NCBI GenBank assembly: GCA_012729855.1
Contig: JAAYCI010000004.1
Location: 62,001-126,000, forward strand
Origin: Oscillospiraceae bacterium
GTDB taxonomy: Bacteria; Bacillota; Clostridia; Oscillospirales; Ruminococcaceae
DNA length: 64,000 nucleotides
Direction of reading: 5' to 3'
Shown: piece after piece, positions 1 through 64,000 of the stretch
How positions within the stretch are numbered: the stretch's first letter is position 1
How the letters are laid out: every line of letters begins with the position of its first letter
The notes under the pieces: model-generated
Databases searched by the model: none
Told to the model about the DNA's origin: nothing
What the model saw: only the letters and a program-made list of their open reading frames with translations
Translations under genes and position numbers: made by a program

Positions 1-1950
1 ACTACCATAATCTATATTGACTATACTGGGATTGCTGGAGCGCGTGTTCCAAAGCTTCACCAAAGCATTGGCGGGTAAAACAGAAACGGTTATCGTCAAT
101 GTATCACCCACACGCATGAGACAATGGGATTGACTGAGCTGCACACCTTCAACCGGCTGGCCAATAGTAACCCGGCAGGATGCCTTGGCTCGCCCCAAGG
201 TATCCTTGGCGGTGATAGTGGCGGTTCCGCTGCTTGCCACAGCGGTAGCCACACCATTTTGGTCAACGGCAATGGTGCCGGGGTCACTGCTTGTCCATTC
301 CAGCGGGTGATGGCTGAAAGCCGTGTTGGAAAAACTGGCTTTGAACTGATGGGATGTGCCGGGAGACAAGACTTTTCTTGCTAAACCAATAGACAAAGTC
401 ACAGAGACTGATTTAACAACATTATCGGCGAACTCATAGTAAAGTTCATTTGCTTCTGTAAAATAGAAAGCATCATAATCTTGAGAGGTCATGGTAGGGT
501 ATTTATCAGGGTCTGGTTGCACAATCACTTCATCAGTAAAAGAAATTGAAGATTCACAATTTATTCTGGCACTTGCCGCCAAAGGCCCAATTAACTGAAT
601 GGGCACCGTACTTCGAGTGTACAAAATATTGTCGCCGGGGGTTTCTCCAATTATAACATTGCCCTGAAGCAAAACGACGGCAGTCGAGTAAACATATATG
701 CCTGTTCCAACACCGCCTGTGCAACCGGCAATGGTTCCGCCGTTCATGGTCAATCGCGGCTTCCCGGTATGCTCGCCAGTGTCTCTATCATATGTTGTCA
801 GGTAAATCCCCGCACCCAGGATAAAGGAACCATCTCCTGTCAATGTACAGTTGCGAATTTCCCCATTATTGATGGTAAGATCGCCCAGATTATAAATGCC
901 TCCGCCAGTTGAAATAGCGCCACAATTGATGATACTGCTCTCGTCTATCAGCATGGTGCCCTTGTTATAGGCCCCGCCGCCGGAACCACTAAAAGAACCA
1001 CTATTGATTTTGCAATTCTCGATGCGGCTGCCACTGTACATGGTTACAGTGCCCAGATTATATATTCCTGCACCGCCGGTAACCCCTGAATAATACTTTA
1101 AATCTTTATTCCTCAGCGTAGCAGCATTCCTCATCACCAGTGTTCCGTCGGCCTCCACCCAGACGATAGAGCCGTGCTCGTTTCCGTCGGCGTCCAGAAT
1201 GATATTGTCCAAAGTGACCGTGCAGCCGCTTACCGCCAACGTATACGCATCTTCACCCGCGCTTTGACGGAGAGTTTGCGTTCCCGATTGAGATTTGAGG
1301 GTGACATTTTTTGTGATCATCACACCACTAAAAGAAATGTTGCTGCCGGGCAAGACCTCAATAGTCCCGCCGTCGTTCACCTTGTCCAGCGCGTCCTCCA
1401 GTGTGTTGGCATGGCTGGCGCCGGGCGCGCCGGCGGCGCCCAGGGTAACGGTATCCACCCCCTGGGTGGCTGCCTGGGGTTCCTCTTCGTCGCTCGCGTC
1501 ATCCGCATCGCCTGGCTCTGCCGTTTCCTCAGGGGCCAGCGAAGCATCGCTGGCGTCAGGCATACTGTCAGAACCGTCGGCGCTGCCATCTGGGGCCACA
1601 CTGCTGTCGGGCAAGCTGGTATCAGACGCACTGGCGCTTTCATCTGGCTCGGGCAGGGCGCTTTGGTCATCGCTTCGGCTGGAATCGGCGCTGCTGCCCT
1701 GCCCGGAATCCTCCGGCGGGGCGAAACTGTCGGGCTGCGAGGCCGGCTGGCTTGTGCTGTCCGGGCCCGCTTCTTCGCCGGCCTGGCTGCCGCCGGCAGA
1801 AGCTTCCTCCAAAGCACCTGAACTGATGGCGGTGCTGCCGGAAATACTGCTGTCTGGCCCCGCTGCCAGTACCGGCGTGGCAAGCAACCCCGTCACAAGC
1901 ACCACAGCCGCCAATACAAAACTCACCCATTTTTTAAAAGCTGCGCGCAT
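1..1950 (-). CDS. Secreted beta-helix / Ig-like surface protein, C-terminus cut off by the window edge
   Basis: The frame is open from ATG at 1950 to base 1, giving 650 codons with no stop, so the 3' end lies outside the window. Residues 1-30 form a signal peptide: a basic start (RAAFKKW), a hydrophobic core, and a likely cut after VLAAG. Residues 31-165 are a low-complexity Ser/Asp/Ala/Pro/Glu spacer. From about 180 to 480 there are repeats with the pattern GG-x-YN-x-G followed by a short beta strand (for example GGAGIYNLGTVTM and GGGIYNLGDLTIN), typical of right-handed parallel beta-helix proteins. From about 520 there are two bacterial Ig-like (BIG2-type) domains; the pattern LEWTSSDPGTIAVDQNGVAT is visible. 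A G-rich ribosome site (GGGGAAGGGG) precedes the start. I infer an extracellular adhesin-like or cell-wall-displayed protein. The ligand is unknown and any wall anchor would be off the window. Confidence 0.8.
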   Translation of the reverse strand, partial: MRAAFKKWVSFVLAAVVLVTGLLATPVLAAGPDSSISGSTAISSGALEEASAGGSQAGEEAGPDSTSQPASQPDSFAPPEDSGQGSSADSSRSDDQSALPEPDESASASDTSLPDSSVAPDGSADGSDSMPDASDASLAPEETAEPGDADDASDEEEPQAATQGVDTVTLGAAGAPGASHANTLEDALDKVNDGGTIEVLPGSNISFSGVMITKNVTLKSQSGTQTLRQSAGEDAYTLAVSGCTVTLDNIILDADGNEHGSIVWVEADGTLVMRNAATLRNKDLKYYSGVTGGAGIYNLGTVTMYSGSRIENCKINSGSFSGSGGGAYNKGTMLIDESSIINCGAISTGGGIYNLGDLTINNGEIRNCTLTGDGSFILGAGIYLTTYDRDTGEHTGKPRLTMNGGTIAGCTGGVGTGIYVYSTAVVLLQGNVIIGETPGDNILYTRSTVPIQLIGPLAASARINCESSISFTDEVIVQPDPDKYPTMTSQDYDAFYFTEANELYYEFADNVVKSVSVTLSIGLARKVLSPGTSHQFKASFSNTAFSHHPLEWTSSDPGTIAVDQNGVATAVASSGTATITAKDTLGRAKASCRVTIGQPVEGVQLSQSHCLMRVGDTLTITVSVLPANALVKLWNTRSSNPSIVNIDYGS

Positions 1951-2097
1951 AAACCCCTTCCCCTTTCACCTGTCAATTCCCGCTTATAAAGCATCTTACA
2001 CTGCCATTGCCCGGCAATAGGCTTCTCTTCCACTATAGTATATATTCGGTTTGACAAACCCATATCATTATGCGCAAATATGCCTGTTTCAGGTTTA

Positions 2098-2125
2098 ATT
2101 ATAGCATTTTAACCCCACCTACCAA
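2098..2125 (-). promoter_or_regulatory. Promoter candidate for the surface-protein gene
   Basis: On the minus strand, TTGGTA (2125-2120) and TATAAT (2103-2098) are 16 bp apart, about 150 bp upstream of the start codon. The -10 box is perfect and the -35 box is fair. Confidence 0.5.
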
Positions 2126-2348
2126 AGACATTTCCACAAACCCAACTCCAATGGTCTGTAATCATTTACAATAGACATACTTGCGCCAAATGGGCGCCAC
2201 TTGCCAAAAAAACCACCCGCGGCGGCATACCCGGTTGTACCGGCGCCGCGGTAAGGGCAGCAGCACAGCCGCATGCTACACCGGCTACATACCCCGCAAT
2301 GTGCACAGCGGGCCTATCTGCAAGCCAACAAATTCTTCCCCCCAGCAA

Positions 2349-2377
2349 TTGGATTCGCACACAGGCTGTGCTATACT
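2349..2377 (+). promoter_or_regulatory. Promoter candidate for the M23-family gene
   Basis: TTGGAT (2349-2354) and TATACT (2372-2377) are 17 bp apart. They lie 35 bp upstream of the GTG start that has a GGAGG ribosome site. Confidence 0.5.
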
Positions 2378-2412
2378 GGTTCATGATAAAATTCTGCGCG
2401 GGAGGATTTGGC

Positions 2413-3690
2413 GTGAAGCAATTTGTAACCTTGCTGGTAACCCTGCTGGTGGCGGTGCCCATGGCGCTGGGCCTGCTGGCGGGCTTTGCCTACCACAGCA
2501 CCGGCGACGACGTGGTGCCCCGCCCTACCGTAACCGCCATGGAAACCCGCCTCACCTTACGCGACTACACCTGGAACGAACCGGTGATGGCCGGCCTGGT
2601 GCGGCGCGATTTTGCAGCCACCAGCACCGAAGATTTCCAGGACCTGGGCACCTTTACCGAGCCGGGCATTAGCCTTGCCTGCCCCGAGGGCTACACCAGC
2701 GCCGCCACCATCCTGTATGGCGATGAGGCGGTGTGGCAGGGCGCCGCCGAGGACATTGCCGGGGCCGTGCTGCTGGACGACGGCGAATACCGCCTGGAGG
2801 TGGTGTGCGCCCGCACTGAAAACAGCGGCCGCGCCACCGGAGAACTGCACTACGCCGCGGTGTTTACCATGGCCATAGAGCCCTACGTGGAAGTGAACAC
2901 CAATCGCGTACAGCAGGGCGACGTGCTGGCCATTCAGGTGCAAAACCTGGCGGGCGACATGATGCCCACCGCTGCCAGCAGCCTGGGCACGCCGCTTTTC
3001 ACCCCGGCGGGCAGCGGCAAAGCCGTGGCCTACCTGGCCGTGGGGTACGACTGCGAGCCCGGCCACTACACCGTGGAGGTAACCTGCGGCAGCAACCAGT
3101 GGGAGCTGCCCCTGCAGGTAACCCCGGCGCTTTACGCCTACCTCACCGAAGGGGTGGACATTCCCCGCGCACCCGGGGGCGAGGCCACGGACGAAGCCGC
3201 CATGGCCGAATACAACGAGACCATTCCCCCGCTGTACGAAGAGAGCGAAGCCGTTCGCCACTGGACGGGTCAGTTTATAATGCCGGTAGAGGACGGCACG
3301 GTGACCGCCGGCTACGGCGCGCGCATTTATGCCAGCGAAGACACCCGTGACTTCACCCGCCACGACGGCGTGGATATCGCTGCCGCCGACGGCGTGGCCG
3401 TAAGCGCGCCCGCCACCGGCCAGGTGATTTTTGCGGGCGAGCTGGCCCACACCGGCAACACCATCATCATCGACCACGGCGGCGGCGTAAAGAGCTACCT
3501 CTACCACCTGAAATTCCTGAACGTGCGCACCGGCGACAACACCTTTGTGGGCAACTTCATTGCGCTGGCCGGCAGCACCGGCAATGCGCCCCAGCCGGGC
3601 CTGCACTACGAGGTACGCATTGGCGAGGCGCCCATCAACCCCGAGCTGCTTTTTAACGGCTCCAGCGGGCTGTATGTTTTCAGCTACTGA
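2413..3690 (+). CDS. Membrane-anchored M23 (LytM-like) family protein, probably catalytically degenerate
   Basis: 425 residues. GTG 2413 is chosen because GGAGG sits 7 bp upstream; the frame is open further upstream but has no ribosome site there. Residues 2-25 are a hydrophobic signal anchor. Residues 30-280 are an extracytoplasmic region I do not recognise. Residues 290-425 are an M23 fold with zinc ligands H317 and D321 (HDGVD), H365 (YHL) and H398 (GLHYE). In LytM-type peptidases the HxH motif supplies a catalytic His two residues before the last zinc ligand. Here that position is Gly396. The protein may therefore bind or scaffold peptidoglycan, or partner another protein, rather than cut cross-links, as known for degenerate members such as SpoIIQ. 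It is followed by its own terminator. Confidence 0.85.
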   Translation: MKQFVTLLVTLLVAVPMALGLLAGFAYHSTGDDVVPRPTVTAMETRLTLRDYTWNEPVMAGLVRRDFAATSTEDFQDLGTFTEPGISLACPEGYTSAATILYGDEAVWQGAAEDIAGAVLLDDGEYRLEVVCARTENSGRATGELHYAAVFTMAIEPYVEVNTNRVQQGDVLAIQVQNLAGDMMPTAASSLGTPLFTPAGSGKAVAYLAVGYDCEPGHYTVEVTCGSNQWELPLQVTPALYAYLTEGVDIPRAPGGEATDEAAMAEYNETIPPLYEESEAVRHWTGQFIMPVEDGTVTAGYGARIYASEDTRDFTRHDGVDIAAADGVAVSAPATGQVIFAGELAHTGNTIIIDHGGGVKSYLYHLKFLNVRTGDNTFVGNFIALAGSTGNAPQPGLHYEVRIGEAPINPELLFNGSSGLYVFSY

Positions 3691-3703
3691 TACGTCAAAG
3701 CAA

Positions 3704-3742
3704 ACGGGGCCTGCCGGAAGCATAACGGCGGCCCCGTTTTTT
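3704..3742 (+). terminator. Rho-independent terminator of the M23 gene
   Basis: The 8-bp stem ACGGGGCC / GGCCCCGT is followed by TTTTTT. Confidence 0.75.
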
Positions 3743-3823
3743 ACGCCTGCTCCCGCAGGTGGTGTTTTGCCGGGCAATAAAATTACAGGGATTTTCGGCC
3801 GCCTACTGTTTACCATAAATTCA

Positions 3824-3852
3824 TTGGAGAAAAGCGCGTAAAGAGATACACT
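3824..3852 (+). promoter_or_regulatory. Promoter candidate
   Basis: TTGGAG and TACACT are 17 bp apart, 85 bp upstream of the orphan gene that starts at 3938. Confidence 0.4.
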
Positions 3853-3937
3853 ATAGATAAACCAAAGCGGCAGCCGGCACCCCAGTGCCAAAAGCCCTCG
3901 GCGGCCAGGTGCAAACCTGTTGAGAGAAGGAGAAAAC

Positions 3938-4378
3938 ATGACTTACCAGCTACTGATCATCAGCCGTATTGAAACAGACACCAGGGACCAATTGGTTGCC
4001 CTCACCTTTTACCCGGCCAACACCGCCTGCATCAGGCCCCGCGCGTACGAGAGCCTCATCGCGTCCTTTGTGCAGCACTTCACCCCCGGTATTGGCCTGG
4101 CCGGTATGATATCGCAAAAAGGCAAGCCACGCCTGAAGGTGCTGATGCGGCAGCCAAACTTTTCCGATGACGAGCGCCGCAGCCTGGGCACCATGTACTA
4201 CAGCCTGCTTTTTTGCCACAAGCCCGGCGACGACAACAAAAAGGGCGCCGCCGACGCCCTTTACTACACCCTGTGTGATTTGTACAAGGCCGATGCCTCC
4301 AACGAGGACAGTTGGGCAGAAGCCTGCACCGCGGCCGTGGCCAGCATACAGCGGCTGGCGGCGCAGCATGTTGTGTAG
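3938..4378 (+). CDS. Uncharacterised 146-residue protein
   Basis: I do not recognise this family. ATG 3938 has a good ribosome site (AGAAGGAG) 5 bp upstream. The product is soluble, with no signal peptide or membrane segment. It has a mixed alpha/beta N-terminal part (YQLLIISRIETDTRDQLVAL) and a helical C-terminus (residues 105-145). Two cysteines (in NTACIRP and LLFCHKP) are not arranged as a metal site. Its own promoter candidate and the terminator at 4411 make it a single-gene unit. Codon use matches its neighbours, so it looks like a real, resident gene. Confidence 0.7.
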   Translation: MTYQLLIISRIETDTRDQLVALTFYPANTACIRPRAYESLIASFVQHFTPGIGLAGMISQKGKPRLKVLMRQPNFSDDERRSLGTMYYSLLFCHKPGDDNKKGAADALYYTLCDLYKADASNEDSWAEACTAAVASIQRLAAQHVV

Positions 4379-4410
4379 CTTGATTGTCTTTTAATCATGC
4401 CTGAATATTT

Positions 4411-4438
4411 AAAAGCCCCCGATGCTTCGGGGGCTTTT
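4411..4438 (+). terminator. Bidirectional terminator
   Basis: AAAAGCCCCCGA and TCGGGGGCTTTT form a strong stem with A and T tracts on both flanks. It lies between convergent genes, so it can serve both the orphan (+) and the acyl-CoA dehydrogenase-like gene (-). Confidence 0.85.
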
Positions 4439-4503
4439 GTGATGCCGCATAAATACGGAATAATACTTGAATAATCAGGCGGAAATCAGCTTGATGCGCT
4501 TAT

Positions 4504-6249
4504 TCAGTCCACGCCGATGACGGAATCGGGCATCACGTAGGCGCCGTCCAGCACTTCCACATATTCCTGCCAGAACTTGAAGTCCTTGTCCTTGTCAATC
4601 TTCGGGTAGGTGAGCGCGATCTCCTGCAGGTACTGGCTTTGGGTGGCGCTGTTTTCCTGGGTGCTCAGCTGGGTAAGGGCAAACTTGCCGGTGTCCTTGA
4701 TGAACAGCGCGAAGATCTGGTCGATGAGCTCGTCCTCCACGTCCTGCAGCTTGGCGCCCTCCAGCACCAGCTGGGCGTACACGATCATCGTGAATATCTC
4801 GGCGTAGTTCAGCATGTAGTCCATATTCTTCACAAGCTTTTCGTCCGGCGGGTCTTTTTCCAGCAGCGCGCGGAAAGCGTCGACCTGCTTCATGAAGATC
4901 TTGACGTTGGGCAGCTCCACGCCCGCGTAGGCCTTGCGGTAGTCGGGGAAGCGCACCTTGCCCAGGCCGCCGATGGTCTGCTTGAAGATGTTGGCGTCTT
5001 CCTTTTCTTCACTCACAATACCGATCTCGGGGTAGGTGTCCACCGGGTTGAAGAAGTAGTTGTGCATGAACTTGGTAACCAGCGCCAGGTTCACGTGGGC
5101 GGTGCCCTCCAGGCGGTAGGCGTAGCTCACGGCGCCCTTGGCGTCCGAGATGAAGGTATCGTTCTCGTAGCCCTTGGCACACACCACGTCCATCAGCAGC
5201 TGCATGATGACGCCGGCCTGGGTGCACACCTTCATCTTCTGGATGGGGTTGAAGATCAGGTAGCGGCGGTCGTCCTCGCTCATCATGCGGAAATAGTCGC
5301 GGCTGCGCAGCGCGTACAGCTTCATCGCGTTGGCGCGCACAAAAGCCTCCGACAAAAACGCCCGGATATGCGGGAAATTGGTGACCTTTTTATCGTAGAT
5401 GACCCGGCGGTTGGAATGGGTGACGGCCTCGTACAGCGCGTGGGACACAATGCCGCAGGAGGAGAAGCCCAGCTGGAACTTGCCGATGTTGACGCTGGAC
5501 AGCCCGTCGGCAAAGGCCTCGTCGCCCTGCTTGAGGATATCCTTGTCGGTGAGGGGGTATTCGATCATCTCATACTCGCCCACGCGCGCCACGCCCAGTT
5601 CTTCGCACACGATGTCTTTCACATAATCATAGTTGCGGTGGCGGCTGTCCACCACCCAGAAGGCGTACTCGCCGGTGTCGGCGTTCTTGCCCATGGTGGA
5701 AACCTTGGAGGCAATTTGCGCGTTGCCGATGTAGTACTTGTTGCCGTTGGCCAGGTACTGGCCGTCGCCCACTTTGCGGAAGCTGGCTTCGTTGCTGTAC
5801 AGGTCGGCGCCATGCTCTTTTTCCGACATGCCGAAAGCAAAAAGCCGGCCGTCCTTCAGCTGCTGCGCCAGTTCTTTTTTCTGCACCTCGTTGTCGCTCA
5901 TCCATATGGGCCCCACGCCCAGAATGGACACCTGCAGCGGGTACTGGTAGCCAAAACCGTAAAAACCCAGCACCTCACTCATGGGGCACAGGCGATACAG
6001 GTCAAACCGGGCGTCGGGGTCGTCGCCATAGCCTTTGGCTGTTAGCGCCGTGGCAAAAATACCCTTTTCCTTCTGGTATTTCATCCAGTCGTCCTGCCAC
6101 ACTTTCAGGCTGTTGTCCTCACGGATAGCCCGAAGGCCCTTGTGCTCAAAAAAGGCGATGGTGTCCAGCATCATCTGCCGGCTTTTTGCGTCGTACTCGG
6201 CGCCGTTGAACTGTTGGGGATTGAACAGGACAGATTTCTTCTTTGCCAC
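4504..6249 (-). CDS. Acyl-CoA dehydrogenase family flavoprotein
   Basis: 581 residues from GTG 6249. GTG is preferred because AAGGAGG lies 8 bp before it, whereas the in-frame ATG at 6255 is only 2 bp from that site. The family oxidises or reduces the alpha-beta bond of acyl-CoA with FAD. Visible family features are the mid-domain stretch FGMSEKEHGADLYSNEASF followed by the substrate/flavin strand NKYYIGNAQIASKV, the helical C-terminal domain with FQLGFSSCGIVSHALYEAV, and a long C-terminal extension beyond the usual roughly 380 residues. It is a large variant like FadE or acyl-CoA-oxidase types. No electron-transfer flavoprotein or CoA-ligase gene lies nearby, so the substrate cannot be inferred. 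A 185-nt structured leader and a palindromic promoter suggest real regulation. Confidence 0.85.
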   Translation of the reverse strand: MAKKKSVLFNPQQFNGAEYDAKSRQMMLDTIAFFEHKGLRAIREDNSLKVWQDDWMKYQKEKGIFATALTAKGYGDDPDARFDLYRLCPMSEVLGFYGFGYQYPLQVSILGVGPIWMSDNEVQKKELAQQLKDGRLFAFGMSEKEHGADLYSNEASFRKVGDGQYLANGNKYYIGNAQIASKVSTMGKNADTGEYAFWVVDSRHRNYDYVKDIVCEELGVARVGEYEMIEYPLTDKDILKQGDEAFADGLSSVNIGKFQLGFSSCGIVSHALYEAVTHSNRRVIYDKKVTNFPHIRAFLSEAFVRANAMKLYALRSRDYFRMMSEDDRRYLIFNPIQKMKVCTQAGVIMQLLMDVVCAKGYENDTFISDAKGAVSYAYRLEGTAHVNLALVTKFMHNYFFNPVDTYPEIGIVSEEKEDANIFKQTIGGLGKVRFPDYRKAYAGVELPNVKIFMKQVDAFRALLEKDPPDEKLVKNMDYMLNYAEIFTMIVYAQLVLEGAKLQDVEDELIDQIFALFIKDTGKFALTQLSTQENSATQSQYLQEIALTYPKIDKDKDFKFWQEYVEVLDGAYVMPDSVIGVD

Positions 6250-6435
6250 GGTCATTTCCTCCTTAACGCATACCGGTTTGGCGCATGCATTTTCAATTGG
6301 TTGGGTAATTTACTACTCAATTTGGCTTGCGAAACAAACAAATTTACCCACGCGCCGCGGCCTCTGAAGCGTAGAGCGAAGAAAGAAGCGGCGTAAGAGG
6401 CATAAATGCCTCTGTACAGCGTGGGTTGGTATATC
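6250..6435 (-). promoter_or_regulatory. Structured 5' leader with competing hairpins upstream of the acyl-CoA dehydrogenase-like gene
   Basis: Read on the minus strand, ACCCACGC (6426-6419) can pair with GCGTGGGT (6353-6346), enclosing the hairpin GAGGCATTTATGCCTC. The 3' half of the closing stem overlaps GGGTAA (6349-6344), which can instead pair with TTACCC (6309-6304), with ATTTG/CAAAT nested inside. GCCTCT of the first hairpin can also pair with AGAGGC further downstream. The arrangement resembles a cis-acting RNA switch or attenuator. It matches no riboswitch class that I recognise. Confidence 0.4.
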
Positions 6436-6441
6436 AATTAA

Positions 6442-6470
6442 ACGGTACTTGACCCATGGCGAAATGTCAA
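6442..6470 (-). promoter_or_regulatory. Promoter with overlapping palindrome for the acyl-CoA dehydrogenase-like gene
   Basis: On the minus strand, a perfect TTGACA (6470-6465) and TACCGT (6447-6442) are 17 bp apart. The inverted repeat CTTGAC / GTCAAG (6448-6453 with 6466-6471) spans both boxes. It could be a repressor operator. Confidence 0.5.
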
Positions 6471-6580
6471 GACCCCAAAATACATGAATGGGGGCCAAAA
6501 AGGCGGAAAAACGCCCCATAAATGCTTGGCTGTCCGGCAAATTGTAGCAAAAAGTGCTGGATATTTTGTAGAGAATACTA

Positions 6581-6609
6581 TTCAATTTGTTAAATATTTA
6601 TGCTACAAT
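6581..6609 (+). promoter_or_regulatory. Promoter for phoH and the downstream ribosome-biogenesis genes
   Basis: TTCAAT (6581-6586) and TACAAT (6604-6609) are 17 bp apart, with an extended -10 TGC just before TACAAT. Transcription would begin near 6615, inside the nominal 5' end of the open frame. This matters for choosing the phoH start. Confidence 0.6.
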
Positions 6610-6670
6610 ACCGATAAAGCCGCATGAATTCTATGCGGTTTCCATAAAAAGCAAAGAGCGGGGTGGCACA

Positions 6671-7642
6671 ATAGAGCGGCAAATAGAATTTGACGATATG
6701 GAAGTAGCGCTTGCCGTATTTGGCAAGCAGGACGAAAACGCGCGGCTGCTGGAAAAAGAGTTTGGCATCGCCATGATCTTCCGCGGGGCGGAAATTAAAC
6801 TGATGGGCGAAGAAGATGCCGTGGCCCAGGCCGAAAAGGCCATAGGCGCCATGGTGCGTATCCATCAAAGCGGCCTGCCGCTGGACGAACAGGCCGTGCG
6901 CTACTGCATCATGCTTACCCGCGAGGGCGAAGCGGACAAAGTGGCCGACCTGACCGGTGATTTCCTGCTGATAAGCGACAAGGGCCGCCTAATACGCCCC
7001 AAAACACTGGGGCAGAAGGCGTACATCAACGCCATTGTCAAGCACCCCATCACGCTGGGGGTGGGCCCGGCCGGCACCGGCAAAACCTACCTGGCGGTGG
7101 CCATGGCCGTGAAGGCCTACAAGGCCCACGATGTCACCCGCATCATCCTGACCCGCCCGGCCGTGGAGGCCGGCGAAAAGCTGGGTTTTTTGCCGGGCGA
7201 TATGCAAAACAAGGTGGACCCCTACCTGCGCCCGCTGTACGACGCGCTGTACGACATGCTGGGCACCGAGAGCACCATGCGCCTGATGGAGAAGCAAATC
7301 ATCGAGGTGGCGCCGCTGGCCTACATGCGCGGCCGCACGCTGGACGACGCTTTCATTATACTGGACGAAGCCCAGAACACCAGCCGGGAGCAGATGAAGA
7401 TGTTCCTTACCCGCATGGGCGTGGGCAGCAAGGTGGTGGTTACCGGCGACGTGACCCAGATAGACCTGCCCGACAAGACCCGCAGCGGCCTGGTGGACGC
7501 GCTGGTGGTGCTGAAAAGCGTGGAGGGCGTGGCCAGGGTGCAGTTTACCGAAAAAGATGTGGTGCGGCACCGGCTGGTGCAGGAAATTATAAAAGCGTAC
7601 GACAGGGCCGCCGCCAAAAGCCGGCCACAAAATAGAAAATAG
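6671..7642 (+). CDS. phoH: PhoH-family P-loop ATPase (PhoH/YbeZ)
   Basis: 323 residues if it starts at 6671. The P-loop GPAGTGKTYLA and the Walker B region FIILDEAQNTSREQMKMF are both clear, as is the RPAVEAGEKLGFLPGD block typical of PhoH. PhoH/YbeZ is an ATPase or helicase-like partner of YbeY in 16S rRNA 3'-end processing and RNA quality control, and ybeY follows 11 bp later. The frame is open back to a TTG at 6587, but that TTG lies inside the promoter. Downstream starts are ATA 6671, with GGGGTGG just upstream, and ATG 6698, with no ribosome site. ATA would keep the conserved IEF segment. The exact start is therefore uncertain. Confidence 0.9.
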   Translation: MERQIEFDDMEVALAVFGKQDENARLLEKEFGIAMIFRGAEIKLMGEEDAVAQAEKAIGAMVRIHQSGLPLDEQAVRYCIMLTREGEADKVADLTGDFLLISDKGRLIRPKTLGQKAYINAIVKHPITLGVGPAGTGKTYLAVAMAVKAYKAHDVTRIILTRPAVEAGEKLGFLPGDMQNKVDPYLRPLYDALYDMLGTESTMRLMEKQIIEVAPLAYMRGRTLDDAFIILDEAQNTSREQMKMFLTRMGVGSKVVVTGDVTQIDLPDKTRSGLVDALVVLKSVEGVARVQFTEKDVVRHRLVQEIIKAYDRAAAKSRPQNRK

Positions 7643-7653
7643 GCGGGGAAACA

Positions 7654-8160
7654 ATGGCACACAAAGTTTATATCACCAACCAGCAGAAAACCGTCAAGGT
7701 GCCGTCCGGGCTGCGCATCCTGATACGGCGCTCCTGCAACGCCGTGCTGGAGCTGGAGCATTTCGGCCAGCCAGCCGAGGTTAGCGTCACGTTTGTGGAC
7801 AATGCCGAGATTGAAAGGTTGAACACCCAGTACCGCAGCCACCCCAACCCCACCGATGTACTGAGCTTCCCCCTGGGGCAGGATGGCCAGTACGACAAAA
7901 ACCCCGAGACCGGGGCGGTGATGCTGGGCGACATCGTCATCTCCATGGAAAAAGCGGTGGAGCAGGCGGCCATTTACGGCCACACCCTGCAGCGGGAGGT
8001 GGCGTTCCTCACCGTGCACGCCATGTACCACCTGCTGGGGTACGACCACGAGGCCGGCGGTATTGAGGCCGTGCACATGCGCGAAAAAGAGGAGACCACC
8101 CTCACCAAGCTGGGCCTGCCGCGCACGGTGTCTTACACCCGCCCCGGCGAGGAGCCTTGA
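7654..8160 (+). CDS. ybeY: Endoribonuclease / rRNA maturation factor YbeY
   Basis: 168 residues. The zinc motif H-x3-H-x5-H is visible as VHAMYHLLGYDH, preceded by the family strand VTFVDNAEIERLNTQYR and the PTDVLSFPL block. YbeY is a single-strand-specific metallo-RNase needed for 16S rRNA maturation and late 70S quality control. It sits 11 bp after phoH, its usual partner, and its stop codon shares bases with the start of dgkA (TGATG), indicating translational coupling. GGCGGGGAAAC provides the ribosome site. Confidence 0.95.
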   Translation: MAHKVYITNQQKTVKVPSGLRILIRRSCNAVLELEHFGQPAEVSVTFVDNAEIERLNTQYRSHPNPTDVLSFPLGQDGQYDKNPETGAVMLGDIVISMEKAVEQAAIYGHTLQREVAFLTVHAMYHLLGYDHEAGGIEAVHMREKEETTLTKLGLPRTVSYTRPGEEP

Positions 8161-8648
8161 TGCGCCGTTTCTTTAAGAGCTTTGCCTGGGCCGGGCGCGG
8201 TTTTGCCACCGCCGTGCGGCAGGAGCGCAACCTGCGCTTCCACCTGTGCGTGGGCGTTTATGTTTACCTGTTGTCGCTGTTTTACCCCTTCACGGCCGTG
8301 CACTATGTGGTGCTTACCCTGCTTGTGGCGGGGGTGCTGGCGCTGGAGCTTGTCAACTCCGCCATCGAGCGGATTGTAGACCACCTGGCGCCGAAGTACA
8401 ATATGCAGGCCGGCCTCATCAAGGATATTGCCGCGGCGGCGGTGCTGGTGTTTTGCATCGGCGCCGCTGTTTGCGGGTTTGTGTTGTTTTGGAACCTGGA
8501 GGTTTTTGCGCAGATTGGCCGCTGGTTTGCCGCAAGGCCCTTGTTGATCGTGCTGCTGGCAGCCTCCTTGGCGTTGTGCGGCTGGCTCGTTTTTGGGTTG
8601 GGCCCAAAGCAAAAGGAAGGTAAGGATACGGAACCCTATGAGCAATGA
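8160..8648 (+). CDS. dgkA: Diacylglycerol/undecaprenol kinase, DgkA family
   Basis: 162 residues from ATG 8160. Its A is the last base of the ybeY TGA stop. Three hydrophobic segments lie near residues 28-48, 50-70 and 92-115, with a fourth near 125-145. The family signature is ALELVNSAIERIVD (E-x2-N-[ST]-A-I-E-x2-VD). In Gram-positives this integral membrane kinase mainly phosphorylates undecaprenol to recycle the lipid carrier for cell-wall synthesis. The gene order ybeY-dgkA-era is conserved in Firmicutes. The extra C-terminal hydrophobic segment is longer than in the minimal family of about 120 residues. The last 11 bp overlap era. Confidence 0.92.
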   Translation: MRRFFKSFAWAGRGFATAVRQERNLRFHLCVGVYVYLLSLFYPFTAVHYVVLTLLVAGVLALELVNSAIERIVDHLAPKYNMQAGLIKDIAAAAVLVFCIGAAVCGFVLFWNLEVFAQIGRWFAARPLLIVLLAASLALCGWLVFGLGPKQKEGKDTEPYEQ

Positions 8649-9534
8649 AACACGTTCGGTCTTTGTGGCCATTACGGGGCGGCCCAATGTGGGTAAGTCG
8701 TCGCTTTTGAACCGCCTGGTGGGCGAAAAGGCCGCCATTGTCACCCCCAAGCCCCAAACCACCCGCACCCGCATCACCGGCATCCTCACGCAGGGGCCGG
8801 TGCAGTATGTTTTTTTGGATACACCGGGCATCCACAAGCCCAAGAACAGCCTGGGCAAGCAGATGGAGCGCACCACCGCCGGCGTGGTGGCCGAGGGCGA
8901 CGTGACGTTGATGCTGTTCGACCCTGTGGCCCCGCTGCGCCCGGTGGAAACCGAAATGATCAACGCGCTGGGCCAGGGCGGCCACGCCATTGCGGCCATC
9001 AACAAGGTGGACACAATAAGCGACCTGCCCACGCTGGCCGCCAAAAGGGACGAGCTGGAAGCCTTTGGCGTCTTTAAACAAATCCATGCCATCAGCGCGC
9101 TTACCGGCGACGGCTGCGAGGGGCTGCTGGAGGACCTTTCGCACTATGCCAGCCCCGGCCCACACTTCTTCGCCGACGACATTTACACCGACCAGCCCGA
9201 AAAGCAGCTGGTGGCCGAAATTGTGCGGGAAAAGCTGCTTTTGCACCTGCAGGAGGAGATCCCCCACGGCACCGCGGTGGAGGTGGAGCGCTTCCACGAG
9301 CGGGAGGGCGGGTGCGTCATCGACATCGACGTGACCATCTACTGTGAGCGCAAAACCCACAAAGGTATGATTATTGGCAAGGGCGGCGCCATGCTGAAGC
9401 AGATTGCCATGGAGGCCCGGCAGGACTGCGAGGCCTTTTTGGGCGCCAAGGTGTTTTTGCAGTGCTGGGTAAAGGTGCGCGAGGGCTGGCGCGGCAACGA
9501 CAACATGGTGAACCGCATGGGATTTGGGCGGTGA
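8638..9534 (+). CDS. era: GTPase Era
   Basis: 298 residues from ATG 8638, with AAGGAAGGTAAGGA as ribosome site. An upstream frame extension runs inside dgkA and is not needed. G motifs: G1 GRPNVGKS at about 13-20, the effector PKPQTTR, G3 DTPG and G4 NKVD. The C-terminal KH domain contains GMIIGKGGAMLKQI. Era binds the 3' end of 16S rRNA and checks 30S assembly at the membrane. It is the last gene before the inverted-repeat element. Confidence 0.97.
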   Translation: MSNETRSVFVAITGRPNVGKSSLLNRLVGEKAAIVTPKPQTTRTRITGILTQGPVQYVFLDTPGIHKPKNSLGKQMERTTAGVVAEGDVTLMLFDPVAPLRPVETEMINALGQGGHAIAAINKVDTISDLPTLAAKRDELEAFGVFKQIHAISALTGDGCEGLLEDLSHYASPGPHFFADDIYTDQPEKQLVAEIVREKLLLHLQEEIPHGTAVEVERFHEREGGCVIDIDVTIYCERKTHKGMIIGKGGAMLKQIAMEARQDCEAFLGAKVFLQCWVKVREGWRGNDNMVNRMGFGR

Positions 9535-9576
9535 TTGTCGGCACCTTGGTATTTCTTCAAACTGCCATAAAAGAGG

Positions 9577-9771
9577 TTTTGACCTTTGGGGTTGTCAGGG
9601 GTGAAACCCCTGACCCGTCGGAGACATAAATACCTTTGAGCGAAGCGAACGGCGCTTGCCCTTGCAAGGTTCCAAGCTCCTCAAAATCGAGAGCAGGTCG
9701 CCTTCGGCTCCACTGTAGTGTGATTTTTCTCTTGTAAGGGGCTTCGCCCCTTACTACCCCAAAGGTCAAAA
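9577..9771. repeat. 195-bp element bounded by perfect 16-bp inverted repeats (MITE-like or structured RNA)
   Basis: TTTTGACCTTTGGGGT (9577-9592) is repeated exactly in inverse orientation at 9756-9771. Inside are two further perfect hairpins: GTCAGGGG / CCCCTGAC (9594-9614, 5-nt loop) and GTAAGGGGC / GCCCCTTAC (9734-9754, TTC loop). There is also the palindrome CCTTGCAAGG (9660-9669) and an imperfect GAGC...GCTC arm. There is no coding frame with a ribosome site. It fills the era-recO gap. It could be a non-autonomous mobile element or a transcribed structured RNA. Confidence 0.65.
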
Positions 9772-9813
9772 TCGACCCCCATTGTGACATAATAATAATT
9801 CAGGAAATTACCT

Positions 9814-10554
9814 ATGAAAATAACCGAAAAAGGCCTGGTGCTGAAAGAAGTCAAGCTGCGCGAGAGCGACCGCATACTCACCCTGTTGACCGCCGGTCAC
9901 GGGGTGATTTCGGCTTCGGCGCGGGGCAGCCTGCGCCCCGGCAACAAGCTGTTCAGCGCCAGCGGGCTTTTCTGCTATAGTGAGTTTGTGCTGCACGAGG
10001 GCAAAACCATGTACACCGTAGACGAGGCCTCCCCCATCGAGGTGTTTTTTGGCCTGCGGCAAAGCCTGGAGGCGGTGAGCCTGGCGGCCTACATTGCCGA
10101 CATTGTGCAGATACTGTCCCCCACCGGCGCCGAGGCCGAAAAGCTGCTGCGCCTGGCGCTGAACAGCCTGCATATGCTCAGCCTGGAAAAACGCAGCCCC
10201 GCCTTTGTAAAAGCGGTGTTCGAGCTGCGGGCGCTGGCGGAAAGCGGCTACCTGCCAAACCTTTTGGCCTGCGGAAATTGCGGAAAGTATGAAGAGGCCA
10301 CGTTTTTCTTCGACGCCGGCCAGGGCACCCTGCTGTGCGGCAGCTGTGCGGGCGAAGCGGAAAAAACGCCCAACCTGAACGCCGCCGCCCTTTCCGCCCT
10401 GCGGCACATTGCCCTGGCCGACGACGCCCGGCTTTTCAACTTTGAGCTGGGCCCCGAAAGCCTGGCGCTTTTGGCCCGCGCTACCGAACAATACCTGCTG
10501 TTTCACCTGGACTACCCGCCCAAAACCCTGGCGTTTTTAAAAACGGTATTATAA
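9814..10554 (+). CDS. recO: DNA repair protein RecO
   Basis: 246 residues. The N-terminal OB-fold begins KGLVLKEVKLRESDRILTLLT, followed by the helical domain. A zinc-binding cluster is visible as LACGNC at about residues 151-154 and LLCGSC at about 172-175. RecO anneals single strands and, with RecR, loads RecA onto SSB-coated gaps. Position after era is typical in Firmicutes, but here a 279-bp gap containing the inverted-repeat element separates them, so recO may need its own promoter. AGGAAATTACCT gives the ribosome site. Confidence 0.95.
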   Translation: MKITEKGLVLKEVKLRESDRILTLLTAGHGVISASARGSLRPGNKLFSASGLFCYSEFVLHEGKTMYTVDEASPIEVFFGLRQSLEAVSLAAYIADIVQILSPTGAEAEKLLRLALNSLHMLSLEKRSPAFVKAVFELRALAESGYLPNLLACGNCGKYEEATFFFDAGQGTLLCGSCAGEAEKTPNLNAAALSALRHIALADDARLFNFELGPESLALLARATEQYLLFHLDYPPKTLAFLKTVL

Positions 10555-10740
10555 GCCAAAAAATATGCTAAATATACCGCAAAATGCCCTGCACACAATG
10601 CACCCGGATTTTACCCCAATTTTAGCCATTTACAAAGCGCGGCACAGGAACAAACAGCCTGTTTCGCCCACCTGACAGTTTCAACAAACAATGCGCACTC
10701 ATACCTTCGAGGCGCTGTAATTAAAACCCCGAGGAAACCC

Positions 10741-13134
10741 ATGAAAAATAAATATTTGAATAACCTGGAATATTACACCATTTTGCGGATGGCCGCCGAA
10801 CGGGCCGTTTGCCCCGAGACCCATGCCCGCCTGCTGGAGGAAACCCCGCTGACGGACGCGGCCAACGTGCGCTACCTGCTGTTACAGACCAACGCGCTGG
10901 CCAATCACCTGCTGAAAAACGGCACGCCACGCATCTCCTCCTGCCAGGGGGCCGATTCCGCCGTGCGGCGGGCGGAAAAGGGCGGCCTGCTTTCCATGGC
11001 CGAGCTTTTGACCGTTTCCGGCGCGCTGCGCAACTTTTCAACACTTGTGAACTGGTTTTCCACCGTGGAAGAAACGGAAAACGGGGCGGCAAACCCGGTA
11101 AACGACCTGTTCTACAGCATCACCCCGCAGCCGGTTTTGGAAAAGCGCATCCCCGAGGCCATCCTGTCTGACACCGAGATGGCCGACACCGCCAGCGACG
11201 AGCTGTACAGCCTGCGGCGCAAAATACGCCAGGCCGAGAGCGCCATCCGCGACAAGCTGGACGCCGTGGTGAAGAACCCCAATAACAGCCGCTATTTGCA
11301 GGAGGCGCTGGTCTCGGTGAAAAACGGGCGCTTTGTGGTGCCGGTGAAGGCCGAGCACCGCAACGACATCGCCGGCGTCATCCACGACGTATCGGCCAGC
11401 GGGGGCACGCTATTTGTGGAGCCCACCGCCGTGGTGGAGGCCAACGCCAAAATTATGCAGCTGCGCAACCAGGAGCAGGCCGAGATCGAACGGATATTGG
11501 GCGAATTTTCCCAGCAGGTGGCGGAGATATCGCCGCTGTTCTACGCCGCGTGGGATGCCATGCTGGAGATTGACAAACGGCTGGCCAAAGCGGCGCTGGG
11601 CCTGGCCATGGACGCCGTGCTGCCCGCCGTGAACGACGAAGCGGCCTTCTCGCTGGTGAAGGCCCGCCACCCGCTGCTGCCCAAGGGCCATGTGGTGCCG
11701 GTGGACATCCGGCTGGGCTTTGAGTACGACACCATGATCATCACCGGGCCCAACACCGGCGGCAAAACGGTGAGCCTGAAAACCGCGGGCCTGCTGTGCG
11801 CCATGGCGCAAACCGGCTACCTGCTGCCGGCGCACGATACCTCTGCCGTGGGGGTGTTCGAGAACTTCCTGGTGGACATTGGCGACGAGCAGAGCATTGA
11901 GCAGAGCCTGTCCACTTTCTCGGGCCACATGAAGAACATCACCGGTATTTTTGAGCAGGCCGGCCCCCGCAGCCTGGTGCTGCTGGACGAGCTGGGCGCC
12001 GGCACCGACCCTGCCGAGGGCGCCGCGCTGGCCATCTCCATCATCGAAAAACTGCGCGAGGCCGGGGCGCGCATCATTGCCACCACCCACTACGCCGAGC
12101 TGAAGATGTTCGCGCTGGAAACCCCCGGCGTGCAAAACGCCGGCAGCGAGTTCAACATCGAGACCCTGCGCCCCACCTACCGGCTGGTGGTGGGCGTGCC
12201 GGGGCGCAGCAACGCCTTCCTCATTGGCGAAAAGCTGGGCCTGCCCGCCGGGGTGATACAGAACGCGCAGCGGCATATGTCTACCGAGCAGCGGCGCTTT
12301 GAAACCGTGCTGACCCAGCTGGAGGACATGAAGCTGGAGATGAAGGCGCAGGAGGAAGAGATAGAAAACCTGAAGCACGCGGCCAGCCACCAGCTGGAAA
12401 GTGCCCGCGAAAAACGGGACGCGCTGATACAACAGGGCGAGGACGAGCTGGCCGCCGCGCGCCAAAAAGCCAAGGCCCTGGCCGACGACGTGCAGAACGC
12501 CGCGTTTGGCCTGATGGACGAAATAAAGCAGATGCAAAAGGACAAGCGCCAAAGCGACGCGCAGCGCGCCCAGCGCGCGCGGGAGATTGCCCGCAAGGAT
12601 TCCGAGCTGCTGGGCCGCCGCGCGCTGGACGGTACCGTGCAGGCGCCGCGGCAGCACATCCCGCTGCAAACCGCCCAGCCCGGCGACGAGGTGTTTGTGC
12701 CCGACATGGGCAAAACCGCCACGGTGGTGGCCGCACCCGACAAAGCCGGCGGGGTGGAGGTACGCATCGGGGCCATTAAAACCAAGCTACCGCTGGCCGA
12801 GCTTTCCGCCCTGCCCAAAACCGGCGGCCGGCAGCCCAGGCCCGGCACCCCCATGCCCGGCGCCCGCAAAGGCGACACCGCCCTGCGCACCCCGCAAACC
12901 GAGCTGAACCTGCTGGGCAAAACGGTGGATGAAGCTTTGATGGAGGTGGACCGCTTCATTGACGGCGCGGTGATGGGCGGGCTTTCCACGCTGTACATCA
13001 TCCACGGGCGGGGCACCGGCGCGCTGCGCAGTGCCATTACCCAACACCTGAAAGCCCACAAAGGCGTGAAAAGCTTCCGCCTGGGCCAGTATGGCGAGGG
13101 CGGCGACGGCGTGACGGTGGTGGAACTGCGATAA
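10741..13134 (+). CDS. mutS2: Endonuclease MutS2
   Basis: 797 residues, close to the usual 780-790. It has a core/clamp region, the ATPase Walker A TGPNTGGKTVSLKT near residues 333-346, Walker B LVLLDELGAGTDP, and the C-terminal Smr nuclease domain. In that domain LNLLGKTVDEAL begins at about 722 and the catalytic-site region YIIHGRGTGALR lies at about 758. A coiled-coil (about 520-620) precedes Smr. MutS2 acts on branched DNA and, as RqcU in Bacillus, on collided ribosomes. The 186-bp upstream gap holds no gene that I can see. GAGGAAACCC is the ribosome site and a terminator follows. Confidence 0.96.
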   Translation: MKNKYLNNLEYYTILRMAAERAVCPETHARLLEETPLTDAANVRYLLLQTNALANHLLKNGTPRISSCQGADSAVRRAEKGGLLSMAELLTVSGALRNFSTLVNWFSTVEETENGAANPVNDLFYSITPQPVLEKRIPEAILSDTEMADTASDELYSLRRKIRQAESAIRDKLDAVVKNPNNSRYLQEALVSVKNGRFVVPVKAEHRNDIAGVIHDVSASGGTLFVEPTAVVEANAKIMQLRNQEQAEIERILGEFSQQVAEISPLFYAAWDAMLEIDKRLAKAALGLAMDAVLPAVNDEAAFSLVKARHPLLPKGHVVPVDIRLGFEYDTMIITGPNTGGKTVSLKTAGLLCAMAQTGYLLPAHDTSAVGVFENFLVDIGDEQSIEQSLSTFSGHMKNITGIFEQAGPRSLVLLDELGAGTDPAEGAALAISIIEKLREAGARIIATTHYAELKMFALETPGVQNAGSEFNIETLRPTYRLVVGVPGRSNAFLIGEKLGLPAGVIQNAQRHMSTEQRRFETVLTQLEDMKLEMKAQEEEIENLKHAASHQLESAREKRDALIQQGEDELAAARQKAKALADDVQNAAFGLMDEIKQMQKDKRQSDAQRAQRAREIARKDSELLGRRALDGTVQAPRQHIPLQTAQPGDEVFVPDMGKTATVVAAPDKAGGVEVRIGAIKTKLPLAELSALPKTGGRQPRPGTPMPGARKGDTALRTPQTELNLLGKTVDEALMEVDRFIDGAVMGGLSTLYIIHGRGTGALRSAITQHLKAHKGVKSFRLGQYGEGGDGVTVVELR

Positions 13135-13170
13135 ATGATTTAAATAGGCGTAAATTATCTCTGCCAGCAA

Positions 13171-13197
13171 AAAGCAGCGCCAAAAGCGCTGCTTTTT
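13171..13197 (+). terminator. Terminator after mutS2
   Basis: AAAGCAGCGC-CAAAA-GCGCTGCTTTTT forms a strong stem with a T tract. An A tract on the other side could also serve the convergent gene ending at 13253. Confidence 0.85.
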
Positions 13198-13252
13198 CAT
13201 CTGAAGCGTAAGGGCCATCCATTTTTATGCAAGCTGATCTACTTTACAGAAA

Positions 13253-13993
13253 TTATCCAATTTTAGACGCCTTATCGTTTTCCGGCGCAAAATAAGGGCA
13301 GCGCCCATAAAGGCACTCGTTGTTTTGGCCGTAGAAGGTGCAGGGCTGCTCCCCCACCGGTATTTCCACGCCCAGCAGCTCCCGCGTGAAATCGGCGGCG
13401 GTTTCCAGCGCGATGCGCGAGCAGCGCTTGCAGCAGCGCGGGCCGCCCAGCTCGGCTATGTTGCCCAGGCATTTTGCCGTCAGTATTTGCGGGAAGCCCC
13501 ATACCTCCCCATTCAGCGGGCTGCCGCCCAGCACGACGCTGGCATAGATGCCTGCGCCGATGGCGGCCCCGCACGCCCCCCAAAACCCGCAGATGCCCCC
13601 CGGCACTTGCCCGCCCCGCTGGGTGGCGGCCTCCAGGGCTGCGTCCAGGTCTATTTCGCCGCCGTTGTTGCGGTAAACAGCCAGCAGGATACCGGGCACA
13701 ATGGCATGGTGCTCCGGCCCGTGCATGTGCACCCCCGGCAGCCGGGTGACCTGCCCAAACAGGCGGATGGGGTCGCGCTCGGTGGTGGCCAGCATCAGGC
13801 CTTTAAGGTCCGGCTGGCCGGCGGTGTGGCAGGCGTCGCAGATGAAATGCCCAGCCTCGCAGGTAGCGTTGGCCTCAAACCGCCCGCCGCACATACTGCA
13901 CGTATGGGGCAAGGCCTGCGTTGTATACACAAGCGGGCTGCCACAAACCAGGCAGCCGGTGGTGTGGGCTTGTTGCTCGGGGTACGGGTGCAT
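13253..13993 (-). CDS. Cys-rich protein of the DUF5714 type
   Basis: 246 residues from ATG 13993, with AAGGAGGGCCC as ribosome site. The N-terminus has three CxxC knuckles (CLVC, CSMC, CDAC), likely a zinc ribbon. A central Gly/Cys motif PGGICGFWGACGAAIGAG is followed by C-terminal cysteines CCKRC, C-x6-C and C-x3-C. I recall this pattern from DUF5714, often found near or fused to methyltransferases, but I cannot confirm the assignment. Eighteen or so cysteines suggest iron-sulfur or zinc binding in an anaerobe. It is 9 bp downstream of the HAD gene, so the two are probably co-transcribed. Confidence 0.8.
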   Translation of the reverse strand: MHPYPEQQAHTTGCLVCGSPLVYTTQALPHTCSMCGGRFEANATCEAGHFICDACHTAGQPDLKGLMLATTERDPIRLFGQVTRLPGVHMHGPEHHAIVPGILLAVYRNNGGEIDLDAALEAATQRGGQVPGGICGFWGACGAAIGAGIYASVVLGGSPLNGEVWGFPQILTAKCLGNIAELGGPRCCKRCSRIALETAADFTRELLGVEIPVGEQPCTFYGQNNECLYGRCPYFAPENDKASKIG

Positions 13994-14002
13994 GGGCCCT
14001 CC

Positions 14003-14611
14003 TTAAATGTCAATGCCGTAGGTAACCAGCATTTTGCAAAAGCTTTTCACGTTTTTAAACTGGATGCCGGTAACGCCCGCCTTGAACGCGGCGGCGGCGT
14101 TGTCCTTGTCGTCGTCGGTGAAGATGGTGTCCTGCGGCACCAGGCTGTATTCCTTTAGCAGCCGCTTGTAGATATCCAGCTCTGGCTTCACGATGCCCAC
14201 ATCATAAGAGATCAGCCCGCCGTCAAACAACTCCCAGAAATCGCGGGGCTGTAGAAAATCATAGACATACTGCGACATATTGGAAAGGTAATAGAGCGCG
14301 AAGCCCTTCTTTTTCAAAAGGCGCAGCAGCGTAACGGTGGCCGTGCGGGTGGTCAGCATGTCGGTCCATTCGTCCAGCACCGCCCGCATCTCAAAGGCAA
14401 TGCCCTTCTCCTTGCCGCGCCGCAGAAATATCTCCTGCGCCTCACCCCAGCTTATTTTGCCCTCGTCCAGCAGCACCCATTCCTCGCTGCCAAACACGGC
14501 GTTGTATATTTTGTTCTCGGTGGCTTCGTGGTAAAATTTGTCCACCAGCCAGTCTTTGGGGCTGTAGTCTATCACCACACCGCCCAGGTCGAATACCAGA
14601 TTATCGTACAT
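14003..14611 (-). CDS. HAD-superfamily hydrolase (YihX-like)
   Basis: 202 residues. HAD motif I is FDLGGVVID, motif II LSN, motif III KPE and motif IV FTDDDKDN. In motif I the second Asp of the usual DxD is Gly, as in the YihX / haloacid dehalogenase-like branch where the sequence is DLGxV. A small helical cap follows motif I. It is probably a small-molecule phosphatase of unknown substrate. A consensus-like promoter lies about 55 bp upstream, and the DUF5714-type gene follows after 9 bp. Confidence 0.88.
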   Translation of the reverse strand: MYDNLVFDLGGVVIDYSPKDWLVDKFYHEATENKIYNAVFGSEEWVLLDEGKISWGEAQEIFLRRGKEKGIAFEMRAVLDEWTDMLTTRTATVTLLRLLKKKGFALYYLSNMSQYVYDFLQPRDFWELFDGGLISYDVGIVKPELDIYKRLLKEYSLVPQDTIFTDDDKDNAAAAFKAGVTGIQFKNVKSFCKMLVTYGIDI

Positions 14612-14665
14612 GGTGTCACCTGCTTTGCTTGGTTGGCGCCGCGCGCGGCGGCCATCGTGCCAACC

Positions 14666-14695
14666 ATTATACTATTGTTTGGCCGAAATGTGCAA
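14666..14695 (-). promoter_or_regulatory. Promoter of the HAD - DUF5714-type genes
   Basis: On the minus strand, TTGCAC (14695-14690) and a perfect TATAAT (14671-14666) are 18 bp apart. Confidence 0.6.
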
Positions 14696-14724
14696 CTTTG
14701 GCCGGGCGCGCCTTAAATTCCCTC

Positions 14725-14754
14725 TTGTATGCCGGCCCATTGGCGCGGTATACT
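14725..14754 (+). promoter_or_regulatory. Promoter of the first ene-reductase gene
   Basis: TTGTAT and TATACT are 18 bp apart, about 75 bp upstream of the start codon. Confidence 0.5.
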
Positions 14755-14830
14755 GGTGGCAGCAGAAAAACGCATACATATGTTTGGAGAGACCACCGTG
14801 CGAGAGAAAACTTTTCCAGGAGGGTGAACC

Positions 14831-16783
14831 ATGAACAAGCTGCTGGGCCAGCCGGGCAAAATTGGCAAAATGACCACCAAAAACCGCATTGTGATGTCGC
14901 CGATGGAGGTGGGCCTGGCCGACGCCGCCGGCCTGCCCACCGAGGCGTATATCGCATACTATGAGGCGCGCGCCAGGGGCGGTGTGGGCCTCATCATCCC
15001 GGGCATTGCGCGGGTGAACGACGTGCACGGCGGCTTCAGCCGCACCCAGCTGTCGGTGGCGGGCGATAACTGCATCGCGCCGCTGGGCAAGCTGGCCGAG
15101 GCCATGCACAGGCATGACTCCCGCATTTTTATTCAGCTGCAGCACCCCGGGCGGGAGAACAGCAAGGCTTTCGCGCCGCTGCTGGCGCCCTCGGCCATCC
15201 CCTGCAAGCTAAGCCGGGTGGAAACACGGGCCATGACGCTGGAGGAGATCAAAGAGCTGATCGGCCAGTTCATTGAGGGCGCGGTGCGCTGCCAGAAGGC
15301 CGGCATCGACGGCGTGGAACTGCATGCCGCGCACGGCTATCTGATCAACCAGTTCCTTAGCCCCTACACCAACAAGCGCGAGGACGCCTATGGCGGCAGC
15401 TTTGAAAACCGCATGCGCTTCATCACCGAGATCATCGAGGGCATCCGCGCCCGCTGCGGCGATTACCCGATAAGCGTACGCCTCACCGGCGACGAGCTGC
15501 TGGCCATGAACGGCGTGACCGAGCCGTATCTGGACCTGAAAGAAAGCATTAAAATTGCCCAGCGGCTGGAACAGCTGGGCATCGACGTGCTGAACATCTC
15601 GGTGGGCATTTACGAGACGGGCATGACGTCCATCGAGCCCATCTCCTTCGCGCAGGGCTGGCGCACCGATATCATCCGCGCCGTGCGCGATGAGGTGAAG
15701 CTGCCGGTGATTGCCAACAACCTGGTGCGCGAGCCGGCCATTGCCGAAAAGATGCTGGCGGATAAACTTGTGGATTTTGTGGGCGTGGGGCGCGCCCTGT
15801 TTGCCGACGAATGCTGGGGCAACAAGGCGATTGACGGCACCATGAACATCCGCAAATGTATCTCCTGCCTGCACTGTTTTTCCAGCCTGACCAAAAACGC
15901 GCCGGCAGGCCTGCCGGCCGAGTGCGCCGTGAACCCGCGCTTTTGCCGCGAGCTGCGCTACCCCGACTACCCGGCCACCTTTGGCGGCAAGAAAGTGGTG
16001 GTGGTGGGCGGCGGCCCGGCCGGCCTGAACGCCGCCCGCACCCTGAAAAAACGCGGCGCCGACGTGGTGCTGTTTGAAAAACGGGAGGAGATTGGCGGCC
16101 AGCTGGTGCTGGGCAAGGTGCCCCCCTGCAAGGAGAAAATTGGCTGGGTGGCGGACTTCTACCAGCGCGAGCTGAAAGCGCTGGGCGCAGACGTGCGCCT
16201 GGGTACCGAGGCGACCGCCGAGCTGATTGAAAAAGAAAAACCGGATGCCCTGGTGGTGGCCACCGGCGGCGTGCCCATTGTGCCCGGCGCGCTGAAAGGC
16301 GTGGACGGCCCCAACGTATACGGCGTGGAGGATATCCTCTCGGGCGGCGCCGCGCTGCAGGGCAAGCAGGTGGTGGTGGTGGGCGCCGGCATGACGGGCC
16401 TGGAGACCGCCGAGACCCTGGCCAAACAGGGCAACCAGGTAACCGTGGTGGACATGCTGAAACGCCCGGCCCCCAAGGAATACCCCACCAACGTGGGCGA
16501 CGTGATGAGCCGCCTGAAGGGCGTGCCCCTGATGCTGGGGCAGGAGCTAAAAGAAATCGCCTCCAACAATGTGCTGCTGAAGGACGTGGAGAGCGGCGAG
16601 GAGAAAAGTGTGCCGGCCGACGCGGTGGTGCTGGCCATCGGCTACAAGCCCAGCCACCCGCTGGCCGACGCGCTTGCCGGCAAGATAACCCCGCTGGCCG
16701 TGGTGGGCGACGCCAACGACGTGGCCAACATTGCCGGGGCCACGCGCTCTGCCTTTGACGCCGCGTATGATTTGTTTGGCTGA
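14831..16783 (+). CDS. FMN/FAD/Fe-S ene-reductase (2-enoate reductase / 2,4-dienoyl-CoA reductase type)
   Basis: 650 residues, with AGGAGGGTGAACC as ribosome site. Residues 1-330 are an old-yellow-enzyme TIM barrel (KNRIVMSPMEVGL, HPGRENS, HAAHGYLINQFLSPYTNKR). Residues 343-372 carry the cluster cysteines, then two Rossmann folds follow: VVVVGGGPAGLNAAR for FAD and VVVVGAGMTGLETAE for NAD(P)H. The family reduces activated C=C bonds in anaerobes and includes 2-enoate reductases and the bile-acid enzymes BaiCD/BaiH. Cluster spacing is C343-x2-C346-x2-C349-x15-C365, unlike the usual C-x2-C-x3-C-x11-C. It is monocistronic, with its own promoter and terminator. The substrate is unknown. Confidence 0.92.
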   Translation: MNKLLGQPGKIGKMTTKNRIVMSPMEVGLADAAGLPTEAYIAYYEARARGGVGLIIPGIARVNDVHGGFSRTQLSVAGDNCIAPLGKLAEAMHRHDSRIFIQLQHPGRENSKAFAPLLAPSAIPCKLSRVETRAMTLEEIKELIGQFIEGAVRCQKAGIDGVELHAAHGYLINQFLSPYTNKREDAYGGSFENRMRFITEIIEGIRARCGDYPISVRLTGDELLAMNGVTEPYLDLKESIKIAQRLEQLGIDVLNISVGIYETGMTSIEPISFAQGWRTDIIRAVRDEVKLPVIANNLVREPAIAEKMLADKLVDFVGVGRALFADECWGNKAIDGTMNIRKCISCLHCFSSLTKNAPAGLPAECAVNPRFCRELRYPDYPATFGGKKVVVVGGGPAGLNAARTLKKRGADVVLFEKREEIGGQLVLGKVPPCKEKIGWVADFYQRELKALGADVRLGTEATAELIEKEKPDALVVATGGVPIVPGALKGVDGPNVYGVEDILSGGAALQGKQVVVVGAGMTGLETAETLAKQGNQVTVVDMLKRPAPKEYPTNVGDVMSRLKGVPLMLGQELKEIASNNVLLKDVESGEEKSVPADAVVLAIGYKPSHPLADALAGKITPLAVVGDANDVANIAGATRSAFDAAYDLFG

Positions 16784-16803
16784 TATCCCAAAGTATCGAG
16801 AGA

Positions 16804-16834
16804 AGACGGGCTGAGACACCTCAGCCCGTCTTTA
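16804..16834 (+). terminator. Terminator after the first ene-reductase
   Basis: AGACGGGCTGAG-ACAC-CTCAGCCCGTCT is a 12-bp perfect stem followed by TTATT. Confidence 0.8.
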
Positions 16835-16885
16835 TTATGCTTGCCCTCTAAAATATGCCACAAAGGTGCTGTATCGTCTCATATC

Positions 16886-18040
16886 CTACGCACGCGCGGC
16901 TGCCTGCTCCATGCCGCCGGTTCTGCGGTAGGCCAGCAGCAAATCCACCATGCGGCCATAGCTTCTCACGCCCTCGGTCTGGCCGTTTGCTTTCAGGTAT
17001 GCGTCGTTGATGCTGCTTTGCACCTCCTGCAGCGGGCCCTCGAACTGCTGCCAGTAAACCCTGTTGGCCTCCAAATCCCGCAGGATGCCCGCGTCCAGGT
17101 CATAGACGATATCATAGTAGCCGCTGGGGTCATAGTCATACAGGGCGTTGAGCGCATAGATGAGCGCATACAGCGTGCCCGAATACCGGAATGATACGTC
17201 CGGGTGCGCTTTGCACGCCAGGTAGGCAATAAAATTGCTCTCATCCTCCCGGCCAAAGCCCAGCGCGTGCGCCGCCTCGTGGCTGGCCGTAAACGGTGTG
17301 ATGGCCGCAGGCATGTCCGCATTCACATTGGCTTCAAACGTAAAGGGAATATAGATGCCCGATATATCCAGCGCCGACAGCGCCCGCGAGGCCAGCACCG
17401 GCTTGGGCCGGGCATAGGTGCCGGCAAGCGCGGGGAACGCCTCCGCGGCTGCCGCATACCCGTACCGCACCTGGTTCATGCATTCATATCTATCATACGG
17501 CAGTGTGAAAACGCCGTCTTCGTTCTCTGCCACCTGGGTGCGCAGCTGGCCGGCTGCCGCGCCCAAATCGGTGCAAAGCGCGGCAAGCTCCTGTGTGTCT
17601 GCCGCCTGCACCGGCAGGTTTGCCAGCTGCGCAAAGGGGTAGCGGTAGTAGCTTACCCCCCAGCCGGCAATAAAAACAAGCGCCACCATGCCAACACATA
17701 CAACCCCGCGAAAGAAACTGTAGCCCAGCTGCCGGTACCAAAGCCCGCGCGCCCTTACCACCCGGATGATAAACCGCACCAGGAAAAACAGCAGTACCAG
17801 CGGCAGCAGGTATGCCACAAACTCGGCAACCGAAAAGGGCAGCAGCCCGAAAAGGTTGACAAAGATGGCAGCCAGCACGCGGTACACGCTGCCCATATAC
17901 AGGTTGGCAAAACCCGGAAACAGCCGCGCCAGCACAACCAAAACAATTGCCACGGCCAAAGGCAGCAGCAGCTTCCACCTTGCAAGCAACTGCGGCAGCA
18001 GCTTTTCCCCCAAGTTAAACGCCGGTTTGGGTTTTTTCAT
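16886..18040 (-). CDS. DUF3810-type membrane metalloprotease
   Basis: 384 residues. Three membrane segments lie near 22-45, 70-98 and 115-135, followed by an extracytoplasmic catalytic domain. The zinc motif is H254-E255-x2-H258 (SHEAAHALGF), with E267 in GREDESNFIAY as the probable third ligand, as in gluzincin-type peptidases. The residue pattern and membrane topology agree with DUF3810, a family of uncharacterised membrane peptidases common in Firmicutes and Bacteroidetes. The ribosome site is weak. It is transcribed alone, convergent with the ene-reductase on its left and divergent from the next gene. Confidence 0.85.
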   Translation of the reverse strand: MKKPKPAFNLGEKLLPQLLARWKLLLPLAVAIVLVVLARLFPGFANLYMGSVYRVLAAIFVNLFGLLPFSVAEFVAYLLPLVLLFFLVRFIIRVVRARGLWYRQLGYSFFRGVVCVGMVALVFIAGWGVSYYRYPFAQLANLPVQAADTQELAALCTDLGAAAGQLRTQVAENEDGVFTLPYDRYECMNQVRYGYAAAAEAFPALAGTYARPKPVLASRALSALDISGIYIPFTFEANVNADMPAAITPFTASHEAAHALGFGREDESNFIAYLACKAHPDVSFRYSGTLYALIYALNALYDYDPSGYYDIVYDLDAGILRDLEANRVYWQQFEGPLQEVQSSINDAYLKANGQTEGVRSYGRMVDLLLAYRRTGGMEQAAARA

Positions 18041-18249
18041 GCGGTATTGCCACTGCCTTTCTTGCGCTTTCTGTTTATCCTGATATTAGTATTCAATAAA
18101 GTTATGTTAGAATCAAGTCTTTTAAAGACGAACGCGCCAAAGAGATGACATTTTATAGCGGCATTATGCAAATGGAGACAAGATACATGCGTGAGAGAAG
18201 CAGAAATGTGGTATGATGGCACTGATGCAACAATAAAGGAGGCATTATA

Positions 18250-18816
18250 ATGCTGGGAGGATTTGTTGACTCTCTGTACGCGGACGGAGGTATTCCGGCG
18301 ATAGTGGCGGGCATTTTGGCCATGGCGCTGGGGCTTTTGGAAAGCTTTTTGGGCTACCGCATTTTTAAAGTACAGGTGGCGATCATTGCTTTTTTGGCGG
18401 GGCTAACCATTGGGATGAACGCATTTGACGCCGCCTTTGGCATTTTCTGGCTGTCCATTGTGCTGGGCGTGGTGCTGGGCGTGCTGTTGGCCTGGTTGTC
18501 TGTAAAGATATACAAAGTGGGCGTGTTTTTGCTGGTGGGCGCCTTTGCCTATCTGGTGGCCATCGCTTTTGTGCAAAACTTCTGGTTTGGGCTAATTGCA
18601 GGTATTGTGGTGGGCTTGCTGGGCGTGTTCCTTACAAAGCCCGTGATCATCCTTTCCACCGCCTTTGGTGGCGCCAGCATGGCCGGCGGCGGGCTGGCCA
18701 TGCTTATTTGGGGCTCGGCGCAGGGCGGGCCGGGCTGGCTGCAGTGGGTGATTGTGGCGGTGCTGGGTGTGCTGGGCGCCGTGGTGCAGTTCCGCACAAC
18801 GCGCGAGATAAAGTGA
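18250..18816 (+). CDS. Multi-pass membrane protein (TMEM198/DUF4203-like)
   Basis: 188 residues from ATG 18250, with a strong AAAGGAGG site. It is almost wholly hydrophobic, with about seven segments, and contains the motif LGYRIFKVQVAIIAFLAGL near residues 35-53. A Gly-Tyr-Arg-x-Phe/Lys pattern after a first helix is typical of DUF4203/TMEM198-like proteins. The function of bacterial members is unknown. The C-terminus is a short charged tail (RTTREIK). It is probably monocistronic; the next gene is 214 bp away. Confidence 0.75.
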   Translation: MLGGFVDSLYADGGIPAIVAGILAMALGLLESFLGYRIFKVQVAIIAFLAGLTIGMNAFDAAFGIFWLSIVLGVVLGVLLAWLSVKIYKVGVFLLVGAFAYLVAIAFVQNFWFGLIAGIVVGLLGVFLTKPVIILSTAFGGASMAGGGLAMLIWGSAQGGPGWLQWVIVAVLGVLGAVVQFRTTREIK

Positions 18817-19030
18817 GTTCGGCGTTGCCCTGGTTTTGGGGACGCGGACATGCAATTACTACTTGTGGTATTGTTTCTGGCACCATTTTACCATTAAGAT
18901 GATTGGCACCGCCACACCGGACAAGATGGGAAAAGGCGAGGGCCGCACAGACAACCGCTCGATTGTAAGTCTATGTCAATATCATGATGTCCCGCCAGGC
19001 GACATCATGGAATATGAGGAGGGCGAGCAG

Positions 19031-19603
19031 ATGGACACCGAAGGTAAACAGCTTGGTGAAGAGTACCAGATGATCCGGGCGGAAATAATGAATTGTATTA
19101 ATCTGCAGAATACATTGTCTACTTTTTTGGTGACAGCGGTGACCGCTTTGCTGGCTTTGGCATTTACCAATATGAATCCCTGGCTTTTCCTGCTGCCCTA
19201 TGTTGTCATTCTGCCCATTGGCTGTGGTATTTTACATTATAGAACCAATGTTTTAAAGCTGTCGTCTTACTTGATTGCTTTTTTGGAGCCCCATATGCAG
19301 GCCATGCAATGGGAAACACGGCACGCCGAGTATACCAAGGCGAAGGACTTGGACAGGCTTTTTGTTTTCCGCAACTATTTGAGTGTTTTCCTGTCGGTAA
19401 TCGTATACCTGCTTTTCTTGTACAGTTATCTGTCGCCGGCGCGTTATATTGGTGTTTTACAAATACTGGTTTGTGTGTTGCCGCTGCTGCCCACGGGCTA
19501 CATGATATTTTTGTCGGTGCTGACCCACAGAAAATATTCCAAACGAGCCGAATTCGTTAAACAGTGGAAAGAGATTTCAGTCAAGCAGAATGGTATGGAC
19601 TGA
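19031..19603 (+). CDS. Four-helix membrane protein of unknown function
   Basis: 190 residues. ATG 19031 is chosen because AGGAGG lies about 10 bp upstream. The frame opens further upstream but without a ribosome site. Two hydrophobic hairpins (about 32-80 and 120-172) are separated by a charged cytoplasmic stretch (QAMQWETRHAEYTKAKDLD), and the N- and C-terminal ends are charged helices. The layout loosely resembles membrane effector or accessory proteins, but I recognise no family. Local GC is lower than in the neighbours, which could reflect transfer. A clear terminator follows. Confidence 0.65.
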   Translation: MDTEGKQLGEEYQMIRAEIMNCINLQNTLSTFLVTAVTALLALAFTNMNPWLFLLPYVVILPIGCGILHYRTNVLKLSSYLIAFLEPHMQAMQWETRHAEYTKAKDLDRLFVFRNYLSVFLSVIVYLLFLYSYLSPARYIGVLQILVCVLPLLPTGYMIFLSVLTHRKYSKRAEFVKQWKEISVKQNGMD

Positions 19604-19622
19604 TCCCTTGCACCCACACGCG

Positions 19623-19650
19623 CCCCACACCTCACTGTGTGGGGTTTTTT
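19623..19650 (+). terminator. Terminator
   Basis: CCCCACAC-CTCACT-GTGTGGGG is followed by TTTTTT. Confidence 0.85.
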
Positions 19651-19914
19651 CATTTACAGGCCATTTTATCTCTCACAACCACAGTGCCCTGCTTGGCCCT
19701 ATCATATCTGGCTGCATCATGGTTGGCACAGATACGGGACCAGTGTTTAACGGTTTGCAATATACGTTAATGTGTAATTTTTTGATACAACTCAACTATT
19801 TCGTTGAAGCGTCATTTATTACCACTATTTCCAAAATAGGCGGCAACTGCACATGACGCACATTTGTATAAAGCAAATGCGCCGCGCTATCCAACGATAA
19901 CACGACGCATATTT
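19651..19914. other. Intergenic region between a terminator and tRNA-Thr
   Basis: I see no gene. The only structure is a stem GCACATTTG / CAAATGCGC near 19860-19883, downstream of the tRNA in its direction of transcription. It might help end the tRNA transcript, but it has no T tract. Confidence 0.4.
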
Positions 19915-19989
19915 TGGAGCTGGTGATCGGATTTGAACCGATGACCTGCGCATTACGAGTGCGCTGCTCTACCCCTGAGCCACACCAGC
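19915..19989 (-). tRNA. tRNA-Thr(CGT)
   Basis: 75 nt including an encoded CCA. The acceptor stem is GCTGGTG / CACCAGC, the D arm GCTC-AGGGGTA-GAGC, the anticodon arm GCGCA-CTCGTAA-TGCGC with anticodon CGT (reads ACG), and the T arm ATCGG-TTCGAAT-CCGAT. Every stem is fully paired. Confidence 0.97.
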
Positions 19990-20012
19990 ACGGCAAACAA
20001 ACCGCATTATTC

Positions 20013-20040
20013 ATTATAGAGCTTTTGGCCGGCAAGTCAA
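20013..20040 (-). promoter_or_regulatory. Promoter of tRNA-Thr
   Basis: On the minus strand, TTGACT (20040-20035) and a perfect TATAAT (20018-20013) are 16 bp apart, about 20 bp before the tRNA 5' end. Confidence 0.75.
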
Positions 20041-20166
20041 GCACTATCTGCCTGCAAAGCACCGCACTGCGGCCAAACAGCCGTATTTGCTGGACAAACG
20101 GCCCGCCGATGATGTAGAATTGATGCGTAAGTGGTAACCCTGTGCCCCATGCTGAGGAGATATGCG

Positions 20167-20529
20167 GTGGTACGAGAAGCTGCGGCCATATTGATAGTGG
20201 AGGCACTGTTGCTGGTAACCTTCTGGCGTAGAAGGTACCATTCCTATGCAGTAGCCGTATTACCCCTTTGCATTGTGCCGGCGGTGCACCTGCTTATCAA
20301 CCTGATTCTTTACGCCACCCAGGGGCAGTTTTTTGGCGTACGGCCGGCCACCGTTATTGCGTTTGCCGACGTGCTGGCCCTGGCGGTTACCTGCGTGGTG
20401 GTGGTGCTCATCAGCCAACGCTCCGGCTCCAAGCGTAACCGGCGCATTTATGTTATCACATCGCTTATTTATTCTTTTGTTTTATGCTGGGCATTTATTT
20501 TCGAAAATGTAATAAAAATTATGTCTTAA
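20167..20529 (+). CDS. Small three-helix membrane protein, unknown function
   Basis: 120 residues from GTG 20167, chosen because GAGGAGA lies about 7 bp upstream. Hydrophobic segments lie near 5-20, 30-50, 60-80 and 95-115. A basic loop (RSGSKRNRR) sits before the last one. I recognise no family. A terminator follows immediately, and the neighbouring small gene is convergent. Confidence 0.6.
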   Translation: MVREAAAILIVEALLLVTFWRRRYHSYAVAVLPLCIVPAVHLLINLILYATQGQFFGVRPATVIAFADVLALAVTCVVVVLISQRSGSKRNRRIYVITSLIYSFVLCWAFIFENVIKIMS

Positions 20530-20536
20530 ATAGCGC

Positions 20537-20560
20537 AAGGGCCCGTAAAGGGCCCTTTTC
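20537..20560 (+). terminator. Terminator between convergent small genes
   Basis: AAGGGCCC-GTAAA-GGGCCCTT is followed by TTCTT. The reverse strand is AAG-rich, so it may work mainly in the plus direction. Confidence 0.7.
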
Positions 20561-20575
20561 TTGTGCTGTTCTTTG

Positions 20576-20791
20576 TTAAAGCCGGAAATCTTCGGCGTTA
20601 TATTGGGGCAGCTCCGGCCGTTTTTTGGGCACCCGCTTCAGGGGGTCGTACCGGAACTTCTTGCAGGAATAAAACGGCGCCACCGGCCCAAACTTGCGGC
20701 AGAGCACCATCACGCGGTCGGGCGCCGGGCGGCCCTGCAGGCAATAGGCACAGGCGGGGTCTATGTGGTTGCCAAACAGTTTTTTTGCCAT
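20576..20791 (-). CDS. Small four-cysteine (putative zinc) protein
   Basis: 71 residues. The cysteines are C14-x2-C17 (ACAYC), C31 and C43 (SCKKF), consistent with a single zinc-ribbon-like site. The C-terminal half is rich in Lys, Arg and Pro (KRVPKKRP), hinting at nucleic-acid or ribosome contact. The pattern SCKKFRYDPLKRVP looks like a conserved small clostridial family, but I cannot name it. GGGG before the ATG is a modest ribosome site. Confidence 0.65.
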   Translation of the reverse strand: MAKKLFGNHIDPACAYCLQGRPAPDRVMVLCRKFGPVAPFYSCKKFRYDPLKRVPKKRPELPQYNAEDFRL

Positions 20792-20945
20792 CCCCTGCGC
20801 CGCCCTTTCTGCTATTTCAGCCTTTTGTGCCTGTTTTCCGTACCCATTATATCGGAATTGCCCTGTTTGAACAAGCCACTTCCCAGCTTTTTTCGCAAAG
20901 GCGTTTATCTATTCTGTTTTGGAACCGCCGCTGCCGCGCCGGGGC

Positions 20946-20974
20946 TTGACTTGGCGCGGCATTTACTTGATAAT
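20946..20974 (+). promoter_or_regulatory. Promoter of the ene-reductase / nitroreductase operon
   Basis: TTGACT and GATAAT are 17 bp apart, about 87 bp upstream of the GTG start. Confidence 0.6.
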
Positions 20975-21060
20975 TAAGTTTATGTATAAGTACCCACCCA
21001 GAAGCAAATAAGCAAAGTATTTTGTGACAAAAATCAGCACGCAAAAGGGAGAGTTGTACC

Positions 21061-23082
21061 GTGGAGTTGACCAGACTTTTTACCCCCATCACCATCAACA
21101 AGCAGTTGGAACTGAAAAACCGCATCATTATGGCGCCCCTGCACCACCTGTATACGCCCGATGGCCACGCCACCGACCGCTTTAACGCCTACTACTGGCG
21201 CCGGGCCGAGGGCGGCGCCGGGCTCATCATGGTGGGCGGCGCCAAGTTTGACGATTACGGCGGTTCTCATCAAATGATCAGCCTGCGGAGTGACGAGTTC
21301 ATACCCGGGTACAAAAAGTTTACCGACGGCATGCACGAGCGCGGCGCCAAGGTGGGCGTGCAACTTTACCACGCCGGGCGCTACACCCACCCCGAGGCCA
21401 TTGGCGGCAAAACCCCGCTGGCGCCCTCGCAGGTGTTCAGCACCTTTTCCAAAGCCATGCCGGAGGAGATTACCAAAGAGCAGATCCAGGAGGTTATTGC
21501 CAACTGGGCGGCGGGCACCGTGCGCGCGCGTGAAGCCGGGTTTGACCTGGTGGAGATTGTCGGCTCGGCCGGGTACCTGATTACCCAATTCCTCTCCCCG
21601 CTTACCAACCAGCGCACCGACGAATACGGCGGCAGCTGGGAAAACCGCACCCGCTTTGCCCGCGAGCTGGTGGCCGCGCTGCGCAAGGCCGTGGGCCCCG
21701 ACTACCCGCTGGGCATGCGCATTGCCGGCAACGACTTTGTGCCCGGCAGCAACACCAACGAAAACTCGGTGGAATTCTGCAAGGTGATGGAGACCGCCGG
21801 CATCAACCTGTTCAACGTAACGGGCGGCTGGCACGAGTCCCGCGTGCCGCAAATTACCGGCGATTTGCCCCGCGGCGGCTACGCCTACCTGATGGCCGCC
21901 ATCAAGGACGCCGTGAAGGTGCCGGTGGCCGCCAGTAACCGCATCAACGACCCTATTTTGGCCGAGCGCATTTTGGCGCTGGAAGAGGCCGACCTCATCA
22001 GCCTGGGCCGCCCGCTGATTGCCGACCCCGATTGGCCCAAGAAAGCCCAGGCCGGCAAAGCCAACGAGATTCGCCGCTGCATGGCCTGCAACCAGGGGTG
22101 CCTTGCCAAAACCTTCTTTGGCAAACCCATTGAGTGCCTGGTGAACGGCGAAGCCGGCCGCGAGTACGAGATGGAGGACGTGCCCCTTACCCCTGCCCAG
22201 AACATTTTGGTGGTGGGTGCCGGCCCGGCCGGCTGCGAGTTCGCCATTGCGGCCTCCGAGCGCGGCCACAAGGTGACCATTTGGGAAAAAGCCGGCAGCA
22301 TTGGCGGCCAGCTGCAAATGGTGGCGGTGCCCCCGGGCAAAAGCGAGTTCTTCAGCCTGATTGACTACTACGACACCATGCTGAAAAAACACAAGGTGAC
22401 CGTGGTGCTGGACAAAGAAGCCACCGCCAGGGATGTGGCCGCCGCCGGCTACGACATTGTGGTGACGGCTACCGGCATGATCCCCAATACCATCCCGCTG
22501 GACAACCCCCATGGCATCCCCGTGCTGTCGGCCTACGACGTGCTGCAGCAAGAGGTGGTGGCCGGCAAGAACGTGGTGGTGGTGGGCGGCGGCACCGTGG
22601 GCTGCGAAGTGGCGCAGTACCTGGCGCACGAGGGCTCCATCAGCCCCGACCAGCTGTACTTCCTGCTGGAGCACAAGGCCGAGACGGTGGACAAGGTGCT
22701 GAACATGCTGAACACCACCCGCCGCCAGCTGGCCATTGTGGACATTGCCAAAATAGGCGCCGGCTTCGAGCCGGGCACCGGCTGGCCGGTCATCCAGGAC
22801 CTCAAGCGCCTGAACGTGGGCATGCATTCCTTCTCCCAGATCAACAAGATTACCGCCGACGCGGTGGAGATTACCGTAACCGACAAAAAGACCGGCGAGA
22901 GCAAGGACCTTTCCCTGCCCTGCGACACCATAGTGTTGTCGGTGGGGGCCAAGCCCAACAACGCGCTGTACAACGCCTTGGCCGAGATGGACGTGACGGT
23001 GTTCAACCTGGGTGACAGCGACAAGGTGGGCAAGGTGCTGGACGCCGTGCGCGACGCCGACGCCCTGGCGCTGAAAGTCTAA
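21061..23082 (+). CDS. FMN/FAD/Fe-S ene-reductase, second paralogue
   Basis: 673 residues from GTG, with AGGGAGAG upstream. The old-yellow-enzyme barrel (KNRIIMAPLHHLYTPDG, YHAGRYTHP, GSAGYLITQFLSPLTNQR) is followed by the canonical cluster C340-x2-C343-x3-C347-x11-C359 (MACNQGC). The FAD fold VVGAGPAGCEFA and NAD(P)H fold VVVVGGGTVGCEV come next. It should move electrons from NAD(P)H through FAD, the [4Fe-4S] cluster and FMN to an activated C=C bond. A ferredoxin-nitroreductase gene follows after 13 bp. The pair may be a two-step reductive or detoxifying pathway, for example for enoates, quinones or dietary aromatics. The substrate is not readable from sequence. Confidence 0.92.
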   Translation: MELTRLFTPITINKQLELKNRIIMAPLHHLYTPDGHATDRFNAYYWRRAEGGAGLIMVGGAKFDDYGGSHQMISLRSDEFIPGYKKFTDGMHERGAKVGVQLYHAGRYTHPEAIGGKTPLAPSQVFSTFSKAMPEEITKEQIQEVIANWAAGTVRAREAGFDLVEIVGSAGYLITQFLSPLTNQRTDEYGGSWENRTRFARELVAALRKAVGPDYPLGMRIAGNDFVPGSNTNENSVEFCKVMETAGINLFNVTGGWHESRVPQITGDLPRGGYAYLMAAIKDAVKVPVAASNRINDPILAERILALEEADLISLGRPLIADPDWPKKAQAGKANEIRRCMACNQGCLAKTFFGKPIECLVNGEAGREYEMEDVPLTPAQNILVVGAGPAGCEFAIAASERGHKVTIWEKAGSIGGQLQMVAVPPGKSEFFSLIDYYDTMLKKHKVTVVLDKEATARDVAAAGYDIVVTATGMIPNTIPLDNPHGIPVLSAYDVLQQEVVAGKNVVVVGGGTVGCEVAQYLAHEGSISPDQLYFLLEHKAETVDKVLNMLNTTRRQLAIVDIAKIGAGFEPGTGWPVIQDLKRLNVGMHSFSQINKITADAVEITVTDKKTGESKDLSLPCDTIVLSVGAKPNNALYNALAEMDVTVFNLGDSDKVGKVLDAVRDADALALKV

Positions 23083-23095
23083 GGAGGCCTGCCCC

Positions 23096-23878
23096 ATGCT
23101 CAAGATTGCCGACAGCTGCATCAAATGCGGCGCCTGCCAGGAATGCTGCCCCTCGGTGGCCATAGAGGTGACCCGGGAAAAAGGCCCGGTGCTGGTGAGC
23201 GACGCCTGCATTGCATGCGGCCACTGTGAGTCCATCTGCCCGGTGGGCGCGCTGGAAAAAACCGACCTGCTGCACAACGAGGACGTACCGCTGGACAAAT
23301 GGCCGGTGCTGGACGCCCGCACCGCCGAGCTTTTCCTGCGCGCGCGGCGGTCTATCCGCGAATGGAAGCCGGGCATCGTGCCGCGTACGCAGACCGAAAA
23401 GCTGCTGCAGATTGGCCGCTACGCCCAAACGGGCAGCAACATGCAGGGCATCGACTATCTGGTTGTTGAATCACCCGAGGTGATGGACGAGCTGCTGGTG
23501 CTGCTGACCGAATGGTTCCGTACCCACCCCGACCCCGTGCGCCAGGAGACCTACCAGCGCTTCAAGGACGAGCCGCGGCGCTTTTTCCGCGGCGCGCCCC
23601 AATGCCTGCTGGCCCTGCACGACCCCGCCACGCCCAAAACCTTTCGCAACGGGCAGTTTGCCTTCACCTATGTGGAGCTATACGCCGCCTCGCTGGGCCT
23701 GGGCACCTGCTGGGCGGGCTACCTGGAGGCCTACCTGAATACCAACGATGCCGCCAGCCGCAAGCTGCTGGGCATTCCCGAGGACCGGGTGGTGTGTGCC
23801 GCCATGCTGTATGGCCTGCCCAAGTACCCCTACCACAAGCTGGTAACCCGCAACCCGGCCGAGATACACTGGCGGTAA
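23096..23878 (+). CDS. Nitroreductase-family flavoprotein with N-terminal 2x[4Fe-4S] ferredoxin domain
   Basis: 260 residues, with AAGGAGGCC upstream of ATG. Two full ferredoxin motifs are C8-C11-C14-C18 (CIKCGACQECCP) and C38-C41-C44-C48 (CIACGHCESICP). From residue 75 a nitroreductase/FMN domain starts with RRSIREWKPG, contains GRYAQTGSNMQG, and ends with GLGTCWAGYLEA and YGLPKYPYHK. The ferredoxin part probably feeds electrons to FMN, an arrangement common in clostridia. Translational spacing of 13 bp after the ene-reductase supports one operon. A nitro-group reductase is the default reading, but such proteins also act on quinones and enones. Confidence 0.93.
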   Translation: MLKIADSCIKCGACQECCPSVAIEVTREKGPVLVSDACIACGHCESICPVGALEKTDLLHNEDVPLDKWPVLDARTAELFLRARRSIREWKPGIVPRTQTEKLLQIGRYAQTGSNMQGIDYLVVESPEVMDELLVLLTEWFRTHPDPVRQETYQRFKDEPRRFFRGAPQCLLALHDPATPKTFRNGQFAFTYVELYAASLGLGTCWAGYLEAYLNTNDAASRKLLGIPEDRVVCAAMLYGLPKYPYHKLVTRNPAEIHWR

Positions 23879-23912
23879 AAAAACCGCATAATTTCAGTTT
23901 TATACATAAGAG

Positions 23913-23938
23913 AGCGGAGTGCCAGCCACTCCGCTTTC
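23913..23938 (+). terminator. Weak terminator
   Basis: AGCGGAGTG / CACTCCGCT is a 9-bp stem followed by only TTCCC. Confidence 0.5.
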
Positions 23939-23973
23939 CCATTTACTCCAGTGCAGGATGAAAGGATGAAAAC

Positions 23974-24459
23974 ATGGGCATTGCTGTAAGAACGTATACA
24001 GACAGTGATTTGGAAGCCCTGTGCGCCATTTGGAACAGCGTGGTGGAGGACGGGCGCTCCTTCCCGCAGGAGGAAGGCATGGACCTGGCCCAGGCCCGGC
24101 AGTTCTTTGCCGGGCAGTCGCACACCGGTGTGGCCGAGGAAGACGGCGAGGTGTTGGGCCTGTATATTCTGCACCCCAACAACGTGGGGTGCTGCGGGCA
24201 CATAGCCAACGCCTCCTATGCCGTTAAAAAGAACCTGCGGGGCAGGCGCATTGGCGAACGGCTGGTGAGCGATTCCCTGGAAAAGGCTGCCGCGCTGGGC
24301 TTTAAAATACTGCAGTTCAATGCGGTGGTGGCCGAGAACACCGGCGCCATCCACCTGTATAAAAAGCTGGGCTTCACCCAGCTGGGCACCGTGCCGGCGG
24401 GCTTTAAACTGATTGACGGCACCTACTCGGATATTCTGCTGTTCTACAAAACACTTTAA
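23974..24459 (+). CDS. GNAT family N-acetyltransferase
   Basis: 161 residues, with AAAGGATG upstream of ATG. The GNAT fold is clear: VRTYTDSDLEALCAIWN at the N-terminus, the acetyl-CoA loop VKKNLRGRRIGERLVSDSLEKA (the RGRRIG form of Q/RxxGxG/A), and the C-terminal NAVVAENTGAIHLYKKLGFTQLGTVPAGF. This form resembles phosphinothricin-type or RimI-like acetyltransferases. The substrate is unknown. It lies between two terminators, so it is probably transcribed alone. Confidence 0.88.
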   Translation: MGIAVRTYTDSDLEALCAIWNSVVEDGRSFPQEEGMDLAQARQFFAGQSHTGVAEEDGEVLGLYILHPNNVGCCGHIANASYAVKKNLRGRRIGERLVSDSLEKAAALGFKILQFNAVVAENTGAIHLYKKLGFTQLGTVPAGFKLIDGTYSDILLFYKTL

Positions 24460-24489
24460 TATGCCTGGATAAAAAGGAGTAAAATGGCT

Positions 24490-24538
24490 GAAATAATACA
24501 ACACCCCTATGGCAGGCACCGGGGTGTTGTATTATTTC
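24490..24538. terminator. Long perfect stem-loop between convergent genes
   Basis: GAAATAATACAACACCCC (24490-24507) pairs perfectly with its complement at 24521-24538 across a 13-nt loop. The AT-rich outer half of the stem gives U-rich ends on both strands, so it probably ends transcription of the GNAT (+) and the phosphotriesterase-family gene (-). Confidence 0.65.
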
Positions 24539-24564
24539 TATATTTAATGCTATTTTACCGGTGC

Positions 24565-25536
24565 TTATGCAAACAAGCGCGCCGGATTTTCCACCAGTAT
24601 CTGGTCTATCTGCGCCTGGGTAACGCCGGCGGCCAGTGCCGCAGGCACAAATTCGCCTTGCAAAATGGCAAAATGGTCGGCGGTATAGGGGGCGTCCGCA
24701 GGGGATTTATGCGGCAGCGGGCGGGCCATGTTCACACCGGTGGCGTCCTGCGACAAAAACACCTGGCCGCCCCAGCCGCCGGCCAGCAGCTTTTGCAGCA
24801 GCTCCAGGCGCTGCTCATCGCTGGGAAAGCCCCATTTGGTGATGCCCACACGGTCCAGCGCCACACTGGCCCCCAGCTTGAGGATCTGCTCATGGTAGGC
24901 GGCATCCGGCTGGCCGCACATGTGGCCAATCACCACCTTGGCAGGCGCGGCGCCGTTCCCCAGCAGGCGGCCGGCCAGCTCCAGCGCTTCGCTGCCGTTC
25001 TGTGTGTGGCTGATAAGCGGCACACCGGTAGCCTTCTGGCTTTTGGCCCCGGCAGTGGCAAACCAGCCGTCGGCGTTGGTGATATGGTTACTGATGCACA
25101 CCTTGATCACCCCAGCCTTGATGCCCGTCTTGCCAATGCCTTTTTCCACCTCGGTGGTGAAGAGTTCCTCTATCTCTTTCACCACATCGGTAAAGATACT
25201 GCGGTGCTTCCAGTAGCCCAGGCCAGAGGAGCGGTCGAAATAATACCCGGTGCAGCATATGATCTGCAGGCCCGATTTTTCCGATATCTCCTTCAGCCAT
25301 TCCGGGTTGCGGCCGGCGTCGTTGGTGGTGGCGTCTATCACCGTTTTAAAGCCCTGCTCCAATAGCAGCTTGGCCACCACAACGCCACGCGCCACCACCG
25401 TTTCGCGGCTTACCTCCCACATGGTAGCGTCGCCCGTGGCGCCCGGCCATTCGTAGAAAAAGTGCTCATGCATCCGTGTTTTGCCCAGTTGCTCCGGTTT
25501 TATCGGCCCGGTCACTGTGTTTATCATCTGTCCCAC
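24565..25536 (-). CDS. Phosphotriesterase-family metal-dependent hydrolase
   Basis: 323 residues from GTG 25536, which has GGAGG 7 bp upstream. ATG 25527 is a poorer alternative. Metal ligands of the amidohydrolase fold are visible: HEH (H23, H25), the bridging Lys in AGVIKVC, His in PLISHT, His in VVIGHMC, and Asp in LSQDATG. The family includes phosphotriesterases, quorum-lactone lactonases (PLL) and Php/PHP-like proteins. Without substrate-loop data, lactonase or promiscuous esterase is the safest reading. The start lies 71 bp inside the 3' end of the MFS gene, suggesting a shared transcript and a shared substrate with the transporter. Confidence 0.87.
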   Translation of the reverse strand: MGQMINTVTGPIKPEQLGKTRMHEHFFYEWPGATGDATMWEVSRETVVARGVVVAKLLLEQGFKTVIDATTNDAGRNPEWLKEISEKSGLQIICCTGYYFDRSSGLGYWKHRSIFTDVVKEIEELFTTEVEKGIGKTGIKAGVIKVCISNHITNADGWFATAGAKSQKATGVPLISHTQNGSEALELAGRLLGNGAAPAKVVIGHMCGQPDAAYHEQILKLGASVALDRVGITKWGFPSDEQRLELLQKLLAGGWGGQVFLSQDATGVNMARPLPHKSPADAPYTADHFAILQGEFVPAALAAGVTQAQIDQILVENPARLFA

Positions 25537-26794
25537 TTTCGCTCCTCCGTTCATCTTTTGGTTCTTTATTCGCCAGGGTGCTTACGCCCACAGCCAACAG
25601 CGGCTTGTCGCGCATCAGCACCAAAACCAGCCCCAGCAGCACCAGCCCGGTACCCAGCAGTATCCATTCTATGGGTATCACGTCGGCCAGCGGGCCAAAC
25701 ACCAGCATACCAATGGGCATCATGCTGGTGTTCACCATGGTCATCAGGCCAAACACCCGGCCCATGTAGGCGGGGTCTACCCGCTCCTGCAGCATCACCA
25801 CGCCCGCGGTGTTAAAGATGGGCATGGCCACCCCAAACAGCGCCATCATGCCGCAATATAGCCAGAAGTGGATGGGCAGCCCCAGCGCCAGCGTACAGCC
25901 CACCATCACCGCGCCGGCAATGGCCATGGTATACACCCGGTTTTTCAGCCCGCCCCAGGAGGCCATGGCCAGCCCGCCCAGCACCATGCCCACCGAGAAG
26001 GATATCTCAATGGCCGACAGCCGCCAGAGGTCGCCGCCGTAGTTGCGGGTTACCTGCAGGGTGGTTAAAAACGCCACCGGCGCGGCCATCACGCAGAATA
26101 TGATCAAAAATACGAAAAAATGCTTGAGAAATTTCTGGTTTAATACATATTTAAAGCCCAGCTTCAGCTCGGTAAAATAGCTGCCCGCCGCCTGGGCGGC
26201 CGCCTTTGCCTTTTGCGGCAGGCGGAAGAACAACAGCAGCACCACAATGGCCGCCACGGCGGTAACCACGTCGATGAAAAAGATGACCTGCAACGGCGCG
26301 AAGCCCAGCAGCGCGGCGCTGAGCATGGGCGACAGAAGCGTGATGACCGACTGCAGGCTGCTGTTGATGCCGTTCACCCGGGTAAGCCGGGCCTCGGGCA
26401 CAATGTCGGGCAGCATGGCGCCAACGGCCGGGTTTTACACGGCGGCGCCCAGCGCCCGCACGGCCAGCGCCACAAACAGCAGCCAGATGGCCCCGTGCCC
26501 CAGCATGAAGGCTATGGCCACCAGCAGCGTGCATAGCGCAATGCTGCCGTCGGCCAGCATGATGAGGGTCTTGCGGTTGTAACGGTCGGCCCACACGCCC
26601 CCAAAGGGCGACAGGAAGAAGGTGGGCAGGATGCCAAACACGATGGCCAGCATGGCGTAAACACCCGACTGGGTGGTGATGGTGATATGCCAGGTAATGG
26701 CATACTGCACCAGGGACGAACCGAAGATGGAAATGGCCTGGCTGGATAAAAACACCGCGGTGTTTTTTACCCATTTGCTTGGGGTTTTGTCCAT
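25466..26794 (-). pseudogene. MFS transporter (MFS_3/enterobactin-exporter-like) with an in-frame ochre stop
   Basis: Two frames of the same phase are separated by one TAA at 26437-26435. The upstream part (26794) encodes 119 residues with helices 1-4 and the loop WADRYNRKTLIMLAD (motif A type). The downstream part begins NPAVGAMLPDIVPEARL, continues through helices 5-12 and ends in a charged tail. The codon at the break is TAA where homologues of this family commonly have a polar residue such as Gln (CAA), so one C-to-T change explains it. The full length would be 442 residues, normal for the family. It may be a recent nonsense mutation, a sequencing error or a readthrough site. The phosphotriesterase-family gene overlaps its 3' end. 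Confidence 0.85.
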
Positions 26795-26899
26795 TTAGTG
26801 CTCGCTTTCCTCGCTTAGTATATACCTGTTTCGCCGGGCAAGCCATGCCGATTGGGCATAAAACCCGATGTCTGCCCAGTATACCACATTCGGTTGCGC

Positions 26900-26934
26900 A
26901 AAAAAACCACCAGGCGGGCCGCCGGTGGGTTTTT
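26900..26934 (-). terminator. Terminator of the lipoprotein-amidase operon
   Basis: On the minus strand, CCACC-GGCGGCCCGCCT-GGTGG is followed by TTTTTTT. Confidence 0.75.
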
Positions 26935-26961
26935 GCGTCAATATTGACCAACTGTTGTGCC

Positions 26962-27867
26962 TTATACGCCAAAGTAGCGGCAGATGGCGCTATAGTAGCT
27001 GTCGGCGGCGGTTTGGCAGCCGGTGTCGCTGGCAAAGGCCCGCACGTCGGCTTCGTTGGTGATGTAGCATTGCTCGGCCAGCACGGCCGGGCAGCTGGCG
27101 CGCTCCAAAATGCCCAATGTGGCGTCGCTGTAGGTGCTGGTGTCGCTCACCTCGCGGTACATGCGCTCGTAGTTGCCGTTGCCCTGGTCAATAAAGTAGA
27201 GGTAGCGCACCCCATAATCTCCCCGGGTGCCGGCGCCTGCCGCCCGCATTTCCTCGGCAATGTAATTGGCAAACGTCAGGCCGGCGTCGTGGTGGGTGCG
27301 GCCGGGCGGCTGGGGAAAGCACTCGAAGCCGGTGGTGGAGGCATAGGTGGGGTCGGAGTTGCCGTGCACCGACAATAGCAGCGCCGCCCCGGCGTCCTTG
27401 GCCCGGGCCACCCGTTCATCAATGGTGGCGCCCTGGCCTGCCTCGCGGCAAAGCACCGGGGTGAAGTTGGCGTCGTCCTCCAGCAGCTGGTACAGGCAGG
27501 CCACCGTCTTCTCGGTCATCTCAATCTCCTGGATGACCCCCTCGGCGCCCACGTCGTTGCCGCCGTGGCCGGCGTCCAGCGCCACCACGTAGGGCGGGCC
27601 GCCAGCCGGCAGCCCGGCCTGCTGCCTGGGCGCTTCCGCCACATTGGCGTTCGGCTGGGTGCCGCTACCAGAAAAGGCGCCAAGCATCATCAATATCACG
27701 GCCACTGCCGCCGTAAAAAGCAGCAGTGCCAGTACCACCACCGGCCAAAAACGTTTTTTGCGCTGGGGGGCCGTTCTGGCCACCGGCCGGCGGGCAGGCC
27801 CCGGGCTTTGCGGAGCGTTTTGGGCATAGCCGCCGCGTTCGTAGTCGTAAAAAGGTTGGTTGCTCAT
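26962..27867 (-). CDS. N-acetylmuramoyl-L-alanine amidase (Amidase_3), membrane-anchored
   Basis: 301 residues. A cytoplasmic basic N-terminus (APQRKKRF) is followed by a single membrane anchor at 41-63 and a short linker. The Amidase_3 domain spans about 92-300. Zinc ligands are H101 (DAGHGG), E116 (QEIEMTEK) and the His of LLLSVHGNSD; the catalytic Glu is in VLAEQCYITN. These enzymes cleave the MurNAc-L-Ala bond during cell separation or sporulation. The start codon overlaps the lipoprotein stop by 4 bp (ATGA), so the two are translationally coupled. The pair lies downstream of a probable OmpR-family operator. Confidence 0.93.
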   Translation of the reverse strand: MSNQPFYDYERGGYAQNAPQSPGPARRPVARTAPQRKKRFWPVVVLALLLFTAAVAVILMMLGAFSGSGTQPNANVAEAPRQQAGLPAGGPPYVVALDAGHGGNDVGAEGVIQEIEMTEKTVACLYQLLEDDANFTPVLCREAGQGATIDERVARAKDAGAALLLSVHGNSDPTYASTTGFECFPQPPGRTHHDAGLTFANYIAEEMRAAGAGTRGDYGVRYLYFIDQGNGNYERMYREVSDTSTYSDATLGILERASCPAVLAEQCYITNEADVRAFASDTGCQTAADSYYSAICRYFGV

Positions 27868-29393
27868 TCAATAAACTCCACATTTATATAGTTGGGGCGG
27901 CTGTTCACGTAGTCGTCCTGGGTAATCAGCGCGTAAATGGGTGTTTCCACTTCAACGGGGTACAACTCCCCCACCTTGCCGTCGTACATCTCGGTGCGTA
28001 TGTCGTAGCCGGAAATCACCAGGAACCTGTCGCCCACCTCGGTGATGATCTGCACGGGATCCGTGCCCCAGCCGCCGTTGGTAAACACCACATGGGGTAT
28101 GGCCGGCGCGGCGGGGGCATCATCCAGCAGCGGGCGCACGCCGCCGTTTGCCACCAGGCCCGAAAGGTAGGCCACATCGGGGCGCATGGTCATCTCCTTC
28201 ACTTCGCCGCTCTGGCGGTTCACGGCCAGGCGGCCGGTGGTGTACAGCTCGCCCTCCTGCTGGCTGTAATCCAGGAACATCCATTTGGTGTACACGCCGC
28301 CAATGTAGTAATTATTGAAGGCTTCATCGTTGGCGGCATGCTTGGGCAGCTTGTCGGTAACCACAACGGCCTCGCCGGTGGCAATGTCCTTCTTTTTCAG
28401 TACGCCCAGTTCGTTCTCCACATAGTAGATACCGTCCGGCATCAGGTACCAGCTGTCCTCCATCTCCTTGCGCTTCCACGTGTTCAGCTGCTGTTTTTCG
28501 CCGCTGTCCACATTCAGCAGCTGCATGATGATCCGCTCTTCCCCCTGGGCCTCTTCATATATGGCACTGTAGTCGCTTTCCACCGCGGCAAAGTCCTCGT
28601 CGGTGTAGGCCTCGGGGTCGGCGTACATGGTCTGCATCCGTTCTTCCAGCGCCTGCAGCTTGTCCTGGTCAATCGTTCCCTCAGCTTCCTCAAAGCTTTG
28701 CAGGTAAATCTCGCGGCCCTCCGCGCCGGTGAAGTAGCTCCAGCCCTCCAGCCCGCAGATGGTCTCCAGAGCGCCGCTGGCCAGGCTTACCCGCACCAGC
28801 TCCCGCCTGTAATCCACCGATTCCGTAGTCTCGCTGATGAGCGTACTGCGCACAAAGTAGGCGTTTTCACCGTCGTGCATGGCGCTGTAATCCAGCGATT
28901 CCTGCTCGCCCAGCTGTATCAGCGTTTTACGGTTGGCGCCGTTCAGGTCCATCATGTCAATGCGGGGCAGCACAGCCGGTGTTCCCTCGTAGCCCATCAT
29001 ACCCTGGTAGAACACCAGCAGCTTGTCGCCCACCGCCATAATGCTGGCGCCGCCGGCGTTGGCGTCCACATAGCTGGTGCAGCTGTCGTCGTTATGGGCA
29101 CAGCTGAGGTTGCTGCACAGGTACACGTGCTTCTGGGTGGCGTAGTCAACATAGGTAATGTTCAACTGGTTGGAGTTCCATACGTTTTTAAGGAAATAGA
29201 ACCCCGCGTCGGTGCCGGTGCCCAGGTAGGCGTAGTTGCCGGCGTATACCAGCGGGCCGCCCCTGGGCGTCACATCGCCCCCACCACCGCTGCCGGAAGT
29301 GGTTTGCGAGCCATCCGCCCCGCCGCCCGGCTGCGTGCCGCACCCCGTTAGCAGGCAGGCCGCCAGCACCACAAAAATCAGTAGCTTTTTCAT
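27864..29393 (-). CDS. Large lipoprotein, beta-propeller-like, unknown function
   Basis: 509 residues. The signal peptide ends in the lipobox LLTGC with Cys18, followed by a Gly/Ser linker. The rest is beta-rich, with repeated strands of the type YAYLGTGTDAGFYFLKN, DYSAMHDGENAYFV and RREIYLQSFEEAEG. This suits a seven-bladed propeller like the DUF5050 proteins, though I cannot confirm the family. One charged helix (about 240-280) interrupts it. Coupling to the amidase by a 4-bp overlap suggests a role in positioning or sensing the cell wall. An 11-bp-period direct repeat lies 110 bp upstream. Ribosome site AAAGGGG. Confidence 0.8.
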   Translation of the reverse strand: MKKLLIFVVLAACLLTGCGTQPGGGADGSQTTSGSGGGGDVTPRGGPLVYAGNYAYLGTGTDAGFYFLKNVWNSNQLNITYVDYATQKHVYLCSNLSCAHNDDSCTSYVDANAGGASIMAVGDKLLVFYQGMMGYEGTPAVLPRIDMMDLNGANRKTLIQLGEQESLDYSAMHDGENAYFVRSTLISETTESVDYRRELVRVSLASGALETICGLEGWSYFTGAEGREIYLQSFEEAEGTIDQDKLQALEERMQTMYADPEAYTDEDFAAVESDYSAIYEEAQGEERIIMQLLNVDSGEKQQLNTWKRKEMEDSWYLMPDGIYYVENELGVLKKKDIATGEAVVVTDKLPKHAANDEAFNNYYIGGVYTKWMFLDYSQQEGELYTTGRLAVNRQSGEVKEMTMRPDVAYLSGLVANGGVRPLLDDAPAAPAIPHVVFTNGGWGTDPVQIITEVGDRFLVISGYDIRTEMYDGKVGELYPVEVETPIYALITQDDYVNSRPNYINVEFIE

Positions 29394-29487
29394 AGCATTT
29401 ACACCCCTTTACCTTCCTGTGTCAGGATCTGCGTGTCGGTACCGATCCTTTTTTGCCGCCATCTTCCCTTGCTTTCACGCTGGAGCC

Positions 29488-29519
29488 AGCATAGCATCGG
29501 CATGTATCAAACTTGTATC
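29488..29519 (-). promoter_or_regulatory. OmpR/PhoB-type operator and promoter for the lipoprotein-amidase genes
   Basis: TGTATCAAACTTGTATC (29503-29519) is a direct repeat of TGTATC with 11-bp period. On the minus strand a TATGCT -10 box (29493-29488) lies 9 bp beyond the repeat, in the place where the repeat substitutes for a -35 box in PhoB-activated promoters. A near-copy with the same geometry precedes the regulator gene. Confidence 0.6.
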
Positions 29520-29546
29520 ATTTCGCGAAAACGCCGGAAATGGCTG

Positions 29547-30338
29547 CTAACCATTGTAAGCTGTCAGGTCGAAGTTGAGGTAATCTGCCCCCACGTTCAG
29601 GTTTACGGCCAGGCCCAATTTGGCATTGCCCCAGTACTGTGAGACAAGAAACCAGTCATCCGTTTCTGACGTATAGGCATCGGTGGATAACAGCTCCCAG
29701 TTTTCCAGCTCGCCCAGGCCCAGCCAGGCCAGATATTGCTGCATGATTTGCTCGCCGTTGTAAGCCAGCTCTTCAAAAAACCAGCTGTGCTCCGGCAGGT
29801 TGCTGTAGCAGTACATTTGCACCACCTTGCCGGTGCGTTTTTCGGTAACCATGTTGATAGCAATACCCAGCGGGCCGTTGCCGGTGCTGTATAAGTTCAG
29901 AACCTCAAAGCCATAGTTATCCAGCGTGTTTTCCGTCTGTACCTCAAGGCCAGCCTGGTAGATGCTGTCCATCAGCGCGGAGGGCATATCCAGCTGAAAA
30001 ATGCCCGCTTCGGCCATGGTATACAAACGGGTGTACATTGCGTTGGTCACCTCGTAGGCCTCCAAGTTGTTCTGCGCGCTGAGGCGGGGCGTTTCGTTGG
30101 AGCTCACACGGGCCAGGAACACCCAGGCCAAGTAGCTGCCGTCGCTTAAATCGCCGCCCTGCTGATGGCGGGGCTGGGCGGTTTCAAACAGCACGGTGTC
30201 CTCCAGGTGCAATATGGCGGTGGGCGCCAGCGCCGCCGCGGCCACCACCACGGCCGCCAATGCAATGGCCACTACATTGCGCACCCAGCCCCCGCGCTTT
30301 TCAGGCGGCGCCTGTGCACTTTCAGCTTTCGTTGTCAT
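29547..30338 (-). CDS. Membrane-anchored protein encoded with the two-component system
   Basis: 263 residues from ATG 30338, with the ribosome site AGGAAGGGGG inside the kinase gene. The open frame upstream is only a shadow of the kinase. There is one N-terminal membrane segment (about 22-46), then an extracytoplasmic domain of mixed alpha/beta character rich in aromatic residues (YLAWLGLGELENWEL, DDWFLVSQYWGNAKLGLAVNL). I know no family. A membrane-anchored third gene coupled by a 17-bp overlap to a kinase is typical of accessory proteins that modulate the sensor, as YycH/YycI do for WalK, so I infer such a role. Confidence 0.75.
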   Translation of the reverse strand: MTTKAESAQAPPEKRGGWVRNVVAIALAAVVVAAAALAPTAILHLEDTVLFETAQPRHQQGGDLSDGSYLAWVFLARVSSNETPRLSAQNNLEAYEVTNAMYTRLYTMAEAGIFQLDMPSALMDSIYQAGLEVQTENTLDNYGFEVLNLYSTGNGPLGIAINMVTEKRTGKVVQMYCYSNLPEHSWFFEELAYNGEQIMQQYLAWLGLGELENWELLSTDAYTSETDDWFLVSQYWGNAKLGLAVNLNVGADYLNFDLTAYNG

Positions 30339-31761
30339 CGGCCTGACCCCCTTCCTCGCAATAGGGCAGTGTAAAGGAGACCGTTGTTCCCACACCCACC
30401 TGGCTTTCAAACTGCAGGTGGCCCCCGTGCAGCACGGCAATGCGTTCGCTGAGGGCCAGCCCCAGCCCGCTGCCGCCCGAAGCCCGCGCGCGGGATTTGT
30501 CCACCATGTAGAAGGGCTCAATGATACGCTCCAGCTCCTCGGGTGGGATGCCGCGCCCGGTGTCCCGTACCAGGATGCGCACCCGCTCCCACTCCAGCTG
30601 CCAGCTGATGTGCACGGCCTCGTCCTCGGGCTCCGCTTTGGCGGCGTTCAGCATCAGGTTGCGCAGCAGGTCGGCCGCCAGGTCCATATCGGCCAGCACA
30701 TGCACCGCCCCGGCGGGGGTGAAGTCCAGCCGGGTGCCCTCCATCAGCGGCACCACGCTGCGGCCGGCCACTGCAAACAGGGTGTTCAGCTGCACCGGTT
30801 TCATCACCGGCTGTTCCTGCGAAAGGCCCATCAGCATCAGCAGCTTTTGGCTCAGGGATTCCAGCCGCTTGGACTCATGAAAAATATAGTTGGCCGCCTT
30901 TTGCCGCACGGCCGGCTCGTATTCGGTGGAGCGTAAAATATCAGAATAGCCGATGATGGAGGTCATCGGCGTTTTTATCTCGTGGGTAAAGGCGGCCACA
31001 AAGTCGTCCCGCTGGTGCACCGATGCATTCAGCGCCTCCACCTTTTGCTCCACCGCGCCGGCCATTTTGTCGAAGTTCCGGCCCAGCTGGCCCACCTCGT
31101 CGCCCCCGGTAAAACCGGTGCGCACCGCGTAGGCGCCCGAGGCTATTTTGCGGCTGACCAGGTTCAGCCGGCGGATGGGCCGGGTGAGCCGGGAGGCCAA
31201 CAGCACGATGACAACGGCCGAGCCCGCCAGCACAATGGCGGCCATGCGCAAAAAATTGGCCATCTGCCGGTCCCGCTCGCCAAACACGGCGTCCATGTCG
31301 TAGCCGTTCAGCAACCACAGCTGGCGGCCCATTGTTTCCACATTGCTGGCCAGCAGCATCACATGGCCGCCCTCCACCGGGCGTATCAGGTAATTATCTG
31401 TGCCGCTCTCGGTGGCCGCCAGGCGGTCTTCCTGCGAAACCCGGCCATCAAAATTTGAATAAATCTCCGATAAATCCCCGGCATAAAAGGCCGTCCACCG
31501 GCCGCCGCCGCCCATGTACTCGGTAAGGTGCTGGCCGTAGCGGCGCAGCTGGTTGTCGTCGGGCGCAATGCCGGTACTGGTCAAATCCAGCAGCTCGGCC
31601 TCCAGGGTGTATTTCTCCATGATATGCTGGTTCAGGTTCTGCCGCACCACGTTTTGCAGGCTGTCCTGAAAGTTCTGGCGTACCAGCAGGTAGCCCCCCA
31701 CCGAAAGGGACACCGCCAGCAGCACCGTAATGGCCAGCGCCAGCTTGATGGAAAACCTCAT
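30322..31761 (-). CDS. Sensor histidine kinase
   Basis: 479 residues. Membrane helices lie at about 7-27 and 170-190 and flank an extracytoplasmic sensor of roughly 140 residues. A HAMP segment follows (RLTRPIRRLNLVSRKIASG). The phospho-acceptor is H260 in FTHEIKTPMTSIIGYSD. The ATP lid boxes are N (LLRNLMLNAAKAEPED), G1 (VRDTGRGIPPEE), F (IIEPFYMVDKSRA) and G2 (GGSGLGLALS). The ATG overlaps the regulator stop as ATGA. The order regulator-kinase-accessory protein indicates one operon. The signal is unknown. Target genes suggest envelope state. Confidence 0.95.
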   Translation of the reverse strand: MRFSIKLALAITVLLAVSLSVGGYLLVRQNFQDSLQNVVRQNLNQHIMEKYTLEAELLDLTSTGIAPDDNQLRRYGQHLTEYMGGGGRWTAFYAGDLSEIYSNFDGRVSQEDRLAATESGTDNYLIRPVEGGHVMLLASNVETMGRQLWLLNGYDMDAVFGERDRQMANFLRMAAIVLAGSAVVIVLLASRLTRPIRRLNLVSRKIASGAYAVRTGFTGGDEVGQLGRNFDKMAGAVEQKVEALNASVHQRDDFVAAFTHEIKTPMTSIIGYSDILRSTEYEPAVRQKAANYIFHESKRLESLSQKLLMLMGLSQEQPVMKPVQLNTLFAVAGRSVVPLMEGTRLDFTPAGAVHVLADMDLAADLLRNLMLNAAKAEPEDEAVHISWQLEWERVRILVRDTGRGIPPEELERIIEPFYMVDKSRARASGGSGLGLALSERIAVLHGGHLQFESQVGVGTTVSFTLPYCEEGGQADDNES

Positions 31762-32420
31762 GTGTCCTTCTCCAGCATGTAGCCTATTTTATACACCGTG
31801 CGGATATGCCCCTGCCATCCCAGCTTTTTGCGCAGCCGCTGGATGTGTAAATCCAACGTGCGGGTGTCGCCCTCCGGCTCGCCCCCCCAGGCGCGCTCGA
31901 ACAGCACCTCGCGGTACAGCGCCACCCCGCGGTTGCGCAGCAGTATCTCCAGCAGGTCAAACTCGCGGGGCGTTAAGGCAATCTCGGTATTGTCCTCCTG
32001 GCGGGTAACGGTGCGGGCCACGGTGTCTACGCTGATGCCAAACGCGATAAGCTGGGCGCTGCCCTTGCCCAGCCGGCGCAGCACCGTTTCCACCCGGGCC
32101 ACCAGCTCGGGCGGCTCAAAGGGCTTTACGATATAGTCATCCGCCCCCATGCGCAGGCCCTTCACCCGGTCGTTCACCGAGGCCATGGCCGTCAGGAAAA
32201 TCACCGGGGCGGCCCCTGCGATGAAGTCCATCAGCTCGTACCCGCTGGCCCCCGGCAGCATGATGTCCAGAATGATCAAATCGTGCCGGTTTTCTTCAAT
32301 GATATCGGCCGCCGCCACGCCGTCCAGCGCGATGTCGCACTGGTAGCCCGCCTGGGTCAGTGTCATCTCAATCAGGTCGGCAATTGGCCGTTCGTCCTCC
32401 ACAATCAATATCCGGTTCAT
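31758..32420 (-). CDS. OmpR-family response regulator
   Basis: 220 residues, with AGGGGAGCCC upstream of ATG. The receiver domain has the acidic pair in VEDE, phospho-acceptor D52 (LIILDIMLPG), Thr in FLTAMAS and Lys in YIVKPFEPPEL. The C-terminal winged helix (LTPREFDLLEILLRNRG, RTLDLHIQRLRKKLG) is of OmpR/PhoB type. Such regulators bind direct repeats with 10-11 bp period. One is present 60-76 bp upstream of this gene and a near-copy precedes the lipoprotein-amidase genes, so it probably controls both itself and that operon. Confidence 0.95.
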   Translation of the reverse strand: MNRILIVEDERPIADLIEMTLTQAGYQCDIALDGVAAADIIEENRHDLIILDIMLPGASGYELMDFIAGAAPVIFLTAMASVNDRVKGLRMGADDYIVKPFEPPELVARVETVLRRLGKGSAQLIAFGISVDTVARTVTRQEDNTEIALTPREFDLLEILLRNRGVALYREVLFERAWGGEPEGDTRTLDLHIQRLRKKLGWQGHIRTVYKIGYMLEKDT

Positions 32421-32464
32421 GGGCTCCCCTTTTTTGTGCCGCTGTTGCCGCTGTGTCCTGCCCC

Positions 32465-32496
32465 ATTGTTGAACACCACTGTATCCAAGTTGTATC
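32465..32496 (-). promoter_or_regulatory. OmpR/PhoB-type operator and promoter upstream of the response regulator
   Basis: TGTATCCAAGTTGTATC (32480-32496) matches the repeat at 29503 in 15 of 17 positions and has the same 11-bp period. On the minus strand a weak -10-like AACAAT (32470-32465) again lies 9 bp beyond the repeat. This fits autoregulation. Confidence 0.55.
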
Positions 32497-32589
32497 GGCC
32501 TATACCCAGCATACTGTTTTGCCGGGTGTTTTGTCTCAGGTTATCCTGCCTTTTTTCTGATATTTTTCCAACAAATATATAGTCAAACC

Positions 32590-32654
32590 AATCGCCCTCT
32601 GGGCGATTCCCGCGCATTGTCATGCGCGGCTTCAAAACTGTTTCGGTTTTGAAG
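32590..32654. repeat. Array of three adjacent perfect hairpins
   Basis: AATCGCCC/GGGCGATT (32590-32608, 3-nt loop), CCGCGCAT/ATGCGCGG (32610-32629, 4-nt loop) and CTTCAAAAC/GTTTTGAAG (32630-32654, 7-nt loop) lie almost end to end. The 12-bp palindrome GTATAATTATAC follows near 32663. The array sits between the regulator promoter and the M18 gene terminator, with no coding frame. It may be a structured RNA, a REP-like element or a recombination/transposition end. Confidence 0.55.
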
Positions 32655-32683
32655 TGGTTCCAGTATAATTATACCATAACAGC

Positions 32684-32716
32684 AAAGACCGAGGCACCCG
32701 GCGGGACACCTCGGTC
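32684..32716 (-). terminator. Terminator of the coaE-transglycosylase-M18 gene string
   Basis: On the minus strand, GACCGAGG and CCTCGGTC form an 8-bp stem followed by only TTT. It is a weak terminator. Confidence 0.5.
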
Positions 32717-32766
32717 TATCAAAATAGCCGTTATAATTTATAAAAATTCCCAAACAAAATATTCCC

Positions 32767-34194
32767 CTATGCCTGGGCGTTGAAGGCCTTGAAGGCCAGG
32801 TAGGTGTTGTAAACGTCCAGTTTTGAGGTAAGCTCCAGCGGGGCGTGCATGCTGAGCACCGGCACGCCCAGGTCCACGGTGTCAATGTTCTTGTTGGCCA
32901 CAAACATGGCCACGGTACCGCCGCCACCGCTGTCCACCTTGCCCAGCTCACCCGTCTGCCACACCACGCCGGCGGCGTCCATCATGCGGGAGATTTCGCC
33001 CATGTACTCGGCCGAGGCGTCCGACGTGCCCGACTTGCCCCGCGCGCCGGTGTACTTGGAGAGCACCACGCCGTGGTTGAGCAGGCTGCTGTTGCGCTTC
33101 TCAAACGGCTCGGGGAAGGTGGGGTCGTAGGCGGAGTTCACATCGGCCGACAGGCACTGCGACGCCGCGAACATTTTGCGGTGGTTGGCGCCGTTGGCCT
33201 CGGCCAGCTCCTCCAGGAAGTGGAACAAAAACTCGCTGGCAAGGCCCGTGTTGCCGTTGGAGCCGGTCTCCTCTTTGTCGGCCAGCACGCATACGGTGGT
33301 GGCCTCGGGGGCTTTGGTATCTATCTCGGCCATCAGCGCGGTGTAGGCGCACACCCGGTCGTCCTGGCCGTAGGCGCCCACTATGCCGCGGTCAAAGCCG
33401 ATATCGGCGGCCTTGAAGGCCGGCACGAATTCGATCTCCGCGCGGTTGAAGTCGTGCTCGGTGATGCCGTATTTCTCATTCAGCAGGCGCATGGTCTCCA
33501 GCTTCACGCCCTCCTTGGCGTCAGGCTCCTCAAACGGGAAAGACCCCACCAGAATGTTCAGCTCCTCGCCCTTGATGCCATCGGCCAGGGTGCGCTTGTT
33601 CTGCTCGCCGCTTAAGTGGGGCAACAGGTCGGTGATGGTGAACTGCGGCTCGCCCGCTTCTTCACCCAGGCGCAGCTCCACCACGGTGCCGTCATTTTTC
33701 ACGGCAACGCCGTGCATGCTAAGCGGAATGGCCACCCACTGGTACTTACGGATGCCACCATAATAGTGGGTTTTGAAATAGGCAATTTCATCCCGCTCGT
33801 AAAGGGGGTTGGGCTTTAAGTCCAGCCGGGGCGAGTCGATGTGCGCAATAGATAAACGAATGCCTTTTTCCAGGTTTTTTTTGCCCATGGTGCCGGCAAT
33901 CAGCGCCCGGTCACGGTTCACAAAGTAGAACTTGTCGCCGGCTTTCAGGCCTTTCAGCTCGGCGCCCACGGCCTTGTAGCCGGCCTTTTTCAGCAGCTTC
34001 ACGGCGGCCGTCACGGCCTCGCGCTCGGTTTTGCCATCGTCCAAAAAGGTTTTGTAGCCCTCGCAGAAAGCCTGCGCGTCGCCACGCTCATCGGGCTTCA
34101 CCGCGGCGGAGTGCTTGGCCTGCATCAGCAGCTTTTCGCCCAATTTCTTGGCTTTTTTCTCTTCTTTTTCTTTTCCGGTTTTCTCCTTAGACAT
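32767..34194 (-). CDS. M18 family aminopeptidase
   Basis: 475 residues from ATG 34194, with AAAGGAGACG upstream. The longer frame begins inside the transglycosylase gene. Its first 45 residues are Lys/Glu-rich. Dinuclear zinc ligands of the M18 fold are visible: His in IAHIDSPR, Asp in VGAYGQDDR, the Glu pair in DKEETGSNG, and Asp in VNSAYDP. The C-terminal His lies in VLSMHAPLE. M18 enzymes remove N-terminal acidic or neutral residues from peptides in the cytosol and form large tetrahedral dodecamers. The gene starts 8 bp before the end of the upstream transglycosylase gene. Confidence 0.93.
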   Translation of the reverse strand: MSKEKTGKEKEEKKAKKLGEKLLMQAKHSAAVKPDERGDAQAFCEGYKTFLDDGKTEREAVTAAVKLLKKAGYKAVGAELKGLKAGDKFYFVNRDRALIAGTMGKKNLEKGIRLSIAHIDSPRLDLKPNPLYERDEIAYFKTHYYGGIRKYQWVAIPLSMHGVAVKNDGTVVELRLGEEAGEPQFTITDLLPHLSGEQNKRTLADGIKGEELNILVGSFPFEEPDAKEGVKLETMRLLNEKYGITEHDFNRAEIEFVPAFKAADIGFDRGIVGAYGQDDRVCAYTALMAEIDTKAPEATTVCVLADKEETGSNGNTGLASEFLFHFLEELAEANGANHRKMFAASQCLSADVNSAYDPTFPEPFEKRNSSLLNHGVVLSKYTGARGKSGTSDASAEYMGEISRMMDAAGVVWQTGELGKVDSGGGGTVAMFVANKNIDTVDLGVPVLSMHAPLELTSKLDVYNTYLAFKAFNAQA

Positions 34195-34870
34195 TACTTT
34201 CGTCTCCTTTATTGTCACTGCCCTGCCCGGTGGCCGCACTGCCGCCGTACAGGTCTTTATACGTTTCGTAGTTTCGGTTTATCTTGTTTACGTAGTTTTG
34301 CATTTGGTTGTAGGGAAAGGTGTGCAGTGTCACGCCGTCGGCGCTATAGGCGGTATCCTCCAGCAGGCCATCCACCGTGCCCCAGCCGCTGTGGTAGGAA
34401 GCGGCGGCGGTGGATACATCATTGCCATAGCGCTGCAGCGAGATGGCATACAGGTAGGTGCCAAAGCGGATGGCCGTCTCGGGGTCGTACATGTCGTCAA
34501 AGGTCAGGGCCTCGTCGGGCGCGATGCGGCCCTTTATCCAGTCAAAGGTGTCGTCCATCACCTGCATCAGGCCGCGCGCCCCCACGTTCGATTCCGCCTC
34601 GGGGTCAAACCCGCTCTCGGTTTGGATCACCGCGAAGATCAGCAGCGGGTCCACCCCGTATTCGGCCGCCCATTTTTCCACAATTTCGCCGTATTTTATG
34701 GGGTGGATAACCTTGCGCCCCGGCCCCCAGGCCAAAATGCCCACCGCCACCACCAGCACCAGCAATATGGCGCCCACGGCTATCAGCCTGCCGCGCTTTT
34801 GCTTTTGCGCCTGTTTGCGGTTGCGCTTGCGGTTGCGCTTGCGCTTGGGGGCTGGTTTCTTTTTCTTCAG
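34187..34870 (-). CDS. Membrane-anchored lytic transglycosylase (SLT family), probable CTG start
   Basis: 227 residues if CTG 34870 is the start. This gives a basic N-terminus of Lys/Arg repeats (34-residue cytoplasmic tail), one membrane helix, then an SLT domain from about 60. Without it the next in-frame start is GTG 34777, which removes the basic tail and has no ribosome site. GGAG lies 5 bp before CTG, and CTGA overlaps the coaE stop. SLT features are the catalytic Glu in VIQTESGFDPEAES, GARGLMQVM, and AAASYHSGWGTVD. It cleaves the MurNAc-GlcNAc bond. Two exact 12-bp tandem repeats (34816-34839) encode the basic tail. Confidence 0.85.
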   Translation of the reverse strand: MKKKKPAPKRKRNRKRNRKQAQKQKRGRLIAVGAILLVLVVAVGILAWGPGRKVIHPIKYGEIVEKWAAEYGVDPLLIFAVIQTESGFDPEAESNVGARGLMQVMDDTFDWIKGRIAPDEALTFDDMYDPETAIRFGTYLYAISLQRYGNDVSTAAASYHSGWGTVDGLLEDTAYSADGVTLHTFPYNQMQNYVNKINRNYETYKDLYGGSAATGQGSDNKGDESNV

Positions 34871-35484
34871 CGTTGCTCCGCCTCCTCTGCTTCCCGCAGC
34901 AGCTTTTCCAGCACGGCGTCGGCTTTTTGCAGCAGGGCTTCCTCACTGGTGTTGTTTTCTATCACATAGTCGGACGCTGCAATCAGCTCCTCCACCGGCT
35001 TTTGGGCGGAAAGGCGGTGGGCCGCCGCCGTTTTGGAGATGCCGTCCCGCAGGATGATGCGGCTGATGGAAAGGCGCTGGTCGGCCACCACCAGCACAAT
35101 GCGGTCGCACCGGGCCTGGTAGGGCCCGCCGATGATGGCCGCGCCGTCCACGAAAAACAGGGGGGCGCCCGCGGCGCGGGCTTCGTCCTGCCGGCGCACG
35201 GTTTCATTGTGAATATGTGGGTGGGTGATGTTGTTCAGCAGCTTGGTTTTTTCCGGGTCGCTGAAGGCGATCTGCCCCAGCTTTTTGCGGTGCAGCGTGC
35301 CGTCCGGGTTCAAAATCTCCTCACCAAAGGCAGCCACCAGCTCCTCAAGGCAAGCGCTGCCCGGGCCGGTCACCTCGCGGGAGACGGCGTCGCCGTCCAT
35401 GGTGGGGTGCCCCAGCGCCGCGTAGTGCTTGGTCACCGTCGATTTACCGCTGCCCGAGCGGCCGGTTACGCCTATGATGAGCAT
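34867..35484 (-). CDS. coaE: Dephospho-CoA kinase
   Basis: 205 residues. The P-loop is TGRSGSGKST at 7-16. The CoA-binding segment follows: DGDAVSREVTGPG, then LGQIAFSDPEKTKLLNNITHPHI. The lid region is HRLSAQKPVEELIAASDYVIENN. It phosphorylates the 3'-OH of dephospho-CoA to finish CoA synthesis. The usual family form is GGIGSGKS; here GRSGSGKS is a mild variant. Its stop overlaps the next gene's probable CTG start (CTGA). Confidence 0.93.
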   Translation of the reverse strand: MLIIGVTGRSGSGKSTVTKHYAALGHPTMDGDAVSREVTGPGSACLEELVAAFGEEILNPDGTLHRKKLGQIAFSDPEKTKLLNNITHPHIHNETVRRQDEARAAGAPLFFVDGAAIIGGPYQARCDRIVLVVADQRLSISRIILRDGISKTAAAHRLSAQKPVEELIAASDYVIENNTSEEALLQKADAVLEKLLREAEEAEQR

Positions 35485-35515
35485 ATTGTCACCTCGCGAT
35501 AAATAGTAGCATAAA

Positions 35516-36532
35516 TCACAGTGAAATTACATTGAAATCCGCCGCGCGCAGCAGGCGGTTGCGCACCGCCTGGCCCACGCCGCCGCCGGCCGGCATGCGG
35601 GCGTAAATGTATTTGGCGCCCTCGGCGTCCAGCCGGCGCAGCGCGGCATACAGCCCGGCCGCCTGCGAGGCCGCCTCGCCCGCTTGGCCGTAGGCCAGCG
35701 CGGGCAGGGGCAGGCGGGCTTCCTCGCCGGCAAAGCAGAGGGCACAAGCGCCCGGCTTTTCGGCGGCATTTTCCTGCAAATAGTGTATGAATTGTTCCAG
35801 CGTACCATCCAGCAAGAGCAGTTCCGCCTCGGGGGCGTAGTGGCGGTACTTCATGCCGGGGCTGGGCGGCGCCTGGGTGTGGGCATAATGCGCGCCGTCG
35901 GCGGTGGCTACCGGCCTGTCCAGCACGGCGGCTATCTCCTCGGCGGTAACAAAGCCGGGGCGCAGCACGGTGGGCCCGCCGGCCAGCGATACCACGGTGG
36001 ACTCCACCCCCACAGGGCAATCGCCGCCATCCAGTATAAGCGGGATGCGGCCGGCCATATCGTGCCACACATGCCGGGCCGACGTGGGGCTGGGCCGGCC
36101 CGAGCGGTTGGCCGAGGGCGCGGCCAGCGGCAGGCCGGCGGCGGCTATCACCGCGCGGGTGGCGCGGTGGGCCGGCAGGCGCACCCCCACGGTGGCCAGC
36201 CCGGCGCTCACGGCATCGGGGATGCCGGCCGCCTTGGGCAGTACCAGTGTAAGCGGGCCCGGCCAAAAGGCGTCGGCCAGCAATTGGGCTTCCCTTGGGA
36301 AAGCGGACACCACCTGCGGCAGCCTGTCCAGCATATCAATGTGTACGATCATCGGGTTGTCTTTGGGGCGGCCCTTGGCCTCGAACACCCGGGCAGCGGC
36401 TTCGGCGTCCAGCGCGTTGGCGGCCAGGCCATATACCGTCTCGGTGGGAATGGCCACCGGCTGGCCGGCGCGCAGAAGCTGGGCGGCCAGGGCAACGGCC
36501 TTTTCGCCGGCTGGTAATATCTCTGTCGTCAA
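35516..36532 (-). CDS. tsaC: L-threonylcarbamoyladenylate synthase (Sua5 type)
   Basis: 338 residues from TTG 36532, which lies 4 bp after the prfA stop and has GGGGGCG upstream. The YrdC domain spans about 8-195, with PIPTETVYGLAANA, FEAKGRPKDNPMIVHI, RLPAHRAT and APSANRSGRPSPT. A linker and the C-terminal Sua5 domain (about 215-338) follow, beginning SPGMKYRHYAPEAE. The enzyme makes threonylcarbamoyl-AMP for the universal t6A37 modification of ANN-decoding tRNAs. The neighbour prfA is a typical partner in Firmicutes. Confidence 0.94.
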   Translation of the reverse strand: MTTEILPAGEKAVALAAQLLRAGQPVAIPTETVYGLAANALDAEAAARVFEAKGRPKDNPMIVHIDMLDRLPQVVSAFPREAQLLADAFWPGPLTLVLPKAAGIPDAVSAGLATVGVRLPAHRATRAVIAAAGLPLAAPSANRSGRPSPTSARHVWHDMAGRIPLILDGGDCPVGVESTVVSLAGGPTVLRPGFVTAEEIAAVLDRPVATADGAHYAHTQAPPSPGMKYRHYAPEAELLLLDGTLEQFIHYLQENAAEKPGACALCFAGEEARLPLPALAYGQAGEAASQAAGLYAALRRLDAEGAKYIYARMPAGGGVGQAVRNRLLRAADFNVISL

Positions 36533-36536
36533 ACCG

Positions 36537-37613
36537 TTACGCCCCCGACGCTTTCTGCAGCTTTTCGGCCTGGTCGGCGGCAATCATCGGGTCGATCAGT
36601 TCATCCAGCGCGCCGCTCAGCACCGCGTCCAGCTTGTAAAGCGTCAGGCCGATGCGGTGGTCGGTGGCGCGGCCCTGCGGGTAGTTGTAGGTGCGGATGC
36701 GTTCGCTGCGGTCGCCCGAGCCCACCTGCTGCTTGCGGGTGGCGTCAATCTCGCTTTTCTGGGCGGCCTGCTTGTCGGCCAGCAGGCGGCTGCGCAGCAC
36801 CTTCATGGCTTTGTCGCGGTTTTTGTGCTGGCTGCGCTCGTCCTGGCACTCCACCACCATGCCGGTGGGCAGGTGGGTAATGCGGATGGCGCTGGAGGTC
36901 TTGTTCACGTGCTGGCCGCCGGCGCCCGACGCGCGGAAGGTGTCTATCTTCAAATCGGCGGGGTTGATGTCCACGTCCACGTCCTCGGCCTGGGGCATCA
37001 CCGCCACGGTGACCGCCGAGGTGTGGATGCGGCCCTGGGCCTCGGTTTCGGGCACGCGCTGCACCCGGTGGGTGCCGGCCTCGAACTTCAGGCGGCTGTA
37101 TACGCCGTCGCCCTCCACGCTGAAGGACACCTCCTTCATGCCGCCCAGCTCGGTCTCGTTCACGCTGAGGATCTCCGTCTTCCAGCCTTTGCGCTCGGCG
37201 TACATGGTGTACATCCGGTACAGGTTATAGGCAAACAGCGCCGCTTCGTCGCCGCCGGTGCCGCCGCGTATCTCCATAATCACGCTGCGCTCGTCGTTTT
37301 CATCCTTCGGCAGCAACAAAACCGACAGTTGCCGGCCCAGTTCCTCCACCTTTGCCTGGTTTTCGTCCAGCTCGGCGCGGGCCAGCTCTTTCAGCTCGGC
37401 GTCGCTGCCGCTGTCGTCCAGCAGCTCCCTGGCCTCGTCACAGGCGTCTTTGGCCGCCTTGTAGGCGTCGTAGGTTTCCACCAGCGGGCTCAGCTGCTTG
37501 TAGTCCTTCATCAGCGTCCGGTATTGCTCAGGGTCGCCCACGGTGGCGGGGTCTTGCAGCCGCCGGTTTATTTCATCGTAGCGGTTGCGCACCAGTTCCA
37601 GCTTGTCAAACAT
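36537..37613 (-). CDS. prfA: Peptide chain release factor 1
   Basis: 358 residues from ATG 37613. AAGGA lies 8 bp upstream; the ATG at 37622 sits too close to that site. The stop-codon-reading tripeptide is PET within [14 protein letters not shown] (P-x-T type, RF1, reading UAA/UAG). The catalytic motif is [10 protein letters not shown] with the methylated Gln. An N-terminal coiled coil spans about 20-95. Its product ends translation. It is the first large gene of the DUF951-prfA-tsaC-coaE-slt-M18 run, driven by the strong promoter near 37953. Confidence 0.97.
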
Positions 37614-37694
37614 CGCTTCCATCCTTACATCTATAGAGGTTGCAGCGGCAGAAACCCGCCGCTTTCATTACTTTTGAATATGCACACCACGCCG

Positions 37695-37895
37695 CTACCG
37701 CAGGGGGATGTCCTCCCCGGCCCGCGTCAGCTTTTTGATGCGTTTCTCTATCTTGCCGCGCGGCAGCATGATTTCGTGCCGGCATTTGTCGCAGCGGATC
37801 TTGAAATCCATGCCCACCCGCAGCACCAAAAAGCTGCTGCCCCCGCAGGGGTGCGGCTTTTTGGTAACGATATTGTCGCCCACACGCACATCCAT
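37695..37895 (-). CDS. DUF951 family protein
   Basis: 66 residues. The order VGDNIVTKKPHPCGG, then FLVLRVGMDFKIRCDKCRHEIMLPR, is typical of DUF951, a small Firmicute family. Three cysteines (HPCGG and CDKC) may bind zinc, and the basic C-terminus (KIEKRIKKL) suggests nucleic-acid or ribosome binding. In Bacillus the homologue is YyaB/YchF-neighbour type and its function is unresolved. GTGGGAGC lies upstream of ATG. It is the promoter-proximal gene of the prfA operon. Confidence 0.88.
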   Translation of the reverse strand: MDVRVGDNIVTKKPHPCGGSSFLVLRVGMDFKIRCDKCRHEIMLPRGKIEKRIKKLTRAGEDIPLR

Positions 37896-37952
37896 GGCTT
37901 GCTCCCACTTTTTTGCTGGTAACTGCCCGTATACCAGACGATAACCTTATAT

Positions 37953-37981
37953 ATTATACACGAAAGCAAGGGTACAGGCAA
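37953..37981 (-). promoter_or_regulatory. Promoter of the DUF951-prfA operon
   Basis: On the minus strand, TTGCCT (37981-37976) and a perfect TATAAT (37958-37953) are 17 bp apart. Confidence 0.75.
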
Positions 37982-38030
37982 ACCTTGCCCTCTGGCTTTG
38001 CCGGTGGATGGCCTTTTGGCACAGCACCAT

Positions 38031-38074
38031 AAAAAAGCATCTGCCGCCGGCACAAACGCCGGCACTGCAGATGC
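38031..38074 (-). terminator. Strong terminator of the HD-domain gene
   Basis: On the minus strand, GCATCTGC / GCAGATGC enclose a second stem GTGCCGGC / GCCGGCac, followed by TTTTTT. Confidence 0.88.
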
Positions 38075-38112
38075 TCGTCACTGGCCCGGCGCCAAGCGCG
38101 CAGGCCCATACT

Positions 38113-38616
38113 TTAAGCCATGTTCAGGTTGGGCACCGGGCGGCGGAAGGTCTCGCGCATGCTGCAAGCCTTGTCGTGAAACAGCACCACGTAAGACTCC
38201 GGGTGGCGGGGCGGGATGACCGTGAGCGGCCACATGTGCTTTAAGATGATCTCCCGCTCTTTTTTGCTCAGGTGAAACTTCCTCTCGGCGTTCTTCAGCG
38301 CACTGCCCGGGTGGGTAAAAGCGTGCATTTTGCCGCCGGTGATGCTGGAGTGCAGGTGCCAGTCGTAGAGGAAAAGGTCATGCAGCAGGCCGGCGCGGGC
38401 GGCGGCGCGGGCATCCAGCCCGTATTTCAGGCAGGTTTTATAGCTCAGGTAGGACACCGCGATGCTGTGCTCCAAACAACTGGTGGTACCATGCTGGATG
38501 AAGGTTTTCATCGATTGCACATCTTCATCCTGTAAAATATCTTCCACAATCGCAAGATATTCGGCATCGTCCGGTACCATCACATCGTCTGGCACACCGC
38601 GAAAAGTCAATTCCAT
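38113..38616 (-). CDS. HD-domain phosphohydrolase-like protein
   Basis: 167 residues. HD-domain metal ligands are His in CLEHSIAVSYL, His-Asp in GLLHDLFLYDW, and a later His in HAFTHPGSALKNAE, with ILKHMWPLT near the end. It resembles small HD proteins of clostridia (uncharacterised; some are nucleotide phosphohydrolases). The substrate cannot be read. A near-consensus promoter lies about 45 bp upstream and a strong terminator follows, so it is a single-gene unit. Confidence 0.85.
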   Translation of the reverse strand: MELTFRGVPDDVMVPDDAEYLAIVEDILQDEDVQSMKTFIQHGTTSCLEHSIAVSYLSYKTCLKYGLDARAAARAGLLHDLFLYDWHLHSSITGGKMHAFTHPGSALKNAERKFHLSKKEREIILKHMWPLTVIPPRHPESYVVLFHDKACSMRETFRRPVPNLNMA

Positions 38617-38660
38617 TTAGTCGCTCCCTTTTTCATTTCAGCCCTGTTGCGGGCTTGCAT

Positions 38661-38689
38661 AGTATACCTCAAACTTCGACAAAGGTCAA
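38661..38689 (-). promoter_or_regulatory. Promoter of the HD-domain gene
   Basis: On the minus strand, TTGACC (38689-38684) and TATACT (38666-38661) are 17 bp apart. Confidence 0.7.
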
Positions 38690-39046
38690 CTGTTTGTGCG
38701 TATATTATACAGCGCACCTACGCTATTACACCAATATATCGCATGTTTCGGGGCGCGTGCACAGCCCTTCCCGGGGTGTAGGTTTCCGCTTACAAAACAA
38801 AACGAGAATACCTGGTACCTGTTTACAGTGCAACCTGCGCATGAAAAAAACACCCTTTCTTGCGGAAAGGATAGCGGTTTGCATATAATCATCTATTCTG
38901 CGTTTAATTTTGAGTATGACAAATGTCTCAACAGCACCCGTAAAGCTTATTGACATTACTCTAAATTTTTTCGTTATATCGACTTTTACCTGTTTTTCAT
39001 ATTTTATCGTCTTGTGTTGTTTTCCGCATTTTCCAAGCTTTCCGGC
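38690..39046. other. AT-richer intergenic stretch without a recognised gene
   Basis: The frames here have poor composition and no ribosome sites. Two further promoter-like pairs point rightward: TTGCGG with TATAAT (18 bp apart, ending near 38890) and a perfect TTGACA near 38952 with TTATAT 18 bp later. A short stem TTTCTTGCGGAAA and an imperfect TTGAG...CTCAA stem are present. An untranslated RNA or decayed sequence is possible. Confidence 0.35.
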
Positions 39047-39075
39047 TTGTGTAAAGCGGATGCAGTGACTATAAT
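39047..39075 (+). promoter_or_regulatory. Promoter of the DUF4364 gene
   Basis: TTGTGT and a perfect TATAAT are 17 bp apart, about 70 bp before the ATG. Confidence 0.65.
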
Positions 39076-39143
39076 ATAAGCACCATCCATGCAACATTCC
39101 ACCCGCGGCATGGCTTCCGGGAAAACAAATAGAGGTATCCCAA

Positions 39144-39743
39144 ATGTCTGAACTCACTTTCAATGAAGGCGTGAAACCCGGCGGCCTCACATCGGGCACC
39201 GAGATCCGTATTCTGCTGTGCTACCTGCTGGACAACATCCCCGGCGCGGTGAGTCGCACACAGCTGGAGGAGGCGCTGTTGGGCGAGGCGCTGGTGAACT
39301 ACTTTGCGCTGGCAGAGAGCTTGGCCCAGCTGAGGGAGCAGGCACTGGTTGCCGGGCCGGACGACGCGCTGGAAATAACCAAAGCCGGCCGCACCGTGGG
39401 GCGCACGCTGGCACACGATGTACCCCGCACCGTGCGGGAGGCTGCCGTGCGGGGGCTTATTCGCGCACAGCAATACGCCGCCAAAGCGGCCGCCCACCAC
39501 AGCGAGATTTTGCAGCTGGAAAGCGGCCGTGCGGTAGCCTGCAGTATACAGGACGGCAGCGGCCAGCTATTCCAGATGCAGCTGTACATGCCCGACACCC
39601 TAACGGCCGAGGCCGTGCGCGAGAAGTTTATTGAGAGCGGCGATGTGATTTACAAGCTGGTGCTGGCAGCCCTCACCGGAGACAAGCGCCTGGCGCAACA
39701 GAGCTTGGGGCAACTGGATGAGACCGAAGGCAAAGCGCTATAA
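39144..39743 (+). CDS. DUF4364 family protein (winged-helix, probable regulator)
   Basis: 199 residues. The opening GGLTSGTEIRILLCYLLDNIPGAVSRTQLEEAL and the helix YFALAESLAQLREQALV form an N-terminal winged helix, and the C-terminal part (residues 95-190) is an alpha/beta domain ending YKLVLAALTGD. The pattern matches DUF4364, a clostridial family annotated as probable transcriptional regulators. AGAGGTATCCC precedes the ATG. A bidirectional terminator closes the unit. The target is unknown. Confidence 0.87.
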   Translation: MSELTFNEGVKPGGLTSGTEIRILLCYLLDNIPGAVSRTQLEEALLGEALVNYFALAESLAQLREQALVAGPDDALEITKAGRTVGRTLAHDVPRTVREAAVRGLIRAQQYAAKAAAHHSEILQLESGRAVACSIQDGSGQLFQMQLYMPDTLTAEAVREKFIESGDVIYKLVLAALTGDKRLAQQSLGQLDETEGKAL

Positions 39744-39750
39744 GAAGCAC

Positions 39751-39780
39751 AAAAAAGCCCCGCCGGAGCGGGGCTTTTTT
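39751..39780. terminator. Bidirectional terminator
   Basis: AAAAAAGCCCCGC-CGGA-GCGGGGCTTTTTT is strong on both strands and lies between convergent genes. Confidence 0.9.
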
Positions 39781-39792
39781 ACTTGGCAGCAT

Positions 39793-39990
39793 TTAATATC
39801 GGGACGATATGGCTTCCACAAAAGCATTGTATGATTGCATGTTGAATATGGCCCAAATAATGGCGCCGATAAACGCGATGGCCACCAGAACCTGCATTAC
39901 AAGGCTAAGCGTTGGCGCTTTTTTACGCAGCACCATAGCTAAAACAGAGAACACAAGCCCAAGGCCCAGTATGATATATAGCCAAACCAT
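39793..39990 (-). CDS. Small two-helix membrane protein
   Basis: 65 residues from ATG 39990, chosen because GAGGTG lies 6 bp upstream. The upstream frame has no support. Hydrophobic segments lie at about 3-22 and 33-52, with a basic loop RKKAP between. It resembles many unnamed small membrane proteins of Firmicutes. I assign no function. Confidence 0.6.
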   Translation of the reverse strand: MVWLYIILGLGLVFSVLAMVLRKKAPTLSLVMQVLVAIAFIGAIIWAIFNMQSYNAFVEAISSRY

Positions 39991-40137
39991 AATCATCACC
40001 TCATCATTATTATAGCATGGTTGTGTGCTGGCTACCGCGCTTGCACAAAGAATTAACAATACCCCGTCCCGCATGCCCCGGCGAAGCGGATAAACACACG
40101 GCCGGAAAAAAAGCCCTGCGCAACTATGCGCAGGAGC

Positions 40138-40740
40138 TCAATCTTCTTTATCCTGCTGGTGGCCCTCCACCACGCCGCTGCCGCGGAACACATAGGTGAT
40201 GCTGGAAAAGAATATCTTCATGTCCAGCTTGAACGAGAGGTTTTGGGCATAGAACCCGTCCATCTGCGCCTTTACAGGAATGGGCAGCTCGTCGCGGCCA
40301 TTGATTTGCGCGTAGCCGGTAAGCCCGGGGCGCAGGGCATTGGCGCCATATTTGTCGCGCTCGGCCACCAGGTCGTCCTGGTTCCACAGCGCCGGCCGCG
40401 GGCCGATGACACTCATCTGCCCCGCCAGGATGTTCAGCACCTGGGGCAGCTCATCCAGGCTGAAATGCCGCAAAAACCGCCCCATGCCGGTGATGCGGGA
40501 ATCGGGCGCGCCCAGCAGGTGGGTGGGCACGTCCTTGGGCGTATCGGACGTCATGGTGCGGAACTTCAGAATGGTGAACAGCTTTTTATCGCGCCCCACC
40601 CGCTTTTGCAGAAAAAAAACCGGCCCTTTGGAGTCGATTTTAATCAGGAGGGCAAACACGAGCCCGAAGGGCAGCAGCACAATGGCGCCAATGAGGGAGA
40701 GCAGGATATCGATAAGCCGCTTGAATAAAGCAGGGTACAT
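40138..40740 (-). CDS. Sugar-phosphate (undecaprenyl-phosphate) transferase, PglC-like
   Basis: 200 residues. The N-terminal re-entrant membrane helix (FKRLIDILLSLIGAIVLLPFGL) is followed by the bacterial sugar transferase motif GPVFFLQKRVGRDKKLFTILKFRTM. The Asp-Glu catalytic pair lies in HFSLDELPQVLNIL, with SVIGPRPALW and RPGLTGYAQINGRDEL next. It transfers a sugar-1-phosphate to undecaprenyl phosphate to start glycan or capsule assembly. At 200 residues it is a monotopic, PglC-like form without extra helices. The neighbouring epimerase/dehydratase probably supplies its UDP-sugar. Confidence 0.92.
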   Translation of the reverse strand: MYPALFKRLIDILLSLIGAIVLLPFGLVFALLIKIDSKGPVFFLQKRVGRDKKLFTILKFRTMTSDTPKDVPTHLLGAPDSRITGMGRFLRHFSLDELPQVLNILAGQMSVIGPRPALWNQDDLVAERDKYGANALRPGLTGYAQINGRDELPIPVKAQMDGFYAQNLSFKLDMKIFFSSITYVFRGSGVVEGHQQDKED

Positions 40741-40741
40741 A

Positions 40742-42649
40742 TCAGCCCTCCACCGTGCCGGATTCGTGCTGGAAGGTGGGCACCATGTCCATCAGCACCT
40801 GCACCAAATTCTCGCTGTTGTTGGAATAGGCAATCTCCTTCAGCGTGGCAATGTGGTGGAAAAAGGTGTTCTTGTTCAGCCGTATGGGCGAACCAATGCT
40901 GATTTTATTGTTCTCGGTCTGGCGCAGGCCCTCTTCGTCCATCATCAGCTCTTCGTACAGCTTTTCGCCGGGGCGCAGGCCGGTGAACACGATGTCGATT
41001 TCCTCATAAGGAATAAACCCGGCCAGGCGGATGAGGTTCTCGGCCAGCTCCAGAATGGGCACCGGCTGGCCCATGTCCAGTACAAATATCTCGCCGCCCT
41101 TGCCCATGGCGCCGGCCTCCAGCACCAGGCTCACTGCTTCGGGGATGGTCATAAAGTAGCGCACAATCTCGGGGTGTGTCACCGTCAGCGGACCGCCCGC
41201 GGCAATTTGCTCCTTGAACAGCGGCAGCACCGAGCCGTTGGAGCCCAGCACGTTGCCAAAACGTACCGCCACAAACGTGGTTTTACTTTTTTGGGCCATC
41301 GCCTGCACAATCATCTCACACAGGCGCTTGGTGGCGCCCATCACGCTGGTGGGGTTCACAGCCTTGTCGGTGGATACCAGCACAAAACGCGACGTGCCGT
41401 ACTTGTCGGCCGCCGTGGCCATATTGAAGGTACCGCAAACGTTGTTTTTCACCGCTTCCTCGGGGCAGTCCTCCATCAGCGGCACATGCTTGTGGGCCGC
41501 CGCGTGGAATACCACGTCGGGGCGCAGGCGGTCGAACAGGTCGTTCACCTTCTTGGTGTCACGTACCGAGGCAATCTCCACCCGCACCTCCACGGTGTCG
41601 CCATACTCGCGCAGCAGCTCCTGCTGGATGCTGTAGACGCCGTTCTCATAAATGTCCAGCATGATCAGACGCCGGGGGCTGTATTGCGCAATCTGGCGGC
41701 AAAGCTCGGAGCCAATGGACCCGCCCGCGCCGGTAACCATTACCACCCGGCCGGCCAGCAGGGTGGCCGAGCGGCTGCTCAGCGTTACCGGCTCGCGGCC
41801 CAAAAGGTCCTCCACCCGCACCTCACGTATCCGGCTGGAAAGGTCTCCCCCCTCGGTCATGATCTGGCGCAGGTCCGGCAAAATGCGCAGGTTGCACTTG
41901 GTTTTGTAGCACTGGTTCAAAATGCGCTGGCGGTTTTCGTCGTCCAGCGACGGAATGGCCACCACAATGGTGTCGATCTCGCACTGCACCGTCAATTCCG
42001 GGATATCATCGGTGGTGCCCATGATCTGGGCGCCCATCATGGAGCGGCCCACCTTCTCGGGGGCGTCGTCCACCACACAGATGATGCTCATGTCGCTCTC
42101 GGCGTTGCGCTGCTGCTCGTGCAGCAGGGTGGCCGCGGCCTCGCCGGCGCCAACCACCATCACCCGCTTGCGCCGGCCGCGCTTTTGCAGGCGGGTGTTG
42201 CGGTACATGCGGTAGGTCAGGCGGGAATACAGGGTGATGGATACGGCAAACAGCGCGCTGAGCAAAAATACCGAGAGCGGTATCCGGCGCTCGTTGAATA
42301 TAAAAAGCGATAACAAAAAGAATGCGGCGATACCCACGACAAAGGCCAGTACCAGGCGGAAGAACTCCACAATCTCCGCGTAGCGCCAGAGGCTGTCGTA
42401 CATGCCAAATACGCCAAAGGATATTTCCACGCAGCAGACAAACAAAAAGCAGCTGGATACCAGCATGGGGATGCTGTCTGCCCAGCTTATACGGCCCTGG
42501 ATGAGCACCCAGGGCAGCACATAGCAGATGATCAGCACCACAATATCGAACAGCATCAAAATAGCCTTGCGGTGCCGGCTGACAAACGCGCCGAACGACG
42601 CCTGTGCAGGCGGCTTGCTCTCCACTGTTTTTTGCGTTGGGTTGCTCAA
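40742..42649 (-). CDS. NDP-sugar 4,6-dehydratase/epimerase, CapD/PglF type, membrane-anchored
   Basis: 635 residues from TTG 42649, with AGAGGG 8 bp upstream; the alternative ATG 42673 has no ribosome site. Four to five membrane helices (20-150) precede a CoA-binding-like Rossmann domain (MVVGAGEAAATLLHEQ at about 165). The catalytic short-chain dehydrogenase domain starts at VMVTGAGGSIGSELCRQI. The active site is STDKAVNPTSVMGATKR, where Met-x3-Lys replaces Tyr-x3-Lys as in PglF and CapD. It turns UDP-GlcNAc into a 4-keto-6-deoxy sugar. The 1-bp gap to the sugar transferase marks one operon for diNAcBac-like or other rare-sugar glycan synthesis. Confidence 0.92.
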   Translation of the reverse strand: MSNPTQKTVESKPPAQASFGAFVSRHRKAILMLFDIVVLIICYVLPWVLIQGRISWADSIPMLVSSCFLFVCCVEISFGVFGMYDSLWRYAEIVEFFRLVLAFVVGIAAFFLLSLFIFNERRIPLSVFLLSALFAVSITLYSRLTYRMYRNTRLQKRGRRKRVMVVGAGEAAATLLHEQQRNAESDMSIICVVDDAPEKVGRSMMGAQIMGTTDDIPELTVQCEIDTIVVAIPSLDDENRQRILNQCYKTKCNLRILPDLRQIMTEGGDLSSRIREVRVEDLLGREPVTLSSRSATLLAGRVVMVTGAGGSIGSELCRQIAQYSPRRLIMLDIYENGVYSIQQELLREYGDTVEVRVEIASVRDTKKVNDLFDRLRPDVVFHAAAHKHVPLMEDCPEEAVKNNVCGTFNMATAADKYGTSRFVLVSTDKAVNPTSVMGATKRLCEMIVQAMAQKSKTTFVAVRFGNVLGSNGSVLPLFKEQIAAGGPLTVTHPEIVRYFMTIPEAVSLVLEAGAMGKGGEIFVLDMGQPVPILELAENLIRLAGFIPYEEIDIVFTGLRPGEKLYEELMMDEEGLRQTENNKISIGSPIRLNKNTFFHHIATLKEIAYSNNSENLVQVLMDMVPTFQHESGTVEG

Positions 42650-42711
42650 TACAGGTGCCCTCTTTTTATACATAAATATATAGCAAACTGGATGTGTGAA
42701 ACGCTTGTCAC

Positions 42712-44802
42712 TCAGGCCGGGGCGAAGTCGATTTGCCCGCGGGAAACATCGGCGGCCAGCAGGCGCACCGCCATGGCGTCCCCCACCCGCCAGCTTTTGC
42801 CGGTGGCAGGGTCCAGCAGGCGCACGCCCTCCTGCACTTCCAGCTTGTAGTCGGCCAGGTGGGCGTTGTGCACCAGGCCCTCCACGGTGTTGGGCAGGGC
42901 CACATACAGCCCATGCGGCGCCACGGCCACAATAACGCCGTCAAATGTTTGGCCGATATAGCGTTTCATATACTCTGCCTTATAGCTGGCGTCGCAGTCC
43001 CGCTCCAGGCGCTGGGCCAACAGCTCCCGCTCGGAGGATTGCTCGGCTGCCTGCTTTGCAAAGTGGCCATAGCGCTTTTGCAGCTGCTCACGGGTGGCGC
43101 CGGCTACCACATCGCTGAGTATCCGGTGAATGGCCAAATCGGGGTAGCGGCGGATGGGTGAAGTGAAGTGCGCATAGTCGTCCAGCGCCAGGCCATAATG
43201 CCCCTTGGCCTCGGCCTCGTATTTGGCCTTGGCCATGCTGCGCAGCACGGCCTGGTGCACGGGAATCTCCAGGTTGGTGCCGCGGGTTTTGTCCAGAATA
43301 GCGCCCAGCTCCGCCTGGGTGGGGCGGTCGGACGCAAAATGCACCTCCAGGCCCACGGCTGTCAGCACCGCTTTCAGCTGCTCCACCTTGTCGGGCGACG
43401 GGTTGTCGTGCACCCGGTAGATGAATGGTATATTACGCTCTTCCGCCAATTGCGCGGCGGCGGTGTTGGCCAGCAGCATAAATTCCTCTATCAGGCGCTC
43501 GGCCTTGCCGCGCTGGCGGCGTTCTATGCCCACGGTGCGGCCCTCGGGGTCCACCAGCAGCAGCGGCTCTTCGCTCTCTATCTCCATGCTGCCACGCGCC
43601 TGCCTAAGCGCCGCCAGCTTGTGGTAAATCTCCTCCATCAGCCATATTTTTTCCAACACATCGCTGTATCTTTCGGCAATCTCCTGGTCGGCCGTGCCGT
43701 CAAACAGGGTGTTTATCTCACTGTAAACCCCTTTCACTTTACTGCATATCACCGACTTCTCAAACCGGTACTGCTGCAGACGCGCGTCACGGTCCAGCTC
43801 CATGATACAGCTGAACGCCAGCCGGTCCTCGCCGGGGTTCAGGCTGCACGCTTCGTTGGAGAGCGCACGGGGCAGCATGGGCACCACGCTGTCGGCGTAA
43901 TAGATGGAGGTGCCGCGCGCCAGGGCTTCTTCGTCCAGCAGAGACTTTCCCGGCACATAGTGGCTCACATCGGCAATATGCACACTTAAAACGTATCCGT
44001 TCTCGGTTTTGCGTGCGCTTACGGCATCGTCCATGTCCTTGGTGTGGGCGGAGTCAATGGTAAAGATAGTCTCCTTGCGCAGGTCGCTGCGGCCCTTCAG
44101 CTGCTCTTTGGTCAGTTTCAGCGCCGCCGCGCTTTTGGCCTCCTGCTTCACCGCATCGGGGAAGGATTTTGTGATGCCCGCTGAAAACAGGATGGCCTTG
44201 GCGCACTGCTTGGCCGAATCGGCCGAGCCAAACCGCTGGATGACACCCACCCGATGGTCGTCGTGGCGGTCGCCGCGCTCCAGTATCTGGGCGGCCACCT
44301 TTTCACCGGGCTTGGCGCCGCCGTCTGCGCTGCGTTTCACCGGCAGCGGGGTATCGGGTGCGTTGTCGGGCAGCAGCACCAGCCGGCCGTCTTCAATCTC
44401 CACCGTGCCGGCCAGGCGGTCGTTGGGCTGCAGAATACTGCGCACGCGCCCCTCGCGGCTGCCGGCCACGCGGGGTTTGTCTGCCAGCACCACCCGCACC
44501 ACATCCTGCGGCATGGCGCCGGCCAGCTTGCTGCCGGGAATGAAAATATCCGCGCTGCCGTCCAGCGGCGCCACAAAACCAAAGCTGGCGCCCAGCTTCA
44601 CCAGGCGGCCATCCACCAGCGGGGCGTCGGCGTCGCCGGCCAACGCATACTGGCCGCCATCAAACACAATTTTCTGCTCGGCCAGCAGGGCTTTCAGGTG
44701 CTTGGCCAGTTTTTTGGGGGGAGCACCCAGCTTTTCACGCAGCTGTTTCAGGCTTTTGGGGCCCTGCCCCAGCGTTTTCAGCAGGTTGGATCTCAATGAC
44801 AT
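42712..44802 (-). CDS. rnr: Ribonuclease R
   Basis: 696 residues from ATG 44802, with AAGGAGACGCC upstream. A winged-helix N-terminus ([10 protein letters not shown]) is followed by cold-shock/OB domains and the RNB catalytic domain. Catalytic acidic residues are in [15 protein letters not shown], and [23 protein letters not shown] and [15 protein letters not shown] are all visible. A C-terminal S1 domain (about 615-690) is present ([20 protein letters not shown]). It degrades structured RNA 3'-5' and acts in tmRNA quality control. secG lies 109 bp upstream on the same strand, as usual in Firmicutes, though smpB does not follow here. Confidence 0.95.
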
Positions 44803-44830
44803 GGCGTCTCCTTCGCAATTCGAACACAAC

Positions 44831-44871
44831 AAAGCCACCGGAAATGCAGGCGACGCGGCTCCCCCGGTGGC
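44831..44871 (-). terminator. Terminator or attenuator between secG and rnr
   Basis: On the minus strand, GCCACCGG and CCGGTGGC form an 8-bp stem with a 22-nt loop, followed by TTTGTTG. It lies 30 bp before the rnr start. Confidence 0.55.
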
Positions 44872-44911
44872 AACATCGGCCTGCGCTGCGCGTGGGCCTT
44901 GGTATTCCTAA

Positions 44912-45163
44912 TTAACTGCCGGCCATGATGCTGGAGATGTTCACCAGAATCGTTAGCACCAAAAACACAATGGCAGCGTATTTTGTGGCCTTGGCCAAGC
45001 GGGCATCCTTCGAGCGCGAGCGGGACTCGTTCGACATCATCTCGGTGCCCGTCATCACGCCGGACAGGCCCTGCCCCTTCGATTCCTGCGCCAACACGAT
45101 AAAAATAATCACCAGGCACGAAATAATCATCAGTATGCCCGATATAATCTCGAAAATGGTCAT
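44912..45163 (-). CDS. secG: Preprotein translocase subunit SecG
   Basis: 83 residues from ATG 45163, with GGAGGTG upstream. Two membrane helices (4-27 and about 60-80) flank the family loop VLAQESKGQGLSGVMTG. SecG assists the SecYEG channel. Its position before rnr is common in Firmicutes. The downstream stem-loop may limit expression of rnr. Confidence 0.92.
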   Translation of the reverse strand: MTIFEIISGILMIISCLVIIFIVLAQESKGQGLSGVMTGTEMMSNESRSRSKDARLAKATKYAAIVFLVLTILVNISSIMAGS

Positions 45164-45191
45164 GATTGCACCTCCAAAGTATACGACACAA

Positions 45192-45220
45192 ATTGTATCA
45201 CAGCGGCCCCAAAAAAGCAA
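45192..45220 (-). promoter_or_regulatory. Promoter of secG
   Basis: On the minus strand, TTGCTT (45220-45215) and TACAAT (45197-45192) are 17 bp apart, about 30 bp before secG. Confidence 0.6.
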
Positions 45221-45238
45221 CAAAAGCCGCGGGACTTC

Positions 45239-47488
45239 CTATTGCAGGGCTGTCTGCTCGCTCACATCCTCGGCCCGCAGCAGCGCGCCCATTGCCGGCA
45301 AGCTGCGCACACGGTAGCGGTGGGGGTCTTTCAGCTCCAGCGTATCCGCGTTTACCACCGTGGTAATCTGCTGCCCCTTTTTGAGAGTTATCACATTTAC
45401 ACCCGCGGTATTCTTGGTGGTTTTTTGTGGTATCTGCGCTGTGCTTACCATCAGCATACGGCCGGCACTGGTTTGGATGGCCAGCTCAGTCTCCTCGGCA
45501 AACTGGCCCATCCACACCAGCGGGGCCTTGTCGCTGTAGGCGTTTATCAGCTTCTTGCGGTTCTGCTTGGTGGCGTAGCTCTCCAGTGGCACCCGGGCGC
45601 CCTTGCCATTGGCAAACAAAAACAGCACGAAGCCCTTGTAGCCGTTTGTGAGGGCCATATACACCGGTGTTTCGCCCTCGTCCATGCCCAGGCTGGCGGG
45701 CAGATAGTCGCCCATCACGCTGGCCTTGCTGTCCTCAAAGTCGCCCACACGGCACTTGTACACCTGCTGCTGGTTGGTGAAAAACAGCGCTTCCGTGGCA
45801 TTGGTGGTCTCTGCGCGGGCGGCCACGGCGTCGCCGTCCTTCAGCTTTTGCACACTGCTCATGCGCAGGCTGGCCGGGGTAATTTTCTTAAAGTAGCCAT
45901 CCCTGGTGAAGAAAACCGTCACCGGGTAGTCGGGCAGGGTGTCCTCCTCCAGCTCGGCCGCCGTTTCCTCCACCTCGTACAGAATCTCGGTCTTGCGCGT
46001 CTGGCCGTATTTTTTCTTCACCTGGCCCAGCTCGTCTATGATGATGCGCCGCACCTTGGCCGGGCTTTTCAGCACGGCTTCCAGCTCCGCGATATCGGCC
46101 TCCAGCCCGGCAATCTCCTCAGTACGCTTCAGGATATACTCGCGGTTCAAGTTGCGCAGGCGGATTTCAGCCACATACTCGGCCTGCACCTGGTCGATGC
46201 CAAAGCCGATCATCAGGTTGGGGATGACCTCGGCGTCGGCGTCCGTCTCGCGCACAATCTTTACGGCCTTGTCTATGTCCAACAGGATGGCCGCCATGCC
46301 GCGCATCAGGTGCAGGCGCTTTTGCTTGCCGGCCAGCTCGTAGCTCACCCGGCGCCGCACACATTCTATGCGAAAAGCCGTCCATTCCAGCAGGATTTCC
46401 CGCACGCCCATCACGCGGGGCATGCCGCTCACCAGGATGTTGAAATTGGCCGAGAAATTGTCCTCCAGCGGTGTAAGGCGAAACAGCTTTACCATCAGCT
46501 TTTCCGCATCCTGCCCCCGCTTCAGGTCGATGGTGAGGCGCAGGCCGTTCAGGTCTGTTTCGTCCCGCATATCGTTTATTTCTTTCACCCGGCCGTCCTT
46601 CACCAGGTCGGTGATCTTGTCCATCACCGCCTCAATGGTGGTGGTGGGCGGCAGCTCGGTAATTTCGATGCGGTGGCCGTCCTGCTCGTACTGCCAGCGG
46701 GCGCGCACCCGCACACTGCCGCGGCCGGTCTCGTAGATGGTCTCCAGGTCTTTTTCGCTATACAGCAGGATGCCGCCGCCCCGGAAATCGGGCGCGGCCA
46801 GTGTGGTTTTGATGTCGTGGGCCTCGTCGCGCATCAGCTCAATGGTGGTGTCGCACAGCTCGCCCAGGTTGAATGAACAGATGTTGGAGGCCATGCCCAC
46901 GGCAATGCCCAATGTATTGTTGGCCAGAATGGTGGGAAAAGTGACCGGCAGCAAGGTGGGTTCTGTGGTTGTTGCGTCATAGTTTGGCACAAAATCCACG
47001 GTTTCTTTGTCAATATCGCGGAAAAGCTCCTCACACACTGCTTCCAGCTTGGCCTCGGTGTAACGATGGGCGGCATAGGCCATATCGCGGCTGTAGGCCT
47101 TGCCAAAGTTGCCCTTGCTGTCTACAAAGGGTACCATCAGGCTTTCATTGCTGCGGGCCATGCGCACCATAGTCTCGTAGATGGCGCCGTCGCCATGGGG
47201 GTTCAGGTGCATGGTGGCACCCACAATGTTGGCGCTTTTGGTGCGGCCACCTTTCAGCAGGCCCATGTCGTACATGGTGTATAGCAGCTTGCGGTGAGCC
47301 GGCTTGAAGCCGTCTATCTCCGGCAGCGCGCGGGAGACGATGACGCTCATCGCGTAGGGCATGTAGTTGTCTTCCAGCGTCTGGGTGATGCCGGTCTCCA
47401 CCACCACGCCCGCGCCGGGGATCTCCACATGGTCGCCCAGCTGGGGCCGCACCGGGGCTTTTTCTTTTGCCGCTTTCTTCTTTGCCAA
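45239..47488 (-). CDS. Type IIA DNA topoisomerase subunit A (ParC/GyrA family)
   Basis: 749 residues from TTG 47488, with GGGAG 6 bp upstream. The breakage-reunion domain carries the catalytic Y143 (AHRYTEAKLE) and the helix PHGDGAIYETMVRMA. The C-terminal domain is shorter than in gyrase, and I see no clear GyrA box, so topoisomerase IV-like decatenation is likelier. At the quinolone-resistance position (Ser83 of E. coli GyrA) the residue is Gly101, with Glu105 at the acidic position. Subunit B lies 54 bp upstream in the same operon. Confidence 0.93.
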   Translation of the reverse strand: MAKKKAAKEKAPVRPQLGDHVEIPGAGVVVETGITQTLEDNYMPYAMSVIVSRALPEIDGFKPAHRKLLYTMYDMGLLKGGRTKSANIVGATMHLNPHGDGAIYETMVRMARSNESLMVPFVDSKGNFGKAYSRDMAYAAHRYTEAKLEAVCEELFRDIDKETVDFVPNYDATTTEPTLLPVTFPTILANNTLGIAVGMASNICSFNLGELCDTTIELMRDEAHDIKTTLAAPDFRGGGILLYSEKDLETIYETGRGSVRVRARWQYEQDGHRIEITELPPTTTIEAVMDKITDLVKDGRVKEINDMRDETDLNGLRLTIDLKRGQDAEKLMVKLFRLTPLEDNFSANFNILVSGMPRVMGVREILLEWTAFRIECVRRRVSYELAGKQKRLHLMRGMAAILLDIDKAVKIVRETDADAEVIPNLMIGFGIDQVQAEYVAEIRLRNLNREYILKRTEEIAGLEADIAELEAVLKSPAKVRRIIIDELGQVKKKYGQTRKTEILYEVEETAAELEEDTLPDYPVTVFFTRDGYFKKITPASLRMSSVQKLKDGDAVAARAETTNATEALFFTNQQQVYKCRVGDFEDSKASVMGDYLPASLGMDEGETPVYMALTNGYKGFVLFLFANGKGARVPLESYATKQNRKKLINAYSDKAPLVWMGQFAEETELAIQTSAGRMLMVSTAQIPQKTTKNTAGVNVITLKKGQQITTVVNADTLELKDPHRYRVRSLPAMGALLRAEDVSEQTALQ

Positions 47489-47541
47489 TGAAATCTCCCG
47501 TTCTGTTGTATTTGCACACCCATTTCATATGCCAGGACGAT

Positions 47542-49530
47542 TCAGCTCACATCCAGCTCATCCAGATACTCATACCCGTGGTTGGCAATGTGCTCCTTGC
47601 GGCCGGGCAGGTTGTCGCCCAGCAGCAGGTCAAACACGTCGGCGGTGCGCTGGGTTTCCTCAGCCGTCACCTTCACTAGGCGGCGGGTCTCGGGGTTCAT
47701 GGTAGTCAGCCACATCATCTCGGGGTCGTTCTCGCCCAGGCCCTTGCTGCGCTGCAGCCCTATCTTCACACCCTCGCCTATTTTTGCAAGCACTTCGGCC
47801 TTTTCGGCCTCGCTGTATGCAAAATATGTCTTATCTTTGGTGGTCAGCTCATACAGCGGCGTCTCGGCAATGTACACATAGCCCTCGTTTATCAGCGTGG
47901 GCATCAGCCGGTAGATCATGGTCAGAATCAGCGTACGTATCTGGAAGCCGTCCACGTCGGCATCGGTGCAGATGATCACCTTGTTCCAGCGCAGCGCGTT
48001 GATGTCAAAGGTGGCCAGGTCCTTGCGGCCCTTGCCGCCGTCCAGCTCCACCCCGCAGCCCAGCACCTTGATCAGGTCGGTGATGATCTCGCTTTTAAAG
48101 ATGCGGCCATAGTCGGCTTTCAGGCAGTTGAGGATTTTGCCGCGCACCGGCATAATGGCCTGGAACTCGGCGTCGCGGCTGGTTTTCACCGCGCCCAGGG
48201 CCGAGTCGCCCTCCACAATGTAGATTTCCCGGCGGCCGGGGTCCTTGGAGCGGCAGTCCACAAACTTCTGCACCCGGTTGGCCAGGTCCATCTGGGTGGT
48301 AATCGTCTTTTTTAAGCTCTGCCGTGTTTTTTCCGCCTGCTCGCGGCTTTGCTTGTTCACCAGCACCTGCTGGGCTATCTTCTGGGCTTCCTCCGGCTTT
48401 TCAATGAAGTATATCTCCAGGTTCTGCTTCAAAAACTCGGTCATTGCCTGGGCGATGAAGCGGTTGGTGATGGCCTTCTTGGTCTGGTTTTCGTAGCTGG
48501 TGATGGTGGAAAAAGACGAACTGATGTACACCAGGCAGTCCTGCACATCGGTGAAAGTAATGCGGCTCTCATCCTTTTTATACATGCCCTTGCTGCGCAG
48601 GTAGGCGTCTATCTGGTTGGTGAAGGCCGTTTTCACCGCGCGCTCAGGGCTGCCGCCGTGCTCCAGGTAGCTGGAGTTATGGTAGTATTCCAGCAACTGC
48701 ACCTTGTTGGAGAAGCAAAAGGCCGCGTTCATCAGCACCTTATACTCGGGGCGGTCCTCGCGGTCGCGCCCGGTGGCCGACGACGAGACAGACAGCACCG
48801 GCGTAAAAGCGTCCTCGCCCGCTATCTCTCCCACATAGTCGGTGATGCCGTGCGCGTAGAAGAACTCCAGCGTTTGCTTGCTGCCCTCGGCGGTCTCGTC
48901 CACAAACTCAAAATGCACGCCGGCGTTCACCACCGCCTGGCGCTTGAGGGTTTCGGTAAAATAGTCCGCAGGTACGTTTATATCTGTGAAAACGTCCAGG
49001 TCGGGCTTCCAGCGAATCAGGGTGCCGGTGCGGCGGGTGCGGGTGGGCTCGGCCTGCAGGCCGCCCACATTCTCCCCCTTTTCAAAGTCCAGGTGGTAGT
49101 GCTGGCCGTCCCGCCACACGTCGGCGGTCATCCAGGCGCTGGCGTACTGGGTGGCTGTCAGGCCCAGGCCGTTCAGCCCCAGCGAATACTCATACCCCTC
49201 GCCGGCATCGTCGTACTTGCCGCCGGCGTACAACTCGGTGAAAAGCAGCTCCCAGTTGTAGCGGTCCTCCCCTTTGTTGAAATCCACGGGGATGCCCCGG
49301 CCAAAGTCCTCCACCGAGATGCTAGCGTCCTTGTGCCTGGTGACGACGATCTTGTCGCCAAAGCCGCCGCGCGCTTCATCAATGGAGTTGGAGAGGATCT
49401 CGAAGATGCTGTGCTCGCAACCCTCCAGCCCATCCGACCCAAAAATGACGCCGGGGCGCTTTCGCACCCGGTCGGCGCCTTTCAGGCTGGTGATGCTTTC
49501 GTTATCGTAAACCGCCGGTTTTTTCGGCAT
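47542..49530 (-). CDS. Type IIA DNA topoisomerase subunit B (ParE/GyrB family)
   Basis: 662 residues from ATG 49530, with GGGAGGCC about 10 bp upstream. The GHKL ATPase domain is clear: LSNSIDEARGGFGDKI, VEDFGRGIPVDF, and a lid region GLNGLGLTATQYA. The transducer domain follows, then the TOPRIM motifs IVEGDSALGAV and CTDADVDGFQIRT. The C-terminus has the family motif QRSKGLGENDPEMMW. It provides ATP-driven strand passage with subunit A encoded next. The 28-bp palindrome at 49562 separates it from ftsH. Confidence 0.95.
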   Translation of the reverse strand: MPKKPAVYDNESITSLKGADRVRKRPGVIFGSDGLEGCEHSIFEILSNSIDEARGGFGDKIVVTRHKDASISVEDFGRGIPVDFNKGEDRYNWELLFTELYAGGKYDDAGEGYEYSLGLNGLGLTATQYASAWMTADVWRDGQHYHLDFEKGENVGGLQAEPTRTRRTGTLIRWKPDLDVFTDINVPADYFTETLKRQAVVNAGVHFEFVDETAEGSKQTLEFFYAHGITDYVGEIAGEDAFTPVLSVSSSATGRDREDRPEYKVLMNAAFCFSNKVQLLEYYHNSSYLEHGGSPERAVKTAFTNQIDAYLRSKGMYKKDESRITFTDVQDCLVYISSSFSTITSYENQTKKAITNRFIAQAMTEFLKQNLEIYFIEKPEEAQKIAQQVLVNKQSREQAEKTRQSLKKTITTQMDLANRVQKFVDCRSKDPGRREIYIVEGDSALGAVKTSRDAEFQAIMPVRGKILNCLKADYGRIFKSEIITDLIKVLGCGVELDGGKGRKDLATFDINALRWNKVIICTDADVDGFQIRTLILTMIYRLMPTLINEGYVYIAETPLYELTTKDKTYFAYSEAEKAEVLAKIGEGVKIGLQRSKGLGENDPEMMWLTTMNPETRRLVKVTAEETQRTADVFDLLLGDNLPGRKEHIANHGYEYLDELDVS

Positions 49531-49561
49531 GTATGGGCGGCCTCCCATCTATTTTCGCTGG

Positions 49562-49589
49562 TGTGGGGCGGGCAATTGCCCACCCCACA
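49562..49589. terminator. Near-perfect 28-bp palindrome between ftsH and the topoisomerase genes
   Basis: TGTGGGGCGGGCAA / TTGCCCACCCCACA differ from symmetry at only one base pair. There is no T tract, so it may be a weak terminator or an mRNA end-stabiliser. Confidence 0.5.
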
Positions 49590-49600
49590 TTGTTCAAACG

Positions 49601-51691
49601 CTATGCTTTGTTGTTAGGTTCTTCGCCTTCGTCATCCTCAAAGGCTTCCTCATCTTCAAGGTTGTCTTCGTCCGCGTAATCGTCGTCCTCATCGTCAAGG
49701 CCGGCGGCGTTGGCATCTACGCCGGTATACCCCAGCTCATCCTCCACCCGCTCATCCGGGCCCTTGTCGCGGTCGGCGTCCAGTGCCTCTACGCCGTCCG
49801 CCTCCGGCTCGGTGGCCGGCTCAAACATCTTGGGGTCCTCAAACGGGGGCAGCTCGCCGCCCTCCATCAGAATGCGAAACTCATCGCCGCTCAGCTTTTC
49901 GCGCTCCAGCAGCGTAGCGGAGACCAAATGCAGCTGATCCATGTGTTCTTCCAAAATACGCGTTGCAGCATCAAATGCATTGTCCAGCATGGTGCGCACT
50001 TCGCTGTCTATCTCGCTGGCAATCTCCTCGCTGTAGGTGCGGGTGTGGCCATAATCGCGCCCCAGGAAGGTTTCGCCGGGATCGCTGTCGTACACCACCA
50101 GGCCCAGGCGCTCAGAAAAACCATAACGCGTCACCATGGCACGGGCTGTATTGGTAGCACTTTTCAGGTCTTGTGACGCACCGGTGGAAATGTCATCCAA
50201 TACCAGCTTTTCCGCCACGCGGCCACCCAGCATCGAAATGATTCGTTCCCGCATCTGTGTTTTAGTCTGGCTTGTGGCGTCATCCTCCGGCCGGTACATG
50301 GTAAAACCACCGGCCGGGCCGTGCGGGATAATGGTGATTTGGTGCACCGGGTCGCTGGTGAGACAGTAATAGGACGCAATGGCATGCCCGGCTTCGTGAT
50401 AAGCGGTCAATCGGCGTTCTTTTTCGGTCACCACACGGCTCTTTTTCTCGGGGCCCATCATCACTTTAACGCTGGCCGCTTCAATATCAGCCTCTATAAT
50501 GGCTTTGCGGTTGCGGCGGGCGGCCAGCAGCGCCGCCTCGTTCACCAGGTTTTCAAGGTCGGCGCCGGTAAAGCCGGGGGTGGTGCGGGCAATAATTTTC
50601 AAGTCCACGTCGGGCGCCAGCGGCTTTGTCTTGGTGTGAACCTTCAAAATCTCCTCGCGGCCCTTTACGTCAGGGTAGCCCACATACACCTGCCGGTCGA
50701 AGCGGCCGGGGCGCAGCAGGGCTTTGTCCAAAATGTCGGCCCGGTTGGTGGCCGCCACCACAATAACGCCCTCGTTGCCGTCAAAGCCGTCCATCTCCAC
50801 CAGCAGCTGGTTCAGCGTCTGCTCACGTTCATCGTGGCCGCCGCCCAGGCCGGCGCCACGCTGCCGGCCCACGGCGTCAATCTCATCAATAAATACGATA
50901 CATGGCGCTGTTTTTTTGGCTTTGTCGAACAAATCGCGCACGCGGGAGGCGCCCACGCCCACATACATCTCCACAAAGTCGGAGCCGGAGATGGAGTAGA
51001 ACGGCACGCCGGCCTCACCGGCGCAGGCACGGGCCAGCAGGGTTTTACCGGTACCCGGCGGGCCCACAAGCAGCACGCCGTGGGGAATGCGCGCACCCAG
51101 CACACTAAAGCGTTTGGGGTTTTTCAGGAACTGGACGATCTCCTCCAGCTCCTCCTTTTCCTCGTCGGCGCCGGCCACGTCCTGGAAGGTGGTCTTGGGC
51201 TTGTTCTTGGCGTCGGCCTGGTTCTTCACCTTGGCCTTACCCACGTTCAGGGCGCCCTTGCCGCCGCCTTCGTTCTGCATGAACATCACGTAGTAGATAA
51301 GCGCACCCAGCGCCACCAGCAGAATGATGGACGGGATGAGGTAGAGCCACATGCTGTTGTCGCTGGAATATTTAAGGTCATACCGCATGCGGGCGCCGTT
51401 GTGCTTTTGCTCGTAGGCGTCCACATAGTCAGGCAGTGCTTCCACAAAAAGAGCGGCGTAGGGCATTTTATAGGTTTCGCTGTTCGTCATGCCATCCAGC
51501 TTGTACTCCAGGTTTCCGTTGCCCACGTCCAGCGTGAACTCAGACACCCGGCCGTCTTCAAAGTAGCCTATTACTTCGGAATAAATAAGCCCCGGCTCCT
51601 GGCTGTTAAAATTGGTCCTGAACAGAACAAACAGCAGCACCAAAATGCCAACCAGGATAATGACGTTGATAAAGCGCGGCTTTTTCGTCAA
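49601..51691 (-). CDS. ftsH: ATP-dependent zinc metalloprotease FtsH
   Basis: 696 residues from TTG, with GGAG upstream. Two membrane helices (about 8-25 and 115-138) flank an extracytoplasmic domain. The AAA domain has Walker A GPPGTGKT (about 207-214), Walker [12 protein letters not shown], the [22 protein letters not shown] and the pore motif FVEMYVG. The protease site is H432-E433-x2-H436 (YHEAGH). The last roughly 75 residues are an acidic tail ([12 protein letters not shown] and similar) beyond the conserved fold. It degrades membrane and misfolded proteins. Order tilS-hpt-ftsH is the Firmicute norm. Confidence 0.96.
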
Positions 51692-51743
51692 AAAATATCA
51701 ACTCCAGAAAGTGTTATTTACAATATATGGGGTCATCTGTGTG

Positions 51744-52301
51744 TCAGGTTGCGTATACTTCGCGTTTCAGTACGGCCACGCCGGGCAGGTTGCGGTAGCG
51801 CTCGGCGTAGTCCAGCCCATAGCCCACCAGAAACTCATCAGGCACTTCAAAGCCGGTGTAGTCGGCCCGGATATCCACCGTGCGGCGGCTGGGCTTGTCC
51901 AGCAGGGCCACCACACGCATGCTGGCAGGCTCGCGGGTGGCTAGCAGGGCCATCAGGTGGCTCAGCGTTTTGCCGGAGTCCAGGATATCCTCCGCGATGA
52001 GGATATGCTTGCCGGCCAAGCTAATGTCGATGTCCTTATCGATGCGCACCATGCCGGTGCTTTGGGCGCCCTGCCCGTAGGAGGACACCGCCATGAAATC
52101 TATTTGCACCGGGATGTCTATCGCGCGCATCAGGTCGGCCATAAACACCACCGAGCCCTTCAGCACGCCAATCATCAAAAGCGGTTTGTCGGCATAGTCC
52201 CGGCTGATGGCCTGGCCCAGCTGTGCCACCCGCGCGCTGATCTCCTCGGCGCTTAGCAGCATGCGTTCCAGGTCGTCATGCATCCCGGCTGGGTTGGGCA
52301 T
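51744..52301 (-). CDS. hpt: Hypoxanthine phosphoribosyltransferase
   Basis: 185 residues from ATG 52301, with GGAGGAGACCC upstream. The PRPP-binding loop is ILIAEDILDSGKTL, the preceding strand is GMVRIDKDIDISLAGKH, and the substrate loop is PLLMIGVLKGSVVFMADLMR. It salvages hypoxanthine (and guanine) to nucleotides with PRPP. The long in-frame extension upstream lies inside tilS and has no ribosome site. It is the middle gene of tilS-hpt-ftsH. Confidence 0.95.
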   Translation of the reverse strand: MPNPAGMHDDLERMLLSAEEISARVAQLGQAISRDYADKPLLMIGVLKGSVVFMADLMRAIDIPVQIDFMAVSSYGQGAQSTGMVRIDKDIDISLAGKHILIAEDILDSGKTLSHLMALLATREPASMRVVALLDKPSRRTVDIRADYTGFEVPDEFLVGYGLDYAERYRNLPGVAVLKREVYAT

Positions 52302-52341
52302 CGGGTCTCCTCCGTTCGTTGGTGGTGGTTTTTCAGGGCTT

Positions 52342-53808
52342 TCAGGCGTGGGGCTCTGTGTGTATCGCCAGCAGCCTGTGGGTGTCATCGTCCGGCTCAA
52401 GGCCGGCGCAAAAGCCCGCGCCCCATACCCACAGCACACGGCTGCCCTGTGCCAGCAGCGGCAACTGGTCACGCAACGCAGGCGCCACACCGGCCTCCTG
52501 CATCCACTTTTTCACCGGCTTGGTTATGCCCCGGCCGGGCAGCGCAAAACGGTCTGCCGGCCGGCGGGTACGAAACACACCATATTCTGATATTTTATCA
52601 TAGTCGGCCACAAAGGTTAAGCCCTTTTTTGCAGTTTTTTTTGAATATGACGCCGTCTTGTGGCTCTCCAGTACCAATATCGACAAAAAATACCCCCCGG
52701 GGAGGCGATGCTCCCCCAGCGAAAAGGGCACTTCATAGGCGGGCAGCGGCTGAGGCAGGCTTTCGTCGACCAACAGCAGGCGGCCTTTTTTCAGGCGGGC
52801 CACGGCGCCGCCGGGCAATTGCACCGCCCCCAGCTCCCCGCGCAATACCTGCTCCAGCCGGGCCAGCGCCGCGCGGTCGGCCGCGCGGCCGGCCAGCAGC
52901 GCAAGCGCTTTCAGGCGTATAGGCTGCGGCGCGGCCAGCAGCAGGGCGGCGTCAAAGCTGTTTATCGTGTTTTTATGCCAATCATCTGCTGCCAAAGGCG
53001 CCAGAAAACCGGCGTCCGCGTACCCCAGGGCACTTCTTTCCTGCCAGTTCCACTCGGCATCCGGCGGGTGGCTCCCCTCCACAGCCGCCTGGCACAAAAG
53101 CTGCCCGGCCAGCGTGGCCAGCCAATCATCCAGCACCCGCATGTCGGCGGCGGTGCGGGCCATGGCCTGCTGCGCGCCGGGGTGGGCCTGCTCCAGCAGA
53201 GGCAGCACCTGATTGCGCAGGCGGTTGCGGCTGTAGTGGTCGTCGTGGTTGGTGGCGTCGGTTACATAAGCCAGGCTGTGGGCGGCGCAATAGGCCTCCA
53301 CCTCGGCGCGGGTAACACCCAGCAGCGGGCGCACCAGATAATCGCGTTTGGGCGGGATGCCCGCCAGCCCGCGCGGCCCCGCGCCGCGTATCAGGTTGAA
53401 CAGCACGGTTTCGGCGTTGTCGCCAAGCGTATGCGCCGTGGCCACCACGGCATTGTGTTGGCGGGCCAGGCTCTCCAAAAAAGCATAGCGCAGTTGGCGC
53501 GCCCAGGCCTCGGTGCCCAGGCGGCCAGGCTTTGGTTTGTCGCTCATATGTCCATATTCAATGTAAAGCCCAATGCCTTCACTTTTGCACAGCTCTTGCA
53601 CAAAATTTGCGTCCTGTTGTGATTCTTCTCCGCGCAGCCCATGCTCAAAGTGCGCAGCAGCCACAGTAATGCCCAGCGCCTGCCGCAGGCCAAGCAGGCA
53701 ATGAAAAAGCGCTACCGAATCAGCCCCGCCACTGAGCGCCACAATAACATAGGCGCCGGGGGCGAACAACCGGTGGTACCGGATGGCTTTGAGCACTTTT
53801 TCTTCCAT
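52342..53808 (-). CDS. tilS: tRNA(Ile)-lysidine synthase
   Basis: 488 residues from ATG 53808. A longer open frame upstream is a shadow of the GNAT gene. The PP-loop SGGADS is in VIVALSGGADSVALF, followed by AAHFEHGLRGEESQQDANFV, GHTLGDNAET-like TAHTLGDNAETVLFNLIRGAG and SRNRLRNQVLPLLE. The C-terminal TilS domain has RRPADRFALPGRGITKPVKKWMQEAGV. It changes C34 of the minor tRNA-Ile to lysidine so that it reads AUA. GGTGAGG lies only 2 bp before the ATG, a short spacing. Confidence 0.94.
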   Translation of the reverse strand: MEEKVLKAIRYHRLFAPGAYVIVALSGGADSVALFHCLLGLRQALGITVAAAHFEHGLRGEESQQDANFVQELCKSEGIGLYIEYGHMSDKPKPGRLGTEAWARQLRYAFLESLARQHNAVVATAHTLGDNAETVLFNLIRGAGPRGLAGIPPKRDYLVRPLLGVTRAEVEAYCAAHSLAYVTDATNHDDHYSRNRLRNQVLPLLEQAHPGAQQAMARTAADMRVLDDWLATLAGQLLCQAAVEGSHPPDAEWNWQERSALGYADAGFLAPLAADDWHKNTINSFDAALLLAAPQPIRLKALALLAGRAADRAALARLEQVLRGELGAVQLPGGAVARLKKGRLLLVDESLPQPLPAYEVPFSLGEHRLPGGYFLSILVLESHKTASYSKKTAKKGLTFVADYDKISEYGVFRTRRPADRFALPGRGITKPVKKWMQEAGVAPALRDQLPLLAQGSRVLWVWGAGFCAGLEPDDDTHRLLAIHTEPHA

Positions 53809-53812
53809 AGCC

Positions 53813-54661
53813 TCACCAAAAAACATCGGCCGGTGCGTCCAGCGCAAAGCGCAGGTAGACGTGCCGGGTGGAAAAATCCTGTTCCAGCTCCTTGATAAGC
53901 GCCGCCGGGCGCATGTGCCCCTGTTCCAGGTAGGGGCCGTCGGTTTCGGCCAGGGTAAGGTGGGCGGCGGTGGCGCCGGTTTGGTCGGCCAGGGCGGCCA
54001 GCAGGGTGTCGGCCGCGTCATCGTCTTTGGCAAACAGTTCGGCCACCAGCAGGGTGTCCTCCCGCTGGGTGAAAATGGCGTAGCCGCCCAGCGTCTGGAT
54101 AGAGCGGAAGCCCCCCGCGTACAGGTCGTCCAGCACCAGCTCCAGCCGGTCGGCCGAGAACATCACTGTGGCCGCAGTGGTATATTTTTCGCGCAGGCGG
54201 GTAAAATCCGCCGCCGACAGCCGCGAGAAGTTAACAAGCCCCCGCGTTTTGGGCGCCAGCGGCTTCTCCAGGTGCCGCAGCACGATATCCTGGGTGTAGC
54301 CGCGGTTCAGGTAGTAGCCAAACAGGCTGAGGCTGGCGGGAATCAGGGTGGAAAAGGCCGCGTCGTCGGCCATGGCGCGGCGCTCGGCGTAGGTCATCAG
54401 GCCGGTCATGATACCACCCGAACGGGCGCTGGGGCTGGTGGCCAAGGCGTACATATAAACCCCTTGATGAAAGCCGATGCGGCAAGGCACCGCCGACAGC
54501 ACCGCGTTTACCAGGCCGTCCTCCGCCTGCGAGAGGTAGACATTGCCCGGCCCGGCAAAATCGTCCAGGCAGCGGTTGATGAAAGCCGGGTCATCACCAA
54601 AGACCTCCTGCCACAGCGCCACCAGCGCGGGGCGGTCCTCCCCTGTTGCCAAACGGTACAT
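53813..54661 (-). CDS. GNAT-like acyltransferase with C-terminal extension
   Basis: 282 residues. An N-terminal GNAT domain (YRLATGEDRPALVALWQEVFGD; MYALATSPSARSGGIMTGLM as the acetyl-CoA loop, with R-x-x-G-I form) is followed by a second alpha/beta part of about 130 residues resembling the SCP2-like or Eis-type tail. The substrate is unknown. It is in the thyX-tmk-DUF2156-GNAT-tilS operon, 22 bp downstream of the DUF2156 gene and 5 bp before tilS. Confidence 0.8.
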   Translation of the reverse strand: MYRLATGEDRPALVALWQEVFGDDPAFINRCLDDFAGPGNVYLSQAEDGLVNAVLSAVPCRIGFHQGVYMYALATSPSARSGGIMTGLMTYAERRAMADDAAFSTLIPASLSLFGYYLNRGYTQDIVLRHLEKPLAPKTRGLVNFSRLSAADFTRLREKYTTAATVMFSADRLELVLDDLYAGGFRSIQTLGGYAIFTQREDTLLVAELFAKDDDAADTLLAALADQTGATAAHLTLAETDGPYLEQGHMRPAALIKELEQDFSTRHVYLRFALDAPADVFW

Positions 54662-54683
54662 GGTTACATCCCCCTGCTTGTTG

Positions 54684-55577
54684 CTACTTTATCAGCTCCG
54701 CCGTGTACTTTTCTTCCAGCATCGCCGGGTGGTACGAAAGCTTGGCGGCCCGCAGGCCTTCCTCGTCCACGTCGTTTTCGCGGTTAATATAGGCGTACCC
54801 GCTGCAAAACCGGCGGGCCATCTCGCGGTTAATCATCGCATAGGCGCCGGTATAGTCATACAGCGCTTTCTCCACATGGGTAACAAACATGTCTTTGCCC
54901 AGCGGGCTGCCAAAGGAGAACGCCACCACCTCGCCGCCGTTAACGGTGAGGTAGCCCCCTCTCAGGTGCAGCTCGTCGTAGTGGCTGCAGGCCAGCTCGA
55001 TGGCGCGGTGTTCCTCGGCAATGCCGGCGTCGTCGCGGTTGTCGTACAGCGCGCACCAGCGGTTGTTGAAAGCGCTCACCGCCTCCATGGCGTCGGGGGT
55101 TATCTCATGGAAGGCCCAGTCGGGGTGCTCCCGCTCAAAGCGCGAGCAGTGGTTGCGCTTCTTTTGGAAGCGCTTGCCGGGCAGGTTGGCCAAATCGCTT
55201 GAGTTATAGATATAATCGGCATCCCCGCGCGGCTTTTCTATGTGGAAGCGGCCGGGGTACTGGGCTTCCAGCGCCTGCACGCCCGCCTCTGTAAGCGAAA
55301 AAAGGATGGGGGTGCGCCCGTCGTCCTCGGCGTCCTGCAAAATGGCGTCGATGGCGCGGTTCACGTCGCCGGTACCGGCGGGGTACAGATAATGCAGGCG
55401 GTGGTGCCCCTCACTGCGGGCAATGACAAAATCCTCAAACCGGGCAATTTTGGTGTGGTAAACAGCGCTCCACATATAGATATTGACGAACGCGAACTCG
55501 CAGCTGCGGTAACCGCCGGCCTCCAGCAGCGGCCGCGCCCATCGGGCATCTTCGGCCTGTACTTCGTTAAAATTCAT
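54684..55577 (-). CDS. DUF2156 / phosphatidylglycerol lysyltransferase-domain protein
   Basis: 297 residues, with GGAGG 4 bp before ATG, overlapping tmk by 4 bp. It is the soluble C-terminal half of the MprF fold: two GNAT-like domains with the signature YIYNSSDLANLPGKRFQKKRNHCSRF, LRGGYLTVNGGEVVAFSFGSPLGKD and YINRENDVDEEGLRAAKLSYHPAMLEEKY. No membrane helix is present. Related soluble clostridial proteins probably aminoacylate or acylate small molecules or lipids. The exact substrate is unknown. Confidence 0.88.
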   Translation of the reverse strand: MNFNEVQAEDARWARPLLEAGGYRSCEFAFVNIYMWSAVYHTKIARFEDFVIARSEGHHRLHYLYPAGTGDVNRAIDAILQDAEDDGRTPILFSLTEAGVQALEAQYPGRFHIEKPRGDADYIYNSSDLANLPGKRFQKKRNHCSRFEREHPDWAFHEITPDAMEAVSAFNNRWCALYDNRDDAGIAEEHRAIELACSHYDELHLRGGYLTVNGGEVVAFSFGSPLGKDMFVTHVEKALYDYTGAYAMINREMARRFCSGYAYINRENDVDEEGLRAAKLSYHPAMLEEKYTAELIK

Positions 55578-56254
55578 GGCGCCTCCGTGTGAAATAGGTC
55601 AGATTTTATGATAATGCGCTCAATTTCATTGGCAATGGCCTCGCGGCTGCGCATGGCGCCGTTTTGGCTGCCGGCCACCCGGTGCCAGCCCAGGCGTTCG
55701 GCGCACCACAGGGCGGCTTTACGGCTGCGCAGCAGGTAGCCCAAATCCTGCTCGTGTATGTCTTTTTTACCCGCTTCCAGGTAGCGCTCGGCCAGCAGCT
55801 TTTGGCTCAGCTGGGGCTCCACATCCAGCAAAATGACACCATCGGGCACCGGGATACCCAGCTTGTGGTACTCAAAGTCCTCCAACCAGACCACATAGCT
55901 TTCCCATTCATCTTCGGGCAGCTTGGAGCATTGGTGGATGGCGTTGGAGGTGGTGTAGCGGTCGGCCAGCACCACGCCGCCGCCCGCGTAGAAGCTGCCC
56001 CACGCCTGTTTGAAGCCTGCGTAGCGGTCTACCGCATAAAAGGCGGAGGCCGCGTAGGCGTTCACGTCGTCTGGCCGGGGCCCGAATTCGCCCTTCAGGT
56101 ACATGCGCACCAGCGCGCTGGAATCACTTTTGTAGTTGGGGTAAGACACCACCCGCACCTTGCGCCCCTGCCCGGCCAGCGTTTCAGCCAACAGGGCGGT
56201 TTGGGTGGCTTTGCCGGCGCCGTCCAGCCCTTCTATTACCAGCAGCTTACCCAT
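55574..56254 (-). CDS. tmk: Thymidylate kinase-family enzyme (dTMP kinase)
   Basis: 226 residues from ATG 56254 with GAGG 6 bp upstream; it overlaps the thyX stop by 8 bp. The P-loop is GLDGAGKATQ at 9-18, where the usual Ser/Thr after the P-loop Lys is Ala16, although Thr17 follows. The DRY-type motif is VVLADRYTTSNAIHQ, with VILLDVEPQLS and KKDIHEQD in the lid. Placed directly after thyX, the gene completes dUMP to dTDP. Confidence 0.92.
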   Translation of the reverse strand: MGKLLVIEGLDGAGKATQTALLAETLAGQGRKVRVVSYPNYKSDSSALVRMYLKGEFGPRPDDVNAYAASAFYAVDRYAGFKQAWGSFYAGGGVVLADRYTTSNAIHQCSKLPEDEWESYVVWLEDFEYHKLGIPVPDGVILLDVEPQLSQKLLAERYLEAGKKDIHEQDLGYLLRSRKAALWCAERLGWHRVAGSQNGAMRSREAIANEIERIIIKSDLFHTEAP

Positions 56255-57026
56255 GTTTGGCCTCACTTAGCAGGGTTTGGTAGTGCTCGCGCACCTCGGC
56301 GGCCCGGCCGCAGGTCATTTTGCCCTCGCTGCAGGCGCCGTGAGCGCAGGCGGGGCCGGCGGCAGCAAACAGCGCCGGCGCCACACCCGCCACCAGCCGC
56401 AGCATTTCGTCGGCCAGGGCGTGTATCTCCCACTGGGCGCGGGTGCAACAGCGCAGCTGGAAGAAGTTGTTCAGGCTGCGGGCGTTCATCGTCACCACCA
56501 TCTTGGTGGTGCAGGCGTTGGGCAGCAGGAAGCGGGCGTCCTCAATGGCCTGCTTTTGGGCTTTCTGGCGGGCCTGCTTCTCATCCAGGCCTTCAGCCAG
56601 CAGGCGGGCTGTATGCTTCTCGGCCAATGTGGCGGTCAGCTGGCGGTATAGCTCGGCCTCATGCGCCATGGCATCGTCGTAAAGGGCCTGCGCCTCGGGA
56701 ATGGCGGCAATCTCCGGCGGGGTGACATAATCGAAGTTATCCAGCTGCACATAGCGCTGGCTCTGCACGCTGAAAGACGCGATGCGGTGCCGGGTGATCT
56801 GCGCCAGCAGCGACCGGCTGACCCCCTCTATGGCAAAGGTGAAACTGGCATGCTCGGTGGGGCTGGCGTGGCCCAGGCCGGCCAGCATCTCCACAAAGTC
56901 ACGGCTTTTTTCCTCGGTCAGGCCATCCAGCAGGTCGTCTATTTGGGCGCCCGAATAGCAGAGCTTGGCGGCGGCGGCCACCACCTTTTCCGGCTGGGGC
57001 GTGTGGGCAATCAGGCGTACTTTCAT
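56247..57026 (-). CDS. thyX: Flavin-dependent thymidylate synthase
   Basis: 259 residues from ATG 57026, with AGAGGGGAACCC upstream. The ThyX motif is R79-H80-R81 in ITRHRIASFSVQSQRY, with Ser replacing the frequent Asn at the sixth place, a common variant. SPTEHASFTFAIEGVSR and RSLNNFFQLRCC support the family. It makes dTMP from dUMP using FAD, NADPH and methylene-tetrahydrofolate. The product of the next gene phosphorylates dTMP. Cysteine-rich C-terminal tail (CAHGACSEGKMTCG). Confidence 0.95.
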   Translation of the reverse strand: MKVRLIAHTPQPEKVVAAAAKLCYSGAQIDDLLDGLTEEKSRDFVEMLAGLGHASPTEHASFTFAIEGVSRSLLAQITRHRIASFSVQSQRYVQLDNFDYVTPPEIAAIPEAQALYDDAMAHEAELYRQLTATLAEKHTARLLAEGLDEKQARQKAQKQAIEDARFLLPNACTTKMVVTMNARSLNNFFQLRCCTRAQWEIHALADEMLRLVAGVAPALFAAAGPACAHGACSEGKMTCGRAAEVREHYQTLLSEAKHG

Positions 57027-57091
57027 CGGGTTCCCCTCTTTAAGAAACACATCCCTGTGCATTATGATACACGTTACCACGGCGGGTTATG

Positions 57092-59566
57092 TCAGCATTT
57101 GGTGAGCGGCGCGTAGTTGGCCATGGTTTTTTTGGTGCCCACCTTGTCAAACGCGATCTCCACAATGCTGTCTCCGGCCACCGGCGTTACTTTTTTTACG
57201 GTGCCGCGGCCGAACACCTTATGCTCCACGGCGTCGCCCACCGCAAAGCTGACGCCGGCGTTCTGCGGCTTGGATGCCACCGGGGCCGACAGCGTAGAGG
57301 TAGAGGCCGGCGCGGTGCGCGGGGCGGACGGCCTGCGGCCACGGGCAGGCCCGGCGCCACGGTTGTAGTCGCGGTCAAGGTAGCCATTGCTTTGGCGGCC
57401 GCGGCTGGCGGTGGAATCGCTGCCGTCCCAGCCACCGCCGTAGCCGTAGCTGTCGGACGTGGCGGTGAAGGGCGACTCCTTGCGCTCCAGCAGCTCGTCG
57501 TCAATCTCCTCTAAAAAGCGGCTTTTGGGGTTGCGGCGGGTTTGGCCGTACAGCAGCCGGCTGTTTGCGCTCAGCAGCACCAGCTCTTTTTTGGCGCGGG
57601 TAATGCCCACGTAGCACAGGCGGCGCTCTTCTTCCACATCCTCCTGGTTCCAGCGGGAGGGCTCGCTGGGGAAGATGCCCTCCTCCATGCCAATGATGTA
57701 GACATAGGGGAACTCCAGCCCCTTGGCGGCGTGCAGGGTCATCAGCACCACCTTGTCGGCGGTTTCGTCGTAGTTGTCAATGTCGGCTATCAGCGCAATT
57801 TCCTCCAGGTAGCCCTCCAAGCTGGCCTCGTCGCCGTTCATGTCGGCGTAGCTCTTCACGTTACTCACCAGCTGGCCAATGTTCTCAAGCCGGGTGAGGC
57901 CCTCTTCCCCCGCCGCCTTCAGCATGGCGTTGTAGCCGGTAATCTCGGGCAGCTCGGCGGCAAAGTCCTCCAGCTGTAGTTCAAACTCCGCCTGCACCAG
58001 TTTTTGGTAGATATCATAGAAGCCCTTGAGCGACCCCGCCGCGCGCGAGAGCGCCGGGTAGTCGTCCACGTCGCGGATAACCTCCAGCATGGGCACGTCC
58101 AGCCCGGCGGCAATCTCGGCAATGGCGTCCAGCGTCACCGCGCCTATCTTGCGGCTGGGCTCGTTGATGATGCGGCGCAGGCGCAAATCGTCGCGCGGGT
58201 TGGCCACAATACTCATGTAGGCGTGCAGGTCGCGTATCTCCTTGCGGTCGTTAAAGCGCAGCCCGCCCACAATCTTGTAGGGGATGCCCGCCCGGGCGAA
58301 GTAGTTTTCTACCGGGCTGCTCTGCGCGTTCATGCGGTACAGCACGGCGTTGTCCCGCAGCGGCACCCCCTCTTTTAAATGGTTGCCAATGTACTCGGCA
58401 ATGTGGGCGGCCTCGTCCTGCTCGTTGGCGGCGCAGTAGTGCTCCACCCGCTGGCCCTCGGGGTTGTCCGTCCACAGGGTTTTGCCCTTGCGGCCGGCGT
58501 TCTTCTTGATCACGCTGTTGGCCGCGTTCAAAATGCTGGTGGTGGAGCGGTAGTTCTGCTCCAGCCTTATAACCTTGGCGCCGGAAAATATCTGCTCGAA
58601 GCTGAGGATATTCTCGATGGTGGCGCCCCGGAAGCGGTAGATGCTCTGGTCGTCGTCGCCCACCACGCACACGTTCTTGGCGTCGCCGCTCAGCAGGTTT
58701 ACCAACTGGAACTGCGCCACGCTGGTGTCCTGGTATTCGTCCACCAGAATATACTTGTATCGGCTTTGGTAGGTTTTGCGCGCCTCGGCATGCTCCCGCA
58801 GCAGGCGCACGGTGAAGTAGATCAAATCGTCAAAGTCAAAGGCGCCGGCGCTTTTGCAGCGCCTGGCGTACTCGGCATACACCTGCGCCACTATCTTGGC
58901 GCGGGCGTCGCCGGGGGTCTCGGCGGCTTCGGTGGGGCTTATCATGCGGTCCTTCAGCCGGCCAATGGCCGAGGCCGCCGCGCGAGGCGGCAGGAATTTT
59001 TCGTCGATGTTCAGGCTTTTGTAAACGTCCTTCATCACCCGCTGCTGGTCGTCCATATCGTAGATGGTGAAGTTCTGCGGGAAGCCCAGCTTGTCGGCCT
59101 CGCGGCGCAAAATGCGCACACAGGCCGAGTGGAAGGTGGAGGCGTTGACATCGCCGCCCACGGCCTCGCCCAGCAGGCTGGCCAGGCGGGCTTTCAGCTC
59201 GCCCGCGGCCTTGTTGGTAAAGGTGATGGCCAGGATGTTCCAGGGGCGCACCGGCTCCACGGCCAGCATTTGGGCCAGCCGGGCAGAAGGCTGCGCGCCG
59301 CTGTCCAGGCAGCTTTGCAGCTCGGCCAGGTCGGCCTCGGTGGGCGCGGGGTTTACCACGTTCGCGTGCCAGGCGTTGCCAAACCGGATGAGATTGGCCA
59401 CCCGGTTTACCAGCACGGTGGTTTTGCCGCTGCCGGCGCCCGCCAGAATAAGCAGCGGGCCCTTCACGGTTACCACCGCTTCACGCTGCATGGGGTTCAG
59501 GCCCTCATATTGGCTGTCTATATACTGCCGGCGCAGGCCGGTAAACTGCTGGGTAAGGGTTTGCAT
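57092..59566 (-). CDS. pcrA: ATP-dependent DNA helicase PcrA/UvrD
   Basis: 824 residues from ATG 59566, with GGAG 7 bp upstream. Superfamily 1A motifs are the Q motif GLNPMQREAV, Walker A AGAGSGKT (42-49), motif Ia ITFTNKAAGELK, motif II ILVDEYQDTS, motif III VVGDDDQSIYRFRGA, motif IV EQNYRST and motif V LMTLHAAKGLEFP. Motif I and Ia are about 45 residues further apart than usual because of an Ala/Pro-rich insert (about 70-110). A flexible Gly/Arg-rich linker (about 705-770) leads to a C-terminal Tudor-like domain (VGDAVEHKVFGRGTVKKV) that contacts RNA polymerase. It unwinds DNA in repair and clears conflicts. Confidence 0.96.
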   Translation of the reverse strand: MQTLTQQFTGLRRQYIDSQYEGLNPMQREAVVTVKGPLLILAGAGSGKTTVLVNRVANLIRFGNAWHANVVNPAPTEADLAELQSCLDSGAQPSARLAQMLAVEPVRPWNILAITFTNKAAGELKARLASLLGEAVGGDVNASTFHSACVRILRREADKLGFPQNFTIYDMDDQQRVMKDVYKSLNIDEKFLPPRAAASAIGRLKDRMISPTEAAETPGDARAKIVAQVYAEYARRCKSAGAFDFDDLIYFTVRLLREHAEARKTYQSRYKYILVDEYQDTSVAQFQLVNLLSGDAKNVCVVGDDDQSIYRFRGATIENILSFEQIFSGAKVIRLEQNYRSTTSILNAANSVIKKNAGRKGKTLWTDNPEGQRVEHYCAANEQDEAAHIAEYIGNHLKEGVPLRDNAVLYRMNAQSSPVENYFARAGIPYKIVGGLRFNDRKEIRDLHAYMSIVANPRDDLRLRRIINEPSRKIGAVTLDAIAEIAAGLDVPMLEVIRDVDDYPALSRAAGSLKGFYDIYQKLVQAEFELQLEDFAAELPEITGYNAMLKAAGEEGLTRLENIGQLVSNVKSYADMNGDEASLEGYLEEIALIADIDNYDETADKVVLMTLHAAKGLEFPYVYIIGMEEGIFPSEPSRWNQEDVEEERRLCYVGITRAKKELVLLSANSRLLYGQTRRNPKSRFLEEIDDELLERKESPFTATSDSYGYGGGWDGSDSTASRGRQSNGYLDRDYNRGAGPARGRRPSAPRTAPASTSTLSAPVASKPQNAGVSFAVGDAVEHKVFGRGTVKKVTPVAGDSIVEIAFDKVGTKKTMANYAPLTKC

Positions 59567-59669
59567 GCATTCACTCCAATACTTGATAGGCAGCGGCCCA
59601 AGCTGGCCAAAAAATAACTTCAAACAGTATACCACAAAGCCGGCGGGGGTGAAAGGGCCTGCCACAGGC

Positions 59670-59698
59670 AAAACCCCCGCAGCGTGCACGGGGGTTTT
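59670..59698 (-). terminator. Terminator of the decarboxylase beta-gamma unit
   Basis: AAAACCCCC and GGGGGTTTT form a 9-bp perfect stem with an 11-nt loop, giving a T run on the minus strand. Confidence 0.75.
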
Positions 59699-59741
59699 GG
59701 CATGGTTTCAAAATAAAAGCAGGTACGTACAAAGCAAGCGG

Positions 59742-60980
59742 CTACCTGAAAATATTGATTAAAATGCCCGCCGCCACAGCACTGCCGATAACACCGGCCA
59801 CATTGGGGCCCATGGCATGCATCAGCAGGAAGTTGTGGGGGTTCTCCTGCGCGCCCACCTTTTGGCTAACACGCGCAGCCATGGGCACCGCCGACACACC
59901 GGCCGAGCCGATGAGCGGGTTGATTTTGCCCTTGGTAAGCACGTACATCAGCTTGCCCAGCAGCACGCCGCCCGCCGTGCCAAAGGCAAAGGCCACCAGG
60001 CCCAGCACCAGTATCAATATGGTCTCCGTCCTCAGGAAGGTGTCGGCGTTGGTGGTGCAGCCCACACTGATGCCCAAAAAGATGGTGATGATGTTCATCA
60101 GCTCGTTGCCGGCCGTTTTGGTGATGCGCTCCACCACACCGGACTCGCGCATCAGGTTGCCCAGCATCAGCATGCCTATCAGCGGCGTGGCCGTGGGCAA
60201 AATCAGGCAAACGACAATGGTAACGATGATGGGGAACACGATCTTCTCGGTTTTGGAGACGGTGCGCAGCTGTGTCATCACCACACCGCGCTCTTTTTTG
60301 GTGGTAAGCAGCTTCATGATGGGCGGCTGGATGACCGGCACCAGCGCCATATAGCTGTAGGCCGATACCGCGATGGCCCCCAGCAGGCCGGGCGCCAATA
60401 TGGACGCCGTATAGATGGCCGTGGGGCCGTCGGCCCCGCCAATGATGCCGATGGCCGCGGCGTCCGCGCCGCTGAAGCCCAGCAGCCGCGCCACAATGAA
60501 AGCCACAAAGATGCCCACCTGCGCCGCCGCGCCCAGCAGCAGGCTGCGGGGGTTGGCAATCAGCGGGCCAAAGTCTGTCATGGTGCCAATGCCCAAAAAG
60601 ATAAGCGGCGGGTAGATGCCCAGCTTGACGCCCAGGTATAGCATGTCGGCCAGGCCCCCGTTGTGCAGTATCTCCCCAAACAGCGGGAAGCTTTCCTGCG
60701 TCAGGACCGCCGTGTTCACGCCCTCCGCGGCCAGCACCTCAAAATTGGCCGGGTCGTAAATAAAGTACTCCATGTGAATGATGCCGCCAAACGGCAGGTT
60801 GGCCAGCAGCATGCCAAACGCGATGGGCAGCAGCAGCAACGGCTCAAACTCCCGCGCGATGGCCAGGTACATCAGCAGCAGCGAAATGCCAATCATCAGC
60901 AGCTTTAAAGGGTTTTCCACCAGGCCAACGAAGCCGGAGTTTTCCCAGATGCTTACAACGGTATCCAAAAATTCAGCCAT
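59742..60980 (-). CDS. Na+-translocating decarboxylase beta subunit
   Basis: 412 residues with about ten membrane helices. The Na+/H+-site motif is [16 protein letters not shown], with the conserved Asp, and the second conserved region is [13 protein letters not shown]. The family (OadB/GcdB/MmdB) couples decarboxylation of oxaloacetate, glutaconyl-CoA or methylmalonyl-CoA to Na+ export. The gamma subunit gene lies 12 bp upstream. No alpha (carboxyltransferase) or biotin-carrier gene is nearby, so the substrate is open and the partner must be elsewhere. Confidence 0.93.
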
Positions 60981-60992
60981 GTGATTCCCCCC

Positions 60993-61463
60993 TTAAAACG
61001 GCTCGGTGCTGGAGATCACACCGGCAAGGCCCCATTGGCCGCGGCCTTTTTTGGCGGCAGATACCGCCCTGAGCGTATAGGCGCCGCCACTGGCCGCCGT
61101 TACGGCCGCGGCGATAACGGCCACCACTTCGGGGGGGATGCCCGGCTCCACCTGTGGCGGTAGGGGTTGCTGGGCGGGTGGTGGGGCCGCTGGCGGCTGC
61201 ACCGCCACCTGGGCCAGCCCGGCCTTTTTGGCGGCCTTGATGGCCGCTTTCTCGGCTTTTTTGGCCTCGCGCTGGGGGCGGCGGCGGTCTATGGCGCCAA
61301 ACACCTTGCCCTCTATCACCAAAATTACCGTAAGCAAAACCAATATGGCAAATACCAGGGCAACCCCCGTAATAACCACCACCGCGGTTCCAGGCTCTTG
61401 CTTGCCCCCGGCCGCGGCGGCCGCGCCATACAGCGGCAACAGCCGCAGAACCAACAGCCCCAT
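60993..61463 (-). CDS. Decarboxylase gamma subunit (OadG-like)
   Basis: 156 residues from ATG 61463, with AGGGAGGAAT upstream. One membrane helix (about 26-50) is followed by a basic helix (RRRPQREAKKAEKAAIKAAKKAG), a Pro/Gln-rich linker (about 85-110) and the typical C-terminal OadG segment (VVAVIAAAVTAASGG, then a basic stretch and a final TEPF). OadG stabilises the decarboxylase complex and may help contact the alpha subunit. The longer upstream frame has no ribosome site. Confidence 0.85.
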   Translation of the reverse strand: MGLLVLRLLPLYGAAAAAGGKQEPGTAVVVITGVALVFAILVLLTVILVIEGKVFGAIDRRRPQREAKKAEKAAIKAAKKAGLAQVAVQPPAAPPPAQQPLPPQVEPGIPPEVVAVIAAAVTAASGGAYTLRAVSAAKKGRGQWGLAGVISSTEPF

Positions 61464-61482
61464 ACGATTCCTCCCTCTTGAC

Positions 61483-61507
61483 AACGCCCTGCGCAAACGC
61501 CCTGCGC
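61483..61507. repeat. Tandem 12-bp direct repeats upstream of the decarboxylase unit
   Basis: AACGCCCTGCGC occurs at 61483-61494 and again at 61496-61507, a 13-bp period. ATGCGTAT is repeated just beyond (61508-61526 region). This may be a regulatory binding site in the 5' region of the decarboxylase genes. Confidence 0.4.
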
Positions 61508-61709
61508 ATGCGTATCACATGCGTATTTTGAAACGCCGGGGAATAAAACTGCCGCACCCCACCGTAAAGCGTATCACAGCCAAAAATCATTCCCATTATA
61601 TCGGAACAGCGGCCAGGTTTCAACAGCGAAAACGCGGAGGCGGAAAATTCTCTGCCGCAGGGGTCTCTGCTTACCAGTCGGCAGCATCCAATTATTTACA
61701 CAAAAGTTC
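61508..61709. other. Divergent intergenic region
   Basis: This lies between the leftward decarboxylase unit and the rightward polyphosphate kinase gene. Apart from the repeats at its left edge and the promoter candidate at its right edge, I see no gene or structure. Confidence 0.4.
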
Positions 61710-61738
61710 TGTCTTTTTCGCCTGCATAATGCTAGAAT
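61710..61738 (+). promoter_or_regulatory. Promoter candidate for the polyphosphate kinase gene
   Basis: TGTCTT and TAGAAT are 17 bp apart, with an extended -10 TGC directly before TAGAAT. Confidence 0.45.
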
Positions 61739-61772
61739 ATAGGGTAACTTACAAGGAAAAGGGGTGCGTGCC

Positions 61773-63269
61773 ATGCTGGACAAGCTGAACCTGGACGTTA
61801 CCATGACCAAGGAAGCCTACCGAGAAGAGATAAAACCTTTAAAAGAGCGGCTGGCGGTGCTGCAGCACGAGGTGAAAAACAACGGCCTGCCGGTGATGGT
61901 GATATTTGAGGGCTGGAGCGCCGCCGGCAAGGGCAGTGTGCTGAGCGACGTGATTTTGCAGCTGGATCCCCGCAACTTTACCGCCAAAAGCACCCAAAAC
62001 CCCACCACTGAAGAGAAGCGCGAGCCCTTTTTGTGGCGGCATTGGCGCAGCATCCCGCGGGCGGGGCTGTTTGCCATTTACGACCGCAGCTGGTACCCCG
62101 AAGTGGGCGCCGCCCGGGCCGAAAAGCTGGTCACCTCGGCGGCGGCGCTGGAGAAAATGGATTCCATCAATGTGTTCGAGCGCCAGATGGCCGACGACGG
62201 CGCACTGATCATCAAGTTTTTCCTGCACATTAGCCAGAAAGAACAGAAAAAGCGGCTGGACGGCCTGGCGGCCAACAAATCCACCGCCTGGCGTGTGAAC
62301 AAAGAGGACTACCGAAACAACAAACAATATCACAATTTCTACCGATGCTATGACGAAATGCTGGAGCGTACCCACACCACCCACGCCCCCTGGCACCTGG
62401 TTCCCGCGCACGACCTGCGTGCCGCGCTGGCGGAAATTTACCGCACGCTGGTGGGCCGCATCGAAGCGGCGCTGGCCGAAAAAAAAGCCAGGGAAGCCGC
62501 TCCCCCGCCCGATCTGTCGGCCCTGCCGCTCTCGGCCGGCAAGTTCACGCTGGTGCAGCGCCCCACGCTGGAGGAAGTGTTCCTGGGGCAGGACATGGAG
62601 CGCGAGGAATACCGCAAGCGCCTGAAAGCTGGCCAGAAAAAGCTGGCCAAGCTGCACAACGCCATCTATCTGAAGAAGATCCCCCTCATTATTGCCTACG
62701 AGGGCTGGGACGCCGCGGGCAAGGGCGGCAACATCAAGCGCCTGACCGAAGCGCTGGACCCGCGCGGCTACGAGGTGATTCCCATTGCCAGCCCCACACC
62801 GCCCGAAAAAGAGCGCCAGCACCTGTGGCGCTTCTGGAACGCCCTGCCCAAGGACGGCCACATTGCTATTTTTGACCGCACCTGGTATGGCCGGGTGCTG
62901 GTGGAGCGGGTAGAGGGCTTTACCACCGAGGCCGGCTGGCGCCGCGCCTACCGCGAGCTGAACGAGTTTGAGGCCGAGCTGGCCGGCTGGGGCGCCGTGG
63001 TGCTGAAATTTTGGCTGCACATCGACAAAGATGAGCAGCTTAGGCGCTTCAAGGCCCGGCAGGAAACCCCCGAAAAGCAGTGGAAAATAACCGACGAGGA
63101 CTGGCGCAACCGCGAAAAGTGGGACGCCTACCAGGTGGCGGTGGACGACATGGTGCGCCTGACCAGCACCGGCTTCGCGCCCTGGACCATCATCGAGAGC
63201 CAGAACAAGCTGTACGGGCGCATCAAGGCCATCGAGACGGTCATCGACGCCATCGAGGCACGGGTATAG
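61773..63269 (+). CDS. Tandem-domain polyphosphate kinase 2 (polyphosphate:AMP phosphotransferase type)
   Basis: 498 residues from ATG 61773, with AAGGGG 8 bp upstream. The GTG at 61764 sits too close to that site. It has two PPK2 domains. The first (about 28-235) has P-loop EGWSAAGKGS, the DRSWY motif IYDRSWYPEV and a C-terminal KSTAWRV segment. The second (about 285-498) has EGWDAAGKGG, IFDRTWYGRV and EKQWKITDEDW. Two-domain PPK2s of this size are typically class II enzymes that phosphorylate AMP with polyphosphate, with the C-terminal domain catalytic. It gives an ATP/ADP-saving route for energy. mnmA begins 2 bp after the stop. Confidence 0.93.
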   Translation: MLDKLNLDVTMTKEAYREEIKPLKERLAVLQHEVKNNGLPVMVIFEGWSAAGKGSVLSDVILQLDPRNFTAKSTQNPTTEEKREPFLWRHWRSIPRAGLFAIYDRSWYPEVGAARAEKLVTSAAALEKMDSINVFERQMADDGALIIKFFLHISQKEQKKRLDGLAANKSTAWRVNKEDYRNNKQYHNFYRCYDEMLERTHTTHAPWHLVPAHDLRAALAEIYRTLVGRIEAALAEKKAREAAPPPDLSALPLSAGKFTLVQRPTLEEVFLGQDMEREEYRKRLKAGQKKLAKLHNAIYLKKIPLIIAYEGWDAAGKGGNIKRLTEALDPRGYEVIPIASPTPPEKERQHLWRFWNALPKDGHIAIFDRTWYGRVLVERVEGFTTEAGWRRAYRELNEFEAELAGWGAVVLKFWLHIDKDEQLRRFKARQETPEKQWKITDEDWRNREKWDAYQVAVDDMVRLTSTGFAPWTIIESQNKLYGRIKAIETVIDAIEARV

Positions 63270-63270
63270 C

Positions 63271-64000
63271 ATGCGGGTATTGCTGGCACTCTCCGGCGGG
63301 GTAGACTCCTCCGCCTGCATCCCGCTGCTACAGCAGGCCGGGTACGACGTTTCGGCCTGTGTCATCGCCTTCTCGCCCGCCCATGCCGGGGCGGTGGCGG
63401 CGGCGCAGCAGGTGGCGCAGCAGGCGGGCATTCCGCTCACAGTTGTGCACCGTGAGGACGCCTTTGACGCGCTGGTGGTGCAGCCTTTTTGCCGGGAATA
63501 CGCCGCCGGGCGCACCCCCAACCCCTGCCCCATGTGCAACCCGCTGGTAAAGTTCCGCGCGCTGGCCGACGAGGCCGACCGCCTGGGCATTGACGCCATT
63601 GCCAGCGGGCATTATGCGCAGGTGCGCGAAGTGGACGGCACCTTTTATGTGGCGCAGGCGGCCAGCGCTGCCCGCGACCAAAGCTATATGCTCTACCGCC
63701 TGCCGCAGGACATTCTGCGCCGGCTGCTGCTGCCGGCCGGGGCTCTGGAGAAGGCGGACATTCGGGCGGTGGCCGCCCAAAGCGGCTTTGCCAGCGCCAA
63801 CGCGCCCGACAGCCAGGAGATTTGCTTTGTGCCCAACGGCAACTACGCCGGTTTTATTGAGCGGCGGGGCGTACAGGGACTGCCGGGGCGGTTTATCGGC
63901 CCGGGCGGCGAGGACCTGGGCCCCCACCGCGGGGTACTGCACTACACCGTGGGCCAGCGCCGGGGCATTGGCTTGGCGCTGGGCAAGCCGGTGTTTGTGA
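63271..64000 (+). CDS. mnmA: tRNA-specific 2-thiouridylase MnmA, 3' end cut off
   Basis: 243 codons to the window edge (full proteins are about 350-360). The PP-loop is LSGGVDSSACIP at 7-18. Catalytic Cys C86 is in RTPNPCPMCN, and the second catalytic Cys C185 is in DSQEICFVPNG. GHYAQVREVDGTFYVAQAASAARDQSYML and TVGQRRGIGLALG also match. MnmA adds sulfur to U34 of tRNA-Lys, Glu and Gln, using a persulfide donor. Only a 1-bp gap separates it from the polyphosphate kinase stop. Confidence 0.95.
   Translation, partial: MRVLLALSGGVDSSACIPLLQQAGYDVSACVIAFSPAHAGAVAAAQQVAQQAGIPLTVVHREDAFDALVVQPFCREYAAGRTPNPCPMCNPLVKFRALADEADRLGIDAIASGHYAQVREVDGTFYVAQAASAARDQSYMLYRLPQDILRRLLLPAGALEKADIRAVAAQSGFASANAPDSQEICFVPNGNYAGFIERRGVQGLPGRFIGPGGEDLGPHRGVLHYTVGQRRGIGLALGKPVFV

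Follow-up and report, generated by a model that had tools for sequence, protein, structure and literature searches.

Paired direct repeats with an 11-bp period mark a probable OmpR-type envelope regulon in an Oscillospiraceae bacterium

Two near-identical boxes flank a two-component gene module

Two 17-bp sequences, TGTATCAAACTTGTATC at 29503-29519 and TGTATCCAAGTTGTATC at 32480-32496, lie on either side of a response regulator (RR) gene in the 64-kb window (the whole stretch of Oscillospiraceae DNA that was analyzed) and are identical at 15 of 17 positions. Do these sequences serve as operators of that regulator, and if so, which genes does it control? The genes in this part of the window are on the minus strand, and we therefore read each box as GATACA-N5-GATACA (TGTATC-N5-TGTATC on the noncoding strand), that is, as GATACAACTTGGATACA (32496 to 32480) and GATACAAGTTTGATACA (29519 to 29503). 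The features of the locus are as follows.

32480-32496, minus strand: putative regulator box 1, GATACA-ACTTG-GATACA, 11-bp period, upstream of the RR gene; predicted autoregulatory site
32465-32470, minus strand: −10-like hexamer AACAAT, 9 bp downstream of box 1
31758-32420, minus strand: RR, 220 amino acids, receiver (PF00072) and winged-helix (PF00486) domains, recognition helix TRTLDLHIQRLRKKLG
30322-31761, minus strand: sensor histidine kinase, 479 amino acids, HAMP, HisKA and HATPase_c domains; gene start overlapping the stop codon of the RR gene
29547-30338, minus strand: single-transmembrane (single-TM) envelope protein, 263 amino acids, third gene of the module, no Pfam family
29503-29519, minus strand: putative regulator box 2, GATACA-AGTTT-GATACA, upstream of the lipoprotein-amidase operon
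29488-29493, minus strand: −10-like hexamer TATGCT, 9 bp downstream of box 2
27864-29393, minus strand: β-propeller-like lipoprotein, 509 amino acids, first gene of the box 2 operon, conserved lipobox Cys18
26962-27867, minus strand: N-acetylmuramoyl-L-alanine amidase (Amidase_3), 301 amino acids, 4-bp overlap with the lipoprotein gene

An earlier note on this DNA had described the two matching 17-mers, had placed a −10-like hexamer exactly 9 bp beyond each on the minus strand, and had assigned one box to the response regulator and the other to the lipoprotein-amidase genes. The coordinates and the identity were confirmed, as was the 9-bp distance for both TATGCT and AACAAT, and the two boxes indeed precede an intact RR gene and an operon that ends in an Amidase_3 gene. 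AACAAT is a weak −10 element, matching TATAAT at four of six letters, and most relatives have TAnnnT at this position. Box 1 ends about 60 bp from the RR start and box 2 about 110 bp from the start of the 509-residue lipoprotein. On inspection of the sequence, no TTGACA-like hexamer was readable 16 to 18 bp before either −10 hexamer. Two exact copies of the box occur in the window, against 0.001 expected from a first-order Markov estimate; when up to two mismatches were allowed, there were eight matches compared with a mean of 1.46 in shuffled sequences, none of which reached eight.

Both domains of the RR scored above their cut-offs (PF00072, 91.6 bits; PF00486, 81.8 bits) with the receiver and the winged helix intact, and by its domain sequence the protein is an OmpR/PhoB-type response regulator. 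Regulators of this type recognize head-to-tail repeats of about 10 to 11 bp. As far as sequence can tell, the box behaves in the same way, being conserved at a spacing of 11 and at essentially no other.

The predicted structure of the 263-residue single-TM protein contains two tandem repeats, each of a helix and four strands. Its closest fold among the best 50 matches listed was the YpeB C-terminal domain, a weak match (Z 7.4 over 135 residues, root mean square deviation 5.1); neither YycH nor YycI was among those 50. The protein has no convincing Pfam match. A gene for a single-TM protein is present in third position behind most related kinases. The 509-residue lipoprotein is β-propeller-like both by profile and by predicted fold.

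Additional boxes lie upstream of genes elsewhere in the genome

We scanned the 2.59-Mb genome by pattern searches, both exact and with mismatches. GATACA-N5-GATACA occurs exactly three times, compared with 0.045 expected (Markov estimate), and all three copies are upstream of genes. The third, GATACAACTTCGATACA, lies shortly past a TetR gene, ahead of a gene for an ABC transporter ATPase, and is followed, after 9 bp, by TACAGT. A near copy, GAAACAACTTTGAAACA (GAAACA-N5-GAAACA), likewise followed after 9 bp by a hexamer, TAGCCT, lies ahead of a gene for a PcsB-like M23 peptidase; this site was not found to be conserved in relatives of that gene. Another near copy, GATACAACTTGGATGCA, lies ahead of a C39-like gene and is extended by two more 11-bp units, so that the array has a degenerate third unit and a fourth that reads GATACA, with GATACT 9 bp past this last unit. 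All of the listed sites are oriented toward their gene.

At three mismatches, the combined box and −10 pattern gave 30 matches in the genome and 18 in the control; weak matches are therefore mostly noise and were not counted as sites. The loci L141, L143, L144 and L156 were inspected and not retained. The position C4:5869, with one mismatch, precedes a gene for a transglutaminase-like lipoprotein and is kept as a candidate only, because the gene start lies more than 200 bp away.

The earlier note had named many unrelated copies with no bias to promoters as the outcome that would speak against a regulon. What the 2.59-Mb genome holds is three exact copies and a few near ones, the good sites upstream of genes and in the right orientation. 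The predicted regulon is larger than the note supposed, with at least five putative sites in the source genome.

The box and its −10 spacing are conserved upstream of related regulator genes

Using a kinase scan of the genome collection, we gathered 80 related loci, mostly from Gemmiger, Ruthenibacterium, Fournierella and related metagenome bins. Nearly all of these loci have an RR homologue upstream of the kinase. Regions upstream of the related RR genes numbered 77, and 37 of them have GATACA-N5-GATACA at spacing 11 with at least 11 of 12 matches; the other spacings that were tried gave 0 to 6, and shuffled sequences averaged 0.01 (maximum, 1). The position of the −10 element is similarly restricted: TAnnnT occurs at offset 9 in 30 of the 43 relatives with a box and in no more than 5 at any other offset. 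The loci are not independent of one another; with the RRs clustered at 75% identity, the box is kept in 12 of 27 clusters, the window's own included.

Across both strands of the 811 kb of related loci, 37 of the 44 box matches fell within 150 bp upstream of an RR gene. Of the others, only four had a −10 element; three of these precede Amidase_3-type genes in Gemmiger-type genomes, and the fourth precedes a FemAB gene. The amidase sites outside the source genome are weaker (GAGACA-N5-GATACA) and occur in loci whose RR is of a paralogous clade. For roughly half of the related RR genes we found a variant box or none at all, and some of these genes may sit inside operons, as in L167.

Independent genomes place the box before envelope genes

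In a search of 41 relatives, G039, a distant genome from the same order, carried 11 sites with no control match. Both of its RR relatives (54 to 55% identity) have the box, one of them as four tandem units, and additional boxes precede genes for FemAB, a VanY-type carboxypeptidase and solute-binding lipoproteins. On three contigs of this genome (C16, C74 and C88; L119, L127, L130 and L132), near-identical boxes, GATACAACTTKGATACAACTCTGTKTTATGAT, stand before genes for solute-binding lipoproteins and permeases close to the ends of contigs. Their arrangement suggests a transporter family that is duplicated, hard to assemble and under what would be the same control.

A strict pattern run against 394 genomes of the order returned 10 matches and no control matches. 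These precede RR orthologues and LytR-CpsA-Psr (LCP), C39 and lipoprotein or transport genes; the newly added ones lie before RR orthologues in G127 and G301, an LCP gene in G127 and a C39-like gene in G340. The C39-like relative in G037 is likewise preceded by GATACAACTTCGATACA. Three genomes of the same genus that are 63 to 70% complete (G001, G002 and G004) yielded neither an RR of this clade nor a box, and another genome, G003, encodes a clade RR (58 to 59% identity), yet no box was found there. In G024 (C1:3549267-3550958), relatives of the C39-like and Amidase_3 genes adjoin, so that two targets that are separate in the window genome are joined in one locus.

Because sites occur before amidase, FemAB, LCP, C39 and VanY-type genes, the targets are repeatedly envelope genes, and the exact set varies by lineage. 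The idea in the earlier note of an OmpR-family regulator that controls itself gains support from the conservation of the box before RR genes in many genera, and that of an adjacent cell-wall hydrolase module from the boxes before these envelope genes elsewhere.

The regulator falls below the curated PhoB, WalR and VanR cut-offs

The window RR scored under every curated cut-off shown, and we rejected its identification as PhoB (185.5 bits versus 296.2), as WalR (YycF; 155.3 versus 340) and as VanR (VanR-ABDEGLN, NF033117; 156.2 versus 350). The pstB/phoU-like open reading frames of this genome adjoin another regulator (L096), and a better YycF-like candidate is encoded elsewhere (L094, 255.5 bits to NF040534). 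The same genome also has a VanR-type RR above the curated cut-off (L099, G000:C74:389-1081; 377.6 versus 350).

A probable activation circuit and its alternatives

We consider it very probable that both boxes are operators of the RR encoded at 31758-32420, through which it would activate its own operon and the lipoprotein-amidase operon as parts of an envelope regulon. The phosphorylated RR would bind the two GATACA half-sites as a head-to-tail dimer, the 11-bp period placing them one helical turn apart on one face of the DNA, as in the Pho box. The bound RR, covering the −35 region, would stand in for a −35 element and bring RNA polymerase to the −10 hexamer, which lies 9 bp further on. In this way it would activate the genes for itself, the kinase and the single-TM protein, and likewise the lipoprotein-amidase operon; at least three further promoters in the genome (those of the PcsB-like M23 peptidase, the C39-like protein and the ABC transporter ATPase) would belong to the same circuit. 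The kinase presumably senses an envelope-related signal, and the envelope or cell-wall regulon would be conserved in part among relatives. Mechanistically this would be an ordinary circuit, an envelope regulon under a two-component system that regulates itself. In the literature searched on GATACA/TGTATC boxes and Ruminococcaceae regulons, which covered few subscription papers, the circuit was not described, and the regulon and its box appear undescribed there.

The same boxes could be true sites of this RR and yet repress, blocking RNA polymerase over the promoter. The box does cover the −35 region of each promoter, and in Clostridioides difficile some hydrolase genes appear to be repressed by WalR, which is of similar type (PMC9210968). 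A repressor site needs no fixed register, however, and the 9-bp gap to the −10 element kept in 30 of 43 relatives counts against one. A box over the −35 region, no readable TTGACA-like hexamer and a constant −10 distance together fit activation by contact with polymerase, and we regard repression as unlikely.

It is very unlikely, in our judgment, that a different OmpR-type regulator of the cell, such as a WalR/YycF-like protein, uses the boxes as its operators, although several points could be read that way: TGTATC-N5-TGTATC has the same period as the WalR box and five of six letters per half-site allowed by its consensus (PMC9210968), L094 is the better YycF-like candidate, and targets such as the M23/PcsB-like peptidase and the amidase are WalR-like. 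Against this, the box lies directly before the RR of the window clade in many genera and varies in form from one RR clade to another; genomes of the same genus that yielded no RR of the clade lack the box, yet have other OmpR-type regulators; and the fifth half-site letter is T rather than the A required by TGTWAH. As for two sites that resemble each other by accident and regulate nothing, short direct repeats are common in 64 kb (there are 41 perfect hexamer repeats at distance 11 in the window), but the excess of exact genome copies, a footprint at one spacing only and a strict search of 394 genomes free of control matches make this hardly credible.

Comparison with known systems

The RR that we propose as the activator resembles the VanR family, OmpR-type regulators of envelope genes in Bacillota, in being OmpR-type with predicted envelope targets, and differs in its score below the NF033117 cut-off. 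With PhoB it shares an OmpR/PhoB winged helix, head-to-tail repeats of 11-bp period and an adjacent kinase of its own. The Pho box of Escherichia coli, however, consists of two 11-bp direct repeats with the half-site CTGTCAT (PMC2648988, PMC3978041), whereas the half-site here is GATACA and the predicted targets are envelope rather than phosphate genes. The likeness to WalRK (YycFG) lies in the predicted cell-wall hydrolase targets, the direct repeats of the same period and a kinase gene followed by one for a single-TM accessory protein. Unlike the WalR box of Bacillota, TGTWAH-N5-TGTWAH (PMC9210968), the window boxes read TGTATC-N5-TGTATC, with T as the fifth half-site letter; the window genome also has a separate, better YycF-like regulator, and no YycH/YycI match was found for the accessory protein among the matches listed. 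RR_1586 of C. difficile is an autoregulating OmpR-family regulator that recognizes DRTTAAGNWWW twice and whose regulon was read from motif conservation (PMC6222199). The window RR is similarly a regulator of Clostridia, predicted to be autoregulating, with two 11-bp direct repeats; its half-site is different, and RR_1586 targets transport, signaling and spore genes rather than envelope genes.

Paralogous regulators are paired with variant boxes

OmpR-type proteins form the largest class of bacterial response regulators. Five versions of the box were seen across RR clades: GATACA/GATACA, GTTACA/GATACA, GATAGA/GAAAGA, GTAACA/GAAAGA and GATACA/GACGAA. Recognition helices differ between clades as well, for example, RTLDLHIQRL versus RPLDLCITRL. 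RRs with RPLDLCITRL have the box GATAGA-N5-GAAAGA, and those with RTLDIHIHRL have GTAACA-N5-GAAAGA; this pairing of helix and box is an association at the level of clades, with few independent events. When RR columns were compared with half-site letters by mutual information, clade structure dominated and no residue was singled out. We tentatively suggest that the module of RR, kinase, accessory protein and lipoprotein has been copied repeatedly in Gemmiger-like bacteria, each RR clade having its own box, in its own promoter, and its own helix residues. If so, the paralogues would amount to a natural archive of the ways in which OmpR-type regulators shift their DNA specificity once duplicated and keep their circuits insulated, and the series with differing boxes would be a ready set for reading DNA-recognition rules, which it may expose.

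The regulator itself, so far unnamed, now has a predicted operator and gene set, with a geometry that can be tested, and the prediction reaches many poorly studied relatives from the gut (Gemmiger, Ruthenibacterium, Fournierella and others). Because lysis and the response to antibiotics are shaped by cell-wall hydrolases, FemAB and LCP enzymes, an additional envelope regulator beside WalR would matter for this group.

Other features of the locus

A dispersed palindromic element is present upstream of the RR box (window positions 32570-32684, minus strand; core, 32624-32654). It consists of AACCACTTCAAAAC-N7-GTTTTGAAGCCGCGC followed by two further hairpins, GCGCATGACAATGCGC and ATCGCCCAGAGGGCGAT. 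More than 30 copies occur in the genome, with no control match; because the core is palindromic, the matches number 67 in all. The element looks REP- or MITE-like. The β-propeller-like lipoproteins, both that of the window and those encoded behind related kinases, have in common a Cys/His motif that is nearly invariant (in the window protein, Cys93, Cys98, His100 and Cys105) and may be a metal or disulfide site.
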